Positions 1-64,000 of a DNA stretch of 64,000 nucleotides are shown in pieces (the stretch's first letter is position 1; each line of letters begins with the position of its first letter). The DNA comes from Iphinoe sp. HA4291-MV1 (GTDB lineage: Bacteria > Cyanobacteriota > Cyanobacteriia > Cyanobacteriales > Nostocaceae). Where the stretch lies: positions 95,288-159,287 of the forward strand of contig JAHHHH010000005.1 of the NCBI GenBank assembly GCA_019359415.1. Reading direction: 5' to 3'. The position numbers and the translations under genes are program-made. Below the pieces are notes generated by a model. The model searched no databases, was not told the origin of the DNA, and was given only the letters and a program-made list of their open reading frames with translations.

Positions 1-873
1 ACGTTCATCCCGACGAAACTCTGGTGTGTGAACCATTCTTCTGCCATTCACCCATATAGCGCCGTGGTACTTGTGCAGCAGTTCGTGATACAAAACAAAC
101 TCAACCACGAACTGAGGAATACTTGCATTGTCAAGAGTCAAAGCAATCATTACCTTGTCTCTTGCTGACTCATAATGACCGAGTTTGCTATAAGTGTGAA
201 TCCTGCTCCAAATGAGGCGTGGTTTGACTAAAGAAGAAGCAAAATATTCATGATTCACTTTGTCGAATAACTGATTTAAGTCATAGCACTTTCCTTTTGC
301 ATTCTCTACAATGACTTCAGTAATAAAATCAAGCTCCATCAACACATCACTGTATTCTTCGCTTTCTGCATAATTTCTAATCAGTCTTATAGTCTGTTGA
401 CATTTACCGAATAAAGCGACTTTTACTAACGCTTCTAAAGTTTCATCGTTAGCGTTGATAAAACCTTCACTCAGTATGAGAGTCCTATCTACCGAAGAAC
501 ATTTGTATTTACATAATCCTGCTAAGTGAGTCAACTCAACAATGATATTAACTGATTGCTGACCATGTATTTGACAGAGTTTTTGAGCAATTTGCTTCAC
601 TTTCTGAGTCGTTTGTAGGTGAAGTTGGAGGTTGCTTTCATGAGTCAAAAACTTCATCCATGCATAAATTTGACGTGAGCAATTTGTTAGATTAGCTGGT
701 GTTGCTTGCGATGCAGCACAAATTTTTTCAATCGCTGTAACAGTTTGAGTTATGGTTTGAGTCAGTTCCTGTATTTGAGTCGTGTTTGGTGTCGGACTTG
801 AGGCTAAATTGGAAATCCTCTGCAGAATTGCGCGTTGTTGTGTTTTGATGTTCTTAAGGCGAATTGTCTGCAT
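1..873 (-). CDS. SprT-like zinc metalloprotease, C-terminus cut by window edge
   Basis: An open frame runs from an ATG at 873 leftward to base 1 with no stop (291 codons). The last third resembles SprT-like domains: a stretch beginning LNQLFDKVNHEYF, then WSRIHTYSKLGHYESA, then the zinc motif HELLH (in VLYHELLHKYHG) near residues 272-276. The first ~180 residues are helical and Gln/Thr-rich with no recognised domain. SprT-like proteins are HExxH metallopeptidases, some acting on DNA-protein crosslinks; the substrate here is unknown. The frame is separate from the mobile element at 1073-1248. The family call is good; the full length and any C-terminal zinc ribbon cannot be seen. Confidence 0.72.
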   Translation of the reverse strand, partial: MQTIRLKNIKTQQRAILQRISNLASSPTPNTTQIQELTQTITQTVTAIEKICAASQATPANLTNCSRQIYAWMKFLTHESNLQLHLQTTQKVKQIAQKLCQIHGQQSVNIIVELTHLAGLCKYKCSSVDRTLILSEGFINANDETLEALVKVALFGKCQQTIRLIRNYAESEEYSDVLMELDFITEVIVENAKGKCYDLNQLFDKVNHEYFASSLVKPRLIWSRIHTYSKLGHYESARDKVMIALTLDNASIPQFVVEFVLYHELLHKYHGAIWVNGRRMVHTPEFRRDER

Positions 874-1072
874 CTTGTCTTAGATAAAGCGACATCATCT
901 TTTATACATATTGTAAATTTTGATGTGTTACAGTGCTTTTCATTTGTATATAGCGGTTTGCACTCTTGATGCGGTACAGTTCTGATTTCTTGTGAGACGA
1001 CATCTGTTTCTTCACGCATTATTTTATCATTCTGTCAATACGTAAGTCCTAAACTTTTAACTATTCATGCAA

Positions 1073-1248
1073 CCCATATTCCGCACTTCAAGATGTAGTC
1101 TAATAATATTCAAGAATAATTCCTAATAATATTCAAGAATTAAGTATTAATACTGAGCAATTATGGGTGATTTGTGATTGTTATTTAACTATCATTAGCC
1201 AGATATTGGAAATCTTCGTGTATTACAAAATGAAGTGCGGAAAGTGGG
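1073..1248. mobile_element. MITE-like element, copy 1 (176 bp)
   Basis: A 176-bp non-coding element whose ends are near-perfect inverted repeats: left CCCATATTCCGCACTTCA, right (reverse complement) CCCACTTTCCGCACTTCA. It is flanked by a perfect 6-bp direct repeat ATGCAA, the expected target-site duplication. The interior is AT-rich with no ORF. A second copy of exactly the same length, in inverted orientation with its own 6-bp duplication, lies at 33834-34009. Size, inverted ends, duplication and copy number fit a miniature inverted-repeat transposable element. The parent transposase is not in the window. Confidence 0.85.
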
Positions 1249-1277
1249 ATGCAAAATTCAGTTCAATTGATAACTGC

Positions 1278-2684
1278 TCACAAATCCGTTATTAACCTTG
1301 CCTTTCTCAACAGATATTGCAGCGCGGTCTCTTCTCTAGAAATAATATCAGCTGTCGCCGCCATTCCAGCTTGAAGATGACATTTGTATTCACTATGTCC
1401 GAATGTTAGTGTTTCCGGTTTTACTGTTGCTTCAAAGTAGCTAGCACCAGCAGTTGAGGAACCAGTTGTTCCTGTACCTGAATTGCTCCCAGATGTAATG
1501 GCGTCTGGAGAAATGGTGCTAACAGTACCTTTGAGAGTCCCGTAATCAGGATAAGGACAAGCATCAACTCTCAATTGTACTTTTTGAGCAACTGCAACTT
1601 TTTTTATGTCAGCAGGAGGAATCATGGCTTTAATGACTAGAGGAGCATTCAGGGGAACAATTTGGGCAATAGCTTCGCTAGTACGCACAACTTGACCGGG
1701 GTTATACACATTTAGCTTCAGAATAATGCCGTCACTGGTGGCACGAATTATGCTACTTTTTAGTTGAGTATTAAGTTGTTGGAAGTCTTTGCGAGATTGG
1801 TTGATTTGGTTTTGTATTTCAGATCGCCGTTGAATTAAGGCTTCTTTTTCTTTGAGTAAAGTAGCAATAGTTGATTCACCTTTAGCAATTTCTTGGTCAA
1901 CTTGTTTTTTTGCCATGTCAACCGTTGCGTAGCTGGGATTAAGAGTGGCTTTAGCTGATTTCACTTTGGCTTTGGCGATATCAACAGCTTTTTGTTGACC
2001 CTTAAGGATTAACTTTGCCTGTTCAACAGCTAGTTTTTTCTGTTCAAATTCACGACGACCAATTGCTCCGGTTTGTGACAACTGCTCATAGCGATCGCAA
2101 TCTACCACAGCAAAGTCTAAATCTACCTTGGCTTTTTGCAAGTCCGCTTCCGCTTTTTGCAAATTTCCTTCTGCAGTCAGTGAGTCGCTTGTCGTTGTAA
2201 TTTGTCGTTCTTGATATTCCCGTTGTTTCTGTGCTAATTCTACTTTCGCAGAGGAAATTGTCTGTTTTATGACTCTCTTTTCAGCAAGAATCTGAATATC
2301 TAAACTCCTGATTTGAGCATATGATTGAATAAGTTGTAACCTGCTCTGCTCAATATTGCCTTGGATCTGGCTCTTTTTAATTTGCAGTTGCTCATCATTC
2401 AAGACGGCAATCACAGCTCCCTGCTTGACTATTTGATTTTCTTTTACTAATATCTGTTTAATTGTTCCTTCCATTTCTGGTTGCACTAGCCGGAGGTTAC
2501 CTGTGGGACGCACAGTAGCACCAGCCTTCACTGTTACATTGTATTTTACAGACGAGGCGAGGCTAAATGCAGTAGCAACAGTTCCCACAAGAAACACTCC
2601 AGCTAAGGATGTCCAAGGACTAACAGGAGGGAGAAACCCGTCACTTTGAACTGAGGGGAGAAGTTTTTGATCATGAGTATACAT
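1278..2684 (-). CDS. HlyD-family membrane fusion protein of a peptide exporter
   Basis: A periplasmic adaptor of 468 residues. It has a short cytoplasmic N-terminus, one membrane segment near residues 24-46, a lipoyl-like half (VQPEMEGTIKQILVKENQ), a long Gln/Lys/Ala-rich coiled coil from about 115 to 320, the second half-motif (IIRATSDGIILKLNVYNPGQ) and a beta-barrel C-terminal part. A Gly/Ser/Thr-rich loop (TSGSNSGTGTTGSSTAGAS) interrupts the C-terminal region. The gene lies 63 bp downstream of the C39 ABC exporter on the same strand, so the two probably form one operon and export the double-glycine peptide encoded upstream. An outer-membrane TolC-type partner would have to be elsewhere. 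Confidence 0.9.
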   Translation of the reverse strand: MYTHDQKLLPSVQSDGFLPPVSPWTSLAGVFLVGTVATAFSLASSVKYNVTVKAGATVRPTGNLRLVQPEMEGTIKQILVKENQIVKQGAVIAVLNDEQLQIKKSQIQGNIEQSRLQLIQSYAQIRSLDIQILAEKRVIKQTISSAKVELAQKQREYQERQITTTSDSLTAEGNLQKAEADLQKAKVDLDFAVVDCDRYEQLSQTGAIGRREFEQKKLAVEQAKLILKGQQKAVDIAKAKVKSAKATLNPSYATVDMAKKQVDQEIAKGESTIATLLKEKEALIQRRSEIQNQINQSRKDFQQLNTQLKSSIIRATSDGIILKLNVYNPGQVVRTSEAIAQIVPLNAPLVIKAMIPPADIKKVAVAQKVQLRVDACPYPDYGTLKGTVSTISPDAITSGSNSGTGTTGSSTAGASYFEATVKPETLTFGHSEYKCHLQAGMAATADIISREETALQYLLRKARLITDL

Positions 2685-2747
2685 AATTACTAATTGCTAG
2701 TTGTTAATTGCTACTTGAGTTTTTAAATCTCTTCTATAAGCCATTAG

Positions 2748-4898
2748 CTAAGGTATTAAAAAATCCAAATGGTCTCCTTCTTTTGAGCGTAAATCCTTCA
2801 AAGAACCTTGAAGTTTCAACTTGCCCTGATCTAACAATACGATCCAATCAGCCCGATTAATGACTTTGGGACGGTGGGTAATCAAAATCGTGGTTTTACC
2901 GCGACGATTTTCAAACAGTTTATCCAGCACAAGGCTCTCACTCACTGGATCGAGTCCAGAGGTAGATTCATCTAAAATGAGGATTGCTGGATCTGTAACT
3001 ATAGCTCGTGCTATTGCTAGTCGTTGACGTTGTCCACCAGAAATATTTGCGCCAAATTCACCTAAAACAGTTTGATATTTGTCTGGTAATTTACTAATAA
3101 ACTCATCAGCTTCAGCAATTTGGCAAGCTCGTACAATCTGCTCAAAAGTTAATTGGGGTGTCCCTAAGCGAAAGTTTTCAATAATGGAACGACTCCAAAA
3201 GTGAGCATCTTGAGGAACTAAAATCACTTGTTGACGCAGACAATCAAGAGCGAGGTCGTCTAGGTTATAGAGTCCAATACGAATATTACCTGATTGCAGT
3301 GGATACAACCCAGCAAGGATTTTAGCTAAAGTGCTTTTACCACAGCCAGATTTACCGATGAGAGCAACAACTTTACCACCAGGAATTGTCAAAGAAAAGT
3401 CTTCTAGTAGGTCCAGCCGTCCTGCATAATGAAAGTTAACTTTAGTACAAACAATATCAGCATTTCCTTGGATTTCAGCAAATGGTTTTTTTCCGTCATC
3501 TTCATTTTCTGGAGTAGCATCTATAACTTCTGTCAAGCGTTGTGTTGCAGTTCTTGCACGCGTAAATTGATCGACAAAACTAATGACAGTACCAATCAAG
3601 CCGAGGAAATTGCCATTCATTGAGTTAAATGCCAGCAATTGCCCAATACTCAGGTTCTCTGCTGGGTTAATTACCAAATAACTGCCAAACCATAGTAAAA
3701 CAATGCTGCCAATACCAGAAACAAAACTAGAGAAAGTATTGTTGACAATGCTAATCTGAATAGTCTGGAGTGTGAGGTTAGCAAGACGGCTAAATCGGCT
3801 TTGGAATTCATCCCAAAATTGGGGTGCAGCTGTGGTACTTTTGATGGTGAGTGCGCCTTTAAATGTTTCTACTAAAACGCCTTGTGTTTCTGCTTCTGTG
3901 ACTAAAAGCTCACGAGTTTTTTGCCGTAAACTAGGCTGAAACACTATCGTAGATAGAGTCATCACCACAGAGATCAACATCGCTACTACAGTCAGTTTCC
4001 AGCTATAAAAGGCCATGAAACCCAAAGAAATGACCGCAATAAAGAATCTACTGGGCAGAGAGACAACGACTTGAGTTACTAACTGATTAATCTGATTAAT
4101 ATCTCGCAAGCGACTAACAATTTCCCCACTGCGACGAGCTTCGTAGTAAGAAAGAGGTAATCGCAGAATAGCCCTTCCAAATTCTAGGACTAGCCCTAAT
4201 TGTAGACGTTGGGCAAAGTGAGCGATTAAGTTAGACTGCACCCAAGAAAGGCTGCTAGCAATAAAATTCATGACGATGACAGCGATCGCCACGCTAGCCA
4301 GTAGTTTAGTATCACCGCGTACCAGCACATCATCAGTCAGGATTTGCAGCAGAAAAGGGGAAGCTAAAGAGAGTAATCCCAAGATGAAATTTAAAGGCAG
4401 AGCTTGCGCCAGAATTGAGCGAAAAATCCAAACACGTTGGAAAAAACGCCAAAAGCCTCCAACCTGATCGTTCTGTTGGGTAAAAAAGCGAACAGGATCT
4501 GGCTCTAGCAAAAGCATCAACCAATTCGCCCAACCCTCTGCTAAATCTTTTTTAGAAAGATAACGGACTCCTACTGCTGGATCGGCGACGACACATTTTT
4601 TACCTTTCTTGCCGTATAAAACAACCCAGTGATGCCCTTTCCAATGAATAATTGCTGGTAAGGGCACTTCATTCATCCGATTTAACAATTCTGGCGAAGT
4701 TCTCACTGAGCGAGCATTAAACCCAAGTGTTTCTGCTCCTCGTTTCAGCCCTAATAAAGTTGTGCCTAATTGTCCAGTGCCTACAACCTCACGGATGTGA
4801 TTTAGAGTTAAAGTACGTCCATGGTGTTTGGCGATAGAAGCTAGGCAAGCAGCACCGCAATCTTCTTCACTATATTGTAAAATGCAAGCGTATTTCAT
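2748..4898 (-). CDS. Peptidase-containing ABC exporter (C39 peptidase, PCAT type)
   Basis: An inner-membrane exporter that cleaves a double-glycine leader and exports the peptide. From the chosen ATG at 4898 it has 716 residues. An N-terminal C39 domain carries Cys14 (EEDCGAACLAS), His90 (HHWVVLYG) and Asp106 (VVADPAVG). A six-helix ABC membrane domain spans about 150-430. The ATPase domain has Walker A GKSGCGKST near 510, signature SGGQRQR near 617 and Walker B ILILDES near 641. An in-frame start at 4949 would add 17 residues, but the catalytic Cys in this family usually sits close to the N-terminus, so 4898 is preferred. The HlyD gene follows after 63 bp and a double-glycine peptide gene lies upstream. 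Confidence 0.93.
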   Translation of the reverse strand: MKYACILQYSEEDCGAACLASIAKHHGRTLTLNHIREVVGTGQLGTTLLGLKRGAETLGFNARSVRTSPELLNRMNEVPLPAIIHWKGHHWVVLYGKKGKKCVVADPAVGVRYLSKKDLAEGWANWLMLLLEPDPVRFFTQQNDQVGGFWRFFQRVWIFRSILAQALPLNFILGLLSLASPFLLQILTDDVLVRGDTKLLASVAIAVIVMNFIASSLSWVQSNLIAHFAQRLQLGLVLEFGRAILRLPLSYYEARRSGEIVSRLRDINQINQLVTQVVVSLPSRFFIAVISLGFMAFYSWKLTVVAMLISVVMTLSTIVFQPSLRQKTRELLVTEAETQGVLVETFKGALTIKSTTAAPQFWDEFQSRFSRLANLTLQTIQISIVNNTFSSFVSGIGSIVLLWFGSYLVINPAENLSIGQLLAFNSMNGNFLGLIGTVISFVDQFTRARTATQRLTEVIDATPENEDDGKKPFAEIQGNADIVCTKVNFHYAGRLDLLEDFSLTIPGGKVVALIGKSGCGKSTLAKILAGLYPLQSGNIRIGLYNLDDLALDCLRQQVILVPQDAHFWSRSIIENFRLGTPQLTFEQIVRACQIAEADEFISKLPDKYQTVLGEFGANISGGQRQRLAIARAIVTDPAILILDESTSGLDPVSESLVLDKLFENRRGKTTILITHRPKVINRADWIVLLDQGKLKLQGSLKDLRSKEGDHLDFLIP

Positions 4899-5388
4899 AA
4901 AGAAATGCTTGTCTCTATTCCCTTGTTTATTAAAAAAAGCACCCATCATCTAGAAGTGTCTACTCAAGTAATGGAACTAGTAACTGTTGCAATTCACACT
5001 TCAAAAAAAGCAACAAAGAAACTTCTTTCAAATCTATTTGCTTTACATACGTTTTATACACTTGACTTTATTTATACACTTAACTTAAGTCTACATATTT
5101 TTCTGATATAAATTTACTTTTAAAAAATAATACATTTTTCTTTTGACGCCATAGTTATAATTTATCTTTATCTCATAATCTTGCGCCAAGCAGTTGCAAC
5201 GAGGACTACTTAATGTGTACAATGCTTTATATCTTGTCAAATAGTCGTTTGCTCTACTACAAAAAGGAAATACTAGTATTCTGTCTAACTGTATAAGTGT
5301 TAATTTTACACGAGATACGCTGCTATAGCAATAATTTAATGATTGCCATTTAAAGATATCTACGTTTCACTGCTAAAAATGAGAGAAA

Positions 5389-5580
5389 GGGCGTAGAAAA
5401 CCCGTTGAAAAGCAAGAGAAAAAGCTGGAAGCCATTCTTGCCTACGCCCAAACGTTAATTTACATGCTCGTGTCGTTGATATATAGTCAGTATCAACGAC
5501 CCAGTTTACAGACAGTGCAATACCAGCTAACTTCTTATTATTTTAAGAAGTCAATTGGAAAGTTTTACACCTTTTACTAA
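5389..5580 (+). pseudogene. Transposase N-terminal remnant
   Basis: The plus-strand frame reads GRRKPVEKQEKKLEAILAYA then QTLIYMLVSLIYSQYQRPSL and QTVQYQLTSYYF, then stops. The LVSLIYSQYQRPSLQT stretch resembles the N-terminus of a DDE transposase common in filamentous cyanobacteria (from memory). No start codon or catalytic domain remains. It lies in the gap between the peptide gene and its exporter. A 10-bp perfect hairpin (5472-5481 with 5491-5500) falls inside it. Family assignment is tentative. Confidence 0.4.
5530..5551. terminator. Possible weak hairpin terminator after the peptide gene
   Basis: The arms acttctta and taagaagt form an 8-bp perfect stem around a 6-nt loop, 36-57 bp past the stop of the double-glycine peptide gene. 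There is no convincing U tract on the minus strand, so it may only attenuate or stabilise the transcript. Confidence 0.25.
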
Positions 5581-5586
5581 CCATCC

Positions 5587-5838
5587 TTAGTAGATAGGCG
5601 CGTCGTCGTAATAAATAGACGCTGCAGAACGTGATCCCGATTTAGAAGAAAAGTCGTCTAGTTTTACAAAAGTGTCAGCAGAGGTTTGGGGGTAGCCCGT
5701 GTCGAAAAAGACGGTGCTGGCTTCGGACAGAGCGGTTGCATCAGCGTTGACACTCAGAAAATCTGCGGATGACAAGAAGCCGCCGCCTACAACGCTGGTT
5801 GCTTCAGAATCTGCGATTTCAGTGAAAAGTGTATTCAT
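5587..5838 (-). CDS. Double-glycine leader peptide, probable substrate of the C39 exporter
   Basis: An 83-residue precursor. The leader is MNTLFTEIADSEATSVVGGG, with the Gly-Gly cleavage site at residues 18-19 or 19-20, matching the leader type processed by C39 peptidases. The ~63-residue core is rich in Ser, Ala, Asp, Phe and Tyr, has no Cys and ends in YYDDAPIY. Lack of Cys argues against lanthipeptide- or disulfide-type bacteriocins. It recalls small double-glycine proteins of cyanobacteria, including the EbfG peptides of Synechococcus that govern biofilm formation. A purine-rich stretch (gaaagagaaaaccc) precedes the ATG. The exporter gene begins about 690 bp downstream on the same strand. 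The substrate role is inferred; no homology search was run. Confidence 0.75.
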   Translation of the reverse strand: MNTLFTEIADSEATSVVGGGFLSSADFLSVNADATALSEASTVFFDTGYPQTSADTFVKLDDFSSKSGSRSAASIYYDDAPIY

Positions 5839-6488
5839 GGGTTTTCTCTTTCAACTTAATTGAATTGACTAAAGTTATCTGGGAATCAATGTCTTCATTC
5901 CAGACACAAAGAAGTTTAGCATTAAACTTTACTCTCAAGTTTACTGTGGTACTTAACTTTACGGAAAAAATATGAACAGTTGTACTCAGTTCACTAAATA
6001 TAAATCTTTAATTGTAGGTAATTAAGCGAACCTGATATTACACCTCTAAAAGCTTAATAATATTACAACTCCCTAAAATTTCTCCTATCTGCAAGCGCTA
6101 GTATCAAACTCAGTTTCTAAATTTCTGAGTGCTTAAAAATACAATATTTTTATACCTGTACCAAGTATTGAGTAGAATTTCGAGTAGTCCAAAAAATGAC
6201 TGCTTCGCTTCTTTGATTGAGTTTCATATGGCGTTTGGCGTTTGTAAGGGCACGACGGCATACCGTGCCCCTACCGTCGATGTAAGCAACGCTCTTATCG
6301 CTTTCAAAGAAACGCAACAGACCTGATTAGCCCAAAGAAAATCCTTTGAGGCGATCAACAATAGACTCGACATCCTCACCAGGTTTGGTGCGATCGCCAC
6401 AGAGACAAGACGTGCATAGAAAAACTTAAGAATCAAAACTTTTGTGAGTCACGTCCTAGATTTTTCCGTCGCATAGCATAATAGAGAT
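5839..6488. other. Long intergenic region with a REP-like palindrome and a possible gene remnant
   Basis: This 650-bp gap separates the divergent peptide and ldpA genes and should hold both promoters. It contains a palindrome (gggcacg...cgtgccc, 6248-6271) of a dispersed type also seen at 22938-22973. On the minus strand at about 6327-6425 a short open stretch ends KPGEDVESIVDRLKGFSLG before a stop. It looks like the C-terminus of a lost gene, which I cannot name. No RNA gene recognised. Confidence 0.35.
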
Positions 6489-7715
6489 GTGACTGATCTG
6501 TTAGACCCTTTACGACCCCTTAAAGAAGGACACTGGTTCAAGCTCATTTGCGGAGCCAGCTACCAACATCTGCCGGCTGTCAGAAGTTTGACATTAGCCT
6601 ACACTTTGGCTGGCGCTGACTGCATAGATGTTGCTGCTGATCCTGCTGTGATTGCCGCAGCCAAAGAAGGGCTGCAAGTAGCCTCTGAGTTGGCAGAGGT
6701 TGCCCGCCAGCAAGGGTTTGGCTGGTGCGGAAGGTCGCCCCTGTTGATGGTTAGCCTCAACGACGGGGAAGACCCTCATTTCCGCAAAGCTGAACTGAAT
6801 TCTACAGAATGTCCAAAAGAATGTAATAAACCATGTGAAAGGATTTGTCCAGCGCAAGCTATTTCTTTTAACAAAAACAAATTGTCAGGAGTTATATCAC
6901 AAAAGTGCTACGGCTGTGGTCGTTGTATACCAGTTTGTCCATATGATATAATTTATACAAGATCGTATGTATCAACGCCGGTAGCGATCGCACCATTAAT
7001 ACTGTCTGGAGTAGATGCCGTAGAAATTCATACAAATGTTGGGCGTCTGACAGAATTTCAAAGATTGTGGAATGCTATCTTACCATGGATTGAGCGTTTG
7101 AAGGTAGTCGCCATCAGCTGTCCAGATGGAGAAAATATGATTGACTATCTTCATGCTCTTCAGAACGTGATAGCCCCTATACCGTGTGCCTTAATTTGGC
7201 AGACTGACGGTCGTCCAATGAGTGGTGATATTGGTGATGGTACCACTCTAGCCACCGTCAAGTTAGGGCAAAAAGTCTTGGCAGCCAACTTACCGGGATA
7301 TGTGCAGCTGGCTGGTGGAACCAACAGCTACACTGTTGCCAAGTTAAAGGCAATGGGTCTTTTGAGGACAAGGGGACAAAGAGAAATGGGCAATGGGCAC
7401 CCCTCCGGGGAATTCAAAATTCAAAATGGACTGCGTCCCGCTGCGCTAACAAAATTCAAAATTAAGAATCCAATTCCCAATGCCCAATTCCCAATGCCCA
7501 ATTCCCAATGCCCAATTCTCAATGCCCACATTGCCGGTATCGCTTACGGTAGTTACGCCCGGGTACTACTGTCACCAGTTATCGAGCAGTTAGAAGCAAG
7601 GGAGGTGAAAAATGCCTGTGTTAAAACAACTGTCCGCCTAGAAGAAGAACCAGAATTGCTTTGGCAAGCGGTTTCGCTTGCACATTCTCTCGTTTCCCAG
7701 CTCAAGTCACAGTAG
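6489..7715 (+). CDS. ldpA: Circadian input protein LdpA (iron-sulfur)
   Basis: Light-dependent period protein, which in Synechococcus senses redox state and feeds the KaiABC clock. The N-terminus ([20 protein letters not shown], then [18 protein letters not shown]) matches the family. Cys-rich motifs near residues 107-120 ([14 protein letters not shown]) and 140-151 ([12 protein letters not shown]) should bind Fe-S clusters. The C-terminal LdpA domain follows. Start is GTG at 6489. Oddity: about residues 293-346 are an in-frame insertion translated from intergenic-type repeats, including heptamers ([18 protein letters not shown]), so the protein is about 50 residues longer than I expect. The conserved frame resumes at [16 protein letters not shown]. 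Confidence 0.9.
7370..7541. repeat. Heptanucleotide and intergenic-type repeats inside ldpA
   Basis: Alternating heptamers cccaatg and cccaatt run from about 7465 to 7540, preceded by aattcaaaat-type repeats. The heptamer is the reverse complement of the intergenic array at 43686-43765. The block keeps the ldpA frame and contains no stop. Confidence 0.8.
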
Positions 7716-7777
7716 TAGGGAACTCTGTTCCTTACAAGCGCGTTTGCTGTCTCTAAAAAACGTCACCATAATAAAGC

Positions 7778-9514
7778 ATGACGATTACAGACGATCTCCA
7801 AAAATTGTTAGATATTTTGCCCCAAGACCTGCGGCAGAGACTAGAAAAGCATCCGCAGCGAGATACTTTAGTAGAAGTGGTCTTGGATTTGGGTCGTCGC
7901 CCAGAAGCTCGCTTTCCTGATCAAGCAGAGTATCTGAGCGAAACACCCGTTACGCAAGCACAGATAGATGATTGCATTCAGAGAGTGGGAACCTTTGGTG
8001 GAGATAATCGAGCAGGAATTGAGCAAACCCTACACAGAATCAGTGCCATCCGCAACCGTAGCAGCAAAATTATCGGCTTAACTTGTCGCGTCGGTCGGGC
8101 AATTTTCGGCACAATTGGCATGATCCGCGATTTGGTGGAAACTGGAAAATCAATTCTCATGCTGGGACGTCCGGGTGTGGGCAAAACAACTGCACTACGA
8201 GAAATTGCCCGTGTTTTAGCGGATGATCTCGATAAGCGAGTGGTTATAATCGACACTTCCAATGAAATCGCAGGAGATGGTGACATTGCCCATCCCGCCA
8301 TTGGTCGTGCACGACGGATGCAAGTAGCTCATCCCGAACAGCAGCATCAGGTTATGATTGAGGCAGTGGAAAACCATATGCCAGAAGTCATCGTTATTGA
8401 TGAGATTGGTACAGAACTGGAAGCTTTAGCAGCTCGTACCATTGCTGAACGAGGCGTTCAGTTAGTAGGAACCGCTCACGGTAACCAGATTGAAAACCTG
8501 ATCAAAAACCCCACGCTTTGCGACTTAATTGGTGGTATTCAGGCTGTGACACTGGGAGACGATGAAGCCAGGCGACGGGGCACACAAAAGACAGTTTTGG
8601 AACGGAAAGCACCTCCTACCTTTGAAATTGCCGTGGAAATGTTAGAACGGCAACGCTGGGTAGTCCACGAAAGTGTCGCTGACACAGTCGATACTCTCCT
8701 GCGGGGACGTCAATCTAGCCCACAAATCAGGACTGTGGATGAAAACGGCAAGGTGAACATGACTCGTCAATTAACTGCAATCAACGGTCGTGGACAAACA
8801 CTCGCGAAAGAGGAATCTTTCGGATCACCAACACAACAGTCTAACGGCTGGCGTGCAACTGGTCAAATGATACCCCTACCGTCATTATCTTATGAAACCC
8901 AAAAGGGTTCTGGACGCAGTGAGTTTGACCGCTTACTGGATGAATCCTTTGATGACTATAATGGTTTTGATATAGACTCCACCAGACACGCAGGACCCAA
9001 TGGCGAAGATTTGCCACTGCACGTATATCCCTATGGTGTCAGCCGCAGCCAATTGGAGCAGGTCATTGACGTACTTTCTTTACCAGTGGTATTGACAAAA
9101 GATATTGATAGTGCTGATGCTATCTTGGCACTGCGATCGCATGTCAAAAACCACGCCAAATTACGGCAAATGGCGAAAGCCCGTCAAGTGCCAATCCACA
9201 TGATTAAATCCAGTACCCTACCGCAGATCACCCGTGGCTTGCGGCGGTTGCTGAACATCGATGACCCAGATATAAGCGACAACCGCGAACTGCAACTATT
9301 TCTCCATAGTGCTAGTGATGATGAGATAGACGCCCTTGAAGAAGCAAGACTTGCTGTAGAGCAAATCGTGATTCCCAAGGGACAGCCAGTCGAATTATTA
9401 CCCCGTTCTCCTCAAGTGCGGAAAATGCAGCACGAGTTAGTAGAACACTATCGCCTGAAGTCTCATAGCTTTGGGGAAGAACCAAATCGGCGTTTGCGGA
9501 TTTATCCAGCTTAG
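7778..9514 (+). CDS. Ycf45-type AAA ATPase with R3H domain
   Basis: A 578-residue soluble protein. Walker A (GRPGVGKTT) lies near residues 129-137, with VIVIDEIGTELEA as Walker B about 80 residues later. The ATPase resembles SpoIIIAA-type ATPases and the algal plastid protein Ycf45. A C-terminal R3H nucleic-acid-binding domain ends RKMQHELVEHYRLKSHSFG then EEPNRRLRIYP. The linker at about 330-400 is low complexity. Single-stranded nucleic-acid binding is expected from the R3H domain; the physiological role in cyanobacteria is not established. It follows ldpA by 62 bp on the same strand. Confidence 0.9.
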   Translation: MTITDDLQKLLDILPQDLRQRLEKHPQRDTLVEVVLDLGRRPEARFPDQAEYLSETPVTQAQIDDCIQRVGTFGGDNRAGIEQTLHRISAIRNRSSKIIGLTCRVGRAIFGTIGMIRDLVETGKSILMLGRPGVGKTTALREIARVLADDLDKRVVIIDTSNEIAGDGDIAHPAIGRARRMQVAHPEQQHQVMIEAVENHMPEVIVIDEIGTELEALAARTIAERGVQLVGTAHGNQIENLIKNPTLCDLIGGIQAVTLGDDEARRRGTQKTVLERKAPPTFEIAVEMLERQRWVVHESVADTVDTLLRGRQSSPQIRTVDENGKVNMTRQLTAINGRGQTLAKEESFGSPTQQSNGWRATGQMIPLPSLSYETQKGSGRSEFDRLLDESFDDYNGFDIDSTRHAGPNGEDLPLHVYPYGVSRSQLEQVIDVLSLPVVLTKDIDSADAILALRSHVKNHAKLRQMAKARQVPIHMIKSSTLPQITRGLRRLLNIDDPDISDNRELQLFLHSASDDEIDALEEARLAVEQIVIPKGQPVELLPRSPQVRKMQHELVEHYRLKSHSFGEEPNRRLRIYPA

Positions 9515-9765
9515 GAGGTGACAGGTGATAGGTTAAAGTTTCCCTGTTCCTTGTCACCTGTCCCGCTAAAATCTCTTGCACCTCATTTGAAATTACACAA
9601 GTTAAAAAGCTTAGTTTATTCTTTCTTGGTAATCTACAAGTACGAACGGCTGCATCTTCTACAGTGACAGCACAGTTTTCTCTAATGGGAAAATGAATGT
9701 CAAAACCATGACTACGTGTAAAAGTCAATACCGTTCATTTATTATATTGATGGATTTAAAGAAAT

Positions 9766-10710
9766 ATGCTGAGACGATTTACATTAAACTTTAACAATTT
9801 GACATTAGCTAAAAAGCTAACCTTATTACTGCTCATTATATTTATTGGAGGGATTACCTTTAGTGGTATAGCTTTGGCTAAAATCCTGAATGACAAAGCC
9901 CAAGATGAAATCAGTTCAAGCGCTTGGTTGCTTTTTAGAACTATAAGCTCTGTTCGCTCTTACACCAATGAAGAAGTGAATCCTGAGTTGGAACAACGTT
10001 TAGAAAAAGATGAATTTGCAGCACAGACTATTCCATCTTACTCATCACGAAAAGTCTTTGAAAAGCTACGAAATGAAAATGATGCTTATAAAGATTTTTT
10101 CTATAAGGAGGCGATGCTCAATCCAACAAATATTGGAGATAAAGCTGATAGCTTTGAAACAGAAATTATACAAAAATTCAGTCAAGGCAAAAATCTCAAA
10201 GAAATATCAGGATACCGTTCTTTGAATGGAGTAAAATTCTATTACATTACACGCCCCTTAGCGATCACTGAGTCTAGTTGTTTGAGATGTCACAGCACCC
10301 CAGAGGCTGCTCCCAAGAACATGATTAAGCGTTATGGAACAGAAAATGGATTTGGATGGAAATTAAATCTTATTAATGGCGTTCAGATAATTTCTATTCC
10401 TGCTAGTCAAGTTTTGCAGAAAGCTTATCAATCGTTTGTATTGGTGATGGGAATAGTGACTATGATTTTTGCGATCGCTATATACATGGCTAACTTTTGG
10501 CTCAAGCGATATGTTGTACAACCCATTAAGCGTGTCGTCCGAGTTGCAGAAGCTGTGAGTACTGGTGATATGGATGCAGAATTTGAGAAAGTGGCTAACG
10601 ATGAAATAGGCAGTTTGGTAGAAGCCTTTACACGTATGAAGATAAGTTTAGTTATGGCAATTAGGAGTTTTGAACAGTATCGTCGAGGGAATAATCCAAC
10701 CAATAAATAA
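9766..10710 (+). CDS. Membrane heme sensor, DUF3365 plus HAMP
   Basis: 314 residues. A membrane segment near 18-38 is followed by an extracytoplasmic DUF3365 (Tll0287-like) domain with a c-type heme motif CLRCH at residues 172-176. A second membrane segment lies near 222-245, and a HAMP linker (VVQPIKRVVRVAEAVSTGDM then DAEFEKVANDEIGSLVEAF) ends the protein. There is no kinase or cyclase domain, so the signal must pass to another protein. The gene is convergent with a Ser/Thr kinase only 11 bp away, a possible partner. Redox or gas sensing is inferred from the heme motif. Confidence 0.85.
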   Translation: MLRRFTLNFNNLTLAKKLTLLLLIIFIGGITFSGIALAKILNDKAQDEISSSAWLLFRTISSVRSYTNEEVNPELEQRLEKDEFAAQTIPSYSSRKVFEKLRNENDAYKDFFYKEAMLNPTNIGDKADSFETEIIQKFSQGKNLKEISGYRSLNGVKFYYITRPLAITESSCLRCHSTPEAAPKNMIKRYGTENGFGWKLNLINGVQIISIPASQVLQKAYQSFVLVMGIVTMIFAIAIYMANFWLKRYVVQPIKRVVRVAEAVSTGDMDAEFEKVANDEIGSLVEAFTRMKISLVMAIRSFEQYRRGNNPTNK

Positions 10711-10721
10711 GAAAGTCTACT

Positions 10722-11918
10722 TTAACGAGAGCGAGGGATGTGAATGCGCTTTCTAAATTCTTGCGCTCTTTGCTTATGAGGAATTTTTTCTACTAAGGCT
10801 TCTATCAATTGCTCTGGTGTTATTTGTGGATTTTGAGCCAAAGTGTCTTCAAGAACAAAACTAGCGAAAGGTCCAACAAAACTGGTCAGTTCTCGCTGAC
10901 AATACTCTAAAAACTCTGGGTTGATACTAGTAATATTTTTTGATTTGAATTGGGTTTCTGTTTTAGATGGTGGTGTAGTCTCTGGTAATTCAAGATTATT
11001 ATTAATAGGGTTAGGGAAAATTCGCACTTTTTGACGTGACTCACTCACACCCATACTGCTAGATAAACTTTGTGACTGAAGCAGATTCAAAACTTCTCTA
11101 GCTGATTGGTAACGATCTGCTGGTTTTTCCGCCAGATTTTTTTCTAGTATTTGAGTTAAAGAATCACTGACATTGGCGTACGAGCGCCATTTCCACTCGA
11201 AAGAATCATTCTGTAGTGAACGTGGCGTTTTCCCAGTAATGAGAACGATAGCACAAACACCCAGTGCGTAGAGGTCACTACAGGGGTAGCAACGTCCCAT
11301 ACGAATCTGTTCTGGTGGAGAATAACCCATTTTTCCGACTACCGAACCAGCAACAGAGTGCAAAGCATTTGAAGAATTAGCCGCTAGAATTTGAGTGACT
11401 TTCTGCTTCACCACTCCAAAGTCGATAAGTACAGGTTTAGAAAGTTTACGGGAAAGCATCACATTATCTAGTGAAATATCCCGATGAATGATATTACATT
11501 GGTGAAGATAGTCTAAAACTGGCAACAGATCCAATAACCATTGAATAACTTCTGTTTCGGAAAATGGCTTTCCTTGTTTGGAAAGGCGATCGCGCAAAAG
11601 TTGCGAGTAGGTATTACCTTCAATATATTCCTCGACTATAAAGATCCGCTGTTTCTCAGTCAACCAAGCCAGAAACTTAGGAATCTGGGGATGACTAATT
11701 TGGTATAAAATTTTCGCTTCGCGTTCGAATAGCTCACGAGATTTGAGAAGTACATGTTCTGCCGTGTTTGTAGGTACAAACTCTTTCAGAACACAGAGAT
11801 CCTCAAAACGTTGAGTATCAAGTGCTAAGTAAGTTCTTCCAAAGCCTCCCTGTCCAAGAAGTCTTTGAATCTGATAGCGATTGTAAATCAAAGTTCCGGA
11901 CTTAATTTCTGCTAGCAT
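10722..11918 (-). CDS. Serine/threonine protein kinase
   Basis: A 398-residue Hanks-type kinase with no membrane segment. Glycine loop LGQGGFGRTY at 21-30, catalytic Lys45, HRDISLDN with Asp147, and DFG at 166-168. The kinase domain ends near 280. After a polar linker, a C-terminal block of about 65 residues (EYCQRELTSFVGPFASFVLE onward) is of a kind found in other cyanobacterial kinases and may bind a regulator. HRD is followed by ISLDN rather than the usual LKPEN but keeps the metal-binding Asn. Active by motif; substrate unknown. Confidence 0.92.
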   Translation of the reverse strand: MLAEIKSGTLIYNRYQIQRLLGQGGFGRTYLALDTQRFEDLCVLKEFVPTNTAEHVLLKSRELFEREAKILYQISHPQIPKFLAWLTEKQRIFIVEEYIEGNTYSQLLRDRLSKQGKPFSETEVIQWLLDLLPVLDYLHQCNIIHRDISLDNVMLSRKLSKPVLIDFGVVKQKVTQILAANSSNALHSVAGSVVGKMGYSPPEQIRMGRCYPCSDLYALGVCAIVLITGKTPRSLQNDSFEWKWRSYANVSDSLTQILEKNLAEKPADRYQSAREVLNLLQSQSLSSSMGVSESRQKVRIFPNPINNNLELPETTPPSKTETQFKSKNITSINPEFLEYCQRELTSFVGPFASFVLEDTLAQNPQITPEQLIEALVEKIPHKQRAQEFRKRIHIPRSR

Positions 11919-12295
11919 TACTGCCTTGTGGTTTAGTGACTAAGATGCAAATAGAATTTTATCCAAGTGCCTCTTACTTGCCAGGATACACCAAACGACA
12001 ATTGACGACTGTATTTCTCCAAGTATAGCTAAGAAGAAAAGACTGTACGCAGTGTACCTGTCAAAGAAGAGGCTCCAGGGGCAGAGGGAATGGGGAGCAG
12101 AGGGGAAACCCCATACAGAAATGTGAGGGCTTGATACAAGGACGTATTGTGTCTCGCACTACGTGTCTCGACACAAATCTTTCTTTTTCTCCATAAATAA
12201 ATGAGCGAGGCTTGTACCCCTTGCAGAGGGTATTTCTTTTTTCCCTCTGCCCTCTGCTTTTTTGGTCAAAGCAAGTAAAAAGTAAAAAGTTTTAC
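11919..12295. other. Intergenic region, no gene seen
   Basis: About 377 bp between the kinase start and the aroF stop, both on the minus strand. It holds purine-rich low-complexity sequence (around 12065-12110) and its pyrimidine counterpart near 12225-12260, typical of Nostocales intergenic filler. The kinase promoter should lie near 11919-12000. Confidence 0.5.
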
Positions 12296-13393
12296 TTAGC
12301 TGTAATCAACAAACTCGTAAAGCCAATGAGTAGCCATTCCAGTGGCGATCGGTAATCTTGTCCAACGACCAAAGAACTTAGCAAGAGGAGCTATTTCCAA
12401 CATAAGTTGCTCAAATTCTTGGGGTGTTAGAGATTGAGGACCATCTGAAAGTGCTTTAGCAGGGTTGGGGTGAACCTCAATCATCAACGAATCTGCACCT
12501 GCAGCAATGGACGCCATTGCGATCGTCGGCACAAATTCTGATTTACCCGTAGCATGACTAGGATCAATCATAATGGGTAAGTGAGTCAGAGAACGCAACA
12601 CCGGAATAGCAGAAATATCTAATACGTTACGAGTGTACTTCTGGTCAAAGCTGCGAATTCCACGTTCGCATAAAATAACATTGGGATTACCAGCCGCCAA
12701 AATGTACTCAGCTGCCATTAACCATTCTTCAATCGTGGCAGACAGTCCCCGCTTTAACAAAACGGGTTTACCAGTAGCACCCACCTTTCGCAACAGTGGG
12801 AAATTCTGCATATTGCGCGCACCAATTTGCACTATATCCGCCACAGATGCAACTTTATCCAAATCAGCTGTATCCATAACTTCTGTAATAATGCCTAGTC
12901 CGGTGACTTCGCGAGCTTTAGCCAATAATTCTAAGGCGCTCTCACCATGACCTTGAAAAGCATAGGGTGAGGTCCGAGGTTTGTATGCGCCACCGCGTAG
13001 AAACTTGGCTCCTGCTGCTTTGACTTGCAAGGCTGTCTCGACAATCATTTCTTCATTTTCAACAGAACAAGGTCCAGCAACAACAACGACAGGATGGTTT
13101 TGACCAAAAGTGACTGCTCCACTCGGTGTTTGTACAACAACTTCACTGGGTTCGCCATGGCGAAATTCCAAAGAAACTCGTTTAAATGGCTTTGTCACTC
13201 GGAGAACTTGTTCAATAAAAGGGCTAAGTTGTTGGATTTGTTCTGGATTGAGATTTGTTGTGTCACCAACTAAACCAATAAGGACTTTGTGCTTACCCTC
13301 CAATTTTTCTGTTGTGATGTTCTGATTGCGGAGTTCTTCACAGATGCGTTCAATTTCTGATAATGGAATTTGTGATTTTATGACAATAATCAT
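12296..13393 (-). CDS. aroF: 3-deoxy-7-phosphoheptulonate synthase, AroF type
   Basis: Condenses phosphoenolpyruvate and erythrose 4-phosphate to DAHP, the first step of the shikimate pathway. 365 residues from the ATG at 13393. An N-terminal ferredoxin-like regulatory domain (MIIVIKSQIPLSEIERICEE) is followed by the TIM barrel with VVVAGPCSVENEE, KFLRGGAYKPRTSPYAFQG, VLLKRGLSATIEEW and PIMIDPSHATGKSEFV. An in-frame GTG at 13405 is possible, but AGGTGG sits 8 nt before the ATG. It is monocistronic here. The AroH-like (type I beta) architecture is clear. Confidence 0.95.
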   Translation of the reverse strand: MIIVIKSQIPLSEIERICEELRNQNITTEKLEGKHKVLIGLVGDTTNLNPEQIQQLSPFIEQVLRVTKPFKRVSLEFRHGEPSEVVVQTPSGAVTFGQNHPVVVVAGPCSVENEEMIVETALQVKAAGAKFLRGGAYKPRTSPYAFQGHGESALELLAKAREVTGLGIITEVMDTADLDKVASVADIVQIGARNMQNFPLLRKVGATGKPVLLKRGLSATIEEWLMAAEYILAAGNPNVILCERGIRSFDQKYTRNVLDISAIPVLRSLTHLPIMIDPSHATGKSEFVPTIAMASIAAGADSLMIEVHPNPAKALSDGPQSLTPQEFEQLMLEIAPLAKFFGRWTRLPIATGMATHWLYEFVDYS

Positions 13394-13607
13394 TTTTTTA
13401 TCCACCTAAATTATTATCTACATTGTTTTCATTAGAGTTTGTACATCAATAGGAATAAGCTGTTTAGACTCGTTGATTTAATTTTGTTTCCTAATCGAGT
13501 CTACATTACGGTTTTTTATTTTTCCGCACTAAACAAGTCAGAAAAAGTCAGAAAAAGTCAGTCTTATAGTCATATAAAAATAGAAAGATAGACTTTGATA
13601 GAGTATC

Positions 13608-13650
13608 CAGCATCCGGCAAGATATAAGTTTCCAATTTTGCCGGATGCTG
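13608..13650. repeat. 13-bp inverted repeat upstream of aroF
   Basis: Arms cagcatccggcaa (13608-13620) and ttgccggatgctg (13638-13650) are perfect complements around a 17-nt loop. Neither strand has a U tract right after it, so it is not a typical terminator. It sits about 215 bp upstream of aroF beside two other palindromes. Confidence 0.6.
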
Positions 13651-13697
13651 TGAAAAAAAATGATACTTCAAATGCTGTTATATTCTCGATGCTGTTG

Positions 13698-13789
13698 CAA
13701 TACTGCTCGGATAAGCAAAAATTAGAAACCCGGTTTCTTTAAGAAACCGGGTTTCTGGCACCTCAACTATTCTTAACCGAGCAGTATTG
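13698..13789. mobile_element. Nested palindromic element with 10-bp target duplication
   Basis: The outer 13-bp arms are caatactgctcgg (13698-13710) and ccgagcagtattg (13777-13789). The inner hairpin (13724-13756) is built of agaaacccggtttct and agaaaccgggtttct. The element is flanked immediately on both sides by gatgctgttg (13688-13697 and 13790-13799), a perfect 10-bp direct repeat. No ORF. The same inner module recurs with different outer arms at 54208-54308. Confidence 0.75.
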
Positions 13790-13853
13790 GATGCTGTTGT
13801 AGATATTATCACTGCACAAAACAAAAAACCTGATTAGGAATACAAATATGAAT

Positions 13854-13964
13854 GGGAGCATCCCAATTTTGTAAAAGTAGTGCGAGCATTTTGCTCGCTC
13901 ATAGTACGCGAGCAAGATGCTCGCACTGCATTTGGCATAAAGAGTGAACATTTGGGATGCTCCC
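13854..13964. mobile_element. Nested palindromic element with 9-bp target duplication
   Basis: Outer arms gggagcatcccaa (13854-13866) and ttgggatgctccc (13952-13964). Inner arms agtgcgagcat (13879-13889) and atgctcgcact (13917-13927), then ttgctcgc and gcgagcaa around a 9-nt apex. It is flanked by perfect 9-bp direct repeats aatatgaat (13845-13853 and 13965-13973). It has the same architecture as its neighbour at 13698 but unrelated arm sequence. Confidence 0.75.
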
Positions 13965-14119
13965 AATATGAATTAGCAAAAGGATGCTCATGAATAGAGT
14001 TGATTGTCCAAGTGCATAAGTTGAATTCAATGACATCTATAGGGAATGTGGAAGAGGACAAGCACCTCAACTCTCTCATTATGCATGTTCTCCAAAATAC
14101 ATTCAAAGAGGAATAAACT

Positions 14120-14389
14120 ATGTCATCCGAACTTCAAGCTACAAGTACTCCTGCTGACTCCGAACTACCTAATGATCTGCCGACTCTAAAGAAAGGTCTT
14201 AAAACTGAAGGAGTAAGATTCCTGCAACAAATTTTGATTCTCCGTTACAAATACAAAATTACCTTTGACGCAGACTTCGGCAATAAAACTGAAGATGCAG
14301 TCAAAGACTTTCAACGCAAGCATAATTTGAATCAAGATGGAGTTGTCGGTGTAAAAACTTGGCGTGCTCTAAGCGCAAATATTGCCTGA
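14120..14389 (+). CDS. Small peptidoglycan-binding domain protein
   Basis: 89 residues. After a 25-residue polar N-terminus it is one complete PG_binding_1 domain: LKKGLKTEGVRFLQQILILR, DADFGNKTEDAVKDFQRKH and GVVGVKTWRALSAN. There is no signal peptide, so location is uncertain. An AGAGG site lies upstream of the ATG. Its stop coincides with the truncated end of an IS110 transposase on the other strand, so the original 3' flank has been lost, but the domain looks full length. Confidence 0.8.
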   Translation: MSSELQATSTPADSELPNDLPTLKKGLKTEGVRFLQQILILRYKYKITFDADFGNKTEDAVKDFQRKHNLNQDGVVGVKTWRALSANIA

Positions 14390-15305
14390 CACCTAAGGCA
14401 TCAAGACCATCAATACTAGTAAAGTCTACACCTGCCATATGGTATAGTGAGGAGCGCAAATCAAAATTTGGGTGATTAGAGGAAGGTTTTTTTCTACGTT
14501 TTTTTTTAGTTGTTGGCGGTTCGTTTAAAGTTTTTGGTTCAAAAGTTGCTAAACATTTCTCAATTTCTGTGTCAATGGCTGTAATTTGTTCTTGATAGAC
14601 ATCATAAAGGATTAATTCTTGCTTTAAAACAAACAAATGTTCCAGACGATAGTCTCCAGTTAAGGCTTTGGCAATTTCTGTCGTAGTGCTTTTAATCCGA
14701 GGGTCTTTGAGGTTTGCTAAAACTTGTGGGTCTGTTTGCCCAGAAACGATTGCTCTAATAATTGCCATCCCCGTGAGACCAGTAATATCGCTAATTACTT
14801 TGTGCAAATGTAGGTTCATTTGAATAAGTGCTTTTTGCATCCGCTGTACATGCGTACTAGCACTTTTAATTAAGCTGTCACGTTGACGAATATAAGAGCG
14901 CAGTACACAAATTTCGTTTTCTGGTCGGAATGAACCCGATAATAAGCCGAAGGTATGTAGTTGCTGCAACCATTGGCAATCTTGAACATCTGTTTTGCGT
15001 CCTGGTACTGTTTTAAAGTGGTGAGCATTCACCAGCTTGATTTCAAGACCTTTTGCTTCTAAGATTTGAAAAACTGGTATCCAGTAGACCCCCGTAGCTT
15101 CCATTGCCACGGTTGTTACTTTGCATTCAATCAACCAATCAACCATTGCGATTAAATCAGGAGTAAAACACCCAAATCGACGAACATTTTTTTCGGCTCT
15201 ATCACTTGGTACGCACACCCAATGCTCTGCACCACCCAGGTCGATCCCAGCTGCATTGTAATTTATTTGCTCAAGATGTGAAGACTGGTTTGATGATGAT
15301 TTCAT
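14390..15305 (-). pseudogene. IS110 transposase A, C-terminus truncated
   Basis: The N-terminal DEDD RuvC-like domain is present: NAAGIDLGGAEHWVCVP, VAMEATGVYWIPVFQILEAK, VPGRKTDVQDCQWLQQLH. Homology to copy B continues to DGLDALGV, then stops at about 14390, where the sequence joins the end of the peptidoglycan-binding gene. The C-terminal domain with the catalytic Ser is missing, so transposition is not expected. The annotated frame continues to 14301 only by reading into foreign sequence. Its 5' non-coding end is retained at 15306-15500. Confidence 0.9.
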
Positions 15306-15365
15306 AGAGATGTAATCCTGATATACTTGTTGAAGTGAGTCCTGACCTGAGGTGGCAATAATAGA

Positions 15366-15490
15366 TAATCTCTCAAACGGGATAGAAAGAATCTTCCTTC
15401 ACCAATGTCATAGCCATAAAGCCCCAGAACCACGCTCCTAATCGGGCATTAATTGCACCAGTCAGCTATCGGTTTTAACTGTCAGGACAT
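15366..15490 (-). ncRNA. Candidate IS110 bridge RNA region (5' of copy A)
   Basis: The non-coding stretch 5' of transposase A shares blocks with the equivalent stretch of copy C (38715-38840): aatctc...cgggatag, ttcaccaatg, cccagaaccac/aagctc and cggttttaactgtca against cggttttgactgtca. The two genes are diverged, so conservation in untranslated DNA suggests function. IS110-group elements are known to encode a bridge RNA in this position. Exact ends and fold are not determined. Confidence 0.4.
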
Positions 15491-15573
15491 TTAAAAATAT
15501 ACCTGTTAATGGGTCGCTTCCGGACTGTTTCTTTCATTCATAACGGGTGGCGATCGCCGCCAGTCGGACGCTT

Positions 15574-16640
15574 CTAAGAAACACATTCGTTAGGTGTTGA
15601 AATAGGGATGAGTTCTAAGCCAAGAGCTTGAGCTTTTTTCTTAAGGTTTTTAAGCATTCGTTCTCGATACTGTTGTTCGTAAGCATCAATACCAGGGTCA
15701 GTATAGCGATTGCCTTCTCCTAACGGAGACGCTCCGCGAACGGCACTGCCCCTTGGGCAATCGCCAGATGTCCAAAGGCGATAGAAAATACGTGCCAATT
15801 TATGTGCCGTAGCAGTAATTGCCTTTGGTGCGCCCATGCGTGCTTGCATACGACGGTAATATGCTCCTAATGCGGAGTTGCTACGACAAAGAGTTTGTGC
15901 AGCCATGCGAAAAGCGTTGGCTGCTCGATTAACAACAGAACGGGTTTTAGAACTTTTAACTTTACCGCCAGTAACACGACTACCAGGGCATAGACCTAAC
16001 CAGGAGGTAAAATGCTTAACACTCGGAAAGCGAGAAGCGTTTAAACCGACCTCGGACAGTAATATCAATACACTTAAAGCACCCAAACCATCAACAGCTG
16101 TAAAATCAACACCGCTAATACGGTATAAATGTGTACGCAAGTCAAATTGTGGCGCATTACCTGGTTGCTTTTTACCCCGGCGTTTAGGTTTGGCTAAAGG
16201 CTTTTCTTCGACATCAACTTTATCAGCAAATGACACTAAACATTGCTCGATTTGGCGATCGCATTTCTGGATTTGAGTCTGATAAAACTCGTAAAGCTGT
16301 AGTTCCTGTTCGAGGATAAAAACTAATTCGGGGCGATAATCGCAAGTCTTGGAAGCAGCTATTTCTTCCAAGCTAGCCCTAATGCGCCCATCCTTGAAAG
16401 ATGCCAATGTAATTGGGTTGCGTTCCCCAGCAACAATTGCTCGAATGATGCTCAAGCCAGTAGTGCCTGTAATATCGCTAATTACCCGATGTAATTGTAT
16501 GTTCATCTGTGTCAATGCTTTTTGCATCCTCTGTACGTGGGCGCAAGCACTTTTAATTAGATTATCTCTTTGACGTATATAGCTACGAAGCATACAGATT
16601 TGGTCTTCTGGGCGAAATGAACCCGACAGTAAACCATAAG
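15574..16640 (-). pseudogene. IS110 transposase B, N-terminus truncated
   Basis: Homologous coding starts at about 16640 (LNTYGLLSGSFRPEDQICML), so roughly the first 100 residues with the RuvC-like motifs are gone. The C-terminal domain is intact, with FTSWLGLCPGSRVTGGKVKS and SSKTRSVVNRAANAFRMAAQ, ending TPNECVS. Between FYRLWTSGDC and GEGNRYTDPG an in-frame palindromic repeat (15712-15770) encodes PRGSAVRGASPL. Copy B lies head to tail with copy A, about 270 bp apart. Confidence 0.88.
15712..15770. repeat. Small dispersed palindrome inserted in IS110-B
   Basis: Sequence around cggagacgctccgcgaacgg belongs to a small repeat family seen in variants at 16985-17020, 33285-33320, 33790-33825 and 44950-44985. 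It preserves the transposase frame. Confidence 0.6.
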
Positions 16641-16650
16641 TATTTAACTC

Positions 16651-16708
16651 ATCCCCCGGCTTCTCATGAAACTTTCACTGCGTTCAGTTTCATGAGAAGC
16701 CGGGGGAT
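16651..16708. repeat. 22-bp perfect hairpin bordering IS110-B
   Basis: Arms 16651-16672 and 16687-16708 (starting atcccccggc, ending gccgggggat) form a perfect 22-bp stem with a 14-nt loop. It marks the point where IS110-B was truncated. Confidence 0.7.
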
Positions 16709-16870
16709 TTCGAGTCATCAGTCATTAGTCCTTAGTCCTTAGTACGTTTTTCACGATTTTTCGTGTTTAATTATACTAATGACTGATGACCAATGACTGA
16801 TGACTAAGACGGCGAGCGACGATTCATCCCACCTCTAGAAGGGGCGGGCTTTCTCGCCGTCTTTTCGGTC
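16709..16870. mobile_element. IS200/IS605-type end or derived miniature element
   Basis: Inverted copies of tcagtcattagt occur at about 16717-16730 and 16783-16800. The block gattcatcccacctctagaa followed by ggggcgggctttctcgccg has the look of the subterminal hairpin found after tnpB in IS200/IS605 elements. The arms aagacggcgag (16806-16816) and ctcgccgtctt (16853-16863) form an 11-bp stem. No transposase is left. Confidence 0.45.
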
Positions 16871-17355
16871 ATGACACCAATAAGAGTGTAATATTTATTG
16901 ACCTGAAAGCTCCCAATAATGTGTTTCTTTTATTTGTTGCTGGTGGCGTAAGCCGCTAGTTGGAGGCTCACATCTTGCACCAAGAAAACCCGTTCGCGTA
17001 GCGTCTCCGACAGGAGAAGGGACTAGGCAAGTATAGCCGCAGGCTTTAGCCTATCGATGACAAAAAGATAATAATCTACCTATAGTATTGGCAATCAATC
17101 TTATTTGATATTAATTATATTACCTCAGCCAGAAGAGGAAATGACACGTAATCGCTAATATTAATATTGCATATATTTAAATACTATTTTGTCTATTTTT
17201 TCATGTGAATCAATGGCTCTATGAAGAAGTAAGTTTTGATTTGTAGTAGTCGAAGTCTTTCTTCTTCTTGCTTTTTCTTGAAGATGTATAGTATTTAACT
17301 ATTAATATTAGTATTTTTGGAGAAACAATAAAATTTGAATAAAAAAGTCTGAATT
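16871..17355. other. Intergenic region with an IS110-associated end repeat
   Basis: Near 16919-16990 there is gtgtttctt followed by ggcgtaagccgctagttgg and ctcacatcttgcaccaag. Related copies occur at 38887-38955 and, inverted, at 39052-39132. All lie near IS110 remnants, so this may be an element end. A small dispersed palindrome follows at 16985-17020. The rest is AT-rich and should hold the promoter of the gene at 17356. Confidence 0.4.
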
Positions 17356-18177
17356 ATGAATAACCAAGAGATTAAGAATAAAATCAACCAGGAAAGAGAT
17401 TATTTACTTCAAAAGCTTTGGGATGCAAAAGTTATCATATCTATAGTATTAATTGCGGTGCTGGTTAAAGTAGGGTATAGCAATAATAGCGCACTTCCTA
17501 CACCAGTTGTTAATACATATGATGTCAGCAAAAACATGGAGAATTTTATAGGTGAAACCGTGACGGTGATAAGCAATCCGATTCAAAAAGTCGGTTTAAC
17601 CTCTTTTACGGTAAGTGATGAGAGATTTTTCAGCGGCGAACCTATAGTAGTGGTGAATGCTTCGGGTGTACCTTTCGATTTACCTACTGACAGTAGTAAC
17701 ATAAGAGTCCAAGTTACGGGTGATGTTCGTAACTTAGATATTCCAAAAATTGAGCGAGACTATAAGCTCAATTTGCAGGATGAATCCTATAAAGACTACA
17801 TCAATAAACCTGCGATTATTGCTAAGTCAATCATATTAGCACCCAAATCAGGACAAATTACCAAAAACTTTAGCAATTACTATGGTAAAAAGGTTACAAT
17901 TATGGGTGATGTTAATAATATTCAAAGTCCCGTTTTGTTTACACTGGATGAAAACTACTTGTCTGGTGCGGAAGATTTGTTGGTTTTATTAGTCGCACCA
18001 CCAACAAGAATTATTAACAAAGGTCAGACAGTAGAGATGGTGGGTGTTGTTCGTCCCTTTGTTGCTGTAGATATTGAACGAGACTACGGTATAACTTGGG
18101 ATGAGGGGGTGAGACGACAGTTGGAAGCAGATTACAGAAATAAGGCTGTATTTGTTGCTGACACTATGTACCCATAA
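17356..18177 (+). CDS. Membrane-anchored protein with two OB-like repeats
   Basis: 273 residues. One N-terminal membrane segment near 25-43 (VIISIVLIAVLVKVGYS) leaves the rest outside or in the periplasm. The remainder contains two related halves: NFIGETVTVISNPIQKVGLT...RFFSGEPIVVV and NYYGKKVTIMGDVNNIQSPV...NYLSGAEDLLVL, each followed by a valine-rich strand and a DIxRDY/IERDY motif. The spacing of beta strands suggests paired OB-like barrels. Function unknown. It stands alone between mobile DNA and a convergent methyltransferase gene. Confidence 0.75.
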   Translation: MNNQEIKNKINQERDYLLQKLWDAKVIISIVLIAVLVKVGYSNNSALPTPVVNTYDVSKNMENFIGETVTVISNPIQKVGLTSFTVSDERFFSGEPIVVVNASGVPFDLPTDSSNIRVQVTGDVRNLDIPKIERDYKLNLQDESYKDYINKPAIIAKSIILAPKSGQITKNFSNYYGKKVTIMGDVNNIQSPVLFTLDENYLSGAEDLLVLLVAPPTRIINKGQTVEMVGVVRPFVAVDIERDYGITWDEGVRRQLEADYRNKAVFVADTMYP

Positions 18178-18237
18178 TTAACGAGTTTGCATCTGTGCAA
18201 ATATAACATAGTGCCTAGAGTTACATGATCCTCGTTG

Positions 18238-19212
18238 CTACACAAGGTGATGGACAAATCCAACCCACTCATCTAATCGTTCACAATCAACAACCTTGAA
18301 TCCTGCCTCTGTTAGAGCCGCGTTAACATTGTCCTCATGATCGGCAGTAAAACCAGCTGTAATGAGAAGTCCTGCGTGTTTATCAGTTTGACGCAGTGCG
18401 CGCTGGAAGTCATCAGCCAGAGCAATATGCATCCGTGCCAAAACATTTGCGACGATGAGGTCAAAAGTCTCTATAGCCTTGATGGTTGCCACATTATCAA
18501 TTGTGTTTCCACCCATCCAATGCCCTAGTTCACTTCCAGATCCTAGGCTGCCTTTCATGACTCTTACTTGCTGTTCTACCCCGTTTCGACGTACGGCGTC
18601 CTGAGTGGCTTGTACAGCAATACTGTCATTATCCAGCGCTAATACGTTTGCCCCAAGCTTCGCCATTGCAACACTTAGAATACCTGAACCTGATCCAAAA
18701 TCAAGGACATTCATGGTGGGGATAACGTATCGCTCAAGCAGTTGGAAGCTGACAATGGTTGCTGGATGTAAACCACTGCCAAAAGAGAGGGTTGTCTTCA
18801 GTCTCAAGATGACTTCGTCTGTTGTCTGGAATTGATAAGGTGCATCAGGAGTCAGCACAACGAACCGTTTCCCAATCCGATGAACTCTGGAATTGAGTCC
18901 GTTTGTGTCTGTTGGTTTCTCTTTAACCACAGTCATCTGGATCGTAGTCGCTAGTCCAGTACGGTGCAAGGGCGAGAGCAGATTAATGATTTTTTCTACA
19001 CGTGTCCTCGATTGGGTATCGTAGAGTAGATATAAGTAAATCGTGAATGTCCAGTGGGGGTGTGCAACATTCTGATCAACTGAGTGGGGTAGGTTCGGTT
19101 CAGTATATTCTACGATATTAACGTCACTAATATCGATAGTCTCAGCAAGCAGCGTACAAACCCAATCAATAGCCTCGTGTGTTGTATTGAGGCTCAACTC
19201 TATCCATGACAT
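18238..19212 (-). CDS. PrmA-family (ribosomal protein L11-type) methyltransferase
   Basis: A SAM-dependent methyltransferase of 324 residues from the ATG at 19212; an upstream TTG at 19236 is less likely. It has an N-terminal ferredoxin-like half (MSWIELSLNTTHEAIDWVCT) and a Rossmann half with LSFGSGLHPATIVSFQLLER, VLDFGSGSGILSVAMAKLGA and DLIVANVLARMH. This order is the PrmA plan, but the motifs diverge from typical PrmA (GSG instead of G[CT]GSG, NVLA instead of NILA), so it may be a paralogue with a different protein substrate. Confidence 0.75.
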   Translation of the reverse strand: MSWIELSLNTTHEAIDWVCTLLAETIDISDVNIVEYTEPNLPHSVDQNVAHPHWTFTIYLYLLYDTQSRTRVEKIINLLSPLHRTGLATTIQMTVVKEKPTDTNGLNSRVHRIGKRFVVLTPDAPYQFQTTDEVILRLKTTLSFGSGLHPATIVSFQLLERYVIPTMNVLDFGSGSGILSVAMAKLGANVLALDNDSIAVQATQDAVRRNGVEQQVRVMKGSLGSGSELGHWMGGNTIDNVATIKAIETFDLIVANVLARMHIALADDFQRALRQTDKHAGLLITAGFTADHEDNVNAALTEAGFKVVDCERLDEWVGFVHHLV

Positions 19213-19352
19213 ATTTTTTTCTACTTTCTCAATCAAACACAGAGAGTCAAATTTCAGATACTGTTAGTTCCCACCCAGAAAACAACTCACAGATATACAC
19301 AGGTAATTTATCTGCGTCCAAATCTCGTGCATCTACGGTTCCACCAAATAGC

Positions 19353-20060
19353 CTAAACCGGATTTTTGTAGCGGAAAGCCTCTCTAGCCTCTGTCATTAA
19401 AGACAAACCGATAATTGCTACGGTGATTACAGTTAAACCCCGATTTTCTAAAGTGTGACTATCAATCAAAATGAAGATACCCAATCCAATAAGGACAAAA
19501 GGAATAAAATAACTGCCGTAACGAGTAAAGAGTTTGGCAAGTACCGGGACTTGAGTGAAACGATAAGCAGCGTAGCACCAAACCGTGACTAGTGAAAAGA
19601 AGACAATCAAAATGACTCCCAAATCTTCCCATGTACTGCTGGCGAATAATGGCATGTAGATACTAAGATTATCGCTACCGTTGGCGATCGTCACGGCAGC
19701 AACCCCGTAAACTTGGGGAGAAAAGAGGCTCTTGAGCCAGGAATTTTGGGACTGTTCCGATTCTATAGTGGTTTCATCCTCATCAATCTGTGGATTGAGC
19801 AAGCGATTAATGCCAATTGCAATTGGAACTGTACCCAGTAGTCCAATCCAATCTTCTGGAAAGAGTTTACCACCAAAAAAACTCGGTAAACTGGCAAGCA
19901 CCAAAGCTGTAAAACCTAGATACTGTCCGACAACAATATGTTGATACCGAAAAGTTGCACTTACCTGCGAGAAAAACAGCAGCAGAACAACAATATCGTC
20001 TAAATTTGTGGCAGTGAAGGCAGCAAATCCAGTTGAAATCGTAGTGATAAAATCATTCAT
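19353..20060 (-). CDS. CadD-family cadmium/cation transporter
   Basis: A polytopic membrane protein of about 235 residues with roughly six helices. The N-terminus (NDFITTISTGFAAFTATNLD then DIVVLLLFFSQV) and the middle motif (GVAAVTIANGSDNLSIYMPL) are hallmarks of the CadD/LysE-like family. CadD proteins confer cadmium resistance in Gram-positives; the cyanobacterial substrate is uncertain. The ATG at 20060 follows AAAGAGTGAG at good distance; a GTG at 20072 would overlap the upstream stop. It is the last gene of an operon with SPFH and TerC proteins. Confidence 0.85.
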   Translation of the reverse strand: MNDFITTISTGFAAFTATNLDDIVVLLLFFSQVSATFRYQHIVVGQYLGFTALVLASLPSFFGGKLFPEDWIGLLGTVPIAIGINRLLNPQIDEDETTIESEQSQNSWLKSLFSPQVYGVAAVTIANGSDNLSIYMPLFASSTWEDLGVILIVFFSLVTVWCYAAYRFTQVPVLAKLFTRYGSYFIPFVLIGLGIFILIDSHTLENRGLTVITVAIIGLSLMTEAREAFRYKNPV

Positions 20061-20068
20061 TTTGTTTC

Positions 20069-21136
20069 TCACTCTTTCAAAAGTGCAGAAGTCAATTCAG
20101 ACCGAGATTCTACTCTTTCTTGCTTAGGGTTTTTCTGAGCAGCTTTGACAATTTCATCTAATTCTAATTGAAAGAGTCTTGTATTATCACTACCACCTGT
20201 AGAAATCCAAGGCATTCTACCATCCCATTTAGCGATTGCCTGTCGTTGTAAAATTGCTGGTGTCAGAGTCTCCATAATTAATCGATTTCCTTCGGCTTCT
20301 CCTTTAGCTAAATTTACTTTTGCTTTTGCTTGTTGTTCTGCCTTGATAGCAAGAAACCCTGCACGTTTAGCTTCTTGTTCAGCGATTTGTTTTGCTTCCA
20401 CAGCATGATTAAATTGCTCAGAAAAATGAATATTTACTAACGAGATATCATCTATTTCTAGATTGTAGGTTGCCAATCTGCTTGTTAACGCCTCATCAAC
20501 TCTAGCTTTTACCTCTCCTCGTGTGGTGATGATTTCTTCAGCTGTATACATTGCCATCACTGCCTTCAGGACTTCTTTCACAGCTGGGTTAACAATACGA
20601 TGGACAATAGCTTGCTGATTTCCAACATGCTGAAAAATGACGTTAGCTTTTTCGGGAATAATGTGCCAGTTCAACGCTACATCTGTATAAACATTCTGAA
20701 GATCCTTAGAAGAAGCCTCTGTGGAAATATCCTCATTTTGCACTCGTACACTCAGCTTTTCGACAGTGTGGACCATCGGTATCACAGGGTGAATTCCTTC
20801 TCCTAAAATCACTGGCTGCACCTCACCAAACTTTATGAGGACTCCTCGCTGTCCAGGATTAACAATAACAAAGAAGCTACAGATAATAGTCAAAGCCAAC
20901 AGTAACAGCACAATTCTTACAATCGCCTGAATATCTTTATTTTGTTTTTTAACTGTATTTTTACTGTTAATAGTCGTTGCAGATTCTAAATTTATCACTT
21001 CAGTCTCCAAAACAGAATTTGGCTTGTGGACTGAATTTGAGTTGTTAATAGTTGTCGTAGATTCTAGGTTCATGACTTCAGTTTTCTGAACAGAAACATA
21101 TTTGTGCAAATTAAGGTCATCTCCTGTTGTTTTCAT
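20069..21136 (-). CDS. SPFH/Band-7 (prohibitin-like) membrane protein
   Basis: 355 residues from the ATG at 21136. A cytoplasmic tail holds an imperfect tandem duplication (TEVMNLESTTTINNSNSVHK and TEVINLESATTINSKNTVKK). A single membrane segment lies near 88-108, followed by the SPFH domain (NPGQRGVLIKFGEVQPVILG onward) and an Ala/Glu/Lys coiled coil (EAKQIAEQEAKRAGFLAIKA). SPFH proteins form large ring scaffolds that organise membrane partners. Placement between TerC and CadD-like transporters, with gaps of about 10 bp, suggests it scaffolds or regulates them. Confidence 0.88.
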   Translation of the reverse strand: MKTTGDDLNLHKYVSVQKTEVMNLESTTTINNSNSVHKPNSVLETEVINLESATTINSKNTVKKQNKDIQAIVRIVLLLLALTIICSFFVIVNPGQRGVLIKFGEVQPVILGEGIHPVIPMVHTVEKLSVRVQNEDISTEASSKDLQNVYTDVALNWHIIPEKANVIFQHVGNQQAIVHRIVNPAVKEVLKAVMAMYTAEEIITTRGEVKARVDEALTSRLATYNLEIDDISLVNIHFSEQFNHAVEAKQIAEQEAKRAGFLAIKAEQQAKAKVNLAKGEAEGNRLIMETLTPAILQRQAIAKWDGRMPWISTGGSDNTRLFQLELDEIVKAAQKNPKQERVESRSELTSALLKE

Positions 21137-21148
21137 AGTGATCAATAT

Positions 21149-21865
21149 TCAATCACTCTGAACTTCTGGCACAACCCGCTTAGAAAATCCCCAGGTAAAT
21201 AGAACCACAATCAGCGTTAGCAGCATCCATTGAGGTGGTACATGATCTGGTATCAATGCTTTAAACATCAATCTGACACCTACACCAAACACCGTTAAAT
21301 AAGCAGCATCGAGTAAATAAGTAAACTCCGCTAACCAGCGTACAAATAAACCAGCCAGAAATCTTAGAGTGATAATACCGATGATGCAACCAGTCAAAAC
21401 TAACCATGTCTCACTGGAGAGTGCGACTGCGGCTGTGACGCTATCCAGAGAAAATGCCAAATCTGTTACAGCAATTAAGAGAATAACTTGCTCAAATGTA
21501 GAATTTGTATCTTTGGGGGAGACACCAGCTTGTTCTTCTACTGTTGAATTGGGATCAAAATATTTCCAAAAGTGCTTCCCTGACAGCCACAAAAGATAAA
21601 GTGCGCCTCCTAACTCAAACTGCCAAAACTGAATCATCCATGTTGCAGTGAATAACAACCCAATCCGCAGGACAAAGGCAATCATTAATCCCCAATTTAA
21701 TGCCTGACTTTGTTGTTGTGGATCTTGAATATCTTGAACTAATGCGGCTAAAGCAACTGCATTGTCGGCAGACAAAACAGTTTCTAATGCAACTAGTACT
21801 AGTAACATCCCAAACGAACTTGGAGAAAAGCTTATACCTAAGTGTCCAGTTAAATGTTCTAACAT
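21149..21865 (-). CDS. TerC-family integral membrane protein
   Basis: 238 residues from the ATG at 21865, preceded by GGAG. An upstream in-frame start at 21997 would add 44 non-membrane residues and is unlikely. About seven helices. The family acidic motifs are ALETVLSADNAVALAALV and VTDLAFSLDSVTAAVAL, which line the metal site of TerC/Alx proteins. Members act in tellurite resistance, manganese export and thylakoid biogenesis. First gene of the TerC-SPFH-CadD operon. A manganese or other divalent-metal role is inferred. Confidence 0.88.
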   Translation of the reverse strand: MLEHLTGHLGISFSPSSFGMLLVLVALETVLSADNAVALAALVQDIQDPQQQSQALNWGLMIAFVLRIGLLFTATWMIQFWQFELGGALYLLWLSGKHFWKYFDPNSTVEEQAGVSPKDTNSTFEQVILLIAVTDLAFSLDSVTAAVALSSETWLVLTGCIIGIITLRFLAGLFVRWLAEFTYLLDAAYLTVFGVGVRLMFKALIPDHVPPQWMLLTLIVVLFTWGFSKRVVPEVQSD

Positions 21866-22034
21866 CCTGTTGCTCCAATAATTGCAATGCCAAGCTTTGA
21901 ACCCATCAGAATTTGTTTTTAGAAAAGCAGAGGACAGGATTAAGACTGATAAAACTCTTGATTCCGGTCCCCTGCTATTGATTCTGGGGAATGTCATTCA
22001 ACATCTATTTGATAGACGCTGTCACAAATTCGGT

Positions 22035-22649
22035 TTAATCGTTTTCACCACTGGCGAGTGTGCTGGGAATGCGAGAATCAACAAATGCCTGCGATATATG
22101 TGGGATAAACCAGTTCATTTTGTCAGGATTAACAACTTTTGCAGATGGAACATTAAATTCCCATTCAGAAGTATCTGAGTTTTTCTTCACTAAAAGTTGT
22201 GTTCCATCCATAATTTTGACGGCTGTAGCATCAGTTTTGTCTAATCCTGCTACTTGGACATCACTTGGTAGATAAACACCCTGACAATCCCATCCATCTG
22301 GTGTGGTTTGATCATTTGCCAAGAAGTAAAGCTGATTGTTGTAGGAAGACTTGGAATCTTCGCCTAGAGGACCGTAAATTCCTAGGGTTTCACCAGTTTC
22401 ATTACGGCACTGTCCCCAAGTAACTCCTGACTCTATAGCTGCTTTTTGAAACTGCAATTCATCAATTTGGCGTTGTACATCTTCTGGGACAACAACTTCT
22501 GCGTTTTTCTGCAAGCTTTTGATAGTCTTTGTCACTTCGATGTAATCGGGGTTTTTGCTGAATTTGGGTTTATCTGCCCAAGAAGGCTGGGCAATAACCA
22601 AGTTAACTAACATGACTGCGACGACAAGAGCGATTTTCAGAAGTTTCAT
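22035..22649 (-). CDS. Secreted cyanobacterial protein of unknown function
   Basis: 204 residues from the ATG at 22649, which has a strong AAAGGAG site. A clear signal peptide (MKLLKIALVVAVMLVNLVIA, cleavage after PSWA near residue 26) sends it to the periplasm or lumen. The mature part has a helical segment, a pair of cysteines (WGQCRNETG and WDCQGVY) that could form a disulfide, and a beta-rich remainder. I do not recognise the family. It is transcribed towards the TerC operon but 169 bp separate them. Confidence 0.75.
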   Translation of the reverse strand: MKLLKIALVVAVMLVNLVIAQPSWADKPKFSKNPDYIEVTKTIKSLQKNAEVVVPEDVQRQIDELQFQKAAIESGVTWGQCRNETGETLGIYGPLGEDSKSSYNNQLYFLANDQTTPDGWDCQGVYLPSDVQVAGLDKTDATAVKIMDGTQLLVKKNSDTSEWEFNVPSAKVVNPDKMNWFIPHISQAFVDSRIPSTLASGEND

Positions 22650-23398
22650 GGTTTTTCTCCTTTGAGAAATACAGGTTTTTTGGAAAACTTTGTAATAGAC
22701 CAACAGGTTGATATGAAATTCTTGGGCGTTTGAGTTATTTTCCTTGTTTTTGAAACGCTGACTTAAGCTTGTATGAAAGATAGTTTTACTTTAGGCTTCT
22801 TAACCAACAAAATCAAATATTCTTTTTTTTTAGAACGATAATTAAAAGTTATGTAGATTAAATGGTAGAGCATTTAATCAATGGTGCGAGTGAAGCAGTT
22901 GATGACAGGAATTTTCAATTGGTGGAATACAGGACAGTATAGTAGGGGCACGAGCCAGCTTGTGCCCCTACTATGTGGTTTACGTTTTTGAAAGCGCTGT
23001 AATAATTGGCATCAGATTCACAGGCAAGTTGTTCCCTGATTCGTCTTATCTGCCCTTTACCTGCTCATTAAAAGCGTCTTGCCTGAAAGCATTCTCGACA
23101 AATGTAGCCAAAAACTTGCTTTTAAGAATTAACCATGATAACGTAACATAAAATGAAACTACGGTAATTCGATCCAGCTACAGTATTTATGCTTGAGTCA
23201 TCAGTAAAGATTTAAAATTTTTTAGTTTACAGAGAATTTAGCAAAATTCAGTTTTTCAACTTTAACGTAGGCTCTCCTGCATCAAGTTGAGTTATCTTTG
23301 CAAACTCTAACACTCTGTCCAGACTGGATTCTGGCAGTTTACAGCAGCAGTAACAACTAATTAGTAGGCTTTGCATAGCACAAAAAGAGGTGCGAATC
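22650..23398. other. Intergenic region with REP-like palindrome
   Basis: About 750 bp between divergent genes. The palindrome tagtaggggcac / gtgcccctacta (22938-22949 and 22962-22973) is of the same dispersed type as at 6248. No ORF with coding character was found. Promoters for sfnG (right) and the secreted protein (left) should be here. Confidence 0.5.
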
Positions 23399-24496
23399 AT
23401 GGTGGATATTAAGTTTGCGTATTGGGTTCCCAACGTAAGTGGTGGGTTGGTTGTCAGCAAAATTCCCCAACGTACAGATTGGACTTTCGATTACAATGCT
23501 CAACTGGCTCAAGCAGCGGAGCAGGTGGGGTTTGACTATGCTTTGGCACAAGCTCGGTTTATTGCCAGCTATGGTGCTGAGTACCAACTAGAGGCTGTGA
23601 GTACAGTAGCAGCTTTAGCACCTGTTACTGAACGGCTGAAATTGATTGCTGCAGTTCATCCGGGACTATGGCATCCAGGTGTCGTTGCCAAAATGGGTTC
23701 CACAATCGATTTCATTTCCAAAGGTCGTTTCTGCCTCAATGTTGTCAGTGGTTGGTTTAAAAATGAATTCACGATTTATGGCGAACCCTGGTTAGACCAC
23801 GATGAACGCTATCGAAGATCCGAGGAATTCATTCGTGTACTCAAAGGTATGTGGACAGAAGATGAGTTCCACTTTAAGGGAGACTTTTACCGCATCAACG
23901 GCGGTTGGGTGAAACCCAAACCAATTAATCAGAATCCACATCCAGAAATCTTCCAAGGTGGTAACTCCAAAGCAGCACGACGCATGGCAGCTCGTGTATC
24001 TGACTGGTATTTCATGAATGGCAACACTATTGAAGGTGTGCGGGAACAGATTCAAGAAGTTTCTGCCCTAGCGCGTGAGGAAGGACGTAAAGTCAGGTTT
24101 GGACTAAATGCCTTTATCTTGGTGCGAGACACCGAAAAAGAAGCTCATGACGTGCTACGAGAGATTATTGCTCAAGCAGATAAGGAAGCAGTTGTTGGCT
24201 TTGGAGAGGCTGTGAAACATGCAGGAGCTTCCACTCGTGAGCGTCAAGGGATGTGGGCAAACTCAAATTTTGAAGATTTGGTCCAATACAACGATGGCTT
24301 TAGGTCAGGCTTGATTGGCACCACAGAACAAGTTGCTGACCGAATTCGCCAGTTCTACGAAGTAGGAGTGGATTTGATTTTGGGTGGATTCTTGCATTAC
24401 ACCGATGACTTGCCAGCATTTGGTCGTGCTGTGATTCCCTTGGTGCGAGAAATTGAGGCGCGTCGTCGCACATCTGATGAGTTAGTGACTGCCTAA
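23399..24496 (+). CDS. sfnG: Dimethylsulfone monooxygenase SfnG-like
   Basis: An FMNH2-dependent monooxygenase of 365 residues from the ATG at 23399, with AAAGAGG 8 nt upstream. It is a bacterial-luciferase-like TIM barrel: IKFAYWVPNVSGGLVVSKIP, TDWTFDYNAQLAQAAEQVGF, FISKGRFCLNVVSGWFKNEF and DEFHFKGDFYRINGGW. SfnG converts dimethyl sulfone to methanesulfinate, releasing sulfur from organosulfur compounds when sulfate is scarce. It needs reduced flavin; a reductase gene lies 7 kb away at 31819. It forms a tight pair with sfnB (14 bp). Confidence 0.88.
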   Translation: MVDIKFAYWVPNVSGGLVVSKIPQRTDWTFDYNAQLAQAAEQVGFDYALAQARFIASYGAEYQLEAVSTVAALAPVTERLKLIAAVHPGLWHPGVVAKMGSTIDFISKGRFCLNVVSGWFKNEFTIYGEPWLDHDERYRRSEEFIRVLKGMWTEDEFHFKGDFYRINGGWVKPKPINQNPHPEIFQGGNSKAARRMAARVSDWYFMNGNTIEGVREQIQEVSALAREEGRKVRFGLNAFILVRDTEKEAHDVLREIIAQADKEAVVGFGEAVKHAGASTRERQGMWANSNFEDLVQYNDGFRSGLIGTTEQVADRIRQFYEVGVDLILGGFLHYTDDLPAFGRAVIPLVREIEARRRTSDELVTA

Positions 24497-24510
24497 AAGG
24501 AAGGTAAAAC

Positions 24511-25752
24511 ATGACATCTGTAGTGAATACGAATACCGAACAAAAAGCTTATGTGATTCGTGACGATGAAGAAGCTATCAGAATCGCCCATGAATTAGCA
24601 GCTGAATTTGTCAAAGGAGATTCCGAACGAGATAAACAAGCGAAAATACCTGTTGATGAGGTAAACAAATACTCCCAAAGTGGGCTGTGGGGGATCACGG
24701 TTCCCAAGGAGTATGGCGGTCCCTTCGTGTCGAATGTCACCCTGGCAGAAGTGACCAAAATTATCTCTGAAGCTGATTCCAGCCTGGGACAAATTCCCCA
24801 AAATCACTTGTATATCGTGGAATCCATTCGGCTGGATAGTACAGAACAACAGAAACGTTTTTTCTTTGACCTTGTCTTACAAGGCAAGCGGTTTGGCAAC
24901 GCCTTCTCTGAGATTGGCACCAAATCAGTACTCGACGTTCAGACACGCCTGCAAAAATCTGGAGATGGATATGTTCTCAACGGACGAAAATTCTACTCTA
25001 CCGGAGCATTGGTAGCAGATTGGATTCCGGTGATTGCTCGCAATGATGACGACAAAACAGTGATTGCTCTGGTAGAACGTGGCACACCAGGCTTGAATGT
25101 CATTGACGACTGGAGCAGTTTTGGGCAGCGTACCACTGCGAGTGGCACCACTATTATTGAAAATGTGAAAGTGTCCGAAGAGCAAGTCATTCCCCATTAC
25201 TTAGCCTTTGAACGTCCCACGACTCAAGGTCCGATCGCCCAAATCATTCAAGCAGCGGTGGATGTCGGCATTGCTAAGGCAGCCTTAAGAGAGACGATCC
25301 ACTATGTTCACAACTATGCTCGTCCCTGGATTGATGTTGAACTGGAGCATGGTTACGAAGATCCACTGACTATTTATAACGTTGGTAATCTAGTTATCCA
25401 GGTTCATGCAGCCGAAGAACTGTTGCGTCGTTCGGGTGAGTATATTGATCGAGCGATGCTCCCAAGGGGAGCCGCGCAAGGCGCGATCGCGAACCCAACA
25501 GATACCAGTGTGGCAGAGGCTTCCATTGCTGTTGCTGAGGCGAAAGCACTGGCTACTGAAGCTGCGATTTTGACAACCAACAAGCTATTTGAGTTAGCGG
25601 GTACTAAGTCTACCTTGCAGCAATATAACTTAGACCGCCACTGGCGCAATGCTCGGACTCATACCCTACATGACCCTGTCCGCTGGAAATACTACGCCGT
25701 TGGTAATTTCTTCTTAAATGGTGTAAACCCACCGCGTCATCCTTGGCTTTGA
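24511..25752 (+). CDS. sfnB: SfnB-type sulfur-acquisition flavoprotein
   Basis: An acyl-CoA-dehydrogenase-fold flavoprotein of 413 residues. Markers include GLWGITVPKEYGGPFVSNVT, LNGRKFYSTGALVADWIPVI, DDWSSFGQRTTASGTTIIEN and NLDRHWRNARTHTLHDPVRW. The catalytic base region of true acyl-CoA dehydrogenases is replaced by the DszC/SfnB-like ending, so an FMN-dependent oxidation of a sulfur compound is likelier than beta-oxidation. About residues 316-328 (MLPRGAAQGAIANPTD) appear to be an in-frame small palindromic repeat containing gcgatcgc. Coupled to sfnG. Confidence 0.87.
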   Translation: MTSVVNTNTEQKAYVIRDDEEAIRIAHELAAEFVKGDSERDKQAKIPVDEVNKYSQSGLWGITVPKEYGGPFVSNVTLAEVTKIISEADSSLGQIPQNHLYIVESIRLDSTEQQKRFFFDLVLQGKRFGNAFSEIGTKSVLDVQTRLQKSGDGYVLNGRKFYSTGALVADWIPVIARNDDDKTVIALVERGTPGLNVIDDWSSFGQRTTASGTTIIENVKVSEEQVIPHYLAFERPTTQGPIAQIIQAAVDVGIAKAALRETIHYVHNYARPWIDVELEHGYEDPLTIYNVGNLVIQVHAAEELLRRSGEYIDRAMLPRGAAQGAIANPTDTSVAEASIAVAEAKALATEAAILTTNKLFELAGTKSTLQQYNLDRHWRNARTHTLHDPVRWKYYAVGNFFLNGVNPPRHPWL

Positions 25753-25763
25753 CCAAGAACAGG

Positions 25764-25830
25764 AGAGAGGGAGTGAGGGAGATGAGGGAGATGAGGGAGA
25801 TGAGGGGAGGGGGGAAGGGGGGATATTTTT
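25764..25830. repeat. 9-bp tandem repeat (gagatgagg type)
   Basis: Four or so tandem units of gagatgagg lie between sfnB and the DUF1326 remnant. The same unit, on the other strand, occurs at 29325-29352 and 45945-45978. Confidence 0.7.
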
Positions 25831-25851
25831 CTCCTTGTCCCCCTGCTCTGT

Positions 25852-26172
25852 TTGCTTCCCAGAACGAAGTGGAGGGCTAGCAACAGTTCAAAAGAGAAAG
25901 GTCGTTCTAATCGTACCAATCACGGCATCCTCATTGTCATTGTTTTGACGACGATTCGTATTGGAGATGTCCTAGGTGCAGAAATGGCACCCTACCGCAG
26001 TGCTGACGGCAAACCTACCAAGCTAGTTGATAGCATCTTCAGCACTATTCCAGGTTCTCCTGCTTACGTTGGCAAAGCTTCCTATCACAAAGTAAATTTA
26101 CCAGAGTTCAATTTCACCTGGGAATACAACGGACGCAATGCTATTCAGGGTGAGTTTCGCTTTGAGGCTTAG
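25852..26172 (+). pseudogene. DUF1326 protein, N-terminal part lost
   Basis: The last ~80 residues match the DUF1326 C-terminus: LTTIRIGDVLGAEMAPYRSA, DGKPTKLVDSIFSTIPGSPA and FTWEYNGRNAIQGEFRFEA. Family members are about 200 residues, so about 120 N-terminal residues, with the usual Cys/Asp motifs, are missing; low-complexity repeats lie where they should be. The remaining frame is open but the start is arbitrary. DUF1326 genes commonly sit next to DUF2182 genes, as here. Confidence 0.7.
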
Positions 26173-26178
26173 ACAGCG

Positions 26179-27039
26179 ATGAATGATTCACCGCGCCAAA
26201 CGACATCTGCACATCAGCTTTTAAGCAGGCTGTATGACTTTCTAACTAATGAGATGATGCCGGTTTGGGGGCTGGTATTTTTAGCTTGGGTGTTTATGCT
26301 GCTGATGGTGGTTACAGGTCTTGACCACTGGTCGTATCATGATGCTTTGATTAGGGAAAAATCTCAACCTCTTTTCCTAAAACTATTTATTTTTCTACTG
26401 GCTTGGCAGGTTATGACAGTAGCGATGATGTTGCCCTCCAGCCTACCATTGATTCGGTTGTTCTCGAAAGTTAGTCGGCAACAAAGTCAGGAAAAAGGTT
26501 ATCTTCTTTTGGTCGTATTCATCTGTGCCTATGCTACAGTCTGGACTGGCTTTGCTCTCCTCAATTTTTTGGGTGACTGGGGATTACACCATCTGGTTAA
26601 TTCCTTACCCTGGCTTCATCAACGTACTTGGCTAATTTCTGGCACAACTATGCTCATGGCTGGTGCGTTCCAGTTTAGCGGACTGAAGGAACATTGTTTA
26701 AAGTCGTGTCGCCATCCTTTGAGTTTTCTTACTCATTACTATCAAAGAGGGCTAAAAGCTGCCTGGAATTTGGGAATTCGCCACGGTCTTTACTGCGTGG
26801 GCTGTTGTTGGGCGTTGATGCTGATGATGTTTGCTGTGGGAGTAGGACATCTTACCTTGATGTTAGTACTGACTGGCGTAATGGTAGCGGAGAAAACATC
26901 ACGCTGGAGCCGTGTGCTAGTTCCAGTAGTAGGTACTAGTCTGCTTGTTTGGGGAACCCTCACTTTACTACATCCTAATTGGTTATGGGAATTTTCGCTT
27001 CATAATGCACTAAACCTGAGAACTTTTTTTGAATTTTGA
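26179..27039 (+). CDS. DUF2182 metal-binding membrane protein
   Basis: 286 residues with about seven helices. Family markers: FLLAWQVMTVAMMLPSSLPL, AGAFQFSGLKEHCLKSCRHP (clustered Cys/His) and GLYCVGCCWALMLMMFAVG. DUF2182 proteins are predicted metal-binding membrane proteins of unknown activity that partner with DUF1326. With the partner truncated, this gene may be losing its role. It starts 6 bp after the DUF1326 remnant and abuts the next flavoprotein gene, so it is part of the sulfur cluster transcript. Confidence 0.85.
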   Translation: MNDSPRQTTSAHQLLSRLYDFLTNEMMPVWGLVFLAWVFMLLMVVTGLDHWSYHDALIREKSQPLFLKLFIFLLAWQVMTVAMMLPSSLPLIRLFSKVSRQQSQEKGYLLLVVFICAYATVWTGFALLNFLGDWGLHHLVNSLPWLHQRTWLISGTTMLMAGAFQFSGLKEHCLKSCRHPLSFLTHYYQRGLKAAWNLGIRHGLYCVGCCWALMLMMFAVGVGHLTLMLVLTGVMVAEKTSRWSRVLVPVVGTSLLVWGTLTLLHPNWLWEFSLHNALNLRTFFEF

Positions 27040-27052
27040 GAAGCTGCAACAA

Positions 27053-28237
27053 ATGCAATTAATCGAAACTAGAGAGTCTGAAGATTACATTGTTTTAGCT
27101 AAGTCTTTGGCAGAGGAATTTGCTCAGACAGCAGTCGCACGGGATGCAAAAGGGGGAACACCAAAACAGGAACGCGATCGCTTGCGTGAAAGCAATTTAC
27201 TCAAACTAATCGTACCCAAAGAGTACGGTGGTTTAGGGCAAACTTGGATCGTCGCTCTCAAAATAACCCGCGAGTTTGCCAAAGTTGATAGCTCTATTGC
27301 TCATATCTTTTCCTACCACCATCTAGGTGTGGTTATTCCTCATATCTTTGGTTCAACAGAGCAAAAAGAGCGGTATTACTCAGAAAGTATCCGCAACAAT
27401 TGGTTTTGGTGCAATGCCCTCAACCCCCTGGATCGCAGAACAACACTGATATCACAGGACAATCATTTCCGTCTCAATGGCATCAAAAGCTTCTGCTCTG
27501 GTTCCCAAAACTCCGATATATTACCTATTACTGCTACTCATACGGAAACTGGTGAATTAAGCATCCTGGTAATTCCCACCCAACGGGAAGGCGTTACTAT
27601 TCATGATGACTGGGAGAATATGGGGCAACGCCAAACAGACAGTGGTAGTATTAGTTTTGACGATGTGTTAGTCTATCCTGATGAGATTTTGGGTAGTAGA
27701 GATAAACCAGATCAACCTTTCGGTACTATTCGCTCCTGTCTCACTCAATTGAATCTTGCCAATATCTATTTGGGAATTGCACAGGGTGCGTTTGAGGCGG
27801 CTTTATTATATACTCGCACGACGACAAGACCCTGGTTGACATCAGGCGTAGAAAGTGCTGTACAAGATCCCTACATTCTCCAGCACTATGGTAATATGTG
27901 GGTTGACCTCCAAGCAGCTAAGAGTCTGACTGATCAAGCGGGAGAATTATTACAAGCGGCTTGGGAACAAGAATGGGCACTGACAGCAGAACAACGGGGA
28001 GAATCAGCGTTGGCGATCGCTACTGCCAAAGTCGCCGCCACCAGAGTCGGTTTAGACATTACCAACCGTATCTTTGAAGTTATGGGCGCACGCGCTACCA
28101 GTGCTCAATATGGCTTTGACCGCTACTGGCGCAATCTCCGCACTTTCACTCTGCATGATCCAGTGGATTACAAAGTGAGAGATTTGGGGAACTGGGCATT
28201 GAATAATGAGTTACCAAAACCCAGCTTTTATTCATAG
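27053..28237 (+). CDS. SfnB/DszC-like acyl-CoA dehydrogenase-fold monooxygenase
   Basis: 394 residues from the ATG at 27053; a TTG at 27029 would overlap the DUF2182 gene by 11 bp. Motifs parallel SfnB: LLKLIVPKEYGGLGQTWIVA, FRLNGIKSFCSGSQNSDILP, DDWENMGQRQTDSGSISFDD and GFDRYWRNLRTFTLHDPVDY. The sequence resembles dibenzothiophene monooxygenase (DszC) and related FMN-dependent oxygenases acting on organosulfur compounds. Its presence with sfnG and sfnB supports a second sulfur substrate. Exact substrate unknown. Confidence 0.85.
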   Translation: MQLIETRESEDYIVLAKSLAEEFAQTAVARDAKGGTPKQERDRLRESNLLKLIVPKEYGGLGQTWIVALKITREFAKVDSSIAHIFSYHHLGVVIPHIFGSTEQKERYYSESIRNNWFWCNALNPLDRRTTLISQDNHFRLNGIKSFCSGSQNSDILPITATHTETGELSILVIPTQREGVTIHDDWENMGQRQTDSGSISFDDVLVYPDEILGSRDKPDQPFGTIRSCLTQLNLANIYLGIAQGAFEAALLYTRTTTRPWLTSGVESAVQDPYILQHYGNMWVDLQAAKSLTDQAGELLQAAWEQEWALTAEQRGESALAIATAKVAATRVGLDITNRIFEVMGARATSAQYGFDRYWRNLRTFTLHDPVDYKVRDLGNWALNNELPKPSFYS

Positions 28238-28435
28238 TTTTAAATGACTTGACACGGAATTCTTTTCAAGTAATTATATTGCGGTGAATAAGCAAAAAAT
28301 ATACGCTTTTTCTCGTGGTGCAGAGGATAAACGCAAACAAAAGCCGATGTCAATCCGTAATCAAAATTTAAACCTCTGCTCTGGCTGAAGTCTACATCGA
28401 TTTACGGTTAGGTATAACGGCTAGAGGACTAAAAA

Positions 28436-29257
28436 ATGAGTAAGTGGCGACAAACAGTAGCACTTTCTGTAGTCAGCTTGTCTATATTAGGGTTAGGTGT
28501 TGTCAGTCTTATCACTCTATCGACTAAATTAAAAACAGTTGAAGCTGTAGAATTTCACTCTAAGCAGACAACAACAGTTAAGAATCAGTTAGCAGCCTCT
28601 TTTCCTGTAAAAAATTTTCAACAAGCCAAGCCGAAACCACCTGTGGAATTGGACACCAAGCAGGTAGCAAGAGCTAATACAAAAGCTAATACAAAAGCTA
28701 ACAATTGGTCAGCCGCGTCTTTCCCAGTAGAAAATTTTCAGGGATACACATCCGCATTTGGCTACCGTGCTTCTGCAACTGGTGGTTCAAATGTAGAATT
28801 TCACAGCGGGTTAGACATCGCCGCCCCACAAGGTAGTTATATTCGCAATTGGTGGACAGGTACAGTCATTAAGGTGCGCGATCAAGATGCTTGCGGAACT
28901 TATGTGGTCATTCAATCTGGCGAATGGGAACACACTTACTGTCATATGGAAGGACAGGTTGAAACTGTAGATGGTCGCCGTTATCTAATAGATAGAACAG
29001 GCGGAATTCAAATTTTGGAAGGTCAGCAACTAAACGCCGGAATGAGAATTGGTCGGGTAGGGATGACCGGACGAACTACAGGTCCTCACCTTCATTGGGG
29101 ACTCAAGTATGCCAAACAATATGTCGATCCAGCAATGGTTCTCCGGGAAATGTTCTCCCAACAGCAGATTGCTAGGAGTTCATCACAACGGTGGACTCCT
29201 CAACAGTCACAAGTCATTATAGAGGAGTCAAAAGTTATCGGCGATTCGGGATATTAA
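28436..29257 (+). CDS. M23 family metallopeptidase (LytM-like)
   Basis: 273 residues. An N-terminal membrane or signal segment (VALSVVSLSILGLGVVSLIT) precedes a Lys/Ala/Thr-rich linker with tandem KANT units. The M23 domain has HSGLD (HxxxD), a hydrophobic core and HLHW (HxH) near the end, all zinc ligands. Unlike typical LytM domains it has WWTGTVIKVRDQDACGTYVV and the pair Cys-Cys (DACGT, TYCHM). Expected to cleave peptidoglycan crosslinks in the periplasm. Monocistronic. Confidence 0.9.
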   Translation: MSKWRQTVALSVVSLSILGLGVVSLITLSTKLKTVEAVEFHSKQTTTVKNQLAASFPVKNFQQAKPKPPVELDTKQVARANTKANTKANNWSAASFPVENFQGYTSAFGYRASATGGSNVEFHSGLDIAAPQGSYIRNWWTGTVIKVRDQDACGTYVVIQSGEWEHTYCHMEGQVETVDGRRYLIDRTGGIQILEGQQLNAGMRIGRVGMTGRTTGPHLHWGLKYAKQYVDPAMVLREMFSQQQIARSSSQRWTPQQSQVIIEESKVIGDSGY

Positions 29258-29371
29258 CAACAAAGAACTCAGAACTGATTGAAGGGGAGCAGGGGAGACT
29301 GTAAACTCTAATTCCCCTAAGCCCCTCATCTCCCTCATCCCCCTCATCCTCTCTTTTTCAAGACTTTAGTT

Positions 29372-31282
29372 TTAGCTCGATACAACTAATTGTTGCTTCT
29401 GTGGAAGTTGGGTATATTCAGAGACAATTTTACGAAATTGCTCGCCCTCTATTGTTTCCTGTTCCACGAGTAAATCGACAAGCCGGTCTACGAGATCTCT
29501 ATTTTCACGGATAATACGACGAGCTTCTTTATAGCAAACAACTGCCATTGCTCGCACTTGTCGGTCAATCTTAGTCGCCATTTCCTCTGAGTACTCAGAG
29601 CGATTAATCCAATCTCGACCAAGAAAAACATCACTACTTTGATTTTCCAGAGCCACTAACCCTAAGTCAGACATACCATACATCGTCACCATCTTACGAG
29701 CAAGGTTTGTCACAACTTTTAGGTCACTGCTAGCTCCACCTGTTACCTCAGATTCGCCAAATACCTCTACTTCTGCTGCCTTTCCTCCTAAAGTCACGGT
29801 GATATTGTCGTGCAGCCAAGCTTTAGTATAAAGTCCGCTGTCAATCATTTCTTCATTGAGAATCTGCTGAGAAAAACCACCAACTCCGCCAGAACGAGGA
29901 ATAATTGTCACCTTATTTAAAGGATCCGCGTGTTCTAGAAGTGTAGACAACAGAGCATGTCCAACTTCATGATAAGCAATCAACCGCTTTTTCTTGCTAT
30001 CCAGCAGCGGGTTAAGGGTTAGCCCAATTGTCAATCTGTCAATAGCATCGTCAATTTCTAGCGGTGTGATAGCCTCTTTACGTCGGCGTGCGGTCAAAAT
30101 TGCTGCTTCATTGAGAAGGTTTGCTAAGTCTGCTCCTGTAAAACCAGGGGTGCGGCGAGCAACAATTTCCAGGGAAACAGAAGGGTCAATTTTCTTATTG
30201 CGAGCATGAACTTTTAAAATTTCCAGACGACCTTTGCGGTCTGGTGCATCCACAATCACTTGTCGATCAAACCGTCCTGGTCGTAGCAACGCGGTATCTA
30301 ATACATCTGGACGGTTAGTGGCAGCAATAATAATAATACCAGTGTTACCTTCAAAACCGTCCATTTCGGTGAGCAATTGGTTGAGGGTTTGTTCCCGCTC
30401 ATCGTTTCCACCACCAATACCTGCACCTCTTTGGCGTCCTACGGCGTCGATTTCATCGATAAATATCAAGCAGGGAGCATTTTCTTTTGCTTTTTTAAAT
30501 AAGTCACGTACACGAGATGCACCCACACCCACAAACATTTCCACAAACTCTGAACCGGAAATGCTAAAGAATGGTACACCGGCTTCACCAGCGATCGCTT
30601 TTGCAAGCAGCGTTTTACCTGTTCCCGGAGGTCCGACTAACAGCACTCCTTTAGGAATGCGTGCACCCACAGCAGTAAATTTTTCTGGTTGCTTAAGGAA
30701 AGTCACGACTTCTTGCAGTTCTTCTTTGGCTTCTTCAATACCTGCGACGTCGTCAAATTTCACTCCGGTTTTTGCTTCCATCTGGAAGCGAGCTCTGGTT
30801 TTACCAAAGTTCATGGCTTGGCTAGAGGCGTTAGTAGAGCGGCGTAGGAACAATAACATCAAAGCAATCAGTGGTAAGATCCACATCAAGTTGATCAAAA
30901 GTCCTACAGCCGTTTTGCCACCAGTAGAGGGAGTTTCCGCAAAATCAACTTTATTTTCTTTTAGTTTATTAATTAACTCAGTGTTTTGTTCCAAAAGCTG
31001 CACCCGTATTGGTTGTGCATCTTGCTTTTGCTCTTTGATGAGATAAACCCTTGCTACCTGCTCGGTTTCGTCAAGCTCTACTCTTTTGACTTCCCCCTTC
31101 TCAGTTTTCCTGATGAATTCGCCATAGGATAAAGTCGTATCGCGCTCTCCTTTTTGCGCCATTGCAGGAGCTGCCCCTAACATCCCTGGCAACATGATTA
31201 AACCAGCTGCTAGCGCGACTCTCAAAGCTGCACGCTTTACAGACTGCTGTTTCATCAATGTCTTTTTCTCAAAATTTTCCAT
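29372..31282 (-). CDS. ftsH: ATP-dependent zinc metalloprotease FtsH
   Basis: A membrane-bound AAA protease of 636 residues. Two membrane segments lie near 20-40 and 125-145. Walker A is GPPGTGKT near 216-223, with Walker [13 protein letters not shown], an SRH region ([20 protein letters not shown]) and the zinc motif HEVGH near 438-442. Cyanobacteria have several FtsH proteins, some degrading damaged photosystem II D1 protein; which paralogue this is cannot be fixed here. A second in-frame ATG lies nine codons downstream. An upstream region of over 500 bp suggests its own promoter. Confidence 0.96.
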
Positions 31283-31818
31283 AATAATAATTACCCTTTG
31301 TTTGCTGCCCCATAACTGAGCACTCGTTTCTATGCCTTTTCCTCTACCAAGAGTAGAAATCAGGGGTGTCTAATCTTCTAGTGTAACTTCCAAAAAAAAC
31401 CATTCCCAAGTTTTTCCTTGCTATACCCATAAATGCGTCTGTTTATGATAATTCTGTTGTGTTAGACGCATAATTGGAAGCTTGGGATTCCTTGCTGGTT
31501 AGACTCTTTGCTCAAAAGCCTTTTGAAATACTACTTCTACATCTTAGTCTTTGCTAAATTTCTCACTCTGTAGCATAAAATTCTCTGCCAATTGGAATTT
31601 GGCATATCATGTCACAAATCGCTATGATATACACATAGTCGTAATGATTCCGTTTTGCAAATCTCTACCTTTTGGGAGAGAAATTTTTTATTGAAGATTT
31701 TTATGCCTAACAGCACGCTCTGAATGATCTACGACTGATTATGCGTTGTGTACATGCTTGGGTATAAACACACGTTGACGCATATCTTTGTAAAATACAA
31801 CACATAAAGGATTTTACC
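31283..31818. other. Divergent intergenic region, no gene seen
   Basis: 536 bp between ftsH (left) and the FMN reductase (right), which must carry both promoters. No ORF, known riboswitch or strong palindrome was recognised. Confidence 0.5.
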
Positions 31819-32364
31819 ATGGTACGCATAGTAGGCATTGCTGGCAGCTTAAGACCAGACTCTTACAGCCAATTAGCTTTACAGCTAGCGGCTCAGAAAA
31901 TACAAGAGATTGGGGCTGAAGTAGAAATTCTTGATTTACGGCAGATGAACCTACCATTTTGTGACGGAGGAGATGACTATCCGGATTATCCAGATGTCAA
32001 ACGGATGCAAGATGCCGTTAGTCGTGCTGATGGCTTGGTTCTAGTTACACCTGAGTATCATGGCGGTGTAAGCGGAGTCTTGAAAAATGCTCTTGATTTA
32101 ATGAGTTTTGACCAGTTGGCTGGTAAGGTATCGGGACTGATTAGTATTTTAGGTGGTCAGCCAAATAGCAATGCTCTAAATGATTTAAGGTTGATTCTCC
32201 GATGGGTTCACGCATGGTGCATTCCTGAGCAAGTAGCAATTGGACAGGCTTGGAAAGCTTTTAGTCCAGAAGGTAAGTTATTAGATGAAAAACTTTCTCA
32301 ACGTTTTGACCAATTTGCTCAGAGTTTGGTTGAGAATACACGGAAGTTACGAGGCGTTGAATAA
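31819..32364 (+). CDS. NAD(P)H-dependent FMN reductase
   Basis: 181 residues of flavodoxin-like fold. GIAGSLRPDSYSQLAL binds the FMN phosphate, and TPEYHGGVSGVLKNALD is the family signature. Such enzymes supply reduced FMN to two-component monooxygenases or act as quinone or azo reductases. Functional pairing with SfnG at 23.4 kb is possible but the genes are not adjacent. An ATG in a good context (ttaccATGG) is chosen; upstream AAAGGA serves as ribosome site. Confidence 0.88.
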   Translation: MVRIVGIAGSLRPDSYSQLALQLAAQKIQEIGAEVEILDLRQMNLPFCDGGDDYPDYPDVKRMQDAVSRADGLVLVTPEYHGGVSGVLKNALDLMSFDQLAGKVSGLISILGGQPNSNALNDLRLILRWVHAWCIPEQVAIGQAWKAFSPEGKLLDEKLSQRFDQFAQSLVENTRKLRGVE

Positions 32365-32430
32365 ATTTATGTTAATCCCCCTTTGGAGAGTATTGGACTT
32401 TGGACAAAAACAAGTTAAACCTCGTCCATC

Positions 32431-33420
32431 TTGAAAGCTGGAGTTTTGTCACGCATGGGAGTATCCGAAGATTTAGAAGTGGTGATTGAGGTTGGGACAA
32501 AGATGTTAAGCGTTGACTGGAGTCGTTGGGGTGAAAGTGCAGAAGCTTTGAGAGAAAAAGCATTGAGAGCAGCGCATCCCCGTAGTCGTGAGCGGTTTAT
32601 GGCATTGTATGAGATTAGTGGTGGAAAAAGTGCGACTCAAGTAGGTCGGGAAACAGGACGTAACCCACAAACAGTAATGGAATGGGTGCATCGTTACAAT
32701 GAAGCAGGTCCAGAGACCCTAGATTACCAACGCAGCGGTGGGTATCCCCCCCTTTATCTTTAGAAATAGAACAGGCATTAGATGGGCAGATCCGGGATGG
32801 CTTAAAATTAGCAGCAACTCCACCTCAAAAACGTCAGGAACAACCTCAACCCCGTTGGACTTTAAAACGTTTAGTTTCATGGATCAAAACCCAATTCAAT
32901 ATCGATTGCTGTCGTGATACTGTTCGCAAGACCCTCAAAGGACTAGGATTGTCGTGGAAAAAAGCCCGTAAGCTACTAAATAAGGCAAACACGAAAAAAC
33001 GTGCTGAGTTTCTTGAAACACTTGTTGAATTATTCGATAAAGCTCTTCAACTTGGAGATCTGCTAATTTACATCGACGAAGCTCATATTCATCTTGATAC
33101 TGATGAAGGCTACGGTTGGTCGATTAAAGGTGAACGGTTTTGGGTTAGTTCCTCTTCCGTTTCACCAAACCCGGAAAAATCTGCCTTAGGCACTTACCAG
33201 TAAATAAATCACCAGCCTTATTAAAACGAACCACCGACTGCACCCACGATCAACCACGAAGGCTGGTGATTTATTTTTATGGATCTCCCTTAGCGTAGCG
33301 GCTCCCCTTGGGAGCTTCCTCATTACAGGTAACGGGTTTAGAGCCAATGTTGTTGGCGGAAAAATCGCCCCAATACCGTGGCAGATCGTTTGTGGGTGAC
33401 AACTCATCTCAAACCTGATG
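32431..33420 (+). pseudogene. IS630 transposase, frameshifted and interrupted
   Basis: The first frame (to 32763) has the N-terminal helix-turn-helix (GGKSATQVGRETGRNPQTV, MEWVHRYNEAG). A frameshift at a run of seven C (32745-32752) moves the sequence to a second frame, which continues with LEIEQALDGQIRDGL, WTLKRLVSWIKTQFNID and the DDE motif LIYIDEAHIHLDTDEGYGW. At about 33175 homology stops at an inserted hairpin (33202-33276). A tail (ADRLWVTTHLKPDEEKLRV) remains in a third frame. The first shift could be programmed, but the later damage rules out a working enzyme. Confidence 0.82.
33202..33276. repeat. Hairpin insert with 18-bp arms (CCAGCCTT core), in IS630
   Basis: Arms 33202-33219 and 33259-33276 (aaataaatcaccagcctt and its complement) enclose a 39-nt loop. 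The inner eight bases ccagcctt/aaggctgg are shared with the hairpin at 41665-41742; the outer arms are different but still self-complementary. Confidence 0.7.
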
Positions 33421-33454
33421 AGGAAAAACTACGGGTTTCAACTTAGACGAGGTT

Positions 33455-33833
33455 TAGTTCGCGAATAGCATGACTTTGTTATCCTGTAGCTGATACAGAA
33501 AAACCGAGCGAGATAGTCACGGCTGATTATGTTGAGGATGCGATCGCATCCTTGCGATCGCAGCTTTGGTTCCTACTGGTGTGCTTCCTCGTCCTTTGAT
33601 TTATGCTCGTAGAGTGCAACAGCAAGACATCACAACATCTGGTTACACAGTCATTGCTTAGGATAATCGAGTCATAAATACAGGTACTATTCTTGCGACA
33701 AATGGTGATATCACACTTAGTGTTAGTTAATGAGCGATCGCTTTCCATATTTACAGAAACTTCAGTATCCCTTAAGCTTTGTACGTATTTACGCTACGCT
33801 AACGGACACGCTGCGCGAACGTAATGCTTTTAG
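33455..33833. other. Non-coding region with coding remnant and dispersed palindromes
   Basis: On the plus strand from about 33560 a frame reads LVPTGVLPRPLIYARRVQQQ, has an in-frame stop after YTVIA, then DNRVINTGTILATNGDITLS before a stop near 33730. This looks like a decayed surface or adhesin-type gene, unidentified. Small palindromes with gcgatcgc lie at 33538-33560, and the dispersed acgctacg...gcgcgaacg repeat at 33790-33825. Confidence 0.3.
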
Positions 33834-34009
33834 CCCACTTTCCGCACTTCATCGTGTAATACGCGTAGATTTCCCAAATCTGGCTAACAATGGTTAAATA
33901 AACAGCACGAGTTATCAATTATTTTCAATATTAATACTTAATAATTTGAGCATTATTAGAAATAATTCTTGAAAATCAAGATAATACATTTTGAAGTGCG
34001 GAATATGGG
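33834..34009. mobile_element. MITE-like element, copy 2 (176 bp)
   Basis: Inverted relative to copy 1 at 1073-1248 and of identical length. The ends are CCCACTTTCCGCACTTCA and, reversed, CCCATATTCCGCACTTCA. A perfect 6-bp direct repeat TTTTAG flanks it. The interior differs from copy 1 by many substitutions but aligns throughout, so the two insertions are not recent duplicates of one another. Confidence 0.85.
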
Positions 34010-34165
34010 TTTTAGATGGGGATTCAAACCCCAACTAACCGAAGACACCGTAAAGACGGTGGGATTTTAGACCCCATTGCTCCTGGGGCGAGGTGTTCCC
34101 AATCTTCAAGGTATTCCCCACACCCCACACTCAGGAGCGAAGCGATGATAAGGGTAAAGTTCTGG

Positions 34166-35245
34166 CTATTTAATACTTGGCTTATTTCCGTCGAACCGTA
34201 CTAGATAGTTGCGGTCTATAGCTTGACACAGTATCACAGCATACCACTTATTAGGGTCAGTCCATACCTTTTGTGGTACTAAACCCTTTGTTTTCAATTC
34301 ATGCTGAATAGTGTCTAAGTTGAACTTGCGAGAAATTTCGGTGAGGATGGTTTCACCAGGGGCAAAATTAACGGTGAGGTTGAGGGCGCGTAGTTGAACG
34401 GTTTGCGATCGCGCACTGCGTAAATGCATTTCGATTTGATGTTCTTTTTCGTTATAAAACGCCCAGTGAGAAAATTGCGTTGTGTCAAAATTCCCTTCTA
34501 ACAGCCAATTGAGATGCTGTAACATATTGAGATTAAATGCCGCAGTCACTCCCTGGCTGTCGTTATAAGCAGCCTCCAAAATATCTTTTGGCTTTTGCAA
34601 GTCTATCCCCAATAAAAAATACTCTCCTCCCTCAAGAGCTTTTGTGATTTGGGACAAAAACATATCACACTCTTGGCGGTTCAAATTACCCAAAGTGCTA
34701 CCAATAAAACAAATCATCCGACTGGGTAACTGCGATGGTGGGAGTTGTGCCAAAGCCAATTCATAGGTTCCCGCCAAGGCATGAACGAACATAGAGGGAT
34801 AATCTACCAGTAGCTGCCTAGCACTGCTTGCCAACATCCCTGCACTTACATCTATGGGAACATAGCGCAATCTGTAGCCTAGCTGATTGTACGCATTTAG
34901 TAAAATACGAGTTTTGGTAGAACTACCACTACCAAGTTCCACCAATTCGCAAGCGCCAGTTATCTTGGCAATTTCATCAGCGAATTTTTGCAAAATTGCT
35001 GTTTCCGTCCGCGTTGGGTAATATTCTGGTAACCCACAGATTTGCTCAAATAGCTCAGAACCATAGTCATCGTAGAAGTAACGAGGGGGGAGAGATTTGG
35101 GTGTTTGAGTTAATCCCTTAACTACATCACTTCCTAAACTAGAGGAAAAAATTAAGGTTGGTTCTTGCAAATGCTGTATTTGCAAGCGTTGTTCAATAGT
35201 GTTTTGGGAAGCAACTTTACTGCTACCAGTTTTAGATACCGACAT
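34166..35245 (-). CDS. egtD: L-histidine N-alpha-methyltransferase EgtD
   Basis: Makes hercynine from histidine with three SAM-dependent methylations, the first step of ergothioneine synthesis. 359 residues with family motifs LPPRYFYDDYGSELFEQICG, LPEYYPTRTETAILQ, LVELGSGSSTKTRILL, VPIDVSAG, FIGSTLGNL and the C-terminal WYAVILCQ. The partner egtB is usually next to egtD in cyanobacteria but is not visible in this window; mobile DNA lies immediately downstream. The start ATG begins MSVSKTGSS; the first 20 residues are variable. Confidence 0.92.
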   Translation of the reverse strand: MSVSKTGSSKVASQNTIEQRLQIQHLQEPTLIFSSSLGSDVVKGLTQTPKSLPPRYFYDDYGSELFEQICGLPEYYPTRTETAILQKFADEIAKITGACELVELGSGSSTKTRILLNAYNQLGYRLRYVPIDVSAGMLASSARQLLVDYPSMFVHALAGTYELALAQLPPSQLPSRMICFIGSTLGNLNRQECDMFLSQITKALEGGEYFLLGIDLQKPKDILEAAYNDSQGVTAAFNLNMLQHLNWLLEGNFDTTQFSHWAFYNEKEHQIEMHLRSARSQTVQLRALNLTVNFAPGETILTEISRKFNLDTIQHELKTKGLVPQKVWTDPNKWYAVILCQAIDRNYLVRFDGNKPSIK

Positions 35246-35406
35246 TCAACCTCCGCTAATATAATGTATGAAAAAATATAAAAACTTTCATTTTATACGC
35301 ATGAGCGTTGCTCCTCTGAAAGAGGCTCACATTTCTCAAATAGCTTGCTAGACTCGTAAATCAATGAATCATAGGTAGTGGGAAATATGTAGTGATACGG
35401 AAATCG

Positions 35407-36399
35407 CTATACTTGATTGGTTGGTTCTGGAGACAATTCTTTGAATTCCTCGGCTTGGTCTTCAATTTTTTTCTCATTGGTTAGAGCAAGGTAAATGCCC
35501 AGGATGATGATGGCAAATGCTATCAAGTTCAACCAACTCAATGCCTCTGCAAAGATAACCCAAGCTAAAAAGGCAGTGACAACCGGATCTAAAAGATTAA
35601 TCACTGCTACAAAGCTAGAAGACAAATGTTTGAGGCTATATGCAAGCAGCCCCTCACCGAAAATAAGAGTTAGAGCCAGAGTAATAACACTCAGCCACCC
35701 TTTCCAAGTGTGAGGAAACCATTCTTCGTGGACAGTAAATAGAACCAGTGCCAACAAAACGCTAACAATTCTACAATTCCAATTCAGGATAGTTGTAACT
35801 GTTAATTGTGTCCGAAGTTTTTCAACTGCCAGAAGATAAATACTCCAGAAAAGTGCTGAGAGAAATGCAAGTAAGTCACCTTGGAGTTTAAGAGAAGCAA
35901 CTTGTAAATCATCGAAACCAAGGACGATTGTTCCCACAGTTGCGATAACAAGACCAATTAGGAATTTATAACCAAAACGTTGATTGAAAAGTAGATATCC
36001 CCCTAATGCAGTGAAAAATGGAGTCAAGCTATGTATCAATGCTGAGTTAGCAACGCTGGTCTGAGTCAGTGACCAAGCCCAGAGAAGCTGAGTAGTACAT
36101 AAAAATATCCCTGTTGCCAACAGTAACAGGATTTGTTTGTTGTCAAGTGACTGCTTGATCAACAATTGCTCTCCCAACCAACGCTGACGTAGAAACGAAA
36201 GCTCTTGCCACAGTAAAAAAATTACAGCCGCTATCCAACAACGATTGAACATTGTGGCATTGGGGCTAATTTCGTTTTCGCTCCATCGGATTAAAATAGG
36301 CACAATACCACAAATCCACATAGCAACAAAAGTAGCAATCATCGCTCCTTTTGCTTTGTTATCAGTCTGCAGGTTAGAGATTTCAAGCTGGTCGCTCAT
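35407..36399 (-). CDS. EamA/DMT-family transporter
   Basis: 330 residues from the ATG at 36399, with ten predicted membrane helices in two homologous EamA halves (ATFVAMWICGIVPILIRWSE, NSALIHSLTPFFTALGGYLL; SLKHLSSSFVAVINLLDPVV, FAIIILGIYLALTNE). DMT carriers move metabolites or amino acids; the substrate cannot be read from sequence. It precedes egtD by about 160 bp on the same strand, so cotranscription is possible. The C-terminus is acidic. Confidence 0.88.
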   Translation of the reverse strand: MSDQLEISNLQTDNKAKGAMIATFVAMWICGIVPILIRWSENEISPNATMFNRCWIAAVIFLLWQELSFLRQRWLGEQLLIKQSLDNKQILLLLATGIFLCTTQLLWAWSLTQTSVANSALIHSLTPFFTALGGYLLFNQRFGYKFLIGLVIATVGTIVLGFDDLQVASLKLQGDLLAFLSALFWSIYLLAVEKLRTQLTVTTILNWNCRIVSVLLALVLFTVHEEWFPHTWKGWLSVITLALTLIFGEGLLAYSLKHLSSSFVAVINLLDPVVTAFLAWVIFAEALSWLNLIAFAIIILGIYLALTNEKKIEDQAEEFKELSPEPTNQV

Positions 36400-36416
36400 A
36401 TAATGACCCAAAAAAT

Positions 36417-36522
36417 CTATAGCAATCCTAAATCATTTGTGAGAGAGAAAAAAGCTGAAAAGCTTATAAATACGTACTTTTCATCTCCGTATTTTCTCAC
36501 GATTCAATTCGGATTGCTATAG
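36417..36522. repeat. 106-bp palindromic repeat with CTATAGCAATCC ends
   Basis: The left end ctatagcaatcctaaatca and right end (reversed) ctatagcaatccgaattga form a long inverted repeat. A partial half copy occurs at about 40278-40296. It lies just upstream of the EamA gene. No target duplication was evident. Confidence 0.6.
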
Positions 36523-36961
36523 TATGATGATCGCTAGGCAGTGGCATCCACCGCCTATTCGAGCGATAGCAGTTTCCAGTTGCGTCTGTTAGTACCGATG
36601 TTCTTCCAACCCCAAGCCTGTGACGCCCTGAAAAACTCGCGCTTTCAAGGCATTGCACTGAAATGCCACCTAAGTCTTCTCTAAATTTCGTCCAATTTTA
36701 AATCGTCAATGTAAAGCAAGAAGAAGCCAATTGGGATAGTCAGTAGTGATCGCCAGAATGGTGGCATCGGGATGTCCAATACCAAACCCCACGTAGGACG
36801 ATTTTTTTGAGCTTTGAGGTAGGAAGATTCATAGGCGGCTGATCCGGATTCTTGCCAAGGAATTGAATTAGAAGGATTCTATGCGAATGTTGCGGGAGCG
36901 CTCTTTTGACAAGCTACGCAACGTTTTACATCTGTATTTTTTGGTTTCAAACTAGGGGTTC
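36523..36961. other. Intergenic region, possible decayed gene
   Basis: About 440 bp. On the minus strand a short open stretch reads AYESSYLKAQKNRPTWGLVL then DIPMPPFWRSLLTIPIGFFL, ending near 36690. It has coding character but no clear start, and I do not recognise it. No promoter or RNA element identified. Confidence 0.3.
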
Positions 36962-38050
36962 TCATTCTCCCACGTTATTTATGATAGCGTCCGCTACAAT
37001 CTTGCGAAAGTGAGCTATCCCTAGTTCGTGTTCTTTGGCTAGCTGGGTAACTTTGTAGGCTCGAGAGTTAATTCCCTCCTGTAGCGAACGAAGGATAACC
37101 AAGTCTTCCTCCATAAACTGATCGAAGTCGGCTCGGTAGTTAGCTAGATCAAGGGGAAATTCCTGTGTCTGAGCTGGGGTCTGATAGATAAAAATTTCTA
37201 TGGTAGTACGTTCGGGGTTAAGCGGTCTAACCTGCCAGAATTGAACGTGATCTTTTGCAGTATTGATGATCGTGTTCGGAAAGATGTAGACTTGGTAAGA
37301 CATACCCAAGGGTTCCCACGGAAATACAAGTACTCCTTCCAGTGGCTTGTCTGTATAGTTAGTATAATAATAGCTATGACGACCTGTGGGAATGGTGCGT
37401 ATACCTTGCCAATCCAATACCTTCAGACTCTGGGTATGTGTATATGGACCGTGATATGCATCAAGGTAGCCCTCGACAAATAGCTTCCAGTTGATCGGCT
37501 GCTCATAAGACCAGCGATCAATTTCCCGCAGTTCTTCCCAAGGCTGCTTATAATCCTTCAGAAAGTCTGGGATATCTGCCAGGTAAGCCCTCAATGACTC
37601 TCCTTCGGGGTCGGGATTGACAAAGATGAAGCCGCCCCAAGTATCCACCTGCGCCTTGTGTAATTGGATTAGGGATTTGTCTAGGTCAGGGAAGTATTTT
37701 GGCTCTGATACTAAGCGAAGTTTGCCTTCTAGGTCATAGATCCACGCATGATAGGGACAACGGATTAGACTACAGTTACCTTGCCCATTGAGTAAACGCG
37801 CTCCCCGGTGGGGACAAACATTGTACATTGATTGCAAGCTTCCTGATGGTGTGCGAATCACAAAGATTGGTTCCAACCCAATCATGCAGGTAAGGTAATC
37901 GCCTGGGTTTGGTAGGTCTGATTCGCGACCAACAAATTGCCAAGTACTACGCCAGATGGTCTTCAGTTCTTGCGTAAAAATCTTGGGTTCGGTGTAATAG
38001 TAGCCTGGTAGTCCTACGTTAGCTGCCCCAGGAATGGTACTCTGAATCAT
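36962..38050 (-). CDS. Rieske non-heme iron oxygenase, alpha subunit
   Basis: 362 residues. The Rieske 2Fe-2S site is CPHRGARLLNGQGNC...CPYH (CxH...CxxH) in the N-terminal third. The catalytic mononuclear iron site appears as NWKLFVEGYLDAYHGPYTH, with a later acid in DFDQFMEEDL. Such enzymes hydroxylate or demethylate small molecules using electrons from a reductase; none is adjacent. Relatives act on aromatic acids, choline or carnitine-type quaternary amines; the substrate is not determined. Its 3' side is bordered by decayed DNA and its 5' side by an IS110 remnant. Confidence 0.9.
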   Translation of the reverse strand: MIQSTIPGAANVGLPGYYYTEPKIFTQELKTIWRSTWQFVGRESDLPNPGDYLTCMIGLEPIFVIRTPSGSLQSMYNVCPHRGARLLNGQGNCSLIRCPYHAWIYDLEGKLRLVSEPKYFPDLDKSLIQLHKAQVDTWGGFIFVNPDPEGESLRAYLADIPDFLKDYKQPWEELREIDRWSYEQPINWKLFVEGYLDAYHGPYTHTQSLKVLDWQGIRTIPTGRHSYYYTNYTDKPLEGVLVFPWEPLGMSYQVYIFPNTIINTAKDHVQFWQVRPLNPERTTIEIFIYQTPAQTQEFPLDLANYRADFDQFMEEDLVILRSLQEGINSRAYKVTQLAKEHELGIAHFRKIVADAIINNVGE

Positions 38051-38135
38051 TTTGTTTATAACCTGCTAAACTAACTTGCAGTTGACTAGATTATTTCGTA
38101 ATACCTCTAACCAATCAATGAAATTGTCATAACTC

Positions 38136-38641
38136 CTATGAAACACATTCGGTTGCATTAGGATGAGGAATGAGTTCTAAGCCGAAAGCGTGAGCTTTTT
38201 TCTTGAGGTTTTTGATTATCCTTGAAGAACACAGATTTGGTCTTCTGGACGAAATGAACCTGCTAGTAAGCCGTACGTGTGTAACTGTTGTAGCCACTGA
38301 CAGTCTAGTACATCAGTTTTGCGACCAGGAACAGTTTTTACGTAATGAGCGTTAACCAGCTTAACCTCAAAACCGCGACTTTCCAAAATTTGGAATACAG
38401 GTATCCAATAAACTCCTGTAGATTCCATTGATACGGTTTGAATTTTGCATTGCTTTAACCAGTCTGCCATTGCATAAAGGTCAGCCGTAAAACACGCAAA
38501 GCTACGTACATTCTCGCTATCCCTTCCCACGGGAACACACACCCAATGTCTATCCGCACCGATATCAATCCCTGCGGCATTGGGATTGATTAGTGGTAAA
38601 TTCAAATTATCTGATGTCAGAGGTCGTTCCTGTTTTTTCAT
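38136..38641 (-). pseudogene. IS110 transposase C with internal deletion
   Basis: The N-terminal DEDD domain is present (NAAGIDIGADRHWVCVPVGR, VSMESTGVYWIPVFQILESR, VPGRKTDVLDCQWLQQLH). At about 38226 the sequence jumps to the very end of the gene (KNLKKKAHAFGLELIPHPNA, ending TECVS, stop 38136) in another frame. Roughly 220 central codons, including the Ser domain, are deleted. Both termini of the element may be kept, so it could be mobilised in trans. Confidence 0.88.
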
Positions 38642-38714
38642 AGGAAGTTTTGAACAAGCAATTGTGTACTTTGCATTGTGGGATGTATCCTGAAGAGGGT
38701 GCGGTGTATAAAAC

Positions 38715-38840
38715 TAATCTCCTATCCGGGATAGTGGCAATTGTCACTTCACCAATGAATTCACCAAAATCACCCAGAACCAAGCTCACATACGGGCGAA
38801 GAAAGCACCATTGTTTAGACGGTTTTGACTGTCAAGATAC
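38715..38840 (-). ncRNA. Candidate IS110 bridge RNA region (5' of copy C)
   Basis: Non-coding, upstream of transposase C, with blocks shared with 15366-15490 at similar spacing. It ends in cggttttgactgtcaagata on the plus strand. The same reasoning as for copy A applies; boundaries are approximate. Confidence 0.4.
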
Positions 38841-38886
38841 TTATTTAGTGTAGGATTAATTGACTACTAAATCTTGAACAAAAGTG

Positions 38887-39132
38887 TTTCTTCCATAATT
38901 CACTTGTGGCAAAAGCCGCGAGTTGGGCGCTCACATCTTGTACCAAGAAAAATTGATGTTTTTTGAACACTCAATATGAAAACTAAAGCCTTTATTTTAC
39001 AGAGACAAACCCATAAAAGTGATGTAACTTTATTGCTCTGCTTTTGACTAAGCCCAGGTTTATACGGAGATGTGCAAGATCTGAGCGCCCAAGGGGCGCG
39101 ATTACACGCCCGCAACGAATGAAAGAAACACC
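38887..39132. repeat. Inverted pair of IS110-associated end repeats
   Basis: The left copy starts gtgtttcttcc and contains gagttgggcgctcacatctt. The right copy is its inverse, ending aagaaacac, with gatctgagcgcccaa near 39075. The interior of about 100 bp is unique. It resembles the segment at 16919-16990. The pair could be a small mobile unit or two element ends back to back. Confidence 0.45.
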
Positions 39133-39261
39133 TCTTTTCCTTCTTCCCTGTTAAGAGTTCCCTGTTAAGAGTTCCCTGTGTTTCTTGAGAGATAACTGAA
39201 TTCAAGCCTGATTAAAAATAGGAGGAAATTGGTTGAGTGTGGGTTGTCACCTTATCAGCTT

Positions 39262-39987
39262 TTAAACATAGTCAGGATCTAATGAAGCTGGCTCTTCTTG
39301 GCTGTATAAGTAAGAATCCAAGTTTTTTTCAATTTCAGCAGGAAATTGAACTTCAGGATAGTCATATGCGAATAGTATGGCAATTCTTTCTTGACTTCCC
39401 CTATAAGCACTAACACTATGGAGACATTTGTCTCCTTGCATAATCAAAAGTCTACCTGGCTTTGGTTCAACAACCACTTTTTTTCCAAAAAAATTCCGGA
39501 CAAATTTCAACTGTAACAAGAAATCTAAGTATTTTTGAATCTTAGTAAATTTTAAACTTCCTAAATGTATCCTGTATTGAGGATAAAGTTCAATATTTCC
39601 TCCTTCCGCTTGGTTTAAATAAAGTATTGCAGTAATTACATTTCTGTCATAATGCCACCACAGATATTCTCCTCCCTGTTTAAGAATATTAATATTTACT
39701 GCTACTTTTTTATTTTTTAGTAAATCAAAATCTTTTCCAGTAATGAGGTTGACAAGCTCGTTTATCTTTTGAGACAAATGCGAAATTTCACTCAAATACT
39801 CTTCTATTTGCAACCCATGAATTACAAAATAATGAAGCGAACGGTCTTTAGTTTTTCGGGAAACTTCAGCTATTTCATTCTTGGCTGTAAATTTGGCAAT
39901 CAGTTCAATAAAATTTGTGCAAAATTCCCTTGCCAGAAAATCATCAATTACACAGTAACCATTTGTAAAAAAATGTTCTCTTCTCAT
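39262..39987 (-). CDS. 2-oxoglutarate/Fe(II)-dependent oxygenase
   Basis: 241 residues. The iron facial triad is visible as WWHYDRN (HxD) and LHSVS, and the 2-oxoglutarate Arg as ERIAILFAYD, in prolyl-4-hydroxylase-like order. The N-terminus (HFFTNGYCVIDDFLAREFC) is the usual beginning of such folds. Substrate unknown. Base composition is AT-richer than its neighbours, and it is surrounded by transposon debris, so acquisition by transfer is plausible. Confidence 0.82.
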   Translation of the reverse strand: MRREHFFTNGYCVIDDFLAREFCTNFIELIAKFTAKNEIAEVSRKTKDRSLHYFVIHGLQIEEYLSEISHLSQKINELVNLITGKDFDLLKNKKVAVNINILKQGGEYLWWHYDRNVITAILYLNQAEGGNIELYPQYRIHLGSLKFTKIQKYLDFLLQLKFVRNFFGKKVVVEPKPGRLLIMQGDKCLHSVSAYRGSQERIAILFAYDYPEVQFPAEIEKNLDSYLYSQEEPASLDPDYV

Positions 39988-40010
39988 TTTTTTTGGAAAA
40001 AAATTTTTGC

Positions 40011-40217
40011 TTAGGAAAAGTTTATACTGTATTGTTTTTGTTTCCAGCCTGTTATCGAACCCAGTGACACATCTAAAATCGTCTGAATCTCTTCGTACAA
40101 GTAGCCTTGATAAACCAGCTTGACTGCCAACGCTTTCCTTACCTCACGGGCTTCTGGACGAAGAGCGATAAATTCTTGCAGTTCTGCGATCGCATCCTGT
40201 AGATCCTGGTTTATCAT
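40011..40217 (-). pseudogene. IS630-type transposase N-terminal fragment
   Basis: 68 residues. DAIAELQEFIALRPEAREVR, KALAVKLVYQGYLYEEIQTI and LDVSLGSITGWKQKQ form the helix-turn-helix that begins many cyanobacterial IS630 transposases. The catalytic part is absent: the frame ends right at the start of the 2OG oxygenase gene. Confidence 0.65.
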
Positions 40218-41130
40218 TGTTCGCTGTTAGACAGATGTACCTCCCCGTATTATTTCGTAGTCTTTTTCAAAAATCAAATCGGATTCCTATATATTGTTTC
40301 ATTTATACTTAAATTTCAACGATATAAGTATGAAGTTAATAGTTAAAGCACATAGACTGTTAAAAAGAACCGGGAAATCCTTATCAATCAAAGCGTATAT
40401 TAACCACAGCACATTGCCAAAAAAATTACTTAATATCATCTTAAATGATACGTTTTTTTGCTGTTTTTTCTTGACGTATTTTTACCACTTGTGGAAAAAA
40501 TTGAATGCTAGTAAATACTCCGGCAACTAATCCAAAAATTGTTAGAAAATTCATTTTTTACCTTTTACTAAATTTTCCGTTCGGGTATCAAAGAACGCCG
40601 CTAGTTTAGCCATGAATCTATTCAAATTCGATACAAGTTTTTAATGTACTGCTACTAACTAAATATTTTTAGTAGTCTGTTCATCTGCAACAACTATACT
40701 AATATTAGTATCTTCATAAAAACAATCTCTAGCAGGTAGACAAGTAACAAATAGGCTGTTATATAGGTCAACATAATTAAATGTAAGATGGAGGCAGTGC
40801 TGAATGAGATGTTAGTCTGATGCCTGCTGCAATCCGAAAGGTATTGAATCCTGAAGAAGATCGGACGTTGCTCGAACTGAGTTACGCTAAGGGTGTGCAC
40901 CTTTAGCGATCGCACCAGTACACACATGTTTGCGGGTAATCAGTTACGTCTCTGGTTTTCTTCAATAGCTCACCATTGTTCGGCTTTGTCATGCAAAGAG
41001 CCTTGCATCAGGTCATGTGAATTGATTTTTTATTGTTTGTGAGAAATCTGGGGGTAGCTTGGTAGGTTCTAAAACCGAAAAGCCCAACTCCTTATATTGT
41101 AAAAAACAGCACCTAATTCATTTAACCTTC
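40218..41130. other. Non-coding region with a second IS630 remnant
   Basis: From an ATG at 40820 the plus strand reads MPAAIRKVLNPEEDRTLLEL then SYAKGVHL and stops. This matches the opening of another IS630-type transposase (AIRxVLxxEEDRTLxEL), so it is a truncated relic. The half repeat at 40278-40296 copies one end of the 36417 element. The rest is AT-rich with no supported gene. Confidence 0.45.
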
Positions 41131-41193
41131 CTTGCGGGAAGTCCCCAGGTGGAGTCTTCGGAACCTGGGGATGAAAGCAAGGGCAGGGTCTAG

Positions 41194-41607
41194 TTATGCA
41201 GGCGGAGAATCTTGCTGCTTGATGTATTTCTTCAACACATCGAGCGACACCCCACCACTAGAATTCACAAAATATGAACTCGACCAAAAAACAGGCTTCC
41301 AGTAGTATTTGTCTACGTGTGATTTGAACTCCTTGCGGATTAGCCTACTTGACGACGCTTTTAGGACTTTTACGAATTCAGAAATATGATTATCTGGGGA
41401 CAGGTTGACCAATAGGTGAACATGGTCTTCTTCGCCGTTGAACTCGATAAGAATGCTTTTTTGTTGTTCACAGAGATCTATGAAAATAGCTTGCAGCCTA
41501 GTGAGGATTTGAGAAGTAATCACTTTGCGCCGATACTTCGTTACCAACACAATATGTAGGTGAATGCAAAATACAGCATGAGAACTCTTTCTGAGAGAGG
41601 GTTGCAC
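41194..41607 (-). CDS. tnpA: IS200/IS605 transposase TnpA (Y1 HUH)
   Basis: 137 residues. It has the single-strand transposase motifs: HLHIVLVTKYRRKV, the HUH pair HVHLLVNLSPD, and the catalytic Tyr in LDVLKKYIKQQ. Length is normal for TnpA, and no stops or shifts interrupt it. It could still excise and insert hairpin-ended single strands, including non-autonomous relatives such as the element at 16709. Downstream lies the left-end hairpin. Confidence 0.9.
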   Translation of the reverse strand: MQPSLRKSSHAVFCIHLHIVLVTKYRRKVITSQILTRLQAIFIDLCEQQKSILIEFNGEEDHVHLLVNLSPDNHISEFVKVLKASSSRLIRKEFKSHVDKYYWKPVFWSSSYFVNSSGGVSLDVLKKYIKQQDSPPA

Positions 41608-41664
41608 TACGCGTTATGTGAATGATATGATAACTTCCATGATAGTAACAAGGTCTTCCACGTA

Positions 41665-41742
41665 GGAAATGGAGCCAGCCTTAATACAACGAGTACCCTA
41701 CTACGCCGACAGTGAAACAAAACAAAGGCTGGCTCCATTTCC
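41665..41742. repeat. Hairpin insert with 18-bp arms (CCAGCCTT core), in the IS605 element
   Basis: Arms 41665-41682 and 41725-41742 (ggaaatggagccagcctt and its complement) enclose a 42-nt loop. It shares the inner ccagcctt/aaggctgg with the hairpin at 33202-33276. It lies between tnpA and tnpB, where regulatory DNA should be. Confidence 0.7.
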
Positions 41743-41749
41743 AGGGGAC

Positions 41750-43114
41750 AAGTGCGTAACACGTAGAACAACCTTTCGTTTATATCCAACTAAGTCTCAA
41801 GAAGTAAAGCTTCACTATTGGCGGCGACTTCATAAAGACTTATTTAACGCCTGTCTTTACCACAGTAAAGACAGAATATCAGCGCTTTGGAAATTCTATT
41901 AGTTACTATGACCAGCAAAATATTCTGCCAGAGTTCAAAGAATGTTGGCATGAATATAAAGAGTTAGGTTCACAAGCTTTGCAAGCAACGGTAAAGCGTG
42001 TTGACTATGCTTTTCAAAGATTTTTTAGCGGATTGGGTGGATACCCAAAATTCAAGGGAGCGCGACATTATCGCGGTTGGACTTACCCTGGAATAAGTGG
42101 ATGGAAGGCACACACAACAGGCGATAACGGTTATCTGGAATTGTCTAATTTAGGACAAATTCAGATCAGAGGTAAAGCTAGAACTTGGGGAAATCCAACA
42201 ACCTGTACCGTCACCTGGAAGCAGGGTAAATGGTACGCCTCAATTACAGTGAATTGTGAGCCAAAAAGAGAGACTGGACTTGGTGCTATAGGCTTAGATT
42301 TTGGTACACACCACGCTATCGCCTGTTCAGATCGCGTGATTATTGATAATCCAAAATTTCTAGCCAATACCCAACAGAAAATAGAACAATCATCCAAGAA
42401 ATTACGTCGCAAACGTGCGCCTAATTTCAAGAAGAAAATCAAAGCGTCTAAACGTTGGAGGAAAGCCAGAAAGCAAGTAAGCAAGCAAGCTTCAGGGCAA
42501 AGTAGCCAATCAAAGACAAGATTGGCAACATAAAGTAGCTGCACAGATAGTAAAGAGTAATTCACGCTCTTGCTACTGAGAAGTTAAACATCAAAGGGAT
42601 GACTCGTAAGTCCACGGCAGTTTGCTCAAGTCGCAAAGTCTGCCGGACAGAATCTTCTGTCCGGCAGACTTTGCGGGAAACCCGCCCACGCAACTGCCTC
42701 AAAAAAGGTAGCAAGAGAAAACATCAAAAAACAGGGCTAAATAGATCACTGTTAGATGTCGGGATTGGCAATCTAATTTCACTAATCAAATACAAACTCA
42801 GTGAATGTAGTGGGGTATTCGTTGATGTACCCCTCAAGATTGCTCCATCCCAAACTTGCCCTAATTGCGGCAACAAAAAGAAGAAAGAGTTGTCCCAGCG
42901 TGTGCATAATTGCGAGAACTGTAATTTTGTTGCTGACCGTGATGTGGCAGCAGCTATGGTAATGCTCAATTATGCCAAGGGGTTAGGAACTAGCCTCTCA
43001 AACGCTGATGCTGAACCTCTTTCTAAAAGCCCACAGTATTGTGGAGGGTTTAGGAAAGTTCAGCAGGTGAAGCGTCAGAAACCTCCCTCCGGGACGCTAC
43101 ACGAACGCACGTAG
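41750..43114 (+). pseudogene. tnpB: TnpB (RuvC nuclease), multiply frameshifted
   Basis: Fragments in different frames spell a TnpB: RRTTFRLYPTKSQEVKLHYW; a frameshift near 41870; YYDQQNILPEFKECWHEYKE and VKRVDYAFQRFFSGLGGYPK; RuvC Asp in GAIGLDFGTHHAIACS; a frameshift near 42488; a palindromic insertion at 42632-42675; then KTGLNRSLLDVGIGNLISLI, the zinc finger CPNCG...CENCNF and DRDVAAAMVMLNYA. At least three shifts make it inactive. A guide omega RNA would normally overlap the 3' end, about 42960-43140. Confidence 0.85.
42632..42675. repeat. 20-bp perfect palindrome inserted in tnpB
   Basis: Arms 42632-42651 (cgcaaagtctgccggacaga) and 42656-42675 are perfect complements with a 4-nt loop. 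It sits between conserved tnpB segments. Confidence 0.75.
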
Positions 43115-43388
43115 CGGAAGCGGAGTGCGCAGGTAGTTCATAAAGCACCCTGATTGACTCGACTAAGGCTGATTTTACTTGATTAAATGCAATCTGCTTT
43201 TTTTATTGGAACATAACTGCTTGATTTAGTCTTAACAGAGAAATAAAAAGTAAGCCTCCTTAGCTTGACGCGAAGGAGGTGGAGGCGGAAAAAAGGTCTT
43301 GCATAGACTGATGGTTGATAGATGCAAGCGAAGTTAGCTTATGCACCAAAGGGCGATGATGCCATTTTTGGTAAACAAGTTGCTACAC

Positions 43389-43541
43389 CTACACATCACG
43401 CGCTTTGAAAAAATTATAGATAGCAAGAGTAATGGCTAAGACTAACACTATATGAATTAAATTTCCCGCAACATGAAGTACCAGCCCTAATACCCAAAAA
43501 GCAAACAGTAGAACGACAAGACCCCAAAGTATGCTCAACAT
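43389..43541 (-). CDS. Small lmo0937-type membrane protein
   Basis: 50 residues from the ATG at 43541, almost all hydrophobic: MLSILWGLVVLLFAFWVLGL, VLHVAGNLIHIVLVLAITLA, ending IYNFFKARDV. Two helices are predicted. Length and the GNLIHIVLVLAI core match the lmo0937-type family, often stress-induced, of unknown function. A longer frame from 43619 adds a non-membrane segment and is less likely. Confidence 0.75.
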   Translation of the reverse strand: MLSILWGLVVLLFAFWVLGLVLHVAGNLIHIVLVLAITLAIYNFFKARDV

Positions 43542-43685
43542 AATTTTGATTCCGTTTTCTGATAGGGGATTTCTATCAGAGTAGTTTTGGATGGCTACAA
43601 AAAAACAATTTAGACACAAAATTTTAACAAAACTGAAGGTTGTTACGCTACCTGGATCTTTTAGTTCTTAAAGCTTACAAAAATC

Positions 43686-43765
43686 TTGGGCATTGGGAAT
43701 TGGGCATTGGGCATTGGGAATTGGGCATTGGGAATTGGGCAATGGGCATTGGGCAATGGGAGATT
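43686..43765. repeat. Heptanucleotide tandem array (tgggcat / tgggaat)
   Basis: About ten alternating heptamers of the form ttgggcattgggaattggg. It is the intergenic counterpart (opposite strand) of the array inside ldpA. It matches the short tandem heptamer repeats described in heterocystous cyanobacteria. Confidence 0.85.
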
Positions 43766-43880
43766 TCAAATTTTGAATTTTAAATGAGCGAATGCGTGAA
43801 TTGTTTTGTCCCCTTGTCCATTTTCAAGCTAGAAAGATTATTTGGTAGTAGGGTGAGCAAAATGTTGCCCACCCTAGATT

Positions 43881-45020
43881 TTAATGATGATGGTGATGAT
43901 GTACCACAGCTAACTGAGGATTAACTGCCCCAGTTTGTTCTGAGAACAACTCGCCAATATGAGCATTTGCCCATTGAGCTGCCATATCTAAGAATTGAGG
44001 ATGGTCATTAACGCAGGGCATCTGCACGTAGTTTACACTGGGCTGCTTTTTCTGTAGCGCGTGAATGATGTGGTGTACGTCTAAGAGAGTTTCGTGATTT
44101 TCTGTTGCAAAACCAATCGGCATAAATATGACTGCTTTGGCACCTAATTGAATGAGATTTTTTGCTGCTTGCTCAACATTTGGCAGTGTCCACTCAATTA
44201 AAGGTGTGTCATGGTTAAGCCATCCGATAGAAATCAAAGGGTAGCGGTGGATTAATTTATCTCGTACTAAATCGTAGAGTATTTGACTTTCGGTAATTCC
44301 AGAGGTGAATCCTTTGGCTTTATGGGGACAACCGTGGTTCATCAGCACAATGCCAATTTGAGAAGGTAGGTAAGCACTGGCTAAGTCAGCTGTAATTTTC
44401 TCTTCGACTAAATGCGCCATCAAGTCGATGTAAACTGATTCATTGTAGAACGACGGGATGTAACGCAGTCCTTTAACCCAATGTTCATCATCCTCAGTCA
44501 TTTGGGCTAAAGCTTTGTTGACTTGTTCTATTGCAATACCGCTGGTGAAGATGGAATCTACAACTAGCAGTGGGTAGATGAGTATTTTGTCAAAACCTTG
44601 GTCTTTGATTTCTGCTAGGACTTGTCTGGGTAGAAAGGGGGCGCAAAAGTTGAAGGCTTTAAAAACTTGAACACCTTCACCCCACTGGGCTTGTAGATGT
44701 TTTTCAATGCCAGCGCGTTGTTTTTCAAAAATGGCATTGTGTGGAGAAATAAAATCATGGTGCTGATGTCCCCACTCATGACGGTCAAATAATGCCAAAA
44801 GCCGTGCTAAGGGAGGATAAACCCAAGTAGGCACGGGTGCAAATTTTGCTGTTAGTAGATTTAAAGCTTGTTCATTATAGTTAGCGAAATCTTCGTAGCT
44901 TTCGACTTCACCGTAACCCATGAGCAATATTGCTACTCGGTGTTGACCGGGCGATTGGGCAGAGCCCACGCTACGCGATCGCTCATGCGTTGAGTGTAGT
45001 TTTTCTGGTGTGGTAACCAC
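43881..45020 (-). CDS. Ferrochelatase-family protein with C-terminal His6
   Basis: 379 residues. The chelatase fold shows in VAILLMGYGEVESYEDFANY, VLMNHGCPHKAKGFTSGITE (with the metal-site His) and AVIFMPIGFATENHETLLDV (with the HETL Glu region). It lacks the C-terminal chlorophyll-binding-like helix of the usual cyanobacterial HemH, so it is a paralogue. Two oddities: the C-terminus ends VVHHHHHH, and residues 12-28 come from a small dispersed palindromic repeat with gcgatcgc. It may insert a metal other than iron or act on another tetrapyrrole; that is inference. Confidence 0.8.
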   Translation of the reverse strand: MVTTPEKLHSTHERSRSVGSAQSPGQHRVAILLMGYGEVESYEDFANYNEQALNLLTAKFAPVPTWVYPPLARLLALFDRHEWGHQHHDFISPHNAIFEKQRAGIEKHLQAQWGEGVQVFKAFNFCAPFLPRQVLAEIKDQGFDKILIYPLLVVDSIFTSGIAIEQVNKALAQMTEDDEHWVKGLRYIPSFYNESVYIDLMAHLVEEKITADLASAYLPSQIGIVLMNHGCPHKAKGFTSGITESQILYDLVRDKLIHRYPLISIGWLNHDTPLIEWTLPNVEQAAKNLIQLGAKAVIFMPIGFATENHETLLDVHHIIHALQKKQPSVNYVQMPCVNDHPQFLDMAAQWANAHIGELFSEQTGAVNPQLAVVHHHHHH

Positions 45021-45147
45021 AATAGTTCCTCAATACAACTTCAAAAGTTCTGAGTTTTGAGTCATGAGTCCTGGATAATTTCCACTTAGAACTCAGTACT
45101 CATGGTTCAACACAGTTTAAGCTTTGTTGTTTTCCATACTCATAAAA

Positions 45148-45177
45148 TTCTATCCTATCCAGGGGGATAGGATAGAA
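45148..45177. promoter_or_regulatory. 13-bp palindrome in divergent promoter region
   Basis: Arms ttctatcctatcc and ggataggatagaa are perfect complements around aggg. The site is 128 bp upstream of the ferrochelatase-like start and about 96-111 bp upstream of the divergent gene. Position and symmetry suit an operator for a dimeric repressor or metalloregulator; a dispersed repeat is the alternative. Confidence 0.4.
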
Positions 45178-45272
45178 AAGTAAATATGAGTTGTATCTCT
45201 CATGACATACTTTATTTACTACTGAAGATATAGACAAAACAATGACTAAAAATGACTTTGAAGACGTGACAT

Positions 45273-45860
45273 ATGCTTGTTTCGCAAATGAGTATAATTA
45301 TTTGCCCTGGTATTCATGAGTCAGCCTTAACTCAATGTTTTGTATCAGGGTGCATAGACCAAATTATAAATGAAGCAAAAAGTCAAAAAGCAGTAGATTT
45401 ACTGATATTTCCTGCTCAAGGTGGTTTAGCTTTATCAGCATTTCACATATTGCAGTTTTTACACAAACACTTGCAGGATAGGATAGAATCGCCAGCTGTG
45501 TTCATTAGCTTTAGTGCTGGTGTCGTTGGGGCAATAGTCGCTGCTCATAAATGGCAACAAATTGGCGGTCATGTTAAAGCTTTTATTGCTATAGATGGAT
45601 GGGGAGTACCTATGTGGGGAAATTTTCCTATCCATCGGATGAGTCACGATTATTTCACCCACTGGAGTTCTTCTCTGCTGGGAAGTGGAGAAAATAACTT
45701 TTATGCAGATCCACCTGTTGATCATCACCAAATGTGGCGATCGCCCCAAACTGTACAGGGCTGCTGGGTGGACTCTTTTTTTGGCGAATCACCGCCGAAA
45801 GAGCATCTGAGCGCGGCTGAGTTTTTGCATTTGCTTTTAAGGCGTTATAAAGATAACTAG
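45273..45860 (+). CDS. Conserved cyanobacterial protein, possible alpha/beta-hydrolase fold
   Basis: 195 residues (or 190 from a second ATG at 45288). It opens with a strand and oxyanion-like motif (IIICPGIHESALTQCF), then VDLLIFPAQGGLALSA, a nucleophile-elbow-like VFISFSAGVVGAIVAAHKW, and a conserved tail AEFLHLLLRRY. The order strand/GIHE/strand/SxSAG suggests an alpha/beta hydrolase, but the catalytic Asp and His are not certain (possibly in DPPVDHHQM). Transcribed away from the ferrochelatase-like gene. Confidence 0.65.
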   Translation: MLVSQMSIIICPGIHESALTQCFVSGCIDQIINEAKSQKAVDLLIFPAQGGLALSAFHILQFLHKHLQDRIESPAVFISFSAGVVGAIVAAHKWQQIGGHVKAFIAIDGWGVPMWGNFPIHRMSHDYFTHWSSSLLGSGENNFYADPPVDHHQMWRSPQTVQGCWVDSFFGESPPKEHLSAAEFLHLLLRRYKDN

Positions 45861-45944
45861 TCCGGAAAACAGATTGCTCAGCAGGAGTGAGTAAAGGAAG
45901 ATGAGGGGGAAACAAATAATTGTCCATTAACTCTTTCTGCTCCC

Positions 45945-45978
45945 TGCTCCCTCATCTCCCTCATCTCCCTGCTCCCTT
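45945..45978. repeat. 9-bp tandem repeat (ctcatctcc)
   Basis: Three units between two plus-strand genes. Same unit as at 25764 and 29325. Confidence 0.65.
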
Positions 45979-46005
45979 CCCTAGTCGCTATCCCAAAAGA
46001 TTCTA

Positions 46006-47274
46006 ATGTTTCCAACTGAACCTGGTGCTGTTAATAAAGGGTTTACTGCCGTTCTCAAAAATCGTGGTTTCATGCTGCTGTGGATTGGACAATTGGTATC
46101 CCAACTAGCAGATAAAGTCTTTTTTGTTTTGGTCATTGCTCTGCTTGAGAACTACCCAGCCCCTGCTGGATTGGCGGAAAACTCAATGTACTCCACGTTA
46201 ATGGTGGCGTTTACAGTACCAGCGATATTGTTTGGTTCCGCAGGTGGTATCTTTGTTGACCGCTTTCCAAAAAAGCTCATTATGGTTGGTTCTGATATCC
46301 TGCGTGGGATATTGACGCTATGCATTCCTTTTTTGCCACGGGAGTTTTTCATTCTGCTCATACTAACTTTTGCCATTTCCACTGTGACGCAGTTTTTTGC
46401 ACCTGCTGAGCAAGCTGCCATTCCGCTGTTGGTTAGAAAAGAGAATTTGATGGCAGCCAATGCACTGTTTAGCAGCACGATGATGGGAGCTTTAATTGTT
46501 GGCTTTGCCGTGGGGGAGCCTATCTTGAGTTGGGCAGAAAACTCGGTAGGAGCAGACTATGGTCAAGAACTTGTTGTTGCAGTATTATACCTGTTGTCTG
46601 CGGGCGTTATGCAACCCATTAATTTTAGAGATAACGTATCCTTTGATAACACTCAGCCAGTCATCAATCCTTTGGCTGACTTTAAAGAGGGTTTGCGTTA
46701 TCTCAAGAAAAACCGTCTTGTATTGAATGCTTTACTGCAGCTGACAACTTTGTACTGTGTGTTCGCTGCGTTAATAGTTCTAGCGATTAGATTAGCGGCA
46801 GAGTTTGGTTTGAAGGAAAAACGATTTGGCTTTTTCTTGGCAGCAGCTGGGGTAGGTATAGTATTGGGAGCGGGGATTTTGGGTCACTGGAGTGATAAGC
46901 TTCACCGCAAACCCTTACCCCTGATTGGATTTTTGATTATAGCATTAGTTTTAGCAGTGTTTAGTTTTATCCACAACTTGTTATTGGCTTTTGCACTTTG
47001 TGCATTGTTGGGTATAGGCGCTGCTTTCATTGGCGTACCAATGCAAACTCTTATTCAACAGCAAACACCACCCACAATGCATGGAAAAGTGTTTGGGTTT
47101 CAAAATCATGCCCTCAACATAGCTCTTAGCGCACCACTTGTAATCACTGGTCCAGTCACTGATGCTCTTGGGTTACGAACTGTGCTTGTGACCATGAGTA
47201 TTGTCGTAGTCTCTGTAGGCGTTTGGGCTTGGCACAATACTCGACGAGTATTGCGAGATGTTTTTCTAAAATAA
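46006..47274 (+). CDS. MFS transporter
   Basis: 422 residues with twelve predicted helices. The N-terminus FMLLWIGQLVSQLADKVFFV and the loop after helix 2, FVDRFPKKLIMVGSDI, match the major facilitator A-motif position in a subgroup of drug or metabolite exporters. PMQTLIQQQTPPTMHGKVFG in the second half is typical of the same subgroup. Substrate not determined. It follows the hydrolase-like gene after 145 bp of low-complexity sequence, so an operon is doubtful. Confidence 0.88.
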   Translation: MFPTEPGAVNKGFTAVLKNRGFMLLWIGQLVSQLADKVFFVLVIALLENYPAPAGLAENSMYSTLMVAFTVPAILFGSAGGIFVDRFPKKLIMVGSDILRGILTLCIPFLPREFFILLILTFAISTVTQFFAPAEQAAIPLLVRKENLMAANALFSSTMMGALIVGFAVGEPILSWAENSVGADYGQELVVAVLYLLSAGVMQPINFRDNVSFDNTQPVINPLADFKEGLRYLKKNRLVLNALLQLTTLYCVFAALIVLAIRLAAEFGLKEKRFGFFLAAAGVGIVLGAGILGHWSDKLHRKPLPLIGFLIIALVLAVFSFIHNLLLAFALCALLGIGAAFIGVPMQTLIQQQTPPTMHGKVFGFQNHALNIALSAPLVITGPVTDALGLRTVLVTMSIVVVSVGVWAWHNTRRVLRDVFLK

Positions 47275-47400
47275 AAGATTTTTGACTATTTTTTGATTTT
47301 TGTAGGAAAAATTATTACTATTCTATGAAGCTTTTAAATTATAATGGAGTTTTAACTACGGATATTCTGCATCAACTTAGCTATTGCGTGAGGTTTGACT

Positions 47401-49326
47401 GTGCGTTCACCAAGTGTCTCTGCAGGAGAATCGCCTTCCCAAATTAGTCTCCCACAAACCGAAAACCAAAGCATCTCCAATAATAATGTCTCTATTTCAC
47501 CAGTCGTGACGCCCATACGTGCTTCCGGTGGTTTTGCTTTGCTTGATAGTCTCAAGCGCCACGGCGTTGAGTATATTTTTGGTTATCCTGGTGGTGCAAT
47601 CCTACCGATTTACGATGACCTGTACAAAGTAGAAACGACTGGTGGTGGCATTAAGCACATCCTGGTGAGACACGAACAAGGTGCAACACACGCCGCCGAT
47701 GGCTACGCCCGTGCTACGGGGAAGGTAGGAGTGTGCTTTGGAACTTCTGGTCCCGGAGCAACTAATTTGGTGACGGGTATTGCCACTGCCTATATGGACT
47801 CAATCCCAATGATTGTTGTCACAGGACAGGTATCACGGGCGGTAATTGGTACAGATGCGTTTCAAGAAACTGATATCTACGGGATTACGCTACCGATTGT
47901 CAAGCACTCTTATGTGGTACGCGATCCCAAAGATATGGCGCGAATTGTTGCCGAAGCTTTCCATATTGCCAGCACTGGGCGTCCAGGACCAGTTTTGATT
48001 GATGTTCCTAAGGATGTGGCGTTAGAGGAATTTGACTATGTGCCAGTGGAACCAGGAAGAGTGAACTTGCCAGGATATCGTCCGACGGTGAAGGGAAATC
48101 CACGGCAGATTAATGCAGCTATCCAATTGATTCGTGAAAGTCGCCGTCCACTGCTATATGTAGGTGGAGGTGCGATCGCCTCTGGTGCTCACGAGGAAGT
48201 GAAACAACTGGCAGAGATTTTCAATATCCCTGTCAGCACAACGTTGATGGGTATCGGTGCCTTTGACGAACATCATCCCCTTTCTGTGGGAATGTTGGGA
48301 ATGCACGGTACTGCCTACGCCAACTTTGCCGTTACAGATTGTGATTTACTGCTTTGTATCGGTGCAAGATTTGATGACCGCGTGACAGGTAAGTTGGATG
48401 AATTTGCCAACCGCGCTAAAGTCGTTCACATAGACATTGACCCAGCAGAGGTTGGTAAAAACCGCGTTCCAGAAGTACCCATCGTTGGTGATGTGCGGAA
48501 AGTGTTGATTGACTTGTTGCGGCGCGCTCAGCAAGCAGGCATAAAAGACACACCAAACCAAACGCAAGAATGGCTGAACCTGATTAACCGCTGGAAGGAA
48601 GAATATCCTCTACAGGTACCACATTATCCTGACAGTATGTCACCGCAAGAAGTGATTGTAGAAATTGGTCGCCAAGCACCCCATGCCTTTTACACGACAG
48701 ATGTGGGTCAACATCAAATGTGGGCGGCACAATTCCTGAAAAATGGTCCCAGGCGCTGGATTTCCAGTGGTGGTTTAGGAACAATGGGTTTCGGTTTTCC
48801 TGCAGCAATAGGTGCTAAGGTGGCGTTTCCCAATGAAGATGTCATCTGCATTAGCGGCGATGCCAGTTTCCAAATGAATTTACAGGAGTTAGGTACGGTA
48901 GCACAATATGGTGTCAATGTCAAAACAGTAATCATAAATAATGGCTGGCAGGGAATGGTGCGCCAGTGGCAGGAAGCGTTTTACGGTGAGCGTTACTCAT
49001 GTTCGAATATGGAAGTAGGAATGCCAGACATTGAGTTGCTGGCAAAGGCGTATGGTCTCAAGGGCATGGTGATCAAAAGCCGTGATGAGTTAAAGGATGC
49101 GATCGCCGAAATGCTGGCACATAATGGTCCAGTAGTCGTCAATGCCCACGTTACCAAAGACGAAAACTGTTACCCAATGGTCGCTCCTGGAAAGAGCAAC
49201 GCTCAGATGGTTGGCTTACCACGCCAGCGAAAGAAAGCCTCTTCAAAGCCAATTTCTTGCAGCAACTGCGGTGCAAAAAACCCGCCTAATAACAACTTCT
49301 GTCCTGAGTGCGGTACAAAGTTGTGA
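47401..49326 (+). CDS. ilvB: Acetolactate synthase large subunit with C-terminal zinc ribbon
   Basis: TPP-dependent enzyme of branched-chain amino-acid synthesis (2-acetolactate or 2-aceto-2-hydroxybutyrate). From the GTG at 47401, with GAGG 7 nt upstream, it has 641 residues. N-terminal domain: [20 protein letters not shown] and [20 protein letters not shown]. The TPP site is [20 protein letters not shown] and [12 protein letters not shown]. After the usual end ([16 protein letters not shown]), a basic linker leads to [19 protein letters not shown], a four-Cys zinc ribbon not part of the enzyme core. The small subunit ilvN is not in the window. Confidence 0.95.
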
Positions 49327-49988
49327 AGTCACCTGGGTTAATCATTCATGTTAGGGTGGGTCATACCTACCCTCATCTCTTTTTGACTCACTATTTAGTC
49401 GGTTGCTTCCACAGTTCTTCTCATGACGTAGAGTGTGTGCGTTTTGTTGCCAAATTGCCTCGGTGGCGTTTTGCGTGTCACCTCAAAGCCTATTTTCTTC
49501 CAAAAAAGGAACCCTTGCTCGTTCTCTTCAATAATAGCTACTGGCAAGGATTGCGTGCTTTGGTATAGATTTAGTGCGTCCCCACTTGGCATTATTATCA
49601 TTCTCGTATACAACGCTTCCCGTGTATTGAGGTAATAATATATTATATATTTTGATCTGCCACGAATGTGTTTGGATTGACTCGCTCGTATTTTTTACCC
49701 GTAATTTCAGTTGCCTTGTGTTCTTTTTTTTCGCTTTTAGTCTAAACTCCAGTGTGTCCATAATACCTGGAAAAGTCACCCATTTAGGTGAAGTCACAAA
49801 TAAGCATTAACCAATATTATAAAGAAAAATTAAGCAACGATTATACATATTCATTACAGTTGTTGGTTTATGAATAACTCTATTTTCTTCATGACTAATC
49901 ATTCTAAAAGTTATAAAAACTCCAAATTATCGGTTTCGCTCTTCCACGGAAAGATACTCAGGTAAAGCTATTTTCCTTATAAGTTATT
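49327..49988. other. Intergenic region with decayed acetyltransferase
   Basis: About 660 bp between ilvB and the exporter adaptor. It holds a GNAT remnant (next entry). The rest, 49620-49988, is AT-rich with no supported gene, and should carry the exporter promoter. Confidence 0.45.
49395..49590 (-). pseudogene. GNAT acetyltransferase C-terminal remnant
   Basis: The minus strand reads EENEQGFLFWKKIGFEVTRK then TPPRQFGNKTHTLYVMRRTV. Asn-x-x-x-x-x-FWxKxGF is the end of a GNAT fold (acetyl-CoA-binding and last strands). The N-terminal 100 or so residues are absent, so it is not functional. Confidence 0.6.
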
Positions 49989-51464
49989 ATGACGACATAC
50001 TTAGAAGAAATTCCCGTAATTGGTAAAAAAGTTAAGCACCCAGTACGCTGGTTCATTGGTTTAGCCGCAGCTGGCGTGTTGGTTATTGGTGCAACCACAA
50101 CATATATAGTTGTCAATCAAGGGATAAGCAAACAAGACATAGCTGCACTGACTGTCCCAGTGGAAGCGAAAGATGTCACTCTGCGAATTTCTGCTAGTGG
50201 TAAGGTGCAACCTGTTCAGAGTGTGAACATTAGCCCGAAAAACTCTGGAACTCTAGTAGGGTTGTATGTTGAACAAGGCGACAAGGTACAGCAAGGGCAG
50301 ATTCTTGGCAAGATGGACAGCGCAGAGATTCAAGCACGAATCGCTGAGGCTCGTGCCAACATAGCACAGAATCAAGCACAGTTAGATCAAGCCCTTGCAG
50401 GGAATCGTCCTCAAGAAATTGCTCAGGCAAAAGCACGTTTAGCACAAGCAGAGGCACAACTTGCTGAGGCTCGTGCAGGTAATCGTCCTCAAGAAATTGC
50501 TCAGGTACAGGCTCAAGTTGATGCGGCTCAAGCAAAGGCGAAATATACAAGCGAACAGCTCAAGCGTTACCAATCTCTCTACCAGCAGGGAGCGGAGAAA
50601 AAACAATTACTCGACCAAGCCATTAGTGAAGATAATGCTGCTAAGGCGAGTTTGCAAGAAGCTCAGAAACGGCTATCTCTACAACAAATTGGTACTCGTT
50701 CTGAAGAAATTGCTCAAAAAGAAGCATCTGTCGCTGAAGCACGAGCAGCTTTGCAGTTGTTGGAAGCAGGTTCTCGTCCTGAAGAAAAGCAAGCGCGTAA
50801 AGCAGCTGTTGCTGCTGCCCAAGCTAAGTTAAAAACAGAGCAAGTGAATTTGAACAATACGATTATCCGCGCTCCCTTTTCCGGAATCATAACGCAGAAG
50901 TACGCCAACATTGGTGCGTACGTTACACCGACAACTTCTGCTTCTTCAAGTGCATCGGCAACTTCTAGTTCTGTTGTTGCTGTAGCACGGGGCTTAGAAG
51001 TTCTGGCGAGTGTTCCAGAAGCTGATATCGGCAGAATTAAGCAAGAGCAGCAAGTAGAAATTGAAACCAATGCCTATCCAGATCAAGTGTTTAAAGGTCA
51101 TGTCCACTTGATTGCTCCTGAAGCAGTCAAGGAGGAAGGTGTCACGTTATTCCAAGTACGAGTTGCCATTGATACTGGTTTAGACAAACTACGTTCTGGT
51201 TTGAACGTGGACATGACCTTTTTCGGTGACAAGGTACAAGATGCCTTACTCATACCAACTGTGGCAATTGTTACTGAAAAGGGTAACACAGGAGTTTTAG
51301 TACCAGACGCAAAGAATAAACCTCAGTTTCGCCCCGTCACAGTAGGAGCGCAAGTCAAAGACCAAACTCAGATTTTAGAGGGAATCAAACAAGGCGATCG
51401 CATCTTTCTCAACCCGCCTGCAGATTACATGATTCAGAAGAAGCAGGAACAGCAAAACAAATGA
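49989..51464 (+). CDS. Efflux adaptor (MacA/HlyD-like)
   Basis: 491 residues. A membrane segment near 20-40 is followed by a biotinyl-lipoyl half (NISPKNSGTLVGLYVEQGDK) and a long Ala/Gln/Glu coiled coil with repeated units NRPQEIAQ, NRPQEIAQ, TRSEEIAQ and SRPEEKQA about every 40-60 residues. The second half-motif is NNTIIRAPFSGIITQKYAN, followed by beta-barrel and proximal domains. It bridges the inner-membrane ABC pump to an outer-membrane channel. It overlaps the next gene by ATGA, so translation is coupled. Confidence 0.92.
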   Translation: MTTYLEEIPVIGKKVKHPVRWFIGLAAAGVLVIGATTTYIVVNQGISKQDIAALTVPVEAKDVTLRISASGKVQPVQSVNISPKNSGTLVGLYVEQGDKVQQGQILGKMDSAEIQARIAEARANIAQNQAQLDQALAGNRPQEIAQAKARLAQAEAQLAEARAGNRPQEIAQVQAQVDAAQAKAKYTSEQLKRYQSLYQQGAEKKQLLDQAISEDNAAKASLQEAQKRLSLQQIGTRSEEIAQKEASVAEARAALQLLEAGSRPEEKQARKAAVAAAQAKLKTEQVNLNNTIIRAPFSGIITQKYANIGAYVTPTTSASSSASATSSSVVAVARGLEVLASVPEADIGRIKQEQQVEIETNAYPDQVFKGHVHLIAPEAVKEEGVTLFQVRVAIDTGLDKLRSGLNVDMTFFGDKVQDALLIPTVAIVTEKGNTGVLVPDAKNKPQFRPVTVGAQVKDQTQILEGIKQGDRIFLNPPADYMIQKKQEQQNK

Positions 51465-52678
51465 ACATCTTAGAAAGTATGAAAATGGCAGGAAAAACCC
51501 TGCTGTCAAATAAATTACGTAGCGCTCTCACTATGCTGGGTATTGTTATTGGGAACGCCTCAGTGATTGCTATGATTGGCGTTGGTGAAGGAGGGCAAAA
51601 GTTTGTCAATAAGCAGTTGGAGTCATTGGGACCAAACGTGCTGTTTGTCATTCCTGGTAATCGCGAGACTCAGCGTATATCAAAGGAGGTACCGAAAAAT
51701 CTAGTGTTGGAAGATGCGGAGGCGATCGCCTCTCAAGTGCCAACAGTAGCAGGAGTGTCACCTGAGTTAAACGGGAGATATGTAGCCAATTACCGTAACA
51801 AAAACACGAGTGTCAACATTATTGGCACAACTCCCAGTTTCTTAGTAGTACGGGATTTTGAAACTGCTAAAGGTCGGTTTTTTACCGACATAGATATGAA
51901 GCGCAACACTCAAGTGACAGTATTGGGTGCTAACTTGGCAGAAAGACTGTTTGGTAGCAGTAATCCTATAGGTCAGCAGTTGCGAATCAAAAATGCTACC
52001 TTTCAAATTATTGGTGTTCTAGAAGGTAAAGGCTCAAGCTTGGGAGCTGATTATGACGAAGCGGCATTAGTACCAATCACAACCTCAGCAAATCGACTTG
52101 TGGGAAAGAATTCTCCTTATGGTATTGCATTGGATTACATCGTTACTTCTGCTCGTGATAGCAAGAGTATCGATGCGGCAGAGTTTCAAATCACCAATTT
52201 GCTACGCCAACGGCATAAAATTACTAGCGAAGATGACTTTACCATCCGCACTCAGAAGGATGCTTTGCAAACTGTTGGTCAAATCACAGGTGCTTTGACA
52301 ATTATGCTGGCTGCTGTAGCAGGTATCTCCTTGTTTGTCGGCGGTATCGGCATCATGAATATTATGCTTGTCTCCGTTACTGAACGCACTCAAGAAATTG
52401 GTTTGCGTAAAGCTATTGGTGCAACTCAGCAAGATATTCTGTCACAGTTCATGATTGAAGCCATCATTCTCTCAGCTGCAGGTGGCTTAATCGGTACTGC
52501 GATCGGTGTAAGCGGCGTTATGCTGGTATCAGCATTGACTCCACTACAAGCAGGAATTTCGCCTGTGGCAATTGCCCTCGCTGTTGGTGTTTCCGGTAGT
52601 ATAGGTTTATTCTTTGGTGTTGTTCCCGCGCGTCGTGCTGCTAAACTTGATCCAATTGTGGCTTTGAGAAGTGCTTAA
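51461..52678 (+). CDS. MacB-like ABC transporter permease
   Basis: 405 residues. The N-terminal helix (NKLRSALTMLGIVIGNASVI) is followed by a large periplasmic MacB_PCD domain (about 45-270) and three C-terminal helices with IGGIGIMNIMLVSVTERTQE IG and RRAAKLDPIVALR. MacB-type pumps are mechanotransmitters exporting peptides, lipids or antibiotics. The ATPase is a separate gene here, unlike E. coli MacB where it is fused. Confidence 0.92.
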   Translation: MNILESMKMAGKTLLSNKLRSALTMLGIVIGNASVIAMIGVGEGGQKFVNKQLESLGPNVLFVIPGNRETQRISKEVPKNLVLEDAEAIASQVPTVAGVSPELNGRYVANYRNKNTSVNIIGTTPSFLVVRDFETAKGRFFTDIDMKRNTQVTVLGANLAERLFGSSNPIGQQLRIKNATFQIIGVLEGKGSSLGADYDEAALVPITTSANRLVGKNSPYGIALDYIVTSARDSKSIDAAEFQITNLLRQRHKITSEDDFTIRTQKDALQTVGQITGALTIMLAAVAGISLFVGGIGIMNIMLVSVTERTQEIGLRKAIGATQQDILSQFMIEAIILSAAGGLIGTAIGVSGVMLVSALTPLQAGISPVAIALAVGVSGSIGLFFGVVPARRAAKLDPIVALRSA

Positions 52679-52782
52679 GAGGATTTTAACCCAGATGAAC
52701 GCAGATAACTATCTATTACATCCGCGTGCAACACAAGTGCATCTGCGATTTTAAATTATAGTAGGTTAGGTGAAAAAATTAT

Positions 52783-53547
52783 ATGGCAAACACTCTATCT
52801 TTGACTGACTCCCGCGTTCCCAACCCGGTCAATCAACCAGTCATTATTCGTTTAGAAGATATTTTTAAAGTTTATGGCAGTGGTGAAGCTGAAGTGCGAG
52901 CGCTTAACGGTGTTGATCTCATTGTAGAGCAGGGTGAATACTGTTCAATTATGGGACCATCTGGTTCTGGTAAATCCACGGCAATGAATATCATTGGTTG
53001 TTTGGATCGTCCCACTTCCGGACATTATTACCTGGATAACCTTGATGTTGCCCAAATGGAAGATACAGAGTTGGCACAAATTCGCAACAAAAAACTAGGA
53101 TTTGTGTTCCAACAATTCCACCTTTTATCTCAGCTGACAGCGTTAGAAAATGTGATGCTGCCGATGATATACGCTGGTATGAGCACTAAGGAACGCCGTG
53201 ATAGAGCAGTGGAAGCTCTCAAGCGAGTAGGTTTAGAAAAGCGTCTGAATAATAAACCAACTCAACTGTCTGGAGGACAGCAGCAACGGGTGGCTATAGC
53301 CCGTGCTATTGTTAACCGTCCAGTTCTACTCCTCGCCGATGAACCGACAGGCGCACTCGACTCGCGCACAACCCAAGAAGTATTAGATATTTTTGGTGAG
53401 TTGAATGCCAGTGGTATTACTGTTGTGATGGTAACCCATGAGCCAGATGTTGCTCGTCAAACACGGCGTATTGTTTGGTTTCGTGACGGTGAAGTTGTAC
53501 ACTCTCACCTAAGTCCATCTGATGTGGGTCATTTGACAGCGTCTTAA
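52783..53547 (+). CDS. MacB/LolD-type ABC ATPase
   Basis: 254 residues. Walker A GPSGSGKST at about 58-66, Q-loop FVFQQFHLLSQLTALENVML, signature LSGGQQQRVAIARAI, Walker B VLLLADEPTGALDS and the switch His in VMVTHEPDVA. It energises the permease encoded 104 bp upstream. The gap contains an inverted, dispersed-type repeat (gaacgcagat near 52699, atctgcg near 52742), so coupling of expression may be imperfect. Confidence 0.93.
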   Translation: MANTLSLTDSRVPNPVNQPVIIRLEDIFKVYGSGEAEVRALNGVDLIVEQGEYCSIMGPSGSGKSTAMNIIGCLDRPTSGHYYLDNLDVAQMEDTELAQIRNKKLGFVFQQFHLLSQLTALENVMLPMIYAGMSTKERRDRAVEALKRVGLEKRLNNKPTQLSGGQQQRVAIARAIVNRPVLLLADEPTGALDSRTTQEVLDIFGELNASGITVVMVTHEPDVARQTRRIVWFRDGEVVHSHLSPSDVGHLTAS

Positions 53548-53642
53548 GCCAGCCAAGTAAAACGATTCCGTATAAACGAAGTTTTTGAAGGCAAAATCAT
53601 ATTCTTCACACGAGAAAATGAGAACAAAAACTTCAAATCATT

Positions 53643-54074
53643 TTAGATATTCTTGCTTTCTGCATCAGCCTTAGGAAACACTACGCGTTGTACGTGATGA
53701 ACCAAGGTTGTGGAAACAGAGAACAACGTAAATCCGATGAGGGGATGGAATACCCCCAAAGGTAAAGGTGACTTCAGATGAATTGTGAGAAATTGCAGTC
53801 CTAGCAGCACTGGCATAGTTGCTGTGAGGCTCCGCACTCGTTGAGGAAATGGACTTAAGTACACCCATAAGAACAGGATTACTGCCAATCCGCCATACCC
53901 ACGCACGAGCCAAACATGGATGTTCCACCACTCAGAGTTGTAGAAGACGGCTAGTCCAACTGTTAAGATTTGGGTAACTAGGCAGAGGTTGAAGAGTACC
54001 GCGACTGTGAGAAAGCCAATCTGAATCCACCGTGCAGGTGGTTGTATGCTATCAGTCGCAAAATTTGTTGCCAT
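53643..54074 (-). CDS. Four-helix membrane protein, DUF6220-like
   Basis: 143 residues from the ATG at 54074. It has four hydrophobic helices: IGFLTVAVLFNLCLVTQILT, an IHVWLVRGYGGLAVILFLWV segment, TMPVLLGLQFLTIHL and FHPLIGFTLFSVSTTLVHHV. Conserved His in helices 2-4 (NIHVW, TIHLK, FHPL) recall heme-binding four-helix proteins. Family assignment is by pattern memory and moderate. The longer frame from 54176 adds 34 non-conserved residues. It is convergent with the ABC exporter operon. Confidence 0.65.
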   Translation of the reverse strand: MATNFATDSIQPPARWIQIGFLTVAVLFNLCLVTQILTVGLAVFYNSEWWNIHVWLVRGYGGLAVILFLWVYLSPFPQRVRSLTATMPVLLGLQFLTIHLKSPLPLGVFHPLIGFTLFSVSTTLVHHVQRVVFPKADAESKNI

Positions 54075-54207
54075 AATGAGAATTTCTTCAAAGTGAATTT
54101 GTGGAGTATTGCTGGGGGAGCAACGCGAAAAAGTAGGGTTATACCATTTCACGAAATGCCTGATACAAAAGGGCAATGGGCAATTTCCATTTGTATCAAT
54201 ATTAAAT

Positions 54208-54308
54208 AGGACTTACGCACCATCTGTTAGAAACCCGGTTTCTTCGTTCGTATTTGGTTGCGAAACAGACGATTTTTGGTAGAAACCGGGTTTCTTTGCG
54301 TAAGTCCT
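54208..54308. repeat. Nested palindrome, second carrier of the gaaacccggtttct module
   Basis: The outer 12-bp arms aggacttacgca (54208-54219) and tgcgtaagtcct (54297-54308) enclose agaaacccggtttct and agaaaccgggtttct. The inner module is the same as at 13724-13756; the outer arms are not. Yet further out, ataccatttcac (about 54143) and gtgaaacggtat (about 54316) form another near-inverted pair. Confidence 0.7.
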
Positions 54309-54384
54309 GTTAAAGTGAAACGGTATTAGGGTAGAGGTTAAGTTATTTTTTCGATAGGTATCGCGCTACTCCCAGAACGAAACG

Positions 54385-55272
54385 CTACTGATGAGTGCCT
54401 AATTGTACAGCCGTCGGCTTTGTTTCTGCAGCAAATGCTTCGACTGGCGTGTCAGGAAGGCTACCCCACTCATTCCAAGAACCGTCGTAATTGCGTACAT
54501 TCTGATAGCCCAGTAAATACTTCAAGACAAACCAAGTATGCGCGGAGCGTCCCCCAAATGCACAGTATGTTATTGCTTCCTTGTCAGGGGTAATGCCTTT
54601 ACTGCTGTATAACGCGGATAGTTCTTCGGCTGATTTGAACGTTTCATCTTCGTTCAGGGCTGATTCATAAGCAATGTGGACTGCACCTGGAATGTGTCCT
54701 GCGCGTTCTGCTCCTTCTGGTGGCTTCATGATGAACAATTCGCCGCAATACTCTTGAGGTGTGCGTACGTCTACCAAAACGCGGTCAAACTTACCGATCG
54801 CTCCTTGTACCTGCTCCTGTAGCGCCCGTATGCTTGGATCAGGTTCCTGTACTCTATAGGTAGTTGCCTTGATGGTAGGGGTTTCGCTCACCAGAGGGCG
54901 TCCTTCGCGAATCCATTTCTTGCGACCACCATTCATCACTCGCACATCCTTATGTCCAAATACTTTCAAAAACCAAAAAAGAAAAGGGGCACTAGCATTA
55001 TGATCGCCATAAATAATGACAGTCGTGTCGTTGGTGATACCTGAGCGTGCAAGCAGTCCTTCCAACGCCACTTTATCAAAATTCATACGGTAATTGAGCT
55101 GTAGGATTGTCGTGAAGGCGTTCCAGAAGACAGCACCTTGAATGTGACCAGAGTCGTAAGCCGTTGCATCCATATCCACTTCAACAAGACGCACTTGGGA
55201 ATTGCTCAAATGTTCAGCGACCCATTGGGTATCTACAAGAACTTCAGGATGAGCGTAATGTACTAAGGACAT
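54385..55272 (-). CDS. Thiosulfate sulfurtransferase (tandem rhodanese)
   Basis: 295 residues with two rhodanese domains. The N-terminal domain (VDTQWVAEHLSNSQVRLVEV) is inactive. The C-terminal domain has the persulfide Cys237 in ITYCAFGGRSAHTWFVLKYL. It transfers sulfane sulfur from thiosulfate to acceptors such as cyanide or thiols. The active loop CAFGGRSAHT differs from the usual CRxGxRS(T), so substrate may vary. Divergent from a LuxR-type regulator with 99 bp between starts. Confidence 0.92.
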   Translation of the reverse strand: MSLVHYAHPEVLVDTQWVAEHLSNSQVRLVEVDMDATAYDSGHIQGAVFWNAFTTILQLNYRMNFDKVALEGLLARSGITNDTTVIIYGDHNASAPFLFWFLKVFGHKDVRVMNGGRKKWIREGRPLVSETPTIKATTYRVQEPDPSIRALQEQVQGAIGKFDRVLVDVRTPQEYCGELFIMKPPEGAERAGHIPGAVHIAYESALNEDETFKSAEELSALYSSKGITPDKEAITYCAFGGRSAHTWFVLKYLLGYQNVRNYDGSWNEWGSLPDTPVEAFAAETKPTAVQLGTHQ

Positions 55273-55371
55273 AAGGCGTGATTCCTTGCTCTGTAACTGT
55301 AATGAAGTTAGAGTAAAATTAATTTTCTGACACGCCTAGTCCTCGAACGAGTACATTTTTCAGCAACGATA

Positions 55372-56073
55372 ATGGCAACTTCTTTGCAGTCTTTATTTAG
55401 AGCGATCGCTCAGGCTCGTGACGAACAAGAGCTACGACAGCATGTCATAGTTAAAGTTGGTGAGTACTTTGTCGCCCAACGATGGGGACTTTTTTTCTTT
55501 GATAAACTTCCCTCGCTTGCTCCCAATCTTCCAAGCATCCTAAAATTAGCTTTATCTGTAGAACACAATCCGGTTTTGCGCTACTTGGTTGAGCAACATG
55601 CCCCAGTCCATGAAGAATTGCTGTTACCTCCTGGGGCATGGAAGATAATTTGCCCGCGTTCGGATCATGGGCATGTGATGGCTGGACCGATTGTCGGCAA
55701 TGGTCATCTTGTCGGTGGAGTTGGCTTTACCCGCGTTCGAGGTACTCCTGCTTTTAATGGTCGGGATCTGGCTGATCTGAGTGCCCTCTGCCTTCATCTA
55801 TCCACTTGGCTCGCAAAGATACAGTTGCAACCGACAGGATTCAATTCTCCGAATATTAACCGTTTAACGCCGCGTGAAATTCAAATTGCCGAACTGGTGG
55901 CACAAGGGCTAACAAGTGCTGAAATCGGTTCAGCCCTTTGGATTACAGAAAATTCTGTTAAGCAAGCCCTAAAACGGATGTTCCGAAAGCTTGAAGTTTC
56001 GTCTCGTGCTGAACTAGTAGGGCGGCTTTTCTCAAGCACAAGGCTTTCCTCATCCAAGGAACAGGCGGTTTAA
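55372..56073 (+). CDS. LuxR-family transcriptional regulator
   Basis: 233 residues. The N-terminal ~150 residues form a GAF-like sensory domain (ELRQHVIVKVGEYFVAQRWG). The C-terminal helix-turn-helix is complete: LTPREIQIAELVAQGLTSAE, IGSALWITENSVKQALKRMF, RKLEVSSRAELV. No receiver Asp is present, so it senses a ligand rather than being a response regulator. Its promoter is shared with the divergent sulfurtransferase, a likely target. Confidence 0.88.
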   Translation: MATSLQSLFRAIAQARDEQELRQHVIVKVGEYFVAQRWGLFFFDKLPSLAPNLPSILKLALSVEHNPVLRYLVEQHAPVHEELLLPPGAWKIICPRSDHGHVMAGPIVGNGHLVGGVGFTRVRGTPAFNGRDLADLSALCLHLSTWLAKIQLQPTGFNSPNINRLTPREIQIAELVAQGLTSAEIGSALWITENSVKQALKRMFRKLEVSSRAELVGRLFSSTRLSSSKEQAV

Positions 56074-56307
56074 ATGCCCAAGAATTAGCAATCTTTGTCT
56101 ACTGAAGCATTTGTAAAATATGTAGTATTTCATATGAGTGTAATTACTCAACCCCAGTATCCAGAGAAAGCTTGCAAGGGCGATCGCTCCATTCCTCCCT
56201 TGACAAATAAATTTTTGTAACAATCAACAGCAGTTTGTGTAAAAGTCGCGCTTTCTAGCTGAGAAATATAGAGTGCAACGGGCGTGCGATGACATTCGAG
56301 GTCTTTT

Positions 56308-56940
56308 ATGACTAACGACTCGAGAAAACAGCTAGATGTACAGCTTAAAGAATTAGCGCTCCTTGCTCAACGACACCCACAAGCAACTAAGGAGCGACGG
56401 ATGGCTTTAACACAGCTTCTCAATACCATTTGGCTGTCGGGAAAACTTTGTCGCCCATATAGTGGTCAATTTCAACTACTTTATGAAGATATTTATGAAG
56501 AAGCAGTACAAAGTCTATTCTTTTATATTTGTCGAGATGACAATATTAGCAAATATGACTCAGAACGGGGCGAAGTTATAACTTGGGTGAATATGCTACT
56601 CACTAAACGCTTTTTTCCAGAGGCTATACCTGTAATTGTAGGACAAGAAAATGAAATAAGTTTAGACAAGTCTCATATAGAAAATATTTCATCTTCTGAA
56701 TCTATATCTTTGTATGAACAAATCATTCAATTTATAGAAGATGACCCAGAAAGAATTTTTATCAAAGAACATATAAAAGGTCATCCAGAAGCAAATTTTC
56801 AAGCAATAGCGAGAAGAAGGTATTCTGGAGTTTCCTGGAAAGACATTTCAGCAGAATGGAAAATTGGAATATCATCATTACATAATTTTTTTCAACGATG
56901 TGTGAAAAAATTTGCTCCGACATTAAGAGAATATTTGTAG
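56308..56940 (+). CDS. Sigma-70-like factor of the CHAT-CHASE2 cluster
   Basis: 210 residues. The middle (YEDIYEEAVQSLFFYICRDD, SKYDSERGEVITWVNMLLTK) resembles sigma region 2. The C-terminal part (RRRYSGVSWKDISAEWKIGI, SSLHNFFQRCVKKFAPTLRE) resembles the region 4 helix-turn-helix. It has no region 1 or 3. Genes of this type commonly precede DUF1822 and CHASE2 genes in cyanobacteria. It begins the cluster at 56308, 34 bp upstream of DUF1822. Whether it truly directs RNA polymerase is not known. Confidence 0.7.
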   Translation: MTNDSRKQLDVQLKELALLAQRHPQATKERRMALTQLLNTIWLSGKLCRPYSGQFQLLYEDIYEEAVQSLFFYICRDDNISKYDSERGEVITWVNMLLTKRFFPEAIPVIVGQENEISLDKSHIENISSSESISLYEQIIQFIEDDPERIFIKEHIKGHPEANFQAIARRRYSGVSWKDISAEWKIGISSLHNFFQRCVKKFAPTLREYL

Positions 56941-56974
56941 ATTTCATATGAGTTAACCGGGTGGTCAAAAAATT

Positions 56975-57937
56975 ATGAGCAACCAAACACGTTTTCTAAC
57001 ATTTTCAGGACCGATATCTCCAGATGCAAGACGGCGAGCAGAACAGTTGTGTAGACAACAAGCCACGCCGGAAAAAGGCGAACAAGTTCGTCTCAATACT
57101 TTATCTGTATCTTTTGTGAATTCATATCTACAATGCATGGGGTTCGAGACAGACTTAGAAGCGAGTGAGAGTTGGAACCCACTGCAGCATCTACTTATGG
57201 ACGTAGCTGATTTGTCGCTAAAAAATTTAGGCTCCTTAGAATGTCGTCCGGTGTTGTCAGGAGAACAGTTTGTCTATGTGCCACCCGAAGCACAGTCAAA
57301 CCGAATTGGCTATGTGGCTGTGCAGATTAGTCAATCATTTCGAGAGGCAAAGTTGCTGGGGTTTGTCAAGGAAGTATCAAATGATGTATTATCAATCAGT
57401 CAACTATATTCTTTAGAAGATTTACTGGATGATTTAGAATATCTCACTCAATTAAATACAGCCAAATTAGCTGATGATTCGCTCACAATCAATAATAATT
57501 TGGTGAAATTAACGCAATGGTTTGAGAATATTTTTGATGCAGGCTGGCAAGAAATTGAAGCTCTCTTACGCACTCAACCAACCTATGTAGCTAGTAGCCT
57601 TAGAAGTGCTAAGGGCGATTTAGTTAGCAGGAGCAAGTTGATTGATTTGGAAAAACATTTGACCCAGCAAGCGGTCGTTCTAGTCGTTAGTCTCACTCCA
57701 AACAATGAGCAGGAAATGGACATTATTGTGGAAGTACATCCCACAAGCGAAGAAAATTATTTGCCACCAAATCTCCATTTGATATTGTTGGATTGTGATG
57801 GAGCATCTGTCATGGAAGCTCAAACTAGAAGCACTAATAAGAATATTCAATTGCAGTTTAGTGGTGAAGTGGGAGAACGTTTCAGTGTTAAACTTGCTCT
57901 GGAGGATGTCAGCACTATAGAAAATTTTGTCATCTGA
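56975..57937 (+). CDS. DUF1822 family protein
   Basis: 320 residues, soluble. Family signs: RLNTLSVSFVNSYLQCMGFE, DVADLSLKNLGSLECRPVLS and NRIGYVAVQISQSFREAKLL GF. The C-terminal third is beta-rich and may be an immunoglobulin-like or ligand-binding domain. Function is unknown. It sits between the sigma-like gene and the CHAT-CHASE2 gene, in the place an anti-sigma factor or protease substrate might occupy; that is inference. The next gene starts 22 bp after its stop. Confidence 0.88.
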   Translation: MSNQTRFLTFSGPISPDARRRAEQLCRQQATPEKGEQVRLNTLSVSFVNSYLQCMGFETDLEASESWNPLQHLLMDVADLSLKNLGSLECRPVLSGEQFVYVPPEAQSNRIGYVAVQISQSFREAKLLGFVKEVSNDVLSISQLYSLEDLLDDLEYLTQLNTAKLADDSLTINNNLVKLTQWFENIFDAGWQEIEALLRTQPTYVASSLRSAKGDLVSRSKLIDLEKHLTQQAVVLVVSLTPNNEQEMDIIVEVHPTSEENYLPPNLHLILLDCDGASVMEAQTRSTNKNIQLQFSGEVGERFSVKLALEDVSTIENFVI

Positions 57938-57959
57938 AGCGAATACAGGAGTTCTGCCA

Positions 57960-60317
57960 ATGAGAAAGTTAGTTGTCCTGAAGCTAGATGGCGATTTAGA
58001 GGTGGGGGTGCGGGTGACGCTGGAGATTGGGGAAGAGGGCTTTCGCCCCAGTACAGAAATCTCTGGACAACTACCTCCGAATTCAGACATGATAACAGCA
58101 ATTGACCAGTGGCGGTCAAACTATTGCAGTCTGGGGAATGCCCGCATCAAAGCCAAAAAAATTGTTTACGATGGTTCCATTAGCCAGTGGCGCTCCGATT
58201 GCCAAAACTCAGCTAAAGAGTTGCGTAAGCACCTGAATAACTGGTTGCTGGCAGAGTCTTTTCGTCCTGTGCGGGAAAAATGGCTCAAACACTTAATGCC
58301 AGAGGACGAAGTGCGGGTGTTGATTCGCACTCCTTGTTTGCAGCTCAAGAAACTTCCTTGGCATTTGTGGGATTTGGTGGATCAGGATTATCGCAAAGCT
58401 GAAGTCGCTCTAAGTGTTCTAGAATCAGAACCAGTGGCACCTGCATCGCAGACATCTGCCCAGAGAAAGAAAATTAGAATTTTAGCGATTTTGGGCGATA
58501 GTGACGGTATTGATGTGAAGCAAGACCGCCAGTTACTAGAAAAATTACCAGGTGTCGTTACAACTTTTTTGGTGCAGCCCCAACGTTCAGACATCAACGA
58601 CGAGTTGTGGAAACAACCCTGGAATATCTTATTTTTCGCTGGTCATAGCAAAAGCGAGGGTGACACTGGTTGTATCTATATTAATGAGACAGATAGCTTA
58701 ACAATTGCCGAACTCAGGTATGCCCTGAGAAATGCTGTTGCCAACGGGTTGCAATTAGCAATTTTCAACTCCTGTGATGGATTGGGATTAGCAAAAGAAC
58801 TACAAGATTTGCAGATTCCGCAAATTATTGTCATGCGGGAGCCAGTGCCAGACTTAGTGGCTCAACAATTTTTAAAGTATTTTCTGGAGGCTTTTTCCTC
58901 AGGAGCGTCTATATATGCTGCCCTTCGCACCGCCAGAGAAAGGCTCGAAGGAATAGAAAAGGAATATCCAGGTGCTACTTGGTTACCAGTCATTTGCGAA
59001 CACCCTACTGTAGTGTCGATGATTTGGTCAAAGCCCCAATGGTTTTTAAATACTCGCCGCCTGGGAAGCTTGCTACTTTTGAGCATGTTGGTAACTGCTG
59101 GTGTACTAGGGATAAGATACGAAGGAGGATTGCAAACATGGGAATTGCTCTCTTATGACAGACTTATGCGATCGCCCTTGGCGGCTCCTGAAGGAGCATC
59201 GCGTCCACAGGAAAAGCAAGATTCGCGCCTGTTGATAGTCACTGTCAGCGAAGATGATTTGAAACTAAAAGAACAGCAACAAGGAAAAGGGTCGCTCTCA
59301 AATATAGCACTAGCCCAACTTCTGGAAAAACTTGCACCCCTCCAACCAAGAGCTATTGGCTTGGATATCTATCATGATGAGCCATTACAACCCAAGCAAG
59401 CTTCTTTAGCGACTCGGTTGAAAACTGATGACAAATTCTTTGCGATTTGTAAAGTGAGCGATCGCACTAAAAATCATCCAGGAACTCCACCTCCACAGGA
59501 GGTTCCGCCAGAACGTCAAGGATTTAGTGATGTTGTCCCAGACTCAGACGGCATTGTGCGTCGTCATCTATTGGCAATGCAACCAGCAGATCCAACATCC
59601 CCTTGTACTGCACGCTACGCCCTTAATGCCCAACTGGCATTCCATTACTTGGAGAAGGAGGGTATTTATCCCAAGTATACTCCCAGAGGGGATTTGCAGT
59701 TAGGCAAAGTTGTTTTGAAGCGATTGCAGTCTCATATGGGCGGCTATCAACAAGTAGATACAGGGGGTTATCAAATATTGCTCAATTACCGCTCTAACCT
59801 TGGTTCTCCTTTAGAAATTGCCCCAACAGTCACGCTCACAGATGTTCTTAGGGGTAAGGTTAACCCTGAACAAGTCAAAGACCGAATTGTCCTTATTGGT
59901 ACCACTGCCCCAAGCTTCCGTGATTATAGTCTTACCCCCTACATAACTGAGCAGGGTTTTTCCCAGGAAATACCAGGAGTCATTCTGCAAGCACAGATGG
60001 TGAGTCAAATCATAAGTGCAGTGAAAGATGGACGACCTTTATTATTAATTTTACCTGTTTGGGGCGAAGTGTTATGGATTTGGGGTTGGTCTTTTGTTGG
60101 AGGAGCAATTGCTTGGCGTTATCAGTCGGGACGACATCTCATACTAGCAGGTGGAGGCGCAATCGGCGTTTTATACATTCTTTGCTTAATTCTGTTTTGC
60201 TCTGGTATTTGGGTTCCCCTGGTTCCGTCAGCTTTAGTTTTAGTAGTTACTGGCGGTACAGTGGCGGTTTACTTTACTTCACAACACAGTCAGCGACAAC
60301 TAATTTCTACAACTTGA
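57960..60317 (+). CDS. CHAT protease-CHASE2 membrane sensor
   Basis: 785 residues from the ATG at 57960, with AGGAG 8 nt upstream; a TTG at 57927 is less likely. After a ~160-residue N-terminal domain, a CHAT (caspase-like) domain has His229 in NILFFAGHSKSE and Cys272 in AIFNSCDGLGLAKEL. A membrane helix lies near 370-390 (SLLLLSMLVTAGVLGI), then an extracytoplasmic CHASE2 domain (QTWELLSYDRLM, AIGLDIYHDEP, VVPDSDGIVRRH), and two or three C-terminal helices. A small repeat (LAAPEGASRPQ) separates the helix from CHASE2. An outside-in signalling protease is inferred. Confidence 0.9.
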   Translation: MRKLVVLKLDGDLEVGVRVTLEIGEEGFRPSTEISGQLPPNSDMITAIDQWRSNYCSLGNARIKAKKIVYDGSISQWRSDCQNSAKELRKHLNNWLLAESFRPVREKWLKHLMPEDEVRVLIRTPCLQLKKLPWHLWDLVDQDYRKAEVALSVLESEPVAPASQTSAQRKKIRILAILGDSDGIDVKQDRQLLEKLPGVVTTFLVQPQRSDINDELWKQPWNILFFAGHSKSEGDTGCIYINETDSLTIAELRYALRNAVANGLQLAIFNSCDGLGLAKELQDLQIPQIIVMREPVPDLVAQQFLKYFLEAFSSGASIYAALRTARERLEGIEKEYPGATWLPVICEHPTVVSMIWSKPQWFLNTRRLGSLLLLSMLVTAGVLGIRYEGGLQTWELLSYDRLMRSPLAAPEGASRPQEKQDSRLLIVTVSEDDLKLKEQQQGKGSLSNIALAQLLEKLAPLQPRAIGLDIYHDEPLQPKQASLATRLKTDDKFFAICKVSDRTKNHPGTPPPQEVPPERQGFSDVVPDSDGIVRRHLLAMQPADPTSPCTARYALNAQLAFHYLEKEGIYPKYTPRGDLQLGKVVLKRLQSHMGGYQQVDTGGYQILLNYRSNLGSPLEIAPTVTLTDVLRGKVNPEQVKDRIVLIGTTAPSFRDYSLTPYITEQGFSQEIPGVILQAQMVSQIISAVKDGRPLLLILPVWGEVLWIWGWSFVGGAIAWRYQSGRHLILAGGGAIGVLYILCLILFCSGIWVPLVPSALVLVVTGGTVAVYFTSQHSQRQLISTT

Positions 60318-60330
60318 GGCATAAATAAAG

Positions 60331-61128
60331 ATGAAATTATCTGTGCAAAAGATTCAACTCTCCCTCGCCATCAGTTTTTTAACACTTATCAATTTAACAC
60401 TCTTTAGCTGTACACAAGTGCAGGCACAGCTTAGAAACCCCAAGGGACAATTAAACCAATCATTGATTTTCGCTGCGCCGCCCCCACCACCAGACATCGG
60501 GGAACCAGGTAAGCGAGCGGAAGCAGGTAGCCGTGGTTGTGGAGGAGACGTGAATAAGTCTCTGACTTCTGTTTCTCAAAAGCGGCTCACAGCCTTAGTC
60601 CCTGTTTATTCAAAGTCAGAATTAGTGTTTGCAACAACGATTGCCGAGCATCCTAGTTTCTGGTTCTATGTTCCTTATTCCTCGTCCTTTGCGTATGGAG
60701 AATTTGTGCTAGAAGATGAAGCACAAAATCAGAATATATACAAAGTTGCTTTGACGGGGACACCAGGAGTGATTAGCCTGAGCTTGCCATCAAAAGCAGC
60801 ACCTCTGGAGATTGGCAAGAGGTATCGTTGGTATTTTAACATCTACTGTCAGAAGGATAATCAAATTATTGCTGATGTTGAAGGGTATGTAAAACGGGAG
60901 CAACTGAACTCTGCCCTGAAAACTCAATTAGAAAAAGCGACACCTAGTCAGCGCGTAGCCCTTTATGGAACTAATGGAATTTGGTATGAGGCGCTGAGCG
61001 CTGCTAGTACACTGCGTCGTACTAATGGGCAAGGGACTTCTTGGGCGGCGCTGTTGCAATCTGTTGGTTTGAATGATTTTGCAACTGAATCAAAAGTGGA
61101 GTGCTGCAACCTAGAGAGTCAGCAGTGA
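60331..61128 (+). CDS. DUF928 secreted protein
   Basis: 265 residues. A signal peptide (LAISFLTLINLTLF) ends near VQAQ; a Cys just before it (FSC) makes a lipoprotein conceivable but atypical. The mature protein has LTALVPVYSKSELVFATTIA, FWFYVPYSSSFAYGEFVLED and ALYGTNGIWYEALSAASTLR, the DUF928 pattern. Function unknown. It follows the CHAT-CHASE2 gene by 13 bp and so belongs to the same operon. Confidence 0.9.
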   Translation: MKLSVQKIQLSLAISFLTLINLTLFSCTQVQAQLRNPKGQLNQSLIFAAPPPPPDIGEPGKRAEAGSRGCGGDVNKSLTSVSQKRLTALVPVYSKSELVFATTIAEHPSFWFYVPYSSSFAYGEFVLEDEAQNQNIYKVALTGTPGVISLSLPSKAAPLEIGKRYRWYFNIYCQKDNQIIADVEGYVKREQLNSALKTQLEKATPSQRVALYGTNGIWYEALSAASTLRRTNGQGTSWAALLQSVGLNDFATESKVECCNLESQQ

Positions 61129-61137
61129 AGTTCAATG

Positions 61138-63897
61138 CTAACTCGCTGTGCAACCTGGCTGGGTAAACCAAGGACTATGGGGCGTGGTGGTGGGAGAATT
61201 TGCTACGAGGACGACTTGCCCTTTTTCGTTTATTATCCAATCAGTAGCTTCTACAATGCGTTCTGGTACGGCGGTAGTTGTTTTGCTGGTAAAATTTGGA
61301 CTCTTGCGGTTATCACTGCTGGGATTGACTGTTATCAAATCTACTTGAACTGCATCAGTGTTGAGGGCTTCACCTGGGTTAGGGGGTAAGCCGCCGCGTC
61401 CAGTGATTGTAAATTGGCTCTTTGTGATAGAGCTACCCGCAGAGCAGCTTTGTGCTACTTGGGTATCAACTGGTACTGATGGCAAGTTGATTAAGGCGCT
61501 GTTGAGGTCAATATCGGGTGTGTTGATTTGCACGGTACCACTTAACTCCGGACTTCCCCCAGTGGCGGTGATGTCACTTGTTCTATCAGATGCCACATCT
61601 CGGAACTGTGTACCAAAGATACCAGTAGCATTGATTCGCACATTTCCGCCACGAAAGTTAGCAGAATTGGCGCTGATGTCACTATTTTTGAAAGCAACGA
61701 GGAAATCGGTGTCAATATTGATGTTGCCGCCGATGACGTTTTCTCCTGTTGCTTCAGTTTTGATGTTGCTATTGCGGCTCATTATTAAATTTTGTGAGTT
61801 AATGTTAATTGTCGCCTGTTCCCTATTCGGGTCAACTTTAGCGCTGCGTGTATTGGCGGTGAGTAAGGCATTGTTGTTTAAACGGATAGAGCGAGCATTT
61901 ACTGTCATGTTGCCTGCGGTTCCTGTTCCGAGACTCTGCACGGTTACTGCAGCCCCATCTCGCACTAGCAAGGTATTAGTTTTGATCGTTAAATCTCCCG
62001 CATCCCCTGTTGAATTTGGCTGTGCAGAAGCTAACAAGCCACTGACAAACTGAGGATCAGCACTTGTACCAATCAGTTGCACATCCTGGGCATTAACTTT
62101 CAAATTCCCTCCTTTGCCTGCACCAAATGTATTAGTACCCACCTGTGCCCCATCCCGCACTAGCAAGGTATTAGTTCTGACCGTAAGATCTCCCGCATCC
62201 CCTGTTGAATTTGGCTGTGCAGAAGCAGCCAACTTACTGCCAACCCGATTATCAGCGCTTTTACCAATGATTTGCACATCTTGGGCATCAACCCTCAAAT
62301 TTCCCCCTTTGCCTGTACCAAATGTAATAGTACTCACCTGTGCCCCATCCCGCACTAGCAAGGTATTAGTTCTGATCGTCAAATCTCCCGCATCCCCTGT
62401 TGAGTTTCGCCCTGCAGAAGCAGCCAACTGACTGCCAACCCGATTATCAGCACTTGTACCAATCAGTTGCACATTTTGGGCATCAACCCTCAAATTTCCC
62501 CCTTTGCCTGCACCAAATGTACCGACACTGATAAATGCCCCATTCTGAATCAGTAATTCGCCAGTTTTAATTGTTAAGTCCCCCGCATCCCCGGTTGCAC
62601 CTCGGTCAGCTTGGCTACTCAAGCTGCTGGCAGACCGACGGTTAGCAGATTCACCAATCAACTGCACTTTGTCTGCTGTGACAGTCAAGTCTCCCGCCTT
62701 GCCATTACCAAATGTGGCAGTACCGACCTGTGCCCCATTCTGAATCAGCAATTCACCAGTATTAATCGTCAAGTCTCCCGCCTTGCCATTACCAAATGTG
62801 ACAGTACCAATCCGTGCCTCATCCTGAGTCAGCAATTTTGCAGTGTTAATCGTTAAGTCTCCCGCATTCCCGGTTGCGCCTGGGTAAGCGAAAGTAGCCA
62901 AGCTGCTAGCAATAGGAAGCTGACCATAGGTGGAGATACCAATTACCTCTATCAACTCAGTAGCGTTCACAACCATTGCTCCTCCAGGCTCTGCCAAGAG
63001 AGTACTTGCCTCTATCGTAGAACCATTGCTCAAGGTGACTCTCCTACCTACCACCTGTATATCACCGCCACCAGCACCACTGGCATCGACTGCCGCCTGT
63101 TGCGATAGTTGAATGTTCCCAAAGTTTTGCACGCCATCATAGCTTAAGGCAAAACCTTTATTTATGGGGGTGAGGCTGACTAGACCGTTTTCCGCCACAC
63201 TGCCCAATTCTATCCGTCCCCCGGCAGTTTTCAGCGTTGCCCCTTCTAAGCTGACATCACCACCAACCATTGCTAAGGTTTGATTCGGTTGCACCCGCAG
63301 CCCAGATGTAGTATCAATCAGTTCGGTTGTTGTTCTGATTCCTTGACCATCGCCCTGCACCTGAATCGAACCAGGATTTGCCCCGTATTGCAAGCCAATA
63401 GGAACACTGATAGTCAACAGAGATCTAGATTGAGGATTGGTAGCACTAAACTCGAAACCATCCGCAAACTTCAGACTACTCGCCGTACTGCCAACAAACG
63501 AACCACCAATATCCAACCGCGCATTTTGACCAAATATAATCCCGTTTGGATTTATCAGAAACAAGTTTGCAGTGCCGTTAGCACGAATCAACCCATTAAT
63601 CTCAGAGATAGACTTACCCGTTACTCTGCTAATTATGTTTTGAATATCAAGAGCATTATTAAATAAAGCAGCGCCGTTGGTGGGAACAGAGAAATCCCTA
63701 AAGCTGTGGAACAAATTACCACCGGCTTGCGTTCCTCCAGTAATAGTGCTGGTGTTACCCTCTGTTTGGACATTGGAATTATTAGGCAAAGTGCCATCTG
63801 GGGTAACTTGAGCGTGAGCACAATTTGCACTCCAAATGCTTGCACCACCTATCACAATCACTAAGAAAGCGCCCCAACGAGTCATCATCTCGGACAT
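61138..63897 (-). CDS. Filamentous-hemagglutinin N-terminal domain protein (TpsA-like)
   Basis: 919 residues from the ATG at 63897. A signal peptide is followed by the TPS secretion domain: GTQAGGNLFHSFRDFSVPTN, FLINPNGIIFGQNARLDIGG. The body is beta-helical with tandem units of about 65 residues (195 bp) between roughly 61950 and 62600 (TGDAGDLTIKTNTLLVRDGA, GKGGNLRVDAQDVQLIG). Such proteins are exported by a TpsB pore and act as adhesins or surface proteins. No TpsB gene is in the window. It is convergent with the DUF928 gene, 9 bp apart. Confidence 0.92.
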   Translation of the reverse strand: MSEMMTRWGAFLVIVIGGASIWSANCAHAQVTPDGTLPNNSNVQTEGNTSTITGGTQAGGNLFHSFRDFSVPTNGAALFNNALDIQNIISRVTGKSISEINGLIRANGTANLFLINPNGIIFGQNARLDIGGSFVGSTASSLKFADGFEFSATNPQSRSLLTISVPIGLQYGANPGSIQVQGDGQGIRTTTELIDTTSGLRVQPNQTLAMVGGDVSLEGATLKTAGGRIELGSVAENGLVSLTPINKGFALSYDGVQNFGNIQLSQQAAVDASGAGGGDIQVVGRRVTLSNGSTIEASTLLAEPGGAMVVNATELIEVIGISTYGQLPIASSLATFAYPGATGNAGDLTINTAKLLTQDEARIGTVTFGNGKAGDLTINTGELLIQNGAQVGTATFGNGKAGDLTVTADKVQLIGESANRRSASSLSSQADRGATGDAGDLTIKTGELLIQNGAFISVGTFGAGKGGNLRVDAQNVQLIGTSADNRVGSQLAASAGRNSTGDAGDLTIRTNTLLVRDGAQVSTITFGTGKGGNLRVDAQDVQIIGKSADNRVGSKLAASAQPNSTGDAGDLTVRTNTLLVRDGAQVGTNTFGAGKGGNLKVNAQDVQLIGTSADPQFVSGLLASAQPNSTGDAGDLTIKTNTLLVRDGAAVTVQSLGTGTAGNMTVNARSIRLNNNALLTANTRSAKVDPNREQATININSQNLIMSRNSNIKTEATGENVIGGNINIDTDFLVAFKNSDISANSANFRGGNVRINATGIFGTQFRDVASDRTSDITATGGSPELSGTVQINTPDIDLNSALINLPSVPVDTQVAQSCSAGSSITKSQFTITGRGGLPPNPGEALNTDAVQVDLITVNPSSDNRKSPNFTSKTTTAVPERIVEATDWIINEKGQVVLVANSPTTTPHSPWFTQPGCTAS
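61950..62600. repeat. 195-bp in-frame tandem repeats in the TpsA-like gene
   Basis: The marker gcactagcaaggtatta recurs at 61962, 62157 and 62352, exactly 195 bp apart, and a diverged unit follows near 62547. Period divides by three, giving 65-residue beta-helix units. Such arrays can expand or shrink by recombination. Confidence 0.85.
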
Positions 63898-64000
63898 TGC
63901 ATCCCCCAAAGGAAACAGCAGTTGCGGAACTTTGGTTATGTCACACCACAAATGTGGGTTTAGTGATGGTCAAAGTCTCCTCTGCCCAATTCTCAGTTTC

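Follow-up and report, generated by a model that had tools for sequence, protein, structure and literature searches.

In the sigmaE-RseA system an ECF sigma factor is freed by proteolysis of its inhibitor RseA, which spans the membrane and is attacked by several proteases in turn. This regulated proteolysis has been named alongside CASP, in which CASP-sigma is bound and inhibited by Csx30, a protein that the TPR-CHAT protease Csx29 cuts (PMC10028731). EACC2-caspase genes lying beside genes for an ECF sigma factor and a DUF1822 protein have also been described already (Kaur et al., 2021; PMC8195603). Bacterial caspase-like proteins have mostly been discussed as death or defence proteins.

The window analysed here, a stretch of 64,000 nucleotides, carries such a gene set close to one end:

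56213..56244, + strand: predicted ECF-like operon promoter (block common to orthologous upstreams)
56308..56940, + strand: ECF-type sigma factor, 210 aa, sigma2 and sigma4 regions (profile matches, Foldseek)
56975..57937, + strand: DUF1822 protein, 320 aa (PF08852, E=3.3e-73)
57960..60317, + strand: protein with EACC2-type N-terminus, CHAT, TM and CHASE2 (Pfam)
60331..61128, + strand: DUF928 protein, predicted secreted (PF06051, E=8.7e-52; hydropathy)
61138..63897, - strand: TPS-domain filamentous hemagglutinin (PF05860, E=1.1e-73)
63898..64000, - strand: TPS gene leader (likeness to the paralogue on contig C96)

The first-pass annotation had described the first four genes as packed together and facing a hemagglutinin, and both descriptions hold: gaps from the sigma gene through the TPS gene are 34, 22, 13 and 9 bp, the first three separating the four genes at 56308-61128, and the TPS gene lies tail to tail with the DUF928 end of the operon. 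The gene set itself is already published; the promoter, the adhesin link, the DUF1822 fold, the tie of DUF928 to CHASE2, the protease swaps and the movement of a cassette are new. We tentatively favour, at a little below even confidence, an operon for transmembrane signalling through a protease and a sigma factor, with cell-surface adhesins under its control. CHASE2, together with secreted DUF928, would sense a state outside the cytoplasm, and the signal would pass through the membrane to CHAT on the inner side. This protease would then act on DUF1822, which would hold the ECF sigma factor, and the freed sigma would transcribe both the operon that encodes it and genes for TPS hemagglutinins via a TGTAAM-N12-TTTGYRTAAAA promoter.

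Proteins of the operon

In Pfam and NCBIfam the sigma-like protein stays below every curated cut-off, its best sigma match being NCBIfam ECF SigK (E=7.6e-4). A profile built from 57 sequences, the window's own among them, found the solved ECF sigma factors RpoE (1.5e-4), SigK (0.0038) and SigH (0.0045), the last over profile positions 62-207. In Foldseek the top 14 matches to its structural model all came from sigma factor or sigma-RNA polymerase entries, with a best E of 0.027, a TM-score to the model of about 0.3 and none at E<=0.001. By profile and modelled fold the protein is of ECF type, and RNA polymerase binding and transcription start are its predicted activities.

The AF2 model of DUF1822 (pLDDT 91.5, pTM 0.62) has an alpha/beta N-terminal domain followed by a beta-sandwich at residues 217-320 with Ig-like structure matches. 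As modelled, DUF1822 is thus an alpha/beta plus Ig-like protein, and the TPR fold by which Kaur et al. describe it is absent; this amends their description of DUF1822 and has no bearing on whether the window system belongs with theirs. Hydropathy predicts no transmembrane segment, and sequence and fold comparisons gave no recognisable anti-sigma fold. Comparison with Csx30 yielded no sequence match among solved chains, and the structures compared with DUF1822 were matched mostly over its C-terminal domain. That DUF1822 restrains the sigma factor, and that CHAT may cut it, is proposed by analogy with the precedents of Csx30/Csx29 and HetF/PatU3.

CHAT (E=3.4e-15) and CHASE2 (E=7.2e-64, at about 59097-60104) occur in a single protein with transmembrane segments at residues 367-385 and 727-745. 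Its start was set at ATG 57960, where a Met also stands in 4/4 orthologues inspected, and from there the codons of His229 and Cys272 fall at 58644 and 58773. This dyad, visible to the first-pass annotation, proved near-invariant: His229 is kept in 64/64 and Cys272 in 63/64 (one gap) of one aligned set, and in 79/80 and 80/80 of a second, the window being included in each. The C-termini of the caspase proteins vary (CHASE2, AAA_35, nSTAND1-WD40). The window system therefore carries the EACC2-caspase trait of a kept dyad with a variable C-terminus, together with that of a neighbouring ECF sigma factor and DUF1822; the EACC2 label for the N-terminus is borrowed from Kaur et al. on gene neighbourhood and layout, without an EACC2 domain model.

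DUF928 begins with a hydrophobic stretch ending in LFSC and is predicted to be secreted, as a lipoprotein when judged by eye. It lies at most two genes from CHAT-CHASE2 in 27/34 cases, whereas CHAT lacking CHASE2 has it that close in 0/29 (Fisher 1e-11), and so accompanies CHASE2, not CHAT as such. When contig C17 is compared with the window, CHASE2 is 92% and DUF928 99% identical, as against merely 46% for CHAT; by these identities, a CHASE2-DUF928 cassette has recently moved from one paralogue to another.

Gene neighbourhoods across cyanobacteria

The phylum sample comprised 99 foreign DUF1822 regions and one from the same genome (L092), the best of a longer list, with DUF1822 ORFs of at least 180 aa counted. 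Among the matches listed, the gene directly upstream of DUF1822 encodes a sigma-like protein (47) or a 'big' HTH regulator (45) in 92/101 ORFs, which is beyond chance, and the pairing of regulator and DUF1822 is found in 7/7 regions of the window's own genome. In the named sample, no sigma gene was found upstream of 24/84 DUF1822 genes, including 2 that lie where a contig ends, and two further sigma copies of the own genome, on contigs C121 and C99, have no adjoining DUF1822. These cases, like the pairs without a protease described next, tell partly against the reading in which CHAT cuts a DUF1822 restraint.

These neighbourhoods bear on a fairly unlikely alternative, namely that the circuit is the same and its substrate is another: CHAT would cut itself or some other protein, and DUF1822 would assist the sigma factor, as a positive adaptor or as a chaperone. 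Autopeptidase activation has been proposed for EACC2-caspase systems (Kaur et al., 2021; PMC8195603), and many regulator-DUF1822 pairs have no protease beside them. Among the matches listed in the phylum sample, the two genes that follow, taken on the strand of the pair, matched none of five protease models in 9/46 sigma-DUF1822 pairs whose downstream side could be read and in 20/45 'big'-DUF1822 pairs. A few pairs carry, in place of CHAT, a trypsin-like protein whose start resembles a signal peptide; the CHAT slot can, on this gene order, be filled by other proteases, and an exported protein of this kind would have no access to cytosolic DUF1822. Against this alternative stand the sigma-inhibitor-CHAT logic demonstrated in CASP (PMC10028731) and the cleavage by HetF of PatU3, which limits HetZ (PMC12288457). 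DUF1822-CHAT also shows the second strongest partial correlation in co-divergence (0.45; 45/54 operons, with partial correlations from 839/990 pairs), a pattern which follows gene order and could be linkage.

The promoter block and the adhesin genes

The block at 56213-56244 reads TTTTGTAACAAT-N8-GTTTGTGTAAAA, with a -35-like TGTAAC at 56216-56221 and a -10-like TTTGTGTAAAA at 56234-56244. It is present with 0-2 mismatches in 17/17 aligned upstreams (the window and 16 orthologous regions) between flanks that cannot be aligned, and is the window's single match when 3 mismatches are allowed, with 0 in 100 shuffles. It is predicted to be an ECF-like promoter and a candidate for autoregulation. 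A DUF928 paralogue not linked to the operon (L257) also has this promoter, with 2 mismatches. After short or duplicate upstreams of sigma paralogues had been dropped, 115 were kept, 21 of them from the window's own clade; among the other 94, related promoters score above the 99th control percentile in 13 (p 1e-11 if independent, which related sequences are not). Upstream of 'big' regulator operons the motif exceeded that percentile in 0/47. Across 146 genomes the long motif gave 32 matches, of which 30 were followed up and 7, including the TPS match L261, had 3 mismatches; the reversed pattern gave 5 in all, so single matches at 3 mismatches mean little.

A short pattern drawn from such promoters matches the window's own genome 12 times (reversed control, 0), and 5/12 matches stand no more than 160 nt before a TPS hemagglutinin gene, in a genome with 22 TPS matches. 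When only new matches are counted, leaving out 4 known when the pattern was made, 4/8 precede TPS genes (expected, 0.002). A regular expression found 6/35 TPS genes with full upstream against 1/1094 other genes (Fisher 4e-9), an enrichment that is partly circular since the expression was written after some of its sites were known. Some promoter-bearing TPS genes are paralogues with shared DNA.

The -10 letters of the TPS genes follow the type of sigma operon. At locus L304, which repeats the window arrangement, the sigma and TPS promoters both end in TTTGTGTAAAACTC. TPS genes carry GCATAAA in 3/3 cases at loci with a GCATAAA-type sigma operon, and GTGTAAA or GCGTAAA in 7/7 cases near a window-type operon (Fisher 0.008, several of the genes being related and not independent). 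The window's own TPS gene starts at ATG 63897, TTG 63951 being likewise open, and its leader is identical at 99/103 letters to that of the TPS paralogue on contig C96, where a promoter ends 11 nt upstream of the matching stretch. The window's contig ends before the corresponding position, so that its TPS promoter is off contig; by the C96 paralogue, TTTGTGTAAAA would be expected to end 11 nt past base 64000. Because of the shared promoter class, the hemagglutinin facing the operon probably belongs to the circuit.

The block might instead be the site of another regulator or sigma factor, with the ECF sigma working elsewhere, which we consider improbable. The pattern does occur before genes without an obvious tie to the cluster (NRPS-like, DAHP synthase and a small ORF that is followed by a P450 gene), and 8 of 14 pattern regions in other genomes have neither sigma nor TPS next to them. 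Against another regulator, the block is found before the sigma operons of several paralogue groups, each group having -10 letters of its own, these letters are matched at the TPS genes as described, and the layout AAC-N16-TGT/CGT is that of ECF promoters. We presume that this sigma factor reads the promoter.

The first-pass annotation had left the choice between signalling and defence. The former stands: the module recurs, its sigma factor is of ECF type and its caspase dyad is conserved. A defence or programmed-cell-death module, in which infection would be the trigger and the sigma factor one arm of the response, is very improbable. CHAT and TPR-CHAT proteases do occur in CRISPR type III-E (PMC10028731), and Kaur et al. 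treat related caspase systems as conflict biology (PMC8195603). However, at E 0.01 the five window proteins matched 0 families of PADLOC-DB 2.0, and the promoter-pattern sites of the own genome lie mostly before sigma operons and hemagglutinins. A WD40-repeat paralogue (L034), the one further protein searched, matched one PADLOC model, HEAT-ARM_XIII, within its repeat region.

A sensor-protease and a sigma factor in one operon, with matching promoters at adhesin genes, suggest that a protease works a switch of the cell surface, and not that the system is an antiviral defence. A promoter-defined adhesin regulon would give a large, duplicated caspase family an everyday function. The fullest version of this idea, possible if rather doubtful, is that DUF1822 is a new cytosolic anti-sigma family and CHAT-CHASE2 a new transmembrane transducer, in which a caspase-like protease reads the outside and frees an ECF sigma factor by cutting its inhibitor, several such circuits per genome, set apart by their -10 letters, choosing surface hemagglutinins. 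The promoter letters and His229/Cys272 are the sites that make the idea directly testable.

Comparison with known systems

The EACC2-caspase systems resemble the window in their constant N-terminus and caspase, their variable C-terminus, CHASE2 included, and their neighbouring ECF sigma factor and DUF1822; they differ as described in that DUF1822 is called a TPR protein and that autopeptidase activation is proposed (PMC8195603). In the section devoted to them, Kaur et al. mention neither a promoter nor a TPS regulon nor any link to DUF928, and trypsin-like domains appear there as fusions only (PMC8195603). CASP/Craspase likewise places a third protein between a CHAT protease and a sigma factor and has sigma motifs within the locus itself, but its TPR-CHAT protease is soluble and activated by Cas7-11 and RNA (PMC10028731), as against the membrane CHAT-CHASE2, DUF1822 and proposed adhesin targets of the window system. 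In HetF-PatU3-HetZ of Anabaena, a membrane CHAT protease cleaves the negative regulator of a transcriptional activator, PatU3 and HetZ being likened here by description; HetF is CHAT-TM-TPR (PMC12288457, PMC8406250), and the window protease has CHASE2 in place of TPR. The window protease was rejected as HetF itself, scoring 23.7 bits with NF045509 against a cut-off of 1200, and the HetF orthologue of the genome (L306) gave no CHASE2 match.

With sigmaE-RseA the proposed circuit would share release of an ECF sigma factor by inhibitor proteolysis, and differs in that DUF1822 has no predicted transmembrane segment. In P. aeruginosa, an ECF cell-surface signalling circuit reportedly controls a TPS system. 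That circuit also answers an outside signal, but its receptor is TonB-dependent and its anti-sigma factor lies in the membrane, and the opening of the abstract describing it names neither CHAT nor CHASE2 (PMC2729926). On the signalling reading favoured here, CASP and HetF would become two cases of a wider CHAT-inhibitor-regulator logic.

The operon and its recurrent partners

The window ends where its contig ends, and the locus under study occupies its last part:

56308-56940, +, sigma-like gene
56975-57937, +, DUF1822 gene
57960-60317, +, CHAT-CHASE2 gene
60331-61128, +, DUF928 gene
61138-63897, -, TPS-domain hemagglutinin gene, tail to tail with the operon

The first-pass annotation had described this gene set and order, four consecutive genes with a hemagglutinin opposite, and both are borne out. 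A LuxR-type regulator gene (55372-56073, same strand) lies directly upstream, outside the conserved set. The nearest named relatives of DUF1822 are from Scytonema sp. NIES-4073 (90%) and Scytonema hyalinum (89%), followed by Nostoc (69%), which makes a Nostocales cyanobacterium the probable source of the window. The sigma/DUF1822/caspase-CHASE2 module is already known and not new, since Kaur et al. (2021; PMC8195603) report EACC2-caspase genes with CHASE2 C-termini, adjoined by ECF sigma and DUF1822 genes. For the promoter, the adhesin regulon, the DUF928-CHASE2 linkage, protease replacement, the sensor-cassette swap and the DUF1822 fold, no earlier description was found in the excerpts of the literature searched.

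The sigma-like protein reaches the cut-off of no curated family in Pfam or NCBIfam. Its 57-sequence profile matches RpoE (E 1.5e-4), SigK and SigH, and the first 14 Foldseek matches of its AF2 model (pLDDT 90.7, pTM 0.56) are sigma factor or RNA polymerase plus sigma entries, the best having E 0.027, probability 0.98 and a TM-score of about 0.3. A paralogue on contig C121 shows Pfam sigma regions 2 and 4, both below cut-off. We treat the protein as an ECF-type sigma factor. Two sigma genes elsewhere (L030:5001-5942, 313 aa; L031:1615-2571, 318 aa) carry an extra partial sigma-like stretch at the N-terminus, and one in a same-genus genome (L303:387-1349, -) is joined in frame to the latter half of CHAT, apparently as the result of a deletion.

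In the phylum sample, 47 of the 101 DUF1822 ORFs among the matches listed lie directly behind a sigma gene and 45 directly behind a larger regulator with a sigma4-like HTH; the rest have a sigma gene no more than four genes away (4), another neighbour (4) or an edge (1). The genome's own regions hold seven DUF1822 genes, five directly behind sigma and two behind the larger regulator; a further match inside a very long ORF (C86, L092) is tallied in the phylum sample. A second, named sample, selected with A3, has 84 DUF1822 genes (48 directly behind sigma, 12 with one close by, 22 other, 2 edge); 77 of them have a CHAT gene of the conserved type at most two genes away. DUF928 follows CHAT-CHASE2 in 27/34 cases among the matches listed in the phylum sample and 64/69 in the named sample; with CHAT lacking CHASE2 it was found in 0/29 and 0/2, respectively. 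Of the proposed four-gene co-occurrence, the linkage of regulator and DUF1822 is recurrent, and DUF928 is tied to CHASE2.

Predicted promoter and regulon

Upstream of the sigma gene, the window and 16 orthologous loci share a single block, TTTTGTAACAAT-N8-GTTTGTGTAAAA (17/17; no mismatch in 12, one in 3, two in 2); upstream of it the DNA cannot be aligned. Its AAC-TGT distance is 16 bp, the same as in the ECF promoter layout. At up to three mismatches the genome has two matches (control 0), one before this operon and one before an unlinked DUF928 paralogue, with 64 nt from block end to conserved ATG at the paralogue versus 63 nt in the sigma operon. That orphan paralogue (L257:1567-2376, contig C99) is internally shortened and has a long glycine-rich tail. 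Across 146 family genomes the block occurs in 26, with 32 matches (reversed pattern 5). Among the 30 loci tallied for neighbours, it precedes sigma at 17 (one gene shortened, one continuing into CHAT), DUF928 at 2 (L257, L267), CHAT-CHASE2 at 1 (L274), TPS at 1 (L261, three mismatches) and none of these at 9. A matrix from the block sites places 13/94 other sigma upstreams above the 99th percentile of the controls (1090 genes; p 1e-11 only if upstream sequences count as independent), and a related block is present in 8/14 TPS upstream regions, hand-picked for alignment.

The wider pattern TGTAAM-N11..15-TTTGYRTAAAA matches 47 times across 14 genomes (2 for the reversed pattern) and 12 times in this genome (reversed 0), the spacer being exactly N12 in 11/12.

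Genes downstream of the pattern sites in this genome, by contig
C133, C89: sigma operons
C79, C89 (twice), C96, C130: TPS genes, within 160 nt
C61 (L340:6790-7032): two small peptides whose leader looks GG-type by eye, then a TPS gene
C79: AMP-binding/condensation NRPS-like protein
C89: DAHP synthase, then aromatic amino acid lyase
C130: small ORFs ahead of a P450 gene
C112: 504-aa ORF, N13 spacing, perhaps a chance match

The genome has 22 TPS matches. Four of the 12 sites were known before the pattern was written; of the eight new ones, four are no more than 160 nt from the start of a TPS gene against 0.002 expected, a comparison to be taken with caution since some of these TPS regions duplicate one another. 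The C61 peptides, the first of 80 aa, look bacteriocin-like by eye. The window contig stops just short of the TPS promoter position; the C96 TPS is 65% identical to that of the window and their leaders share 99/103 letters. In other genomes, the nearest downstream gene at 14 pattern-site regions is sigma at two (L352, L355), TPS at two (L346, L351), some other gene with TPS behind it at two (L349, L356) and neither at eight.

The -10 letters fall into two sets, GTGTAAAA at C133 and C96 and GCATAAAA at C89, C61, C79 and C130, with GCGTAAAA at C112. Since the GCATAAAA-type promoter precedes the NRPS-like, DAHP synthase and P450 loci, the C89 sigma may control secondary metabolism as well. Similar leaders with this promoter stand ahead of the NRPS-like, DAHP synthase and small ORF/P450 genes at L341, L345 and L032.

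Sensor and protease sides

Because DUF928 accompanies CHASE2 and not CHAT without CHASE2, it may be read as belonging to the sensor side, with DUF1822 and sigma on the protease side. On contig C88, DUF928 adjoins a CHASE2 protein whose own chain carries no CHAT, although a separate CHAT ORF lies on the other side of that protein; on C27, Pfam finds a CHAT domain in the CHASE2 protein that the window CHAT query missed. At C17 (L036, 8962-12124), CHASE2 shares 92% and DUF928 99% identity with the window's copies, but CHAT only 46% and DUF1822 36% (over 181 residues), and the regulator is of the larger kind, which points to recent exchange of a CHASE2-DUF928 sensor cassette.

Across 45 operons that contain the complete set of five parts, the identity matrices (839 distant pairs) give partial rank correlations of DUF1822 with sigma (0.35), CHAT (0.45), CHASE2 (0.31) and DUF928 (0.01); CHAT-CHASE2 gives 0.25, CHASE2-DUF928 0.46 and CHAT-DUF928 0.09, and sigma gives 0.02, -0.02 and -0.10 with its non-neighbours CHAT, CHASE2 and DUF928. 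This agrees with the proposed signal chain but tracks gene order too, so that linkage alone could account for it.

The predicted catalytic residues are conserved in orthologues, His229 in 64/64 and Cys272 in 63/64 aligned rows, and 79/80 and 80/80 in a second set, although the C-termini differ (CHASE2, AAA_35, nSTAND1-WD40). Where sigma-DUF1822 pairs occur at other loci, the protease that follows is of the TPR-CHAT, Peptidase_C14 caspase or trypsin-like type. Among the matches listed in the phylum sample, 46 pairs with a readable downstream side have CHAT-CHASE2 (17), another CHAT (11), TPR-CHAT (5), C14 (1), trypsin (3) or no recognised protease (9). The trypsin-like proteins (L118, L120, L121) begin with a putative signal peptide, judged by eye, which argues against one common mechanism in which the adjoining protease cuts cytosolic DUF1822.

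Proposed mechanism and known systems

Collectively these results support a sigma circuit that governs surface hemagglutinins and takes its input from the transmembrane CHASE2-CHAT protein. We consider the sigma-adhesin regulon, taken apart from any release step, quite probable; the whole mechanism, release included, is tentative, at slightly under an even chance. In that mechanism DUF1822 would hold the sigma factor and CHAT would cut DUF1822, as suggested by the CASP and HetF-PatU3 precedents. HetF itself, above its curated cut-off, is absent from this assembly (95% complete) and present in four relatives (G162, G130, G119, G140); in Anabaena, HetF is reported to cleave PatU3 (PMC12288457). 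In CASP, CASP-sigma is bound and kept inactive by Csx30, which a CHAT protease cleaves (PMC10028731), and the TPR-CHAT proteins of some sigma-DUF1822 loci have the architecture of Csx29.
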